A model generated the notes under the pieces. The model did not search any database, was not told where the DNA came from, and saw nothing but the letters and a program-made list of their open reading frames with translations. Below are positions 1 through 33,424 of a DNA stretch of 33,424 nucleotides, piece by piece. Numbering within the stretch: position 1 is the first letter of the stretch; each line of letters opens with the position of its first letter. The position numbers were made by a program, and so were the translations under genes. Source of the stretch: a bacterium (GTDB taxonomy: Bacteria > Patescibacteriota > Minisyncoccia > Phycocordibacterales > VMGT01); the NCBI GenBank assembly GCA_023264615.1, contig JAHFLU010000004.1, positions 1 to 33,424 of the forward strand, read 5' to 3'.

Positions 1-1
1 T

Positions 2-1189
2 TCCGTCTACCTCGTTGACCGTACTATTCCGATGCTTCCGCATATACTCTCAAACGACCTCTGCAGTTTGAATCCAAACGAAGATAAACGCTCGTTTTCT
101 GCAATCTTCACGCTCGACCACGATGGTACTGTGAAAGACCGCTGGTTCGGCAAAACCCTCATGCATTCAAATAAGCGCTTCACCTATGAAGAAGCACAGA
201 AAACTATTGAAACAAGGGAAGGGGTATTTGCCCGAGAGCTTGGAATACTGAACGCGCTTGCAAAAAAGATAAAAGCTCGGCGGCATGCGCATGGGGCGAT
301 TGATTTCGAAGAAGATGAAGTGCAGTTTACGCTTGATCCGCATGGAAAGCCAACCGGGATCAAACGCAAGGAGCGCCTCGATGCCCATAAGCTCGTCGAA
401 GAATTTATGCTGCTCGCAAACAGAGAAGTCGCCGAGAGCATTGACCGCCTCGAGAAGCAGGAAAAAAAGAAACGCTTGTTCATCTACCGTATTCATGACG
501 TGCCAAATGCAGAAAAAATAGAAGAGCTCGGGATTTTTTTGCGCGCAATCGGCCATGAGCTCACAATCAATAAAGGACGTGTCTCATCAAAAGACTTGAA
601 TGCCTTGTTTAAACAAATTGAAGGTGAAGCAACAGAAGCCCTCGTTAAAACAGCAGCCTTGCGTGCCATGTCGAAAGCAATATATTCCACAAAAAACATT
701 GGGCACTTTGGCCTCGCATTCAAATACTATACGCACTTTACCTCCCCTATTCGTCGCTATCCTGACGTCATGGTGCATCGACTTTTGCAGAAATATGTAC
801 TGCATCAGAACGTGCACGAATCGGAGTTAAAAAAATATCATGCGCTTGCAGCCTCATCAACCCAGCAGGAAATTTCCGCAACGGAAGCAGAGCGTGCTTC
901 GATCAAACTCAAGCAGGTCGAATATATGGCCGAACATATCGGAGAGACATTTGATGCAATTATTTCAGGCGTAACAGAGTGGGGCATCTATGTTGAAGAA
1001 AAAAATACAAAGGCAGAAGGCATGATCCATATAAGCACCCTCGGCAACGAATACTTCGAGCTTGATCAGAAAAATTACCGGCTCATCGGGGTCAACACCA
1101 AAAAAACATTCAATCTCGGGGACAAACTGCAGATACGGCTCATCCGTGCAGATATTGACGCACGAATGCTTGATTTCGCTTTAGCATAA
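2..1189 (+). CDS. rnr: Ribonuclease R / RNB-family exoribonuclease, 5' end outside window
   Basis: Frame is open to the window edge (SVYLVDRTIPMLPH...). RNB motif YTHFTSPIRRYPDVMVHRLL and C-terminal S1-like domain (GETFDAIISGVTEWGIYVEE). Confidence 0.93.
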   Translation, partial: SVYLVDRTIPMLPHILSNDLCSLNPNEDKRSFSAIFTLDHDGTVKDRWFGKTLMHSNKRFTYEEAQKTIETREGVFARELGILNALAKKIKARRHAHGAIDFEEDEVQFTLDPHGKPTGIKRKERLDAHKLVEEFMLLANREVAESIDRLEKQEKKKRLFIYRIHDVPNAEKIEELGIFLRAIGHELTINKGRVSSKDLNALFKQIEGEATEALVKTAALRAMSKAIYSTKNIGHFGLAFKYYTHFTSPIRRYPDVMVHRLLQKYVLHQNVHESELKKYHALAASSTQQEISATEAERASIKLKQVEYMAEHIGETFDAIISGVTEWGIYVEEKNTKAEGMIHISTLGNEYFELDQKNYRLIGVNTKKTFNLGDKLQIRLIRADIDARMLDFALA

Positions 1190-1193
1190 AAAG

Positions 1194-1224
1194 AAAAGGC
1201 TGCAACAGAGTGTTGCAGCCTTTT
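1194..1224. terminator. Bidirectional intrinsic terminator between convergent genes
   Basis: Perfect 14-bp inverted repeat AAAAGGCTGCAACA-GAG-TGTTGCAGCCTTTT. Confidence 0.9.
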
Positions 1225-1232
1225 CGCGTGGA

Positions 1233-2141
1233 CTATGTCATTTTGTGTGCAGCAATAATCTTATTGATCTTTGCAAGCCGATGCCACCCTTCGAGCATAC
1301 CGCGTGCTCCCCATTCGCCACCGAGGTTGATGACGTCTGGAATGTTTTTCTGTGGTAGTTTTGGTAAAACTTCACGCGGAATAGGGTCCGTGTATGGATC
1401 AAGTTCCCTCTGATACAGTATGTCCGAACGCCGTGCATAGTAATCATGCACACTCAATAAACGTATCCAATAACTTCGGAGAACTTCATCGAGAAGCATC
1501 TTCTCTTCTTTTGTTGGCCCGGAAACAACCTCAACAATATGTTCTGGACGAAGTACTATTGTACTGCTGTTTTTAACCCGCAACTGCTGCGGCGCTCCTT
1601 GGGCAAAAAAAGAAAAATAGAGATCGAGCTCGCCAGACGGGATCGCCGCAACCACAACTCCATACGTACCGTATTCAAATTGCCCGCGGATGCCATGTAT
1701 TGTTGCCGCAATCCAATCGCCATCAGATATACCGCTGTAATACGGGTGTCCCTTTGCAAGTGCAGCAACAATACTATTCCCCATACTCATCTCTATTCCA
1801 TCGCTCTTGCCACCCACGTAGGAACCATGCAGCAAGCCTACCCGTACCAAAACATAGGTGAGATCAGAATTTGAGTGCCGTTCAAATGTGCGCACACAAC
1901 GCATGAAACTCGGAAGAACCGCGGCATACCCCTCGTACACCTTTGGGGTAAACACCGTTTGACCCAACGCATTCCGCTCTGGCAAAGCGAATGTTTGGAC
2001 AGGAGCATTGTAAAAATCGAGAATCCCCTTTATACCGAGCCTCTCCTCGAGCGCCGCAAATTCTTCAATGAGCTGCGCCGGACTTCCAAGTCGGGAAATG
2101 ATTTTTTCAATCGCCTTTTCCTTATCACTATTTTTCTGCAT
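1233..2141 (-). CDS. Hypothetical protein (~302 aa)
   Basis: Long ORF (track 1233..2207). Start placed at MQKNSDKEKAIEK because GGGAGA lies 7 nt upstream of that ATG. No family recognised. Confidence 0.75.
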   Translation of the reverse strand: MQKNSDKEKAIEKIISRLGSPAQLIEEFAALEERLGIKGILDFYNAPVQTFALPERNALGQTVFTPKVYEGYAAVLPSFMRCVRTFERHSNSDLTYVLVRVGLLHGSYVGGKSDGIEMSMGNSIVAALAKGHPYYSGISDGDWIAATIHGIRGQFEYGTYGVVVAAIPSGELDLYFSFFAQGAPQQLRVKNSSTIVLRPEHIVEVVSGPTKEEKMLLDEVLRSYWIRLLSVHDYYARRSDILYQRELDPYTDPIPREVLPKLPQKNIPDVINLGGEWGARGMLEGWHRLAKINKIIAAHKMT

Positions 2142-2181
2142 CAGACAATCTCCCTTCGATTGAACACCGTTTGTTCTATAA

Positions 2182-2210
2182 AAAACTATCCATGCATACA
2201 AAAGCATGGA
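2182..2210 (-). terminator. Intrinsic terminator downstream of the SMC gene
   Basis: TCCATGC-N8-GCATGGA hairpin followed on the minus strand by TAGTTTTTTATAG. Confidence 0.7.
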
Positions 2211-2232
2211 ATCAACTTTTTGTCAATCAATC

Positions 2233-4521
2233 CTATTTCGCCACGAGTACCGCTTCGTCAAGTCGAACAGAGAGCAGCTGTGAGACGCCGTCCCCACCCA
2301 TGGTCACACCGTAGAGAATCCCCGCACGACTCATAGTCTCGCGGTTGTGGGTAATGAGGATAAGCTGCGAATGTTTCGCGAGATTTTCGATCATATCGCC
2401 ATACTTGCGCGAATTTGCCTCGTCGAGTGCCGCATCCGTTTCGTCAAGAATGAGAAACGGGGGAGGATTCACCTGCGAGATCGCAAATATGAGCGCGATC
2501 GAAGTAAGCGCACGTTCACCTCCTGAAAGCATGTCGAGATTACTGATGCGTTTCCGCGGCAAACTCACATCGATTGCCATTCCCTCGGCACCTTCTTCAT
2601 CCCCCTCTGGTGCATAAGAATCATCAACACCCTCCTCTTCTCCTCTCAAAACAACCTGCAAGCGGCGACGTTTTTTTTCACGCACTATCGAGAGCAGCGC
2701 TGTCCCGCCACCAAACATAAGCGAGAAGTAATTCTGAAATTCACGATTGATCTTCAGAACCCCAGCTTTAAATTCCTGATCAAGCCGCGTATCGAGATCC
2801 TTGATAAGCTCCCGGAGAGCATCGGCCGACCCACGCAAATCTTGCAATTCATGCGCGAGAAATTTGTCACGCTGTTCCACCTCGTCAAATTCGCGTTTCA
2901 CTTCGATACCCGTGCCCGTGCCCATCTCTTCGAGCCGCATCCGCATCCGCTCAATCGTGCGCCTGCGTTCATGCTGCTTGTCGCGACCTTCAGTAATAAT
3001 CTCTTCGTCCGAAAGTACTCTCTCGTCCCCTTGAACAGTCACGTTCGCGTAATTGCCTATTTCTCTCCCCACAACCGCTGCCGCTTCACCGAGATTCTGC
3101 TTGAATTCTTTTTCGTCCCGCTCACACTGCTCTTCCTCCAAGTGCAGTTGCATGAGTTCTGTATGCAAAACTTGTTGCTGCCGCATAAGCTCAAACATCT
3201 CCCGTTCCGCTTCGCGTCCCGCTTCTTTTTCCCGCTCCATATCTTCACGCATCATTTTGTATTCATGTTCAAGGGCTTTTCCTTCCTTTTCAAGGTCTAA
3301 TATCTTTTCTTCTATATTCTTTTTTTCTTCGACATATTTGTCATATTCTTTCGTCTCAAGAATAATCGAGGGCTCGTCCACTTCTGATTCACGTTCGATA
3401 AATTTCTCCATCATTCCCCGTATCCGCGTAATTGCCGCCCGTATGCCCTCGAGAGTTTCTCGAGCGGAAGCATGTTCTATTTCTGTATCCAAATGCTTAA
3501 CAAACTCTTCCACCTTAGAAAAGGTAACTATCCGATGTTTATGTGCGTCGCTACGCTCCTCTGCAAGCTTGCTATGCTCTTGCCATGCGGCGATCATGCC
3601 CTCAACCCTTCCAAGCTCCCGCGCCGCCGCAGAGCGCTCATTACGCGCAGCCTGCATCCGCTCTTCGAGCGATACCACTGCATGCGAGCGAACGTCCGCT
3701 TTCGCTGAAACGGCAAGTTCTTTTTTTAAAACCACAAGCTTTTCTTCAACTTCTTTCTTTTTCTGTTCCGGCCCCTCTTTGCCGCACGCAATATGTTCTT
3801 TCAATGAAGCAATATACACTGATTCGCGCTTAAAATAGAGAAGGCAGATGTCGCGCAGATCCGAGCGCATACCCTCTGCCTTTTGCAATTTTTCAACCTG
3901 TTTTTTTAAAAAGGTGATATGTGGAGCAATCTCGCGACGAAGCGACTCAACCGATCGCATATTTTCCTCGGTCTTTTCAAGTTTCTTCTCACTCTCCTGC
4001 TTTTTGAATTGATACACCTTGAGACCAAGTGCTTCCTCAATCATCACCCGGCGTTCTTTGATCGTGGCATTCAAAATCCTGTCCGCCTCACCTTGGGAAA
4101 TGATGTGGTGGCCAGACGCGCCGATATGCGCATGTGCAACGAGTTCCATGATGTCGCGCAGACGAACGCGAGAGCCATTGATAAAATATTCATTCGTGCC
4201 ATCGCGATGCACGATACGCTCGATCACGACTTCGTTGAAATCGATGTTGAGCATGCGATCGGCATTATCGAGCGAAATCTTAACGCTCGCGCGGTTTGAT
4301 TTTACCGTTATCTGCGTACCGCTGAAAATAAGGTCTTCGCCACGCTTGCCGCGGAGCGATTTCATCGACTGTTCTCCAAGCACAAAGCGGAAAGACTCCG
4401 CAACGTTTGATTTACCGGAACCGTTCGGACCAACAATCGCCGTAATCGCCGCACTAAATTCAAGCGCTGTTTTTTTCGCAAAAGATTTAAATCCTGATAT
4501 TTCAATAGAAAGTAGCTGCAT
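2233..4521 (-). CDS. smc: SMC-family chromosome segregation ATPase, short form
   Basis: Walker A GPNGSGKSN, IISQGE Q-loop, LSGGE signature, Walker B LILDETDAALD, coiled coils between. About 762 aa. Track start 4524 is a GTG directly before ATG 4521. Confidence 0.9.
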   Translation of the reverse strand: MQLLSIEISGFKSFAKKTALEFSAAITAIVGPNGSGKSNVAESFRFVLGEQSMKSLRGKRGEDLIFSGTQITVKSNRASVKISLDNADRMLNIDFNEVVIERIVHRDGTNEYFINGSRVRLRDIMELVAHAHIGASGHHIISQGEADRILNATIKERRVMIEEALGLKVYQFKKQESEKKLEKTEENMRSVESLRREIAPHITFLKKQVEKLQKAEGMRSDLRDICLLYFKRESVYIASLKEHIACGKEGPEQKKKEVEEKLVVLKKELAVSAKADVRSHAVVSLEERMQAARNERSAAARELGRVEGMIAAWQEHSKLAEERSDAHKHRIVTFSKVEEFVKHLDTEIEHASARETLEGIRAAITRIRGMMEKFIERESEVDEPSIILETKEYDKYVEEKKNIEEKILDLEKEGKALEHEYKMMREDMEREKEAGREAEREMFELMRQQQVLHTELMQLHLEEEQCERDEKEFKQNLGEAAAVVGREIGNYANVTVQGDERVLSDEEIITEGRDKQHERRRTIERMRMRLEEMGTGTGIEVKREFDEVEQRDKFLAHELQDLRGSADALRELIKDLDTRLDQEFKAGVLKINREFQNYFSLMFGGGTALLSIVREKKRRRLQVVLRGEEEGVDDSYAPEGDEEGAEGMAIDVSLPRKRISNLDMLSGGERALTSIALIFAISQVNPPPFLILDETDAALDEANSRKYGDMIENLAKHSQLILITHNRETMSRAGILYGVTMGGDGVSQLLSVRLDEAVLVAK

Positions 4522-4529
4522 CACTTTCC

Positions 4530-4535
4530 ATTGTA
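4530..4535 (-). promoter_or_regulatory. Candidate -10 box (TACAAT) 8 nt upstream of smc ATG
   Basis: Minus strand TACAAT-GGAAAGTG-ATG; -35 weak. Confidence 0.4.
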
Positions 4536-4629
4536 ATATTTACGAGCCTTGAATGCACGGGAAAATATCTCAAAAGCAATAGCAGTGCAGGTGTATTCTT
4601 GATATATTTGGAGTACCTACCATACCACT

Positions 4630-5478
4630 ATGGGATTTAAAGATACAATCGAAGACTTGGGGCGAAAGATGATCGGCCAGGGAGATGAAGTCCGGTTCAA
4701 AAATGACGTACTTGAATACGAAAGAACACATCGCTTAGGTCACGATGAGGCAGAGAGAAATGTTCTCTTTGATCGCATGAGGAATGTTGAGCTTGAACTT
4801 TCTTCAAATGGCATTATCAGTTCTGACTCAAAAGACTTTGATCTGCTGCAAGCTGCACTCAACGAAGTTTTTGGATCGAAAAACCAAGAGCAATATTCGA
4901 AAGATGCCGCTGACCCGGCAATCTTTCGGTCAATTGCTGTTCCGCCATCAACGCTTCCAGAAGTAAATCGCGTACGAGGATACTATGCAAGCAATTTTGG
5001 CGGAAAAACACCCCCGTTTGCTGTGACAAAAGATTCTGCAGACAACATGAAAATGATACAAGCGCTTATGACAAGGTTCGAAACGGATCCGAGGATCGCA
5101 GGTGCGGGCTCTATAGAAAGCACGTTAGCTCTACATTCCGATTTAGGTGCTGATTTGGGGAAAATCTTTGAGGCCAAAAAAGCAGTGGAGCGGCACGAAC
5201 GTCTTTTCGGCAAAGATCTTGCGTTTGAACAAACTATGGCAAATTTCAAGAAAACCGCACAAAATTCCCTCACAGAAATGGTATGGAAGGCTCCTGTTGA
5301 TTACATTACAACTATGGCAAAAAAGGGTTTATTCATGAAAAGTGCGAGTGGTCTTCTCGGTTCACTCATGAAAGAGACGGCGCGGTTTAGTGGGCGCGAG
5401 GCAGTCGCAGGAACAAAGCTTTTTGGTAGCTCACTCAAGGCACTCGGATCACTCGTTAAAAATAAAATGATACGATAA
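4630..5478 (+). CDS. Hypothetical protein (282 aa), first gene of a two-gene unit
   Basis: Long ORF, only 2 nt from the next ORF; no family recognised. Confidence 0.75.
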   Translation: MGFKDTIEDLGRKMIGQGDEVRFKNDVLEYERTHRLGHDEAERNVLFDRMRNVELELSSNGIISSDSKDFDLLQAALNEVFGSKNQEQYSKDAADPAIFRSIAVPPSTLPEVNRVRGYYASNFGGKTPPFAVTKDSADNMKMIQALMTRFETDPRIAGAGSIESTLALHSDLGADLGKIFEAKKAVERHERLFGKDLAFEQTMANFKKTAQNSLTEMVWKAPVDYITTMAKKGLFMKSASGLLGSLMKETARFSGREAVAGTKLFGSSLKALGSLVKNKMIR

Positions 5479-5480
5479 TT

Positions 5481-5900
5481 ATGACAGACAACGTACAAGA
5501 AATAGTGAAAATGATCGACACATCTTTCCTCTCAGATGGAGATAAAGAGACGCTCCGGGAAGAATTCAAAAAAAGTGGAACAAGTGATACATTTTGGACC
5601 GCTTTTCATGCTGCTTTTGAGAACGATTTTAAAAAAAGAGGTGCCGTTTTCGGAGAGGCAGTCGATACTTTCGAAAGTACGTATCACCTGCTCGAAAAAG
5701 CATACGCAGAAAAGCGACAGCACCTTGAGGAAAAACTTGAAAACGATATCGGGAAAATTGACCCTATAAACACAGCCGGGAAGGAGAGTATCTTTTCCGC
5801 CTACTATCTTGAAATCGACAATGCCCAGAATCAATTTCAAAATGACGCAAAAGAATTATACGCAGAAACCGCAACCACGATGGTGAAAAAAGTGGGCTAA
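5481..5900 (+). CDS. Hypothetical protein (139 aa), helical, charged
   Basis: ORF immediately downstream of 4630..5478; no family recognised. Confidence 0.7.
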   Translation: MTDNVQEIVKMIDTSFLSDGDKETLREEFKKSGTSDTFWTAFHAAFENDFKKRGAVFGEAVDTFESTYHLLEKAYAEKRQHLEEKLENDIGKIDPINTAGKESIFSAYYLEIDNAQNQFQNDAKELYAETATTMVKKVG

Positions 5901-5909
5901 ATACAAACG

Positions 5910-6602
5910 TTAATTCCACCCCTTCTCTTCGAGTCCTCGCCGTGCGGCTTCTTGTTCAGCTTCTTGTTTCGAGCGCCCCTTGCCTTCCGCCACTGTTTCG
6001 CTGCCGAGTAAAACAGCAACCGTAAAAAATTTGTCGTGGTCGGGGCCAGACTCTTTCACTGTCTTATACGTCGGCGTCACGCTTGCAATATCCTGCGCTT
6101 TTTCTTGAAATAAACTTTTTGAGTCCTGCCAGAGACCTTTCTCAACAATCTCTTCACGAAGCGGAAAAAGATTCTTTTCAATAAAATGCTCCGCCATATC
6201 ATAGCCCTGATCAAGATAGATCGCCCCAATGACGGCTTCGAATGTATTTGCAAGGATGTACTGGCGGGCACGGCCAGTATCTTTTGCTTCTCCGCGAGAG
6301 AGTAATAAGTAATCATCCATGTGCAGGTTACTCGCGACACCAGATATCGTATTCGTATTTACGAGAGCAGAGCGAAATGATGTCAATTCCCCTTCTGTTT
6401 TATCCGGATAAATACTATAGAGATACTTTGTCACAACAAGCTCGAGGACAGCATCGCCCAAAAACTCAAGACGTTCGTTGTGTCCGAGTATTCCGCTCTT
6501 ATTTTCATTAATATATGAACGGTGCGTAAAAGCCTGCCGCAACAGCGCTTTGTTTTTGAAAACAACACCGTTCTGTTCTTCAAACGTAGAAAAATCAGCC
6601 AT
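5910..6602 (-). CDS. rnc: Ribonuclease III
   Basis: Signature HNERLEFLGDAVLELV; C-terminal dsRBD-like GRSKQEAEQEAARRGLEEKG. Track start 6635 is TTG; ATG at 6602 preferred. Confidence 0.95.
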   Translation of the reverse strand: MADFSTFEEQNGVVFKNKALLRQAFTHRSYINENKSGILGHNERLEFLGDAVLELVVTKYLYSIYPDKTEGELTSFRSALVNTNTISGVASNLHMDDYLLLSRGEAKDTGRARQYILANTFEAVIGAIYLDQGYDMAEHFIEKNLFPLREEIVEKGLWQDSKSLFQEKAQDIASVTPTYKTVKESGPDHDKFFTVAVLLGSETVAEGKGRSKQEAEQEAARRGLEEKGWN

Positions 6603-6672
6603 AGGGCCACTGATTTCCAAGTTTGCAATTACCAATCAGCAAACAATTGAGCATTGCAAAATCGAAAATAAA

Positions 6673-7578
6673 CTATTTTTTATCCAATAATATGTTAACT
6701 GCCTTTGTTACAAGCGGCAATATATCGTCGTAAAAATTCAGGTCAACAATTTCAGAGAGCTTGAACCAACGTGCATCGTCGAGACCTCCTCCTTCCTCAA
6801 GCTTCAAATCCTCATGCTTCGCTTTTGCGAGAAAATACGTGACATTTTTTCGTTTCTTCCCAACTTCAGGATCATTTGCGATATATTCATTCTCACCAAG
6901 TTTTTCTTGTATGTCGATATCGACACCAATTTCTTCCTTGATCTTGCGAATCGTCCCAGGCAAGGGATCTTCACCCGGAATCATACGCCCCTTAGAGAGC
7001 GTCCAGTGGCCGAATATATCATGTACCAACGCAACATAGATATCCTCGCCATCGCGTGCATATACAACCGCTCCGCCGAGCTGCTCAAGCGGCATTTTCT
7101 CGTACGGCACGTCTTTGAACTTGTTCTTTTTGCGCTTCGAAACTTCTTCCTTCCCCGGCTCCCCGATCTCTTTATAAATCGCACCGAGTACGCCGTTGAT
7201 AAACTTGCCGCTATTCTCGCCGCCATAGGTCTTTGCAAGCTCAATCGCTTCGTTGATCGCGACTTTCGCCGGCACTTCCTTGCGGTCAGCAAACAAAAGC
7301 TCGTAGAGACCAAGCCGCAATACATTGCGATCCACAACAGAGATCTTCTCGATCGGCCAATCCGGCGCAGCCTCGACAATCACTTTGTCGAGCTGCTCGC
7401 ACCGCCCCATGACACTTTTCATCAGGTCTTCCACAAAAGCCGCATCTTTCAGTCCCGGAGCAAACTCTTCGATATTATGTGCAAGAATCTCCGAAGGATC
7501 ATCCGTCTTCATACCACGGAAGTCCCACTCGAAAAGCGCTTGCAGTACTATTGATCGTGAGAGGTGCCTATTTGCCAT
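6673..7578 (-). CDS. nusB: NusB domain fused to a Nudix hydrolase domain
   Basis: N-terminal NusB (SRSIVLQALFEWDF..., RNVLRLGLYELLF, VAINEAIELAKTYGGENSGKFINGVLGAI). C-terminal Nudix box GRMIPGEDPLPGTIRKIKEEIGV. One uninterrupted ORF. Confidence 0.9.
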   Translation of the reverse strand: MANRHLSRSIVLQALFEWDFRGMKTDDPSEILAHNIEEFAPGLKDAAFVEDLMKSVMGRCEQLDKVIVEAAPDWPIEKISVVDRNVLRLGLYELLFADRKEVPAKVAINEAIELAKTYGGENSGKFINGVLGAIYKEIGEPGKEEVSKRKKNKFKDVPYEKMPLEQLGGAVVYARDGEDIYVALVHDIFGHWTLSKGRMIPGEDPLPGTIRKIKEEIGVDIDIQEKLGENEYIANDPEVGKKRKNVTYFLAKAKHEDLKLEEGGGLDDARWFKLSEIVDLNFYDDILPLVTKAVNILLDKK

Positions 7579-7629
7579 ATATACGTTAAAGATCTGAACA
7601 AAAAAGAGCTCGGGGGCGGAGACAAAATC

Positions 7630-7860
7630 TTACGTGGCTGCGCTTTTCCGCCGCTCTTTCATCTTCTTTTCTTTCTTTGCAATCGATACAGAAACATTCT
7701 CTACCACCTTACCCCGATATTTTCCGCAAGTACCGCATGCACGGTGGCGCAAATGCGACGCATTGCAATCGGCACACCTCGAGAGACGGGGCTCAACAAG
7801 GGCATGGTGGCTTCTTCGGTTACCCGTATGTGAACGGGTGTGTCTCATTCGGTTTACCAT
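7630..7860 (-). CDS. rpmF: 50S ribosomal protein L32
   Basis: VNRMRHTRSHTGNRRSHHAL plus zinc motif CADC...CGTC. Confidence 0.88.
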   Translation of the reverse strand: MVNRMRHTRSHTGNRRSHHALVEPRLSRCADCNASHLRHRACGTCGKYRGKVVENVSVSIAKKEKKMKERRKSAAT

Positions 7861-7953
7861 AGTGTATGTGGTTACTTGAGCAGCAGATTCTGCCCGTCAC
7901 TTGTCATCATACCCTGCTTTTTTCCGATTGGCAAACATCTAGCTTCAATAAAA

Positions 7954-7985
7954 AGTGAAGCCCGGAACATAGAGTCCGGGCCACT
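7954..7985 (-). terminator. Intrinsic terminator of the VWA gene
   Basis: AGTG-aa-GCCCGGA-N8-TCCGGGC-CACT, followed on the minus strand by TTTTTATTG. Confidence 0.85.
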
Positions 7986-8000
7986 GTTGTGAACACATAT

Positions 8001-9809
8001 TTAATAATGCGTTGCGATGCCTTGATACACGGAAATCATTTCTGCGGGAGTATTGCCTTTCCAATACTTTCCATGAGCGGCTGTCGCAATCCTCATCAAA
8101 ACTTTTTCAACACAATCGGACCCGATGCAGATTGTATGAATTTGAACTCCATGCGGATCCCCTTCGCTCGGTGCAAGAATACTTTCAAGCTCCGGAAGAG
8201 TAATTTTACTCTTCGTGTCTTCACCGTCCGAAAGAATTACAATGCCATAGCGGGCATTGTTGCCATTTGCCTTGCGATAGTCAGAGAGCGTTTGATGTGC
8301 CATTTTCACGGCATCATAGAGAGCCGTATCGCCTGAAGCAAGCGTTCCCGCAATATCTTGCGTGAGGCGCTCGCCGATCTCTCTCTTTGTTCCGCGCATG
8401 AGATTCCCATACACAATTCCATCAAACGGTAGCCACAAAAGTGTGTCCGGAAGCTCCATTGCACCCACAAAAGCTTGAGCGCCTTTGACAGCGGCGGCCA
8501 TTTTCTGACCGCGCATACTGCCCGATTTGTCGAACACGAGCGCAACAAACGCACGCTTTTTTAGTTTATGCCATACTGCTTCAATCTGGTCGATCACTAC
8601 CGCATCCGGCAACTCTACTTCTGTGAGCTTTGTTGCGGGATTAGCGCCATATGCAAGCTCTATGGGCGAAAGAAGAGGCGCTTGCGGATCTGCGCCGCGC
8701 ATACCGAGCGCAAGTACTTCCTTCTGCGCTTCGCCCCGCAGAAGATATCGTCTAAATACCTCTGCCGCGGCAATTTGCTCACCGCTTACCCATGAAGCGC
8801 CGTCAAGAATTGCAAACGGATGTCCAACAACAATCGTACGTTTTGAGGGATACACTGATACAAGCGGTTCACGCAAATCATCACTCTTTTGGTTTGCGCG
8901 GATAACATTTGATTCATAGGTGATAACACCATCAAGATATTCCGGTCCGCCCGCAACCATACGTTCCAGAAGCCAAATATCTGACTTGCCTGAATGTACT
9001 TTCGCCTGTTCAATGCGCTCTATGACTTTCCCACATTCGCTTTCCACTGAAACATCCTGCATTTGGAGTCCCGTGGTCTTTTTCGTACCTGCCATGCACA
9101 TTGCAACAATGCCTAAGGTTCCTGAATTCGATTCGCCAAAATAGCCATAGCCCAACTTAAGCGGCCCCCATTCCGGATGACCCGCTCCGCCCCAGCCATT
9201 TTTATCAACAGCAAGCGCCGAGAGCCTCTCCCAACTGCATCCTTCTTTAACCTCAGGCCAACAGCCGAGCGCCTGTGCGCGAGACTGCCACATCGCAAGG
9301 ACAACGGGCGTCCGTACCACAAGAAGAGCATCCTTCTTTACAATCGGCGAATTGTGCATGGCACGCCACTCTTTATTCAGTTTTTTGGTCCATGAAGGCT
9401 CTCCTGGAGACGCAATCGTCGGCTGAATTTTCTCCGCAACAATATGCGCCACCATGGTACCAGACCGATAGTCAACTTTTTTGCCGTCTATCGTTTCCTG
9501 CAGAATCGTAACGCGAATGGGGTGACCATTCGCCTGCCACTCTTCACTTCTACTCGAGTCGTTTTGAAACTGAATTGCCTGTGCATGCAACCATGTCTCT
9601 TTTGTATTCGAACTTACAATTGAGATTGTAATCGGTGTTGCAGACGTTGTCTGAACCGGCATACTTGCCGCCACCTGTCTTTCGCGTTGCTCGACAACAA
9701 TTGTCTGTGTGGAATTACCCTTCCACCAAAACGGAATCGAAGCAACTGCCGCAACTGTCATCAAAGCGAGCAGTAATAGCTCAAAACCACGGCCTTTTCT
9801 TTCTGGCAT
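8001..9809 (-). CDS. Membrane-anchored solute-binding-like / VWA domain protein (602 aa)
   Basis: N-terminal TM (LLLLALMTVAAVASIPFWW), binding-protein-like middle region, C-terminal VWA with MIDAS DKSGSM and LSDGEDT. SD AGGAG 7 nt before ATG. Confidence 0.85.
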   Translation of the reverse strand: MPERKGRGFELLLLALMTVAAVASIPFWWKGNSTQTIVVEQRERQVAASMPVQTTSATPITISIVSSNTKETWLHAQAIQFQNDSSRSEEWQANGHPIRVTILQETIDGKKVDYRSGTMVAHIVAEKIQPTIASPGEPSWTKKLNKEWRAMHNSPIVKKDALLVVRTPVVLAMWQSRAQALGCWPEVKEGCSWERLSALAVDKNGWGGAGHPEWGPLKLGYGYFGESNSGTLGIVAMCMAGTKKTTGLQMQDVSVESECGKVIERIEQAKVHSGKSDIWLLERMVAGGPEYLDGVITYESNVIRANQKSDDLREPLVSVYPSKRTIVVGHPFAILDGASWVSGEQIAAAEVFRRYLLRGEAQKEVLALGMRGADPQAPLLSPIELAYGANPATKLTEVELPDAVVIDQIEAVWHKLKKRAFVALVFDKSGSMRGQKMAAAVKGAQAFVGAMELPDTLLWLPFDGIVYGNLMRGTKREIGERLTQDIAGTLASGDTALYDAVKMAHQTLSDYRKANGNNARYGIVILSDGEDTKSKITLPELESILAPSEGDPHGVQIHTICIGSDCVEKVLMRIATAAHGKYWKGNTPAEMISVYQGIATHY

Positions 9810-9862
9810 AGTATATCTCCTCAGTACGAATCATTCGCGAATCAAACACCATTTCTGCCATG

Positions 9863-9891
9863 AATCTAAAATAATTTGGTCATTTTGTCAA
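9863..9891 (-). promoter_or_regulatory. Sigma70-type promoter for the VWA gene
   Basis: Minus strand TTGACA-N17-TAGATT; its -35 overlaps the rnhB stop codon. Confidence 0.75.
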
Positions 9892-10508
9892 ACGACGACG
9901 CTTTTTGTCACACTTTTAAGATAGGAATGGCGATGGATGTCGGAAAGCCCGTAGAGTCTGATCGCCTCATAGTGTACCTTGGTTCCGTAGCCCTTATGTA
10001 TTTCAAAACCATAGAGCGGATAGCGTAATGCAAGCTCTTTCATCTTGCGGTCACGCACAACTTTCGCAGCAATAGATGCAAGCGATATGATTGGTTCTGT
10101 TTCGTCTCCGCGAATAATCGTTTGCTGATCGACAAAGCACGCCGGTGCAAAAATTGAGCCGTCAAGAAGCACCGTGCAGCGCTGCGGGTCGGCTGATATT
10201 TTTTCGAGCACCGAAGCAATACCCTCTGCAACTGCCGCTACAATGCCCCGCGCATCAATGACCGCATGCGACACGAGCCCTACTGCAAATGCGATTTTGT
10301 TTTCTCGGCGAAGCACACACATGTGTTCATACAAGATTTCCCTTTTCTTCTCCGAAAGTTTTTTTGAATCTCGAATACCCGGAAGCAAGGAAAAAATATC
10401 GGCGCAGTCTACTCTCGGCATCATAACCGCACCGACGGCAACCGGACCTGCAAGCGGACCACGGCCTGCTTCGTCAATGCCAACGCAATAAAGAGAATCA
10501 GCTAACAT
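9888..10508 (-). CDS. rnhB: Ribonuclease HII
   Basis: Motif YCVGIDEAGRGPLAGPVAVGAV. Confidence 0.95.
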   Translation of the reverse strand: MLADSLYCVGIDEAGRGPLAGPVAVGAVMMPRVDCADIFSLLPGIRDSKKLSEKKREILYEHMCVLRRENKIAFAVGLVSHAVIDARGIVAAVAEGIASVLEKISADPQRCTVLLDGSIFAPACFVDQQTIIRGDETEPIISLASIAAKVVRDRKMKELALRYPLYGFEIHKGYGTKVHYEAIRLYGLSDIHRHSYLKSVTKSVVV

Positions 10509-10515
10509 ATTTCAC

Positions 10516-10544
10516 ATCATAGCCTGACACACAAATTAATTGAA
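10516..10544 (-). promoter_or_regulatory. Candidate rnhB promoter, near-leaderless
   Basis: TTCAAT-N17-TATGAT with ATG 7 nt after the -10; -35 weak, -10 5/6. Confidence 0.5.
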
Positions 10545-10569
10545 ATCATCTCTCTCTATCCCGTATAAT
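10540..10569 (+). promoter_or_regulatory. dnaE promoter, near-leaderless
   Basis: TTGAAA-N18-TATAAT; the predicted transcription start is next to ATG 10578. Confidence 0.7.
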
Positions 10570-10577
10570 GAATGCAC

Positions 10578-13500
10578 ATGAAGACACCATTCGTACATCT
10601 CCACACGCACAGCCACTACTCTCTCCTCGACGGTCTTTCAAAAGTGGACGAAATGGTTACGCTTGCAAAAAAGTACGATATGCCCGCAATCGGCCTCACC
10701 GACCACGGCAATATGTACGGCGCAATCGAGTTCTACAAAACCTGCAAAGACGCAAATATCAAACCGATCATTGGCGTCGAGGCATACATCGCAAATCGCA
10801 CGCGATTCGATAAAGAACCGACACTCGATAATAAACGTTATCATCTCACACTTCTCGCAAAAAATAAGACCGGGTATGAAAATCTCATTAAGCTCGTCAC
10901 TGCATCACACCTTGAGGGCTACTATTACAAACCGCGCATGGACATTGATTTGCTGCGCACGCATGCAGAGGGTCTCATCTGTCTCTCCGGCTGTTTCGGC
11001 AGCGAACTCTCCCATGCGCTTCGCAATAAAAACGAGAAAGAAGCGGAGCGCATAGCGCTTCTCTATCAAAATCTCTTTGGAAAAGAAAACTACTTTTTTG
11101 AAATCATGCACCACCCTGGTGTCCCCGGCCTCATGGATGTTCGTACTCAAATTATCGAACTCGGCAAAAAACTAGACATCCCTCTTGTGGCGACGGCAGA
11201 CTCACACTATCTGCATGAGGACGACGGTCGGGCACATGAAACGCTTCTCGCTATCCAAACCAACTCCGACATGAACGACGAAAATAGGTTCTCGATGGCA
11301 TCGGACCATTTCTCCTTCATCAACACAGAGACTGCATACGAATACTTCAAGGATACGCCGGAAGCGGTCGAGAATACGTTCAAGATTGGAGAGATGTGCG
11401 ACATCATACTCGATCTTGGCACGTGGGTCTTTCCTGATGTGCGCATCGAAGAAAGCAAAACGTACGACGACGAGCTTCGCAGGCTTGCTTTTGAAGGCAT
11501 ACAACGAAGGGGTCTCGCGACAACGCCTGAACTAACCGCACGCATGGAACATGAACTTGATGTCATCAAGAGCAAGGGCTACGCGCCATATTTCCTCGTC
11601 GTTGCTGATCTCCTCAAGTTCGCAAAAGAAAATACTATATACACCACCATACGAGGCTCTGTCGCAGGCTCCCTTGTTACGTATCTCCTCGACATTACAA
11701 AAGTAAATCCCCTCGAATACAAACTACCGTTCGAACGATTCCTTAACCCAGAACGCCCGTCTCCGCCCGATATCGACATGGACTATGCCGATAACCGACG
11801 CGACGAGATGATCCAGTACGCAAAAGATAAATACGGCGCAGACAAAGTGGCGCAAATCGGTACTTTCGGTACGATGCTCGCGCGCGGTGTCGTCCGCGAC
11901 GTCGCCCGGGCACTCGGACATCCCTATAACGTCGGCGACCGCATCTCAAAACTCATCCCACTCGGCTCCCAAGGATTCCCCATGACACTTGACCGCGCTC
12001 TCGAAATGGATCCTGAACTCGCCACTATGTACAAGACCGAAGCAACCGTCAAAGAGATCATCGACCTCGGTAAAAAACTTGAAGGCTGCGTGCGGCATGT
12101 TTCCGTGCATGCTGCCGGTGTTGTCATCGCTCCCACGTCTCTTACCGCATTCACACCGACACAATTTGACCCCAAAGGAGGAAAAATTATTACGCAGTAT
12201 GACATGCACGCCGTTGAAGATGCCGGCCTTCTAAAATTCGATTTTCTTGGCATCCGCAATCTTTCCATCCTTGCTGACGCCGTCGCTATCGTCAAAAGAG
12301 AGCATAACATCGATCTTAACATCGAACAGATTCCCCTTGATGACGCAAATACATTCACCATGCTTGCCAAAGGCGAGACCATGGGATTATTCCAGCTCAA
12401 TGGTACTGGTATGACACGCTATCTTATGGAACTCAAACCATCATCCATCCATGATATCAACGCAATGGTGGCACTCTACCGGCCGGGACCCATGGAATGC
12501 ATTCCACAATACATTGAGCGTAAACACGACCCATCGCGGATCACCTATCTTGATCCCCGCATGAAGGGCATCCTTTCGCAGTCCTATGGTGTCATCACGT
12601 ATCAGGACGATGTGCTGCTCATTGCTATCGAACTCGCCGGATATTCGTGGCTCGAAGCAGACAAACTCCGCAAGGCAATGGGAAAGAAAATTCCCGCAGT
12701 CATGGAAGCCGAAAAAGAAAAGCTTAAGAAAGGCCTTATCAAAAATGGCATGACGCCTGAAAAAGCAGCACAACTTTGGCTCCTTATCGAACCCTTCGCC
12801 GCATACGGATTCAACAAAGCGCACGCAGCAAGTTACGGCCGCGTGGCGTACCAAACCGCATACATGAAAGCAAACTATGCCGTCGAATACATGAGCGCTG
12901 TCCTCACCGCTGAATCCGGCGACGTAGAAAAGGTCGCAGAAATCGTCGCAGAGTGCAAACGTATGGGTATCCCTGTGCTTCCGCCGGACGTGAATGAGAG
13001 CTTTGGTCAATTCACAATCGTCCGGGGAAACAGCGGGTCCAAAATCCGGTTCGGCCTTTTCACGATTAAAAATTTCGGTGAAGGCATCGGCACTGCGATT
13101 ATCGAAGAACGTGAGCGAAAAGGAAAGTTTACGTCGCTCACTAATTTCCTTGAGCGTATTAAAAACCGCAATCTCAACAAAAAATCTCTCGAAGCACTTA
13201 TTCAATGCGGTGCATTTGATGCGTTTGAAGAACGCGGCATTATGCTCGGCAATATGGATATGCTCCTCGCGTACAACAAGGAAGCCGTCAATAACGATGG
13301 AACACAGGTTTCGCTCTTTGGTGCTCTTCCTGCAAGTATGGTATCCACGCTGCGTCTTCTGCCGACAGAGCCCATGCCTGCCCACGAAAAACTCCGTTTC
13401 GAGAAAGAGCTCCTCGGCTTGTATATCTCCGGTCACCCCCTCGAGGCACACCGAGCAAAACTTGAAGAACGAAAGACCAATCTCAAAATGCTCCGTGAGC

Positions 13501-13757
13501 AATCCCACGAAGGCATGCTTGCTATCGCATGCGGTCTCGTCGGCAGTACCAAACAAACTTTCACGAAACGCGGTGACAAAATGCTCTTTCTCACGGTCGA
13601 AGATATGACCGACAACTTAGAGATCGTCGTCTTTCCAAAAGTACTCCTTGAGTTCGGTGAATTACTCCAAGCTGAAAGCTGCGTTTCAATCAAAGGCAAA
13701 ATGTCCAAGAGAAACGGAACACTTTCGATGATTGCTGAAGCAGTGAAAGCCCTCTAA
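10578..13757 (+). CDS. dnaE: DNA polymerase III alpha subunit
   Basis: PHP domain PFVHLHTHSHYSLLDG/GLTDHGNMYG, catalytic PPDIDMDYADNRRDEMIQY, HhH and OB regions. Track start 10572 (ATG CAC ATG) moved to 10578 because of the -10 position. Confidence 0.97.
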   Translation: MKTPFVHLHTHSHYSLLDGLSKVDEMVTLAKKYDMPAIGLTDHGNMYGAIEFYKTCKDANIKPIIGVEAYIANRTRFDKEPTLDNKRYHLTLLAKNKTGYENLIKLVTASHLEGYYYKPRMDIDLLRTHAEGLICLSGCFGSELSHALRNKNEKEAERIALLYQNLFGKENYFFEIMHHPGVPGLMDVRTQIIELGKKLDIPLVATADSHYLHEDDGRAHETLLAIQTNSDMNDENRFSMASDHFSFINTETAYEYFKDTPEAVENTFKIGEMCDIILDLGTWVFPDVRIEESKTYDDELRRLAFEGIQRRGLATTPELTARMEHELDVIKSKGYAPYFLVVADLLKFAKENTIYTTIRGSVAGSLVTYLLDITKVNPLEYKLPFERFLNPERPSPPDIDMDYADNRRDEMIQYAKDKYGADKVAQIGTFGTMLARGVVRDVARALGHPYNVGDRISKLIPLGSQGFPMTLDRALEMDPELATMYKTEATVKEIIDLGKKLEGCVRHVSVHAAGVVIAPTSLTAFTPTQFDPKGGKIITQYDMHAVEDAGLLKFDFLGIRNLSILADAVAIVKREHNIDLNIEQIPLDDANTFTMLAKGETMGLFQLNGTGMTRYLMELKPSSIHDINAMVALYRPGPMECIPQYIERKHDPSRITYLDPRMKGILSQSYGVITYQDDVLLIAIELAGYSWLEADKLRKAMGKKIPAVMEAEKEKLKKGLIKNGMTPEKAAQLWLLIEPFAAYGFNKAHAASYGRVAYQTAYMKANYAVEYMSAVLTAESGDVEKVAEIVAECKRMGIPVLPPDVNESFGQFTIVRGNSGSKIRFGLFTIKNFGEGIGTAIIEERERKGKFTSLTNFLERIKNRNLNKKSLEALIQCGAFDAFEERGIMLGNMDMLLAYNKEAVNNDGTQVSLFGALPASMVSTLRLLPTEPMPAHEKLRFEKELLGLYISGHPLEAHRAKLEERKTNLKMLREQSHEGMLAIACGLVGSTKQTFTKRGDKMLFLTVEDMTDNLEIVVFPKVLLEFGELLQAESCVSIKGKMSKRNGTLSMIAEAVKAL

Positions 13758-13773
13758 AAGCCTATTCCACGTC

Positions 13774-13802
13774 TTGTGCACATTAAAAATATGTGCTATT
13801 TT
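13774..13802 (+). promoter_or_regulatory. Candidate promoter for the amino-acid dehydrogenase
   Basis: TTGTGC-N17-TATTTT, partial consensus. Confidence 0.35.
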
Positions 13803-13881
13803 TCGGTTGGAAATTGGAAAATAGTGCAGTCTGCTCCACAATCACCACAATGAATGCCTCACTTTCAGGAAGGAGTACCTC

Positions 13882-14994
13882 GTGGAAAAGATCCCAAAGG
13901 TAACGCATCATCGTAGATGCGAACAAATGATCGAGCTGTACTACCAGAAAACAGACTTACGCGGTGTTATCTGCATACATGATTCCTCATGCGGCCCTGC
14001 CACGGGGGGAACACGGCTTTGGCCATATAAAAACGATCAAGAAATGCATGCGGATGTTCTTAGCCTTGCACGGGCAATGACCAAAAAGTGTGCAATCCAC
14101 GGACTTTCTCATGGTGGGGGTAAAGCGGCATTTAATCGTAGTCCGAAAGACGGCATGACGGAAGAAGAGTTGCGCTGGTATGCAAACGAGCTCGAGAACT
14201 TAGGCGGCCACTTTTGCACCGGCGAAGATATTGGTTTTACCGTTGACTATGTGAACTACATGTCGCAGTTCACAAACCACGTCACGGGTAAATCAAAAGA
14301 GCTCGGGGGCGGAGGTGATCCGTCTTTGCGTACTGCCCACGGACTTTTGCTTGGTATGTGTGCATGTCTCGTTTTCCATGTCCCCGAAAGTACTACAACG
14401 CGATTGCTCGGAAGATATACGTATATGATCCAGGGTGCAGGAAAGGTCGGTTTGCCCGTCATTAAATCTCTGGTTCAGACGGGAGCAAAAGTATTTTTCT
14501 GCGACACAAACGAAACACAGGCACAGCGTGTGCAAGAAATGTTTGGAGCGGCCATACTTGTACCCGCAACAGAAGTTTTTAATCATCACATAGATTTCTT
14601 TGTTCCTTGTGGAAAGGGCGGAACCGTCAATAAGGAAACGATTCCCAAGATCACTGCAACTGGCTGTACCTATATCGTGCCCTCCGCAAATAATGTTCTC
14701 CAAAATCCAGATGCGGATGCAAAACTACTCAAAAAAGCTGGTATCCTGTTTGTACCTGATTATGTCGTCAACGGCGGCGGCATGATCAATATCGCATCGG
14801 AAATGCTTCCCGGCGGGTATTCTGATCTTTGGGCGAAACAAAAAACGGACAATATTTTTGATCTGGTTCTCACAATTTTTAACGAAGCAGAACAAACAGG
14901 AAGGACTACCGTCGCGATTGCGGATGCAATGGCACGATCCTACCTCGCAAAAAAGAAGCGTGAGCGTAAAAAATTTTCCCTCGGATACGCATAA
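13882..14994 (+). CDS. Glu/Leu/Phe/Val-type amino-acid dehydrogenase (leucine dehydrogenase-like)
   Basis: GPATGGTRLW, HGLSHGGGKAAF, CTGEDIGF and Rossmann GAGKVG motifs. GTG start with SD GGAAGGAG 6 nt upstream. Confidence 0.88.
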   Translation: MEKIPKVTHHRRCEQMIELYYQKTDLRGVICIHDSSCGPATGGTRLWPYKNDQEMHADVLSLARAMTKKCAIHGLSHGGGKAAFNRSPKDGMTEEELRWYANELENLGGHFCTGEDIGFTVDYVNYMSQFTNHVTGKSKELGGGGDPSLRTAHGLLLGMCACLVFHVPESTTTRLLGRYTYMIQGAGKVGLPVIKSLVQTGAKVFFCDTNETQAQRVQEMFGAAILVPATEVFNHHIDFFVPCGKGGTVNKETIPKITATGCTYIVPSANNVLQNPDADAKLLKKAGILFVPDYVVNGGGMINIASEMLPGGYSDLWAKQKTDNIFDLVLTIFNEAEQTGRTTVAIADAMARSYLAKKKRERKKFSLGYA

Positions 14995-15021
14995 AACGTA
15001 CGCCATCATATTCAAAACAAA

Positions 15022-15060
15022 GAACCACCCCCGAACTCTACATTCGGGGGTTCGCCTTTT
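15022..15060 (+). terminator. Intrinsic terminator of the dehydrogenase gene
   Basis: GAACcaCCCCCGAA-N7-TTCGGGGGTTC then GCCTTTT. Confidence 0.8.
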
Positions 15061-15112
15061 ATAACACATCCGTTCATGGTTAAATAGATTCTATTCAAGC
15101 AAACAGCCGTAT

Positions 15113-16858
15113 ATGAAAAACAACGTTCCGATAGAACATATCCGTCACTCTCTTGCCCACCTCCTCGCGGCGGCAGTTCTTACGTTGTGGCCAGACACAA
15201 AGCGTACTATTGGACCTGCGACCGCAGACGGTTTTTACTACGACTTTGACTTCGGAGCAACAACCGTCGGCGACAACGATCTTACCAAGATAGAAAAAGA
15301 GATGCGGAAAATTTTGCCGACATGGACGACCTTTTCAGAGAGAGAGGTTTCAGCCGATGAAGCTCGGGAACTGTTCGCCGGTAATCAATACAAGATCGAG
15401 CTCATTGATGAAATCGAGAAACTCGGGGAAAAAATTACGATCTATACATCGGGTCTGTACGAGGACCTCTGTCGCGGCGGACATGTCGAAAATGCAAAAG
15501 ACATAGACACGAATGCTTTCCGTTTAAGCCACACCGCAGGTGCATATTGGCGCGGCGATGAAAAGAATCCCATGCTTACACGCATCTATGGTTTGGCATT
15601 TGTGTCAAAAGATGAGCTTCTCAAACATCTCACCATGCTCGAGGAAGCGAAGAAACGCGACCATAAAAAACTCGGGCGTGAGCTTGACCTTTTTACCTTT
15701 TCCGATCTCGTCGGCCCAGGCCTTCCTCTCTGGACACCGAAAGGAACGATCTTACGCCACACCCTTGATCAATTCGTCTGGAGCTTGCGTAAAGCACGTG
15801 GCTATCAGCGCGTCGAAATTCCCCATATCAGCAAAAAAGACCTGTACGAGAAAAGCGGCCATTGGAGCAAATTTCAAGACGAGCTTTTTAAGATCACCAC
15901 GCGTGAAAAACACCTCTTCGCAATGAAGCCCATGAATTGCCCCCACCACACGCAGATCTATAACCGAAAATCACACAGCTATCGCGAGCTACCGCAACGA
16001 TATGCCAATACAACCACATGCTACCGCGATGAACAGTCAGGTGAGCTTTCCGGCCTTTCCCGCGTCCGCGCATTAACACAGGACGATGCACATGTTTTCT
16101 GCAGATACGGTCAAATCAAAGAAGAAGTGTTCAAAGTCTGGGATATCATTACAGAATTTTACTCTGCGTGCGGGTTCAGCCTTTCTCCGCGACTTTCTCT
16201 CCATGACCCCAAGCATTCCGAAAAATATATGGGTGGAAAAGAAGTTTGGGACAAGGCTGAAAACGAACTCCGAGAGGTCGTAAAAGAAAAGGGGGAGGTC
16301 GCGGTCGAAGCACCCGGCGAAGCGGCGTTCTACGGACCAAAGATAGACTTTATGTCGCATGATTCTATTGGACGGCAATGGCAGCTTGCTACCATACAGC
16401 TCGATATGAGCCAGCCTGAAAGCTTTGACCTCACGTGCATCAATGAGAAAGGCGAAAAAGAAAGGGTTGTCATGATTCACGCTGCAATCATGGGTTCTAT
16501 TGAACGATTTCTTTCTGTGTACATTGAACACTGTGCCGGAGCATTCCCTCTTTGGCTTGCTCCTATACAAGTAAAAGTTCTGCCGATTAGCGACACACAC
16601 CAAAATTACGCCCGAGGCATCACTGAAAGTCTCCTTGAGCAAGACATACGCACAGAACTCGATGACTCAAACGAAACCCTTGGCAAGAAAATCCGCACAG
16701 CAAAGCTTGAAAAGGTTCCCTACTTCCTCGTCATCGGCAATCAGGAGCTTGCTTCTCGCACCATCACCCTCGAAACTCGAGACCGCGGCAGCCAAGGTGC
16801 ACTCTCGCTCGATAGTCTCATCGACCGCCTCGGAGAGGAAATACAGCTCAAGAAATAA
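15113..16858 (+). CDS. thrS: Threonyl-tRNA synthetase lacking the N-terminal TGS domain
   Basis: Begins at the editing domain (IRHSLAHLLAAAV...DLCRGGHV); class II core (MKPMNCPHHTQIY, RVRALTQDDAHVF) and anticodon-binding domain. Confidence 0.95.
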   Translation: MKNNVPIEHIRHSLAHLLAAAVLTLWPDTKRTIGPATADGFYYDFDFGATTVGDNDLTKIEKEMRKILPTWTTFSEREVSADEARELFAGNQYKIELIDEIEKLGEKITIYTSGLYEDLCRGGHVENAKDIDTNAFRLSHTAGAYWRGDEKNPMLTRIYGLAFVSKDELLKHLTMLEEAKKRDHKKLGRELDLFTFSDLVGPGLPLWTPKGTILRHTLDQFVWSLRKARGYQRVEIPHISKKDLYEKSGHWSKFQDELFKITTREKHLFAMKPMNCPHHTQIYNRKSHSYRELPQRYANTTTCYRDEQSGELSGLSRVRALTQDDAHVFCRYGQIKEEVFKVWDIITEFYSACGFSLSPRLSLHDPKHSEKYMGGKEVWDKAENELREVVKEKGEVAVEAPGEAAFYGPKIDFMSHDSIGRQWQLATIQLDMSQPESFDLTCINEKGEKERVVMIHAAIMGSIERFLSVYIEHCAGAFPLWLAPIQVKVLPISDTHQNYARGITESLLEQDIRTELDDSNETLGKKIRTAKLEKVPYFLVIGNQELASRTITLETRDRGSQGALSLDSLIDRLGEEIQLKK

Positions 16859-16903
16859 CACAAGAAACCAATAGTATATAATTTGAAAATCGAACAAAAA
16901 AAC

Positions 16904-16941
16904 AAACAGCGACCGAAGTATATAATACTTGGTCGCTGTTT
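16904..16941. terminator. Bidirectional terminator
   Basis: AAACAGCGACC-g-AAGTAT-ATA-ATACTT-GGTCGCTGTTT, with T-rich flank on both strands. Confidence 0.85.
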
Positions 16942-16947
16942 ATTACG

Positions 16948-17328
16948 TTATGAGCAGGAACTGGCGTATGTCCTTGCTACAAGATCAAATACATTTTTTT
17001 CAGGTGATCCTTCGTAACCCAAAGAACCCTTAACTGCTTCATAAAAAGCAATAACGTCGGGATGCCGTCGAGTATCCAGCTGAACCGTACTGACATTATC
17101 CGCTATATATCCGAAGTAACTTCCATACCCATCAGTCGAATCATGCGGCTGTTGACCAGGCTCTTTGTACCGACGAGCACAAACCACCACGCCATTTGGA
17201 AGACAAACGCCCACAGTCCGGTTAATGATAGGACCAGAGCTTAGATCTTCAACAACATGACCACTGACTTCGCCCCGCAAAACCTTTAGAGTTAGAGCGG
17301 CATAAATCTTTACAAGCAAAGCATCCAT
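16948..17328 (-). CDS. Hypothetical protein (~126 aa)
   Basis: ORF with SD AGGAG 7 nt before ATG 17328, consensus promoter upstream and terminator downstream. Confidence 0.75.
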   Translation of the reverse strand: MDALLVKIYAALTLKVLRGEVSGHVVEDLSSGPIINRTVGVCLPNGVVVCARRYKEPGQQPHDSTDGYGSYFGYIADNVSTVQLDTRRHPDVIAFYEAVKGSLGYEGSPEKNVFDLVARTYASSCS

Positions 17329-17377
17329 CACAATACTCCTGTCTAATGTACCTACATACCAGAAACACTAACGATGC

Positions 17378-17406
17378 ACTATACTATGAAAGTAAAACTA
17401 TGTCAA
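17378..17406 (-). promoter_or_regulatory. Strong sigma70-type promoter
   Basis: Minus strand TTGACA-N17-TATAGT. Confidence 0.75.
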
Positions 17407-17419
17407 CTCAGGTATCTAT

Positions 17420-18070
17420 TTATTTCCCGTAATTTCCGTAATACGTGATGTTTGCCTTTGTACGAAGGCTTTCAACAAGAGCGCTTGCTTCCTGGTTCAT
17501 TTTCCCACCACGAAGCTGTTCCTTGATCCGCGCTTTAATATCTGCCTCCTTCCCTTTTTCAAGTTTCACCTTGTTATCTTTAATATATGCGGCCACTTCT
17601 TCGTCGGTCACCGTCACTTTGTCCCCAATCAGTTTTTCCACACGCATCTGGATCACAAGCTGTTCATGCAAAGTGTCAAGCGTCATGCCTTGTGCAGCAA
17701 GAACCTCCTCAAGTTTTCCTCCCTGTGCGGCAATCTGACTTTCCACCTCTTTGACTTTCGCGGCAATTTCTTCGTCCGTGACCGTAATGTCTTGCTCATC
17801 AGCAGCCTGCATGATCAATTTCTGCGTAATCAATACATTGAGAAGGTCTTTACCACTCTTCTTTTCGAGCTCGCGTATAACACTCGCCCGGCTGATGAAC
17901 GACCCATTGACTGACGCCGCGATAAACTTCCCTTTCATAAAGAAAAGAACTCCTGCAACGGCAATAATGACAATAATGATGACAATCAATTTTTTCTTGG
18001 ACCCTTTCTTCGGCATACCACTGTATGTGGCATTTCCCGAATCCGCATCCCCCATCCTTTCATTTTCCAT
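17420..18070 (-). CDS. Single-pass membrane SurA_N/trigger-factor-like protein without an evident PPIase domain
   Basis: TM KKLIVIIIVIIAVAGVLFF; SurA_N-like VNGSFISRASVIRELEKKSGKDLLNVLITQKLI...VTDEEIAAKV...VTDEEVAAYI. ATG at 18070 avoids overlap with gyrB. Confidence 0.7.
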   Translation of the reverse strand: MENERMGDADSGNATYSGMPKKGSKKKLIVIIIVIIAVAGVLFFMKGKFIAASVNGSFISRASVIRELEKKSGKDLLNVLITQKLIMQAADEQDITVTDEEIAAKVKEVESQIAAQGGKLEEVLAAQGMTLDTLHEQLVIQMRVEKLIGDKVTVTDEEVAAYIKDNKVKLEKGKEADIKARIKEQLRGGKMNQEASALVESLRTKANITYYGNYGK

Positions 18071-18074
18071 AATA

Positions 18075-20132
18075 TTAAATATCAATATTTGCTAATTTCG
18101 CATTCGATTGAATAAATGATTTCCTTGCTGCAACATCCGTTCCCATAAGAATATCGAACACTTTGTCTGCATCCTGCGCATCTTCGACCGTTACTTTTTT
18201 GATAATGCGCCGGGCCGGATCCATTGTCGTTTCCCAGAGCTCTTCAGCACTCATTTCACCCAGACCCTTGTAGCGCTGAACACTGATCTTCTGCTGCTTT
18301 TTGTCTTTCCCCTCTTCCTCCTCTTCTCTCGTCGAAGTCTCCCCCTCGAGAGCATCTACCTCTTCTGCAAGAACCGCATCTTTCCCGAGATATGCATTCT
18401 TCTCTTCATCTGAATACAGATATACTACTTCTTTTCCTCTTTTCACTTTATAAAGAGGTGAGACAGCGATGTAGATGTGGCCATTCTCAATAAGCGACTT
18501 GAAATAACGATAGAAGAACGTCAGGTACAGCGTTTTGATATGCGATCCATCGACATCCGCATCAGCCATGATGACAAGCTTGCCGTAGCGGATCTTTTCT
18601 ATATTAAACTCATCGCCAATACCCGCTCCTATTGCGATCACAAGTGCGCGAAATTTATCAGAAGCAAGTACTTTGTCAAGCCGTGCACGCTCAACATTGA
18701 GCACCTTGCCGAAGAGCGGCAGAATAGCCTGTGTCCTTCGATCACGTGCCATTTTCGCCGATCCACCGGCCGAATCACCTTCCACAATATATAATTCTGT
18801 TTCACCCACTTCGTCGCTCTGACAGTCTGCAAGCTTGCCCGGAAGCGTCATTCCTTCAAGTGCACCTTTCCGCAGCACGCTATCCTTTGCAGCTTTTGCG
18901 GCTTTGCGAGCTTTGAGTGCAAGAACTGTTTTATTGATCATCATCCGCGCATCTTCCGGATTTTCTTCAAGGAACATTGCAAGTGCTTCGCCAAAAACGT
19001 TCTCGACAGCGCCGCGTGCTTCAACACTTCCGAGCTTGTCCTTCGTCTGGCCTTCAAATTGTACTTCGCGCAATTTTACAGAAACTACTGCCGTGATTCC
19101 CTCGAGCACATCGTCGCCCGTAAAGTTTTCTTCCTTTTCTTTCAAAAGATTTGCCTTCCGGGCATAGGAATTAAGGGTGCGTGTCAGCGCCGTTTTAAAG
19201 CCCGTAAGATGCGTACCGCCCCCGGGGTTATATGTATTGTTCGCAAATGCGAGAATACGCGACGTAATATCATCGATGTATTGCAAAGCAACTTCTACAG
19301 ACTCGACGCCCACATCTGTTGCAGGCTTGTCCACGTAAAAAACATTTTTATGAACCGGCTTTTCCGTCTGATTCAAAAATTTCACAAGTGACTGGAGACC
19401 ACCTTCGAAATAGAACGCCATCGATGGCACCTCGAGCTTGAGATCCTTGATGTAGTGAATGCCGTGCGGGTCAAGTTTACCTGCATAACCACGCGCATCG
19501 ATGATCGTTACCCGCATGCCACGCACCAGATATGCCTGCTGCCGAAGCCGCGAAACAATTTTCTCGAAATCAAAACTAATCTCTTCAAAAATGCTGTCGT
19601 CCGGTGTAAACAGTACCACCGTACCGCGATCTTTCGAAGCTCCAATACGTTTCACTTTCGCCTGTGGCTTGCCACGTTTGTATTCCTGAATAAATTCCCC
19701 GCCATCACGGTACACGATCGCACACGCATAATTTGAAAGTGCGTTTGCTACCGAGATACCGACGCCATGCAAACCTCCCGAGACTGTGTACCCCTCGCCG
19801 CCAAACTTACCGCCAGCATGAAGCGTCGTCATGATCGTTTCAAGCGCAGACACCTTTGTTTGCGGATGTATGTCAACAGGAATACCGCGACCATTGTCCG
19901 CAACCCGCACAAGATTATTTGGAAGAAGCACCACTTCGATGTCGTCTGCATATTCAGCCATAGCCTCATCCCGAGCATTGTCGAACGCTTCCCAAATGAG
20001 ATGGTGCAATCCCTCCGGCCCCGTTGTGCCAATATACATGCCCGGGCGCTTGCGCACCGGCTCAAGGCCTTCGAGAACCGTGATGTCCTGTGCACTATAA
20101 CTTCCTTTTTTTGCTGGTTTTTTCTCTGCCAT
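18075..20132 (-). CDS. gyrB: Type IIA topoisomerase B subunit (GyrB/ParE)
   Basis: GHKL motifs (PGMYIGTTGPEGLHHL, DNGRGIPVD, VSGGLHGVG), TOPRIM (LYIVEGDSAGGSAKMARDRRTQAILPL), QRYKGLGEM. ATG at 20132 preferred over TTG at 20147. Confidence 0.93.
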   Translation of the reverse strand: MAEKKPAKKGSYSAQDITVLEGLEPVRKRPGMYIGTTGPEGLHHLIWEAFDNARDEAMAEYADDIEVVLLPNNLVRVADNGRGIPVDIHPQTKVSALETIMTTLHAGGKFGGEGYTVSGGLHGVGISVANALSNYACAIVYRDGGEFIQEYKRGKPQAKVKRIGASKDRGTVVLFTPDDSIFEEISFDFEKIVSRLRQQAYLVRGMRVTIIDARGYAGKLDPHGIHYIKDLKLEVPSMAFYFEGGLQSLVKFLNQTEKPVHKNVFYVDKPATDVGVESVEVALQYIDDITSRILAFANNTYNPGGGTHLTGFKTALTRTLNSYARKANLLKEKEENFTGDDVLEGITAVVSVKLREVQFEGQTKDKLGSVEARGAVENVFGEALAMFLEENPEDARMMINKTVLALKARKAAKAAKDSVLRKGALEGMTLPGKLADCQSDEVGETELYIVEGDSAGGSAKMARDRRTQAILPLFGKVLNVERARLDKVLASDKFRALVIAIGAGIGDEFNIEKIRYGKLVIMADADVDGSHIKTLYLTFFYRYFKSLIENGHIYIAVSPLYKVKRGKEVVYLYSDEEKNAYLGKDAVLAEEVDALEGETSTREEEEEGKDKKQQKISVQRYKGLGEMSAEELWETTMDPARRIIKKVTVEDAQDADKVFDILMGTDVAARKSFIQSNAKLANIDI

Positions 20133-20149
20133 AAACAATAAAATCAAAC

Positions 20150-20173
20150 AAAAAGGCGCTTGGAAGCTGCCTT
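20150..20173 (-). terminator. Terminator-like hairpin in the gyrB 5' region
   Basis: Minus strand AAGGC-a-GCTT-CC-AAGC-GCCTT followed by TTTGTTTGATTTTATTG. Confidence 0.6.
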
Positions 20174-20232
20174 CATTGCACTTCTATTGTAGCAAAAAAT
20201 GAGACGGAGGGGAAGCAAAATTATGAACAGTC

Positions 20233-22155
20233 TTAGCGAACCTTCCAACCCTCATTTTTCTCGAGCACACCTTTAATGTGCTCCATAAGGGGGGTTATTT
20301 CTATGTCGGTCAGTGTCCGCTCTTTCGACTGAAATACAATACTGTATGCATAAGAAACTTTGTCCTCCGCACGATAGATATCGAAAAGACGCAGCATAAC
20401 AACGAGATCGTCTGCCTCTTTTTTAATAATCTCAAGAACAGTCTCTGGTTTCGTTTGTGCCGGAACAAAAATCGCAATATCCCGAGCAATGAAAGGATAG
20501 GGAGAAATTTTCTTGTAAACCGTGCTTTTTTTAGCGGGGGCTTTCGGCAGGCGCTCTTTTTTATGAAACTGCACCTTGCTTACAAGCATATCAAGATCAA
20601 TCTCAAGCACGGTGCCATCGAGAGTACCCGCAACCTCGCAGCCAAGTTTTTCTGAAAGTAATTTTTCGAGTGCATGCAGATCAGTAGTTTCTTTTTCTTT
20701 TTTCTTGAGCACATTTTTCACACCAATGCCAAGCAGCCACTTTTCCCCTTTTTCTGTAAACACATTGCCAATCTCGAAAATACGGATGGTATCAAGGCCA
20801 AGAAGTGGGGCGTTCCGTGTATTCTGCTCCAAGCTCGCAGACAGTCCCGTGCCGAGATCTTTGCGCAAATATTTTTTGTCATCTGCAATTGGATTTTCAA
20901 CTTCTCGAACACCATGCTCTTGAAAAACATAGGTAAACACTTCGATGCATCCCGCATCGACAAGTGTGCTGCGAATTATACTCGCTAAAAGCGCCTTCGG
21001 ATTGACCGCAATATTTTCGACGTGCAGCAATTTCTTTGGGATGACATGTTCATATCCGTAGATCCTGCCCACCTCTTCGATCAAATCTTGTTTGATTATA
21101 AGATCGAGACGCTCGAACGGAGGCGTCACTACGTAGTCATCCCCCTCTTGCTCAAAACCCGACGACAGAGACCGAAGGATACGCTCTACTTCCATTTTCG
21201 GAATATCCGTACCAATACGTGCTCCGATTTCTTCAAATGCCACGCGCACAGGAAGTACTTCAACAGGTTCCGGGTACTCATCAACCATGCCTTCAACAAA
21301 AGTCTCATCGCCTGATGCAATGGTAAGAATGAGTTGTGCCACGGAAACAATCGCAGGATATGCAAGTTCCGGAGAAAGTTCGTGCTCAAAACGAACCGAT
21401 GCTTCAGTCCGGAAACCAAGCTTCTGTGCCGTTTTTCTGATCGAAACAGGATCAAAGTTTGCCGACTCAATGACAATATTTTTTGTTTCTGTCGTGATCT
21501 CAGCCACCGCGCCTCCCTTTATTCCAGCGATACTGATAGGGGTCCCACTGTCTCCGTCTGTAATAAGAAGCATATCTTTTGTAACCGTATGGTCTCCTCC
21601 TCCAAGGGTCAGTATCTTTTCATGCTCCTCTCCGCAACGAACCATAATTGCTGCTCTTCCCTCTTTTAGAGAAAATTTGTTGAAATCAAAGGCGTGAAGC
21701 GGCTGTCCTATTTCGAACATCACCAGATTCGTCGCATCGACAATGTTGTTAATCGACTTCTGTCCTAAACGAGCGAGCCGTTTCATGAGCCATTCTGGAG
21801 AAGGGCCAACCTTTACATTTTCTATCATAAGGCCAATATATCGGCGGCACAGTTTCGAATCCTCAATGTGTACAACAACTTTTTCCGACGGCAGCCATGC
21901 ATTACTCGACGCAAGCAGAGGATTTCTTTCAAGCGGAATCTTAAGAAGCAGCGATACTTCCTTTGCAACACCGAAGTGGCCGAAACAATCATGTGCCCTA
22001 TTCGCAAGTGTCTTTACTTCAAAAACCGTATCATCATCGTGTTTCGAAACCCCCTCAATCTCAAACGAATGCATGGTCAAAATATCCGCGAGCTTTTCCG
22101 GTTTTGGAAGTATCTCTTTGAAAAATGTCTGGAGCCAATTGTAGCTTATCCTCAT
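20233..22155 (-). CDS. pheT: Phenylalanyl-tRNA synthetase beta subunit, short form
   Basis: N-term MRISYNWLQTFFKEILPKPEKLADILTMHSFEIEGV, B3/B4 and B5 regions, C-terminal FDX-ACB (YPFIARDIAIFV...RLFDIYR). Confidence 0.94.
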   Translation of the reverse strand: MRISYNWLQTFFKEILPKPEKLADILTMHSFEIEGVSKHDDDTVFEVKTLANRAHDCFGHFGVAKEVSLLLKIPLERNPLLASSNAWLPSEKVVVHIEDSKLCRRYIGLMIENVKVGPSPEWLMKRLARLGQKSINNIVDATNLVMFEIGQPLHAFDFNKFSLKEGRAAIMVRCGEEHEKILTLGGGDHTVTKDMLLITDGDSGTPISIAGIKGGAVAEITTETKNIVIESANFDPVSIRKTAQKLGFRTEASVRFEHELSPELAYPAIVSVAQLILTIASGDETFVEGMVDEYPEPVEVLPVRVAFEEIGARIGTDIPKMEVERILRSLSSGFEQEGDDYVVTPPFERLDLIIKQDLIEEVGRIYGYEHVIPKKLLHVENIAVNPKALLASIIRSTLVDAGCIEVFTYVFQEHGVREVENPIADDKKYLRKDLGTGLSASLEQNTRNAPLLGLDTIRIFEIGNVFTEKGEKWLLGIGVKNVLKKKEKETTDLHALEKLLSEKLGCEVAGTLDGTVLEIDLDMLVSKVQFHKKERLPKAPAKKSTVYKKISPYPFIARDIAIFVPAQTKPETVLEIIKKEADDLVVMLRLFDIYRAEDKVSYAYSIVFQSKERTLTDIEITPLMEHIKGVLEKNEGWKVR

Positions 22156-22158
22156 ACG

Positions 22159-22896
22159 TTAGAATTGAATCGGCAAGCGAGCATCTCCGTTATAAAATAA
22201 ACGAATATCATCGATTTGATATTTGAGTATTGTAAGACGGTCGATGCCCGCGCCAAACGCAAAGCCGCTCCACTCGTTTGAATTAATTCCCACACTATCA
22301 AGTATTTTTGGATGCACCATACCAGCACCCATAATCTCAATCCATCCCGTACCTTTGCAGATAGAACAGCCTTTTTCCCCGCCACAGCGAAAACAAGAAA
22401 TATCAATTTCTACACTCGGTTCCGTAAACGGAAAGTAGCTCGGGCGAAAACGAACTTTCACGCCTTTTCCAAAAAAAAATATAAAAAAGTCTTCGAGTGT
22501 TCCTTTAAGGTGTGCAAGAGAAATGCCTTTCTCTACCACAAGTCCTTCTACTTGGTAAAACTGTGTTTCGTGTGTCGCGTCCGTCGCTTCATAGCGATAT
22601 GTCTTTCCCGGCACAATAATACGTAGTGGCGGTTTGTGCTTTTCCATATAGCGCACCTGTACGGGCGAGGTGTGCGTACGCAAAAGCATGCCGTCCTTTT
22701 TTGGCTTCACCCAAAACGTATCCCACATATCGCGCGCAGGATGGTCTTTCGGAATGTTAAGTGCATCAAAATTATAATGTTCCGTTTCTATTTCCGGACC
22801 ATCAACCGTATCAAAACCACGTTCCGTAAAGTACGCATTGATCTCGTTTATCGTATGTGTGATGGGATGCAAATGGCCTTTCTGTTCCGTTTCCAT
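22159..22896 (-). CDS. pheS: Phenylalanyl-tRNA synthetase alpha subunit, short form (~245 aa)
   Basis: [70 protein letters not shown]. Track start 23004 replaced by [11 protein letters not shown]. Confidence 0.94.
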
Positions 22897-22906
22897 GTGT
22901 ATAGTG

Positions 22907-22936
22907 ATAGTAATACAAAAAGCGCACCCTTGCCAA
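22907..22936 (-). promoter_or_regulatory. pheST promoter
   Basis: Minus strand TTGGCA-N18-TACTAT, ATG 10 nt after the -10. Confidence 0.55.
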
Positions 22937-22969
22937 ATCATGAAAAAGCAAGGATACCACAGTGGCACA

Positions 22970-22998
22970 TTGACATGTATACTCACCTGTGTTAAAAT
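22970..22998 (+). promoter_or_regulatory. Strong sigma70-type promoter, divergent from pheS
   Basis: TTGACA-N17-TAAAAT. Confidence 0.82.
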
Positions 22999-23050
22999 GC
23001 GCACAAATCAACGTTCCCCCTTAAGAAGCCATCTGCCTTGGAGGCAAATC

Positions 23051-23182
23051 ATGTGGTCGCATGTCCGTAACATCCTCTGTCTGGTTCTCGTAATGGTAGC
23101 CGTTAATGGCTACATGTACTTGTCTTTCGGCCAACTTGGCAACCCCGTGAGCACACGTCCGCTCACCTACCAGACTCCCTGA
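23051..23182 (+). CDS. 43-aa predicted membrane microprotein
   Basis: MWSHVRNILCLVLVMVAVNGYMYLSFGQLGNPVSTRPLTYQTP; SD GGAGG 6 nt before ATG, promoter upstream, terminator downstream. Confidence 0.65.
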   Translation: MWSHVRNILCLVLVMVAVNGYMYLSFGQLGNPVSTRPLTYQTP

Positions 23183-23192
23183 CCCACAGGAG

Positions 23193-23233
23193 GGCCGGCT
23201 ATCAATCATTGATAGCCGGCCTTGACTCTTTTT
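23193..23233 (+). terminator. Strong intrinsic terminator
   Basis: GGCCGGCTATCAAT-C-ATTGATAGCCGGCC followed by TTGACTCTTTTT. Confidence 0.9.
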
Positions 23234-23283
23234 GACAATTCCAAATCCAATATCAACTGATTACCGAGCGGGGCAAAACGTGA

Positions 23284-23355
23284 GCCGACGGAGGGACTCG
23301 AACCCACGACCCGCACTTTACAAAAGTGCCGCTCTACCAACTGAGCTACGTCGGC
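23284..23355 (-). tRNA. tRNA-Thr (anticodon UGU)
   Basis: GCCGACG...GCTCAGTTGGTAGAGC...GCACT-TTTGTAA-AGTGC...TTCGAGT...CGTCGGC; acceptor stem perfect; CCA not encoded. Confidence 0.95.
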
Positions 23356-23389
23356 GTATCCTGCTTTAAAAGCCTCTTCAAAGTAAAAA

Positions 23390-23788
23390 CTAATCTTCAA
23401 TAACCTCCGGCGGAGACACTCGAGCATCATCTTTGCCTTTTGACACTTCGCGAAGATATCTCGAAACGCGCTCTGTCGCGTAATATCCTTTGCTATAGAC
23501 AATGCCCCGAAGACGCATTGGTTTATTAAGCATCAAACGGTTGGTTATTCCATACGCGCTTTGCAGAAACGTGCGTGTATACGGCAACATTACAACAGGG
23601 CGCCATCCACGCCACGCCACCACGTTTTTTTCTAATTTTATAATCCCTCGAAGGATCAGGTTGTCGCATTTTTTACGCGCTGAAGCAAAAAACACTGCAC
23701 CGCGGCGAACCTCAACTGCCTTGAGTACGAATACAAAAAGCATACCCGAAATCCCTGCAATAAGTAGAATAAAAGGGGCTGTAATCAT
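23390..23788 (-). CDS. Hypothetical protein with N-terminal TM (132 aa)
   Basis: ORF with TM ITAPFILLIAGISGMLFVFVL; sits between tsf and the tRNA. Confidence 0.65.
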   Translation of the reverse strand: MITAPFILLIAGISGMLFVFVLKAVEVRRGAVFFASARKKCDNLILRGIIKLEKNVVAWRGWRPVVMLPYTRTFLQSAYGITNRLMLNKPMRLRGIVYSKGYYATERVSRYLREVSKGKDDARVSPPEVIED

Positions 23789-23794
23789 TGTAGT

Positions 23795-24370
23795 TTAAAC
23801 AATAAATCGCTCGAAACGTGTGATTTCGATCTTCTCCCCAAATTTTTGAATTGCAGAATCAACGAACGCTTGGATCGTCATATCCGGGTTTTTAATGAAT
23901 GGCTGATCGAGCAAAATTTTATCCTTGAAATACGCAGAAAGCTTGCCTTCCAGAATCTTCTCCTGTAGTTCGAGAGGCTTGTCAGCAACTTCTTTAAGAA
24001 AAACCGCTCGCGCTGTTTCTTTCACGGATGGGGGTATATCGTCTGCTTTAAGAAATTCCGGATTCGTTGCCGTGACATGCATTGCAATGTCATAAGCAAC
24101 TTTGTGAAACTCTTCATTTTTTGCAACAAAGTCGGTCTCGCAGGCAACAATCACCATCGCACCCACTGCACCGGTCGCATGAACGTATGCCTCAACAACG
24201 CCAGAACCAAGTGTTCGATCCTGTTTCTTTGATGCAACTTCTCCCCCTTTCTTTCGTAAAACAACGAGTGCTTTGGCAACATCGCCGTCCGTCTCTTCGA
24301 GCGCTTTTTTGCACTGCATGATGGAAATACCGGTCTGGTCGCGAAGGGATTTAATTGTTTCTGTTGTAAT
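23795..24370 (-). CDS. tsf: Elongation factor Ts
   Basis: IKSLRDQTGISIMQCKKALEETDGDVAKALVVLRKKG, VACETDFVAKNEEF. ATG 24370 preferred over 24421. Confidence 0.95.
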   Translation of the reverse strand: MTTETIKSLRDQTGISIMQCKKALEETDGDVAKALVVLRKKGGEVASKKQDRTLGSGVVEAYVHATGAVGAMVIVACETDFVAKNEEFHKVAYDIAMHVTATNPEFLKADDIPPSVKETARAVFLKEVADKPLELQEKILEGKLSAYFKDKILLDQPFIKNPDMTIQAFVDSAIQKFGEKIEITRFERFIV

Positions 24371-24381
24371 CATAGAGTTGC

Positions 24382-24409
24382 TCAAAACAAAAACTGCGAT
24401 ATGCAGTTT
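24382..24409 (-). terminator. Terminator-like hairpin between rpsB and tsf
   Basis: Minus strand AAACTGC-N5-GCAGTTT then TTGTTTTGAG. Confidence 0.6.
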
Positions 24410-24461
24410 CTTCCATAACAATACGAGCAGTATACATCGCAGATACTGCGGTGTCTACGAT

Positions 24462-25190
24462 TTAGGTTTTACCGCCGTGACCTTTCTTATACGCGTCAAC
24501 AACCTGCTTGGTAAAATAGTAGATGCTCGAGCGGGAAGAGTCGTTCGCCGGAATCGGATAATCAACTTCCTTCAGATTGCAATCAGAACCGGTAAGCGCT
24601 ATCACCGGAATACGGAGCTGCTTGGCCTCCTTCATCGCAGTCTGCTCTTTCCTCGAGTCAATCATGAACAGCGCAGCCGGTTTTTCTTTCATAGAAACAA
24701 TCCCCAAAAAACTCTTCTCAAGACGCACGATATCTCGATCAATGAGCAGACGTTCTTTCTTTGTATATTTTTTTGCAAGTTCGCCCGTATCCCGCTGTAG
24801 AAGCAGTGTGCCGAGACGCTCGACCCGGCCGCGGATAGTCGCAAAATTAGTAAGCGTACCACCAACCCACCGTGTCGTTACATAGGGCATATCAATGCTG
24901 TTTGCAAGCTCGCGGATAACATTCTGTGCTTCATATTTTGTCCCGACAAAGAGAATCTGCTTTCCCTCCCCTGCGATCTTTGCTGCAAACGCAAGCGCAG
25001 CAGAAAGCAATTCGGTCGTCTTTTCGAGATCAAATATTTCCACCTTATTCTTCGCTCCGTAAATAAAAGGGGCAACAGACGGATGCCGCTTCGAGCGGGA
25101 ATAGCCATAGTGCGCGCCAACCTCAAACATCGCCGAAATTGCGGCGTTCTGTTCAGGCGTATGGGTCAGCGTTTCTTGTTCTTCAGCCAT
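24462..25190 (-). CDS. rpsB: 30S ribosomal protein S2
   Basis: VGAHYGYSRSKRHPSVAPFIYG, YVTTRWVGGTLTNFATI, PVIALTGSDCNLKEVDYPIPANDSSRSSI. Confidence 0.96.
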   Translation of the reverse strand: MAEEQETLTHTPEQNAAISAMFEVGAHYGYSRSKRHPSVAPFIYGAKNKVEIFDLEKTTELLSAALAFAAKIAGEGKQILFVGTKYEAQNVIRELANSIDMPYVTTRWVGGTLTNFATIRGRVERLGTLLLQRDTGELAKKYTKKERLLIDRDIVRLEKSFLGIVSMKEKPAALFMIDSRKEQTAMKEAKQLRIPVIALTGSDCNLKEVDYPIPANDSSRSSIYYFTKQVVDAYKKGHGGKT

Positions 25191-25238
25191 GAAATATTGT
25201 GTGTGGGAAGTTTAGCAAATTAGCCTCGTTTTAGCAAA

Positions 25239-26204
25239 TTACTCATCCTCTGCATCTCCTACGGTCCCGCTCTTAAGAGCAGCGATGAGAGCATCCATGT
25301 CACCAGCCATGATCCGTTCAATCGCATGCCAGGATTGTTTGATACGGTGGTCTGTTACGCGATCCTGTAAAAAATTATATGTTCGTATCTTCTCGGAACG
25401 GTCCCCCGTACCGATTTGATTCTTACGTTCCGCCGAATAGCTTTTGTGTTCCTCTTCATCTTTCAGAAGCTGTAGTTTCGCCGCAAGAATTGCGAGTGCC
25501 TTTTCACGATTCCGCTGCTGGCTCCGTTCCGAAGTTGAACGCACTTCAATACCACTCGGCTTGTGAACGAGCCTCACCGCTGTCTCAACCTTATTCACAT
25601 TTTGTCCTCCTGCCCCGCCGGAACGCGAGAATTCCATTTCTATATCCGCCGGATTGATCTCAATCCGCGTCCGTTTTCTGATGGGCAATACAACAACAGA
25701 TGCTGTTGACGTATGGATGCGGCCCGATTTTTCTGTTGCAGGAACACGTTGTACGCGGTGCACACCCATTTCAAAACGGAGGTCTTCGTAAGCACCTTGC
25801 CCTCGAATTTCAAACGTTGCCTCTTTGAGCGCGCCGAGACCACTGCGCGATTCATTGATATACGCAAAATGCCACCCACGCTTTTCAGCATATTTTGCAT
25901 ACATGAGAGAAAGATCCTCGGCAAATATCGCTGCCTCTTCCCCGCCAGCACCAGCGCGGACTTCAAGCACTGCTTCATTCGGAAATGCTTCTTCCTTTTT
26001 GTCCTGCTCAAGGATTGATCGCATCTGCGCAAGAATTGCTTCTTTCTGCACACATACACTTGCACGCTCTTCCTCTGATAATTCCGCGAGACTCTCATCT
26101 TCTGCAATCATCGCGGAAACATCTGCTTCCTCACGCAAAAGACGCTCGTATTCACCTGCGAGATATGCAGTCTTTGGATTATTTTTAAATTCACTGATGT
26201 CCAT
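25239..26204 (-). CDS. prfA: Peptide chain release factor 1
   Basis: GGQ motif [18 protein letters not shown] and RF1 motif [16 protein letters not shown]. Confidence 0.94.
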
Positions 26205-26210
26205 ACAAAA

Positions 26211-26216
26211 ATAATA
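26211..26216 (-). promoter_or_regulatory. Candidate -10 (TATTAT) 6 nt before prfA ATG
   Basis: TATTAT-TTTTGT-ATG on the minus strand. Confidence 0.4.
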
Positions 26217-26230
26217 GCACTGGAATACAG

Positions 26231-26260
26231 AAACTCCACGAGATCAAACCCGTGGAGTTT
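26231..26260 (-). terminator. Hairpin after rpmE, weak U-tract
   Basis: AAACTCCACG-N10-CGTGGAGTTT (10-bp perfect stem). Confidence 0.6.
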
Positions 26261-26279
26261 CATGGTATACCAAGCGTCG

Positions 26280-26573
26280 TTACTTCTTTTTAGCAATCTT
26301 TTTGACTGTCGCAGGAGCCCTCCGATGAGCGCGTTTTTCTGCTTTCACCTCTTTCTTGTTCTTCACGGGACGAGCCGCAGCAACACGAGACTTGAATTTC
26401 TCAACACGACCAGCTGCATCGAGGACCTTGTCGGTGCCCGTATAGAAAGGATGACACTGGCTGCAAATTTCAACATCAATTTTTTCTTCCGTTGATCCAA
26501 CGGCAAAAACAGCCCCGCAGGCACATGTTGCGGTCGCATTTGCATAATATTTCGGATGGATATCTTTTTTCAT
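26280..26573 (-). CDS. rpmE: 50S ribosomal protein L31 with basic C-terminal extension
   Basis: [23 protein letters not shown]...[26 protein letters not shown]. Confidence 0.93.
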
Positions 26574-26580
26574 GTGGGTC

Positions 26581-26606
26581 GTATGATATCAAACGTTCTA
26601 TCATAC
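26581..26606. promoter_or_regulatory. Operator-like palindrome at the rpmE promoter
   Basis: GTATGATA-N10-TATCATAC overlapping the candidate -10 TATCAT and the prmC stop. Confidence 0.5.
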
Positions 26607-27356
26607 TGCAAGCGACACGTGCGCTGAAACAAAACGCCATCGGTCATATTGGTCTTTTTGGAAACGGATGTTGCAATAGCCAAAGTCAACAAGCATCTGT
26701 TCGATATGTTCTTTCTGAATGTCATCAAACTCCATGAATATCGCGCCGGAACGCAGAAGATAGTGCGGAGCCTCGCTCAGGAAAGTCCGTATACTCTCAA
26801 ACCCATCTTCCCCTCCAAAGAGCGCTTCGTGCGGCTCGAACTCTATGACTGATCGTGCCACCCGACCGATATCCTGAAGAGCGATATACGGCGGATTCGC
26901 AAATATATAATCATAGGAACTATGCACATTCGAGAACATATCTGACACAAATGCGCTTACGCACGAGCGTAGGATAGCATTCCGTATTCTATTTTTTTCT
27001 ATTTGCTCGATACAGCTCGTCTTGATATCAGAGAGATCAACATGCACGTCCGGCACATTCTTCGCAACTGCAAGGCCAATACAGCCGCTACCTGCAAACA
27101 AGTCGAGACAACGTAATGGTCGGTTATCTTTTTTCAGAATTTCAATAAGTTTTTCTGTCCAGTATTCTGTTTCAACACGCGGCGTATGCGGACGGAGCGA
27201 AACATCAATCTCGAGGTTGAGGAATGGCACGGAACCAATGACATACGCAAGCGGCTCCCCTTTTGCAAGCCGCACCGCATCACCTTCGAACTCGGATCTA
27301 TATACACCATTATATTTCTCCCGTAATAACCACTTTTCTTCTTGCGTATATGTCAT
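26601..27356 (-). CDS. prmC: Release factor glutamine methyltransferase
   Basis: SAM motif CLDLFAGSGCIGLAVAK and catalytic FANPPYI. Confidence 0.92.
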   Translation of the reverse strand: MTYTQEEKWLLREKYNGVYRSEFEGDAVRLAKGEPLAYVIGSVPFLNLEIDVSLRPHTPRVETEYWTEKLIEILKKDNRPLRCLDLFAGSGCIGLAVAKNVPDVHVDLSDIKTSCIEQIEKNRIRNAILRSCVSAFVSDMFSNVHSSYDYIFANPPYIALQDIGRVARSVIEFEPHEALFGGEDGFESIRTFLSEAPHYLLRSGAIFMEFDDIQKEHIEQMLVDFGYCNIRFQKDQYDRWRFVSAHVSLAV

Positions 27357-27357
27357 C

Positions 27358-28683
27358 TTAGGAGCCTTCGAGAATATCGATTTGGGCTTGATATTTTGTG
27401 GCTAATTCCATCACCTCATCACCGTAAAAAGCGTACGAAGAGTTCCCCGCATTTTTCCACCCTGCAAGATATCGAAGCGCTGCAAGACGTTCCGTCTGGG
27501 GTGTTCTGCCGTCGGCGCCGTTATCCGCGAGAAGAATCGCCGACGCCATGAACGCATCCCCCGGATCCCATGGGTTCGGTGGATTATGTCCCGTAAGGGA
27601 AGCAATTTGTTTTTCATACAATACCCAAGTCGAAGGAATAAATTGTGCAGGGCCCATAGCGCCACCCCAGCCATACCATGGCTTCTTCGACACCGGCACG
27701 ACGTCCGGATTGAGTCCAAGACGTGCCACAATATCCTTAAATACCGGCACATCGCGCGTCGGATGCATGTCTGTATGCCAGCTTCCCGTACCAACATTTT
27801 CTCCCAAATTCGACTCTTCTGCGATAATACCAAGAATAAATGCCGGGCGAACATTAAGCTTTCCACCTGCGTACTTCGCAAAGTCAAGCGCTGTACCAAA
27901 CGGGATCGCCGCAGTGCCACGCAGTGTAAACAGTTCGGAACGAATCATGGCCGCTGTTTTTTCCTGATCTTTCAAAACTTTCTGATATTCAGCTTCGACC
28001 CCCTTGGACACGGTCAGAATTTGGTGTTTTTCCCTCTCTTGCACTTCAATCTTCTTCTTCTGTAATTCTTGAATATTACGCAGCTCAATCTCGTCAGACT
28101 GCTTGTCTTCGAGCACATCACGTATCGTTGCCGTTTCCTCTTTCGTGCTGCGAATATCCTCAAATAAGATTTGCAGCCCCTGCTTTATCGACTGAAACGA
28201 ATCAATGTCTACAAAAAATTCTGAAAGGTTTTTATTGCCGAGCACTACCTCAACAAGCGAGAGATTATCGATCTCGTTTGTCTTCCGTATAAGTTGTGCA
28301 AGCGATTCTTTCCCCCGTCCGATCTTTGCGTCCAGTTCTTTGATAATCTTTCCTTTATCTTTAATTTCATCGCTCAAGCGCGATATTGCGATGATACGCT
28401 GCCGTATGCCGAGGCGCGCTTTCTCCATATTCGCATCAAGGATTGAAACGTCACGCTCGAGCGTGACGCGATCGCGCTGCTTCTCCTGCACAAGAGAGCG
28501 CTGTACGTTGATTTTTTTCTCGATCTCAACAAGCTCTCGCTCAAGCTGCGCTTTCCGCGAAGCAACTTGTACATCGACAGGCTGTTCCTCGGCAAAAACA
28601 AAAAAAACACCGCCTACCGCGATAGACCCTGCAAGAAGAGCGGACACAAGAATCTTTGTAATAATTCGTACCCGTCCTTGCAT
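27358..28683 (-). CDS. Secreted coiled-coil (CwlO/EnvC-like) plus MltB-like lytic transglycosylase
   Basis: Signal/TM, long coiled coil, then IIAEESNLGENVG...GWGGAMGPAQFIPSTW...NPPNPWDPGDAFMASAILLADNG. Confidence 0.85.
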   Translation of the reverse strand: MQGRVRIITKILVSALLAGSIAVGGVFFVFAEEQPVDVQVASRKAQLERELVEIEKKINVQRSLVQEKQRDRVTLERDVSILDANMEKARLGIRQRIIAISRLSDEIKDKGKIIKELDAKIGRGKESLAQLIRKTNEIDNLSLVEVVLGNKNLSEFFVDIDSFQSIKQGLQILFEDIRSTKEETATIRDVLEDKQSDEIELRNIQELQKKKIEVQEREKHQILTVSKGVEAEYQKVLKDQEKTAAMIRSELFTLRGTAAIPFGTALDFAKYAGGKLNVRPAFILGIIAEESNLGENVGTGSWHTDMHPTRDVPVFKDIVARLGLNPDVVPVSKKPWYGWGGAMGPAQFIPSTWVLYEKQIASLTGHNPPNPWDPGDAFMASAILLADNGADGRTPQTERLAALRYLAGWKNAGNSSYAFYGDEVMELATKYQAQIDILEGS

Positions 28684-28708
28684 ATATAAAAAATCAAAAT
28701 AGTACGTC

Positions 28709-28755
28709 GAGACAGCAAAATAGAGACCCTAAGAGACTCTCTATTTTGCTGTCTC
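28709..28755 (-). terminator. 17-bp perfect inverted repeat overlapping the rplY stop codon
   Basis: GAGACAGCAAAATAGAG-N13-CTCTATTTTGCTGTCTC. Confidence 0.6.
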
Positions 28756-29388
28756 TCCTTCTCCGGCCTCTTCCTGCTTTCCTTTCTTCGCCACTTCAAT
28801 CGTTGAGAGATCAGGCGCGGCAACTTCTTCCGCTTTTTCCTCGACTGCTTCGCTTGCAAGCACCACAACTTCCTCCGGATTTCCAAGAATCAAAACGCCG
28901 TCCGGTACGCGAAGGTCCTTGATACAGATCTGACTATTGAAATCAACGAGGGAAGAAACGTCGACAATAATCTCTTGTGGAAGACGTGACGGCTCCGCTT
29001 CCACCTCAACGGTATGGAGCACTTTCACAAGGACACCGCCGAGCTCTTTCACTGCCGGAGCAATACCTTCAAACTCGATAGGTACTTCCACCTGTACTTT
29101 CTGGCCTTTCTCAATGATATAAAAATCAACATGACGGGGAGTGTCTCTCACCGGATCAGTGGCAACATCGTGGATAAGAGCCTCCTTGGTACTACCAATA
29201 CCTTCAAGCATGATAACCGTGTTGTATCCAGCCTCCTTGAATACTTTTTCAAATGCACGTTGCTCTACGCTCACCGATGTTGCCTTTTCTTTCTTCCCAT
29301 AGAAAACAGCGGGCATTTTCCCATCTGCCCTCATTTGCTTCATCTTTTTACCTATCACATCGCGTTTTTCGAGCATCAGCGTCAACAT
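28741..29388 (-). CDS. rplY: 50S ribosomal protein L25/general stress protein Ctc
   Basis: EKRDVIGKKMKQMRADGKMPAVFYG, RDTPRHVDFYII, long L25-type beta domain. Confidence 0.93.
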   Translation of the reverse strand: MLTLMLEKRDVIGKKMKQMRADGKMPAVFYGKKEKATSVSVEQRAFEKVFKEAGYNTVIMLEGIGSTKEALIHDVATDPVRDTPRHVDFYIIEKGQKVQVEVPIEFEGIAPAVKELGGVLVKVLHTVEVEAEPSRLPQEIIVDVSSLVDFNSQICIKDLRVPDGVLILGNPEEVVVLASEAVEEKAEEVAAPDLSTIEVAKKGKQEEAGEGETAK

Positions 29389-29395
29389 GTCCTAA

Positions 29396-29423
29396 AGTAT
29401 AGCTATTTTCCATAAAAAAACAA
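29396..29423 (-). promoter_or_regulatory. rplY promoter, near-leaderless
   Basis: TTGTTT-N16-TATACT, ATG 7 nt after the -10. Confidence 0.5.
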
Positions 29424-29465
29424 CCTGGGCGATGGTACGGCCTTTTTAAGCCATATCATCGCCCA
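29414..29465 (-). terminator. Terminator of the 94-aa ORF
   Basis: TGGGCGATG...CATCGCCCA stem with inner GGC/GCC; minus strand U-tract GTTGTTTTTTT. Confidence 0.8.
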
Positions 29466-29469
29466 AGCG

Positions 29470-29748
29470 CTACACTCCCATGCGGGTATCAACCTGCAAC
29501 TCCATCGGTATAAATTCTTCAACGGCCTTGAGCGTTATTTCAACAATTCCATATTCTTTTGTTTCAATCGTAACACTCGGCGGAACTTTATCTTTCATTC
29601 CCACAGGCACTTGAACAACGATGCAGGGGTCAGGATCTCCAACAGGAACTCCTATACAAAAGTTATCGATTTCAATCTGCTGCCACACATCAAGAGCATA
29701 CTGCTCCATAATTTTTTGAACATCTCGGGGAGTCAGTCGTCTCTCCAC
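29470..29748 (-). CDS. Hypothetical protein (~92-94 aa)
   Basis: ORF with SD-like AGAGAGG upstream of GTG; own candidate promoter and terminator. Track start 29754. Confidence 0.65.
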   Translation of the reverse strand: MERRLTPRDVQKIMEQYALDVWQQIEIDNFCIGVPVGDPDPCIVVQVPVGMKDKVPPSVTIETKEYGIVEITLKAVEEFIPMELQVDTRMGV

Positions 29749-29796
29749 AAACACCTCTCTCTATAAAAAAGGATGAAAAACGCTTGTCTATGCTTC

Positions 29797-29826
29797 ATTA
29801 TAGATGCAAGCTGCAGCAAAGAGCAA
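29797..29826 (-). promoter_or_regulatory. Candidate promoter with consensus -10
   Basis: Minus strand TTGCTC-N18-TATAAT. Confidence 0.5.
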
Positions 29827-29847
29827 CGAGAATACGTAGACAAGCTC

Positions 29848-30816
29848 TTAGGTCTTTACAAGATTTGGGGGTATTTTCCCTTCAAGAGCGGCGATGATAT
29901 TGAGAGCAGCCATCTCCGCCATCTTTGTCCGTGTTTCTTCTGTCGCTGATGCAATATGCGGCGTCAATACCACATTTTCGAGTTCCGCGAGACCTGCTGT
30001 AAGAGCCGGTTCGTTTTCAAACACATCAAGCGCCGCGCCGCGGATAATTTTGGCGCGCAATGCGTCAACCAGCGCAACCTCATCTACAACCGGCCCACGT
30101 GACGTATTCACCAAATATCCCGATTCTTTCATCATTCCGAGACGTCTTGTATTGATCAGGTGTTTCGTCGAATCAAGGAGTGGTACATGAATCGTCACCA
30201 CGTCCGCATGTTTCAGTACATCATCCACCGTTTCAAAATACGTTGCATGATAATCTTTTTCAAAAAGTTCGTTCTGATGCACATCGTAGTAAATCACATC
30301 CATATCGAACCCATTGTGCGCATGGTACGCAACGCGTGAACCGATCCTTCCTGCACCGAGAACACCAAGTGTTTTGCCCGCCAGATCGGTGCCAAGAAAA
30401 AGCATAGGTGCCCAGCCGACAAATTTTCCTGCCCGTGTAAACCGATCTGCTTCCCCGATACGTGACGTCATTGCAAGAATGAGGGCAAATGTGTGCTCCG
30501 CAACAGTTTCTGTCAGAACGTCTGGCGTATTCGCTATTTGAATACCACGAGCAGTTACAGCCTTTACGTCAAGATTATTTGTCCCTACTGCATAGTTTGC
30601 AATAATTTTTACCTGCGGAGCCGCTGCAAGAACCTCTTCATCAATCGTATCTGTCAACAAACAGAGTATCGCATCATAAGCATCCTCTTTCAGCGCATTC
30701 ACAAGTTCTGTCTTTGAAAGCACACCATCCTTTTCGCTCATGGTGACCGAAAGCCCCCGATCCCGAAGCATTTTTAAACCGCTCTCTGGTATTTGCCGTG
30801 TTACATATACTTTCAT
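29848..30816 (-). CDS. D-2-hydroxyacid dehydrogenase (glyoxylate/hydroxypyruvate reductase-like)
   Basis: GVLGAGRIGSRVA, LVNTSRGPVVDE, LTPHIASATEETR. Confidence 0.92.
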   Translation of the reverse strand: MKVYVTRQIPESGLKMLRDRGLSVTMSEKDGVLSKTELVNALKEDAYDAILCLLTDTIDEEVLAAAPQVKIIANYAVGTNNLDVKAVTARGIQIANTPDVLTETVAEHTFALILAMTSRIGEADRFTRAGKFVGWAPMLFLGTDLAGKTLGVLGAGRIGSRVAYHAHNGFDMDVIYYDVHQNELFEKDYHATYFETVDDVLKHADVVTIHVPLLDSTKHLINTRRLGMMKESGYLVNTSRGPVVDEVALVDALRAKIIRGAALDVFENEPALTAGLAELENVVLTPHIASATEETRTKMAEMAALNIIAALEGKIPPNLVKT

Positions 30817-30826
30817 ACCTTAAAAG

Positions 30827-31720
30827 TTATTGTATGTTACTAAAAAGTTTGAGACGATCGGTCACTACCTGCTGTACCGCCTGTACCGCCCCTTTAAGGA
30901 ATTTGTACGGGGCAATTTCGTCCGGATCTTCCTGGAGCGCGATCATAAGCGCCTTGCGGTATGCTACCCGAATCTCCGTGTTGATGTGGACGATAGAAAT
31001 TCCTGCCGCAATGCCAGCACGGAAATCATCATCGCTTGTCCCTGAACCGCCATGGAGTACAAGTGGCACATGAGCAGCTTCTAAAAGATTCTCAATCCGT
31101 TTAACATCCAGATGTTTAGGGTTATGCCCCGAAGCGAGCATGCCATGCATGTTGCCGACAGCAGGCGCGACAAGATCAACTCCCGTATGTTTTACAAATG
31201 CGGAAATTTCTTCTGGTTTTGTCAAATCTTCCGGTGTAAACGAAACTCCTTCCGGAATCGCATCCAGTATTTTTGACGAGGTACCGATAAACCCTATTTC
31301 TCCTTCTATAAGAATATCTCTTCCTTGCTTTTTTGAGGCCTCCCGAGCGTACTCGACACATTTTTTCGTCGTTTGTACATTATCATCAAAAGAAAGTTTG
31401 GTACCGTTGCCGTCAAAAATGGCTGCGTCGTAGCCCGCGTCAATCGCCTCTTGTACTTTTTCAAAAGAGTAACAATGGTCCGCATTGAGGTATATTGGAT
31501 AGTCATATTCATCCCGAATACTTTTTATCAGCGCGACTGCCTGCTTTGCACCAATGAAACCCCGTTCACCTTCTGACGTTCCGATAATCACCGGAACATT
31601 GAGTGCTTGCGCTGCATGAAAGACACCCCAAAGCCCCTCGAGATTCGAAATATTAAAATGGCCGATAGCGGTCTTTTTTGTACGCGCCTCTGTAATAACT
31701 TCCCGTAACGTGCTTACCAT
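30827..31720 (-). CDS. Class II fructose-bisphosphate aldolase family
   Basis: AIGHFNISNLE, YLNADHCYSFEKVQEAIDAGYDAAIFDGN, GEIGFIG, LVLHGGSGTSDDDFRAGIAAGISIVHINTEIR. Confidence 0.9.
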   Translation of the reverse strand: MVSTLREVITEARTKKTAIGHFNISNLEGLWGVFHAAQALNVPVIIGTSEGERGFIGAKQAVALIKSIRDEYDYPIYLNADHCYSFEKVQEAIDAGYDAAIFDGNGTKLSFDDNVQTTKKCVEYAREASKKQGRDILIEGEIGFIGTSSKILDAIPEGVSFTPEDLTKPEEISAFVKHTGVDLVAPAVGNMHGMLASGHNPKHLDVKRIENLLEAAHVPLVLHGGSGTSDDDFRAGIAAGISIVHINTEIRVAYRKALMIALQEDPDEIAPYKFLKGAVQAVQQVVTDRLKLFSNIQ

Positions 31721-31729
31721 ATGCACACT

Positions 31730-31735
31730 ATTGTA
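31730..31735 (-). promoter_or_regulatory. Candidate -10 (TACAAT) 9 nt before the aldolase ATG
   Basis: TACAAT-AGTGTGCAT-ATG on the minus strand. Confidence 0.4.
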
Positions 31736-31814
31736 ACACATACTTCTTCTGCAATGGAATATTGTATTCGCACCATCGTTGCTATACTACTCTCATAGAA
31801 TTAACAAATACTCT

Positions 31815-32810
31815 ATGGAAACAAAACTTGATTTTGTCGCGATCGGCGATATTACGACTGACGCTTTCATCCGCCTTGCCGAGAGCGAAGCACACGTCGT
31901 CGAAACAGGGGGGCGGCAGGAAATCTGCATGAGCTTTGGAGACAAGATTCCTTATGAAAAAGTGGACATCGTTCGCGCCGTCGGCAACAGTCCAAACGCC
32001 GCAGTATCCGCTGCGCGCCTCGGTCTTGCTTCTGCTGTTGTCACAACAGTCGGGGACGATGAAAACGGGCGTGAATGCATACAGTCGCTCAAAGACTCCG
32101 GTGTTGAAGCACACTTTGTTACAACACAGCAAAACATTGAAACAAACTATCACTATGTTCTCTGTTATAAAGCCGAGCGGACTATTCTCGTCAAGCATCA
32201 TGAATATACGTATCGTTTGCCTGATGTTGGAGAACCTGTATTCCTCTATCTATCCTCACTTGCGGAAAATTCTCTCGAATATCATCACGAAATCGCGACA
32301 TATCTTGCCGCACACCCAAACGTAAAGCTTGCATTCCAGCCGGGCACATTCCAAATGAAACTGGGGTATGAAAATCTCAAAGATATATACAAACGCTCCG
32401 AGCTTTTTTTCTGCAACAAAGAAGAAGCGGAAAGAATCCTTGGGCGCGGAAAGAGTGAGCTTCCCGAACTCCTCGAGGGTGTTCACGCTCTGGGTCCAAA
32501 GATTGCGATTATTACCGATGGGCCAAAGGGGGCATACACATTCGACGGCAATGAGATCTGGCGCATGCCTATGTACCCCGACCCTGCACCGCCACAGAAT
32601 CGTACCGGTGCAGGCGATGCATTTGCCTCCACCTTTACAAGTGCCCTTATTCTTGGCAAAACCATACCCGAGGCACTCGCTTGGGGGCCCATAAATTCAA
32701 TGTCTGTCGTTCAACATGTCGGCGCACAAAAGGGACTTCTTTCGCGTGAAAAACTCCTTGAATTTCTCAAGGAGGCACCCAAAGACTACGTCCCAACCAA
32801 ACTACGTTAG
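31815..32810 (+). CDS. PfkB-family carbohydrate/nucleoside kinase
   Basis: FVAIGDITTDAFIRL, SPNAAVSAARLGL, and NRTGAGDAFASTFTSALILG signature. Confidence 0.9.
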   Translation: METKLDFVAIGDITTDAFIRLAESEAHVVETGGRQEICMSFGDKIPYEKVDIVRAVGNSPNAAVSAARLGLASAVVTTVGDDENGRECIQSLKDSGVEAHFVTTQQNIETNYHYVLCYKAERTILVKHHEYTYRLPDVGEPVFLYLSSLAENSLEYHHEIATYLAAHPNVKLAFQPGTFQMKLGYENLKDIYKRSELFFCNKEEAERILGRGKSELPELLEGVHALGPKIAIITDGPKGAYTFDGNEIWRMPMYPDPAPPQNRTGAGDAFASTFTSALILGKTIPEALAWGPINSMSVVQHVGAQKGLLSREKLLEFLKEAPKDYVPTKLR

Positions 32811-32818
32811 GGTGAAAT

Positions 32819-33424
32819 CTATTTCCTGTTTTTCACTTTTTTGACAGCATCCTTGATTGAAGAAACCCCCATGCCATATTCTTCAATAAGCTGACTTGGT
32901 TCTCCTGATTGTCCAAATCGATTGTGGACCCCGATGAATTCAATCGGCACAGGATGAAGTTGTGCAAGAACTTCTGCCACAGCAGACCCCATGCCTCCCG
33001 CGATCTGATGTTCTTCAACAGTCACCACTGCTCCTCCTTTTTTTGCATACGCAACAATGGTATCAATATCCATCGGCTTTACTGTATGGTTGTTGATCAC
33101 GGCGACTCGAATTCCTTCATCTTTAAGTTCTTTTGCCGCAACGAGAGCATTATAAAGAAGCGAGGAACAACCAATGATTGCAACATCTATTTCGTCTTCA
33201 TCCCAGAGCACTTCGGCACGGCCGATCTCAAACGGCGTTTCGGCTGTCGTCCACACCGGACGATTGTCCCGATTAAAACGCATGTAGACAGGGCCAGCAA
33301 CGCTTACTGCAGCGAGCGTTGCTTTGCGTGCTTCTTCCATATCAGAGGGCACAACAACGGTCATGTTTGGTTGTACACGCATCAGCGCGACATCTTCGAG
33401 CTGCTGATGTGTCGCACCGTCAGG
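32819..33424 (-). CDS. Transketolase C-terminal subunit, N-terminus beyond window
   Basis: Frame open to window edge (PDGATHQQLEDVALMRVQPNMTVVVPSD...); GPVYMRFNRDNRPV, VVTVEEHQIAGGMGSAVAEVLA. Confidence 0.9.
   Translation of the reverse strand, partial: PDGATHQQLEDVALMRVQPNMTVVVPSDMEEARKATLAAVSVAGPVYMRFNRDNRPVWTTAETPFEIGRAEVLWDEDEIDVAIIGCSSLLYNALVAAKELKDEGIRVAVINNHTVKPMDIDTIVAYAKKGGAVVTVEEHQIAGGMGSAVAEVLAQLHPVPIEFIGVHNRFGQSGEPSQLIEEYGMGVSSIKDAVKKVKNRK

Follow-up and report, generated by a model that had tools for sequence, protein, structure and literature searches.

PheM of Escherichia coli is a leader peptide and attenuator of pheS. Small single-pass membrane proteins have fewer than 60 residues, one hydrophobic helix and their own ribosome-binding site (PMC10903887). 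Membrane-type type I toxins are likewise small and hydrophobic, with a narrow distribution and a partly paired Shine-Dalgarno (SD) sequence (PMC8309996). Until the cyanobacterial case that it describes, according to PMC12390103, type I toxins were known from Proteobacteria, Firmicutes and Tenericutes alone. In E. coli O157:H7 Sakai, 210 intergenic open reading frames (ORFs) have no homologue. Many of these have ribosome footprints yet are classified as non-coding, and only a third have an SD (PMC5597208). For Patescibacteria, we found no relevant work on small proteins or small RNAs (sRNAs) in the open-access literature searched.

Here we describe a compact unit in a metagenome assembly from the Patescibacteria (Paceibacterota-type, 1.03 Mb in 83 contigs). 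The DNA analysed, which we call the window, is a stretch of 33,424 nucleotides (contig C71 of this genome, G000). The unit has the anatomy of a small membrane protein gene: a promoter, an SD, and an ORF of fewer than 60 codons with one transmembrane segment. Like the described small single-pass membrane proteins (PMC10903887), its peptide has one hydrophobic helix and its own ribosome-binding site; unlike them, it has no sequence family in common with them and no known partner. With the Sakai orphan ORFs (PMC5597208) it shares shortness, an intergenic position, its own promoter, the lack of homologues and a composition that is not recognised as coding. Those ORFs have RIBO-seq support, whereas ours is known from its sequence, though it does have an SD. 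A short ORF and a terminator close to pheS also recall the PheM attenuator. However, the unit lies on the strand opposite to pheS and contains a single Phe codon, and we rejected the pheS leader peptide on these grounds. An attenuator of a downstream plus-strand gene was rejected as well, since there is none nearby; the next clear one lies at about 31.8 kb. On balance, the unit is probably a young gene, restricted to this lineage, whose monocistronic mRNA encodes a single-pass membrane microprotein.

The unit begins with a sigma-70-type promoter, TTGACA-N17-TAAAAT with an extended -10 (TGTTAAAAT, positions 22970 to 22998, plus strand), which we examined by sequence inspection, a promoter scan and shuffles. 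TTGACA occupies 22970 to 22975 and TAAAAT 22993 to 22998, with a TG one base 5' of the -10. The site matches the consensus at 11 of 12 bases in addition to the TG. Transcription is predicted to start at about 23004 to 23006. When the whole window was shuffled 100 times with dinucleotides preserved, sites with at least 11 of 12 matches and an extended -10 occurred 0.02 times per shuffled window, compared to one observed. If the TG is not demanded, three are observed and 0.35 expected from the same shuffles. The first-pass annotation had called this the best consensus promoter in the window. It is unique once the extended -10 is counted, but by its hexamers alone it ties at 11 of 12 with a site at 17406 on the minus strand. 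Genome-wide, the pattern TTGACA-N16-18-TANNNT occurs at 80 sites, compared to 11 for the reversed control pattern. Hence this consensus is in real use here. The first twelve bases of the promoter, TTGACATGTATA, recur exactly at two other places in the genome, on contigs C2 and C26. At the C26 site (G000:C26:6277) the identical core, TTGACATGTATA...GTGTTA, precedes an ABC-transporter-like gene. The rarity of the promoter, the genome-wide enrichment and similar compact units elsewhere in the genome give good support to an independent transcription unit, as had been proposed.

Downstream of the promoter, the predicted untranslated leader extends from 23004 to 23050 and contains the SD, GGAGG, at 23040 to 23044, 6 nt 5' of the ATG at 23051. 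The ORF (MWSHVRNILCLVLVMVAVNGYMYLSFGQLGNPVSTRPLTYQTP, 23051 to 23182, plus strand) has 43 codons, ends in TGA and stops 10 nt 5' of a hairpin. It consists of a short basic N-terminus (MWSHVRN), one hydrophobic segment (ILCLVLVMVAVNGYMYLSF) and a polar tail of 17 residues, and its maximal mean Kyte-Doolittle hydrophobicity over 19 residues is 2.1. Promoter, SD, ORF, hairpin and T-run are thus all found in the positions and the order first reported. The length of the ORF is by itself unremarkable: an ATG frame of at least 43 codons arose in 408 of 3000 shuffles of the transcript (14%). Such a frame together with an SD arose in 14 of the 3000 (0.5%), and frame, SD and transmembrane segment together in one, figures that are only indicative because the criteria were chosen after the ORF had been seen. 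Across the window, this ORF is the only one of at least 20 codons that is opened by GGAGG-N4-9-ATG.

Behind the ORF, a perfect 14-bp inverted repeat (23193 to 23221, plus strand; arms 23193 to 23206 and 23208 to 23221) forms a terminator-like hairpin of about -23 kcal/mol. A T5 run follows at 23229 to 23233, 7 nt past the stem, with TTGACTC between. Because the U-run begins this far beyond the stem, the terminator is only borderline (d'Aubenton-Carafa score +0.3 for the hairpin and the offset T5). The description as a strong terminator therefore fits the hairpin but not the T-run. Other perfect hairpins lie between genes of the window, for example, at 1193 to 1225 and 28709 to 28755.

RNA folding bears on the rival reading that has survived best, although we consider it unlikely: a lineage-specific structured sRNA that acts by base-pairing or protein binding and contains the 43-codon frame by chance. 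With the hairpin, the transcript folds at z = -4.3. Without it (23005 to 23190) the fold is ordinary (z = -1.07), which speaks against the sRNA. Among control units from the same genome, again without terminators, two ORF-less ones fold at -4.22 (G000:C54:3098) and -3.23 (G000:C55:46913), and one with a 94-residue membrane ORF (G000:C2) at -0.29. The ordinary fold thus places our unit with the ORF-bearing control and apart from the ORF-less ones, so by this yardstick we lean towards an mRNA, on a comparison of four units in all. For the sRNA, the sub-region 23076 to 23178 forms a closed multi-branch fold with z = -3.9, within limits picked post hoc from the fold; 1.3% of all 103-nt windows reach this value or lower. 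The GC content of the transcript (0.52) is also above that of its flanks (0.41-0.44), the codon composition of the ORF looks non-coding (see below), and ORF-less orphan units that resemble sRNA genes do exist in this genome. However, an sRNA would leave the placement of SD and ORF to coincidence, at the 0.5% given above. Rfam covariance models run over 22880 to 23290 returned no match, even with the threshold relaxed to E≤10. A covariance model built from the single sequence of the unit gave no convincing match in 297 genomes either: the best, at E 0.03 per genome, is at the level of chance. The first-pass annotation had allowed for an mRNA, a structured sRNA or both. The SD and ORF just before the hairpin and the ordinary fold without it tilt this choice towards the mRNA, which supports the proposal in part.

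Homologues were not found in any collection that we searched. The peptide has no homologue in 60 relatives and is present in a single copy in its own genome. In 397 genomes of the same order, its best match has E 0.006 per genome, which is chance level over 397 genomes. The frame extended to 61 residues had no match in GTDB contigs and viral contigs, the peptide showed no similarity to phages, and the DNA had no match in plasmids. Pfam, NCBIfam, PHROGs and PADLOC assigned the ORF to no family and to no known toxin family. The DNA of the unit, compared with 297 genomes, had only one other match, 22 nt within a coding region of G055. On inspection, the weak peptide matches in G004 and G024 proved to lie in unrelated coding or intergenic DNA. 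In the collections searched, we thus see no conservation of the reading frame, which is one half of what the first-pass annotation had said would refute its proposal (the other half being the absence of a transcript between 23000 and 23235). Orphan status does not separate a peptide from an RNA, since the two ORF-less units are equally orphan (in the sister species, G001, and the 60 relatives).

Codon usage first seemed decisive against a coding ORF. The codon composition of the ORF resembles non-coding frames and falls below 98.7% of gene chunks that contain a transmembrane segment. Its GC3 is 0.67, and its synonymous codon choice lies at the 23rd percentile of real genes, inside their range. 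We dropped this argument once a control had scored lower still. The control, rpmF (76 residues, 7630 to 7860, minus strand), whose product we recognised by eye as similar to ribosomal protein L32, also scores as non-coding, with a codon-composition score of -0.10 compared to -0.07 for the ORF. Because a genuine gene scores lower, codon composition has little power for short proteins here. The failure of rpmF calls for caution with codon tests of small genes in this genome.

A second rival, which we regard as improbable, is that the unit encodes a type I toxin. The mRNA of the small hydrophobic peptide would then hide its SD, and an antisense RNA made from the other strand would restrain it, for instance, one produced by read-through from the tRNA-Thr side. 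The peptide shares its size (below 60 residues), one transmembrane helix and orphan distribution with membrane type I toxins, and its SD is partly paired as theirs are (PMC8309996; PMC12390103). The pairing is in a hairpin (TGCC-TTGGA-GGCA) that is weak, however. In a fold model the last two G of GGAGG are unpaired 4-16% of the time and the first two 53-64%. Known membrane toxins further differ from our unit (PMC8309996) in that the minus strand over the unit has no antisense promoter-like site (the best reaches 8 of 12, though read-through from tRNA-Thr might still supply an antisense RNA), the unit has one copy only in the genome, and the peptide matches no toxin sequence or family (Pfam, NCBIfam, PHROGs, PADLOC). 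Both the structured sRNA and the type I toxin are thus less likely than a microprotein mRNA.

The unit stands between pheS and tRNA-Thr, and relatives differ in what lies between these genes. On one side, pheS (phenylalanyl-tRNA synthetase alpha chain, 22159 to 22896, minus strand) has its ATG at 22896, which confirms that the unit is divergent to it. On the other side, tRNA-Thr(TGT) (23282 to 23355, minus strand) has its 3' end toward the unit. The closest pheS sequence (86% identity) comes from 'Parcubacteria group bacterium Greene1014_15'. The gap between pheS and tRNA-Thr, which contains the unit, is about 385 bp here. In a sister species of the same genus (G001, locus L101) the gap is about 890 bp and contains repeat-like sequence together with an unrelated ORF (up to 165 codons); nothing in it can be aligned to the unit. 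In a relative whose pheS is 66% identical (L103) only about 90 bp separate the two genes. Since its size and content differ among relatives, the gap seems to be a place of turnover that is prone to insertion. Judging from this comparison, the unit presumably either arose or came in once the two species had diverged, or else the sister species has lost it. A decayed, non-functional insert in this variable gap (left over from a mobile element or a gene, with promoter-like and hairpin sequences kept by chance) fits the differing gaps but is just as improbable as the toxin, given that promoter, SD, ORF and hairpin are intact and ordered, that the flanks of the unit carry no direct repeats (for which reason we also rejected an IS or att origin), and that phages and plasmids hold nothing similar.

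Two further observations concern pheS. In the sister species, an inverted repeat of the type CGTCATTGCGAGGACGAAG...CAATGACG and the 165-codon ORF lie about 680-780 bp upstream of pheS; neither is present here. A -10-like hexamer stands a few bases 5' of the pheS ATG in both species, TACTAT here (within 22896 to 22912) and TATAAT in the sister species. With such a hexamer so near the ATG, the pheS mRNA may be leaderless or nearly so.

For the microprotein mRNA, we propose the following course of events. The housekeeping-type sigma-70 promoter with its extended -10 would drive an mRNA of about 230 nt from about 23005. Ribosomes would load at GGAGG and make the 43-residue peptide, with MWSHVRN as the basic N-terminus, ILCLVLVMVAVNGYMYLSF as the one membrane-spanning helix and a polar tail. 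The peptide would then enter the cytoplasmic membrane with its N-terminus inside. By analogy with small membrane proteins, it could there bind or adjust another membrane protein; the partner and the effect are speculative, but we regard such modulation as the most probable role. The hairpin at 23193 to 23221 would keep transcription from proceeding antisense into tRNA-Thr. As the comparison with the Sakai ORFs (PMC5597208) shows, an orphan with an odd composition and clear signals is a known kind of gene; its sequence is new.

Similar compact units occur in the same genome, in an inventory drawn from the 80 genome-wide promoter sites only. The closest, on contig C2 (L067:1130-1529, minus strand; G000:C2:2408), has a 94-residue orphan membrane ORF. 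It shares with our unit the TTGACATGTATA promoter core, an SD, a hydrophobic ORF, a 14-bp terminator-like hairpin, a GC3 above 0.6 and the lack of a clear homologue. It differs in having no protein similarity to it and two or more hydrophobic segments. A weak match to its protein in G001 was set aside, because the region there has no matching unit. A site on contig C69 (L203, 964, minus strand) has a similar promoter and an SD-led ORF of 41 codons.

Two units are poor in ORFs. G000:C54:3098 (L190:899-1165, plus strand) has no ORF, a promoter matching at 12 of 12 bases plus the TG, an RNA of about 190 nt (z = -4.2) and a 15-bp terminator-like hairpin. None of the Rfam families exceeds its cut-off, and G001 and the 60 relatives hold no convincing DNA homologue; it is a candidate for a new sRNA. 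G000:C55:46913 (L192:690-1014, minus strand) has a promoter matching at 11 of 12 bases plus the TG, an RNA of about 260 nt with long closing stems (z = -3.2) and a 12-bp terminator-like hairpin. It is not a tRNA or tmRNA and matches no Rfam family, and again G001 and the 60 relatives yielded no convincing DNA homologue. Separately, a SAM riboswitch (RF00162, 55.8 bits) lies directly behind a TTGACA promoter on contig C65 (L197:968-1081, plus strand).

Our unit may belong to a set of homologue-poor compact units (at least those on C71, C2, C54 and C55, perhaps that on C69) that each have an almost perfect promoter, a terminator-like hairpin and either a structured RNA or a small ORF for a membrane protein. 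We offer this idea tentatively and think it rather doubtful.

The unit alone alters no general view. If it is translated, it would be a clean case of a membrane microprotein that is confined to one species and encoded in a streamlined genome of the Patescibacteria. Codon statistics cannot settle such genes, but where homology fails they are recognisable from their anatomy: promoter, SD and terminator. If the set of units is real, then such minimal genomes would maintain a stock of new small genes that turns over quickly, and some of these genes could be type I toxins.
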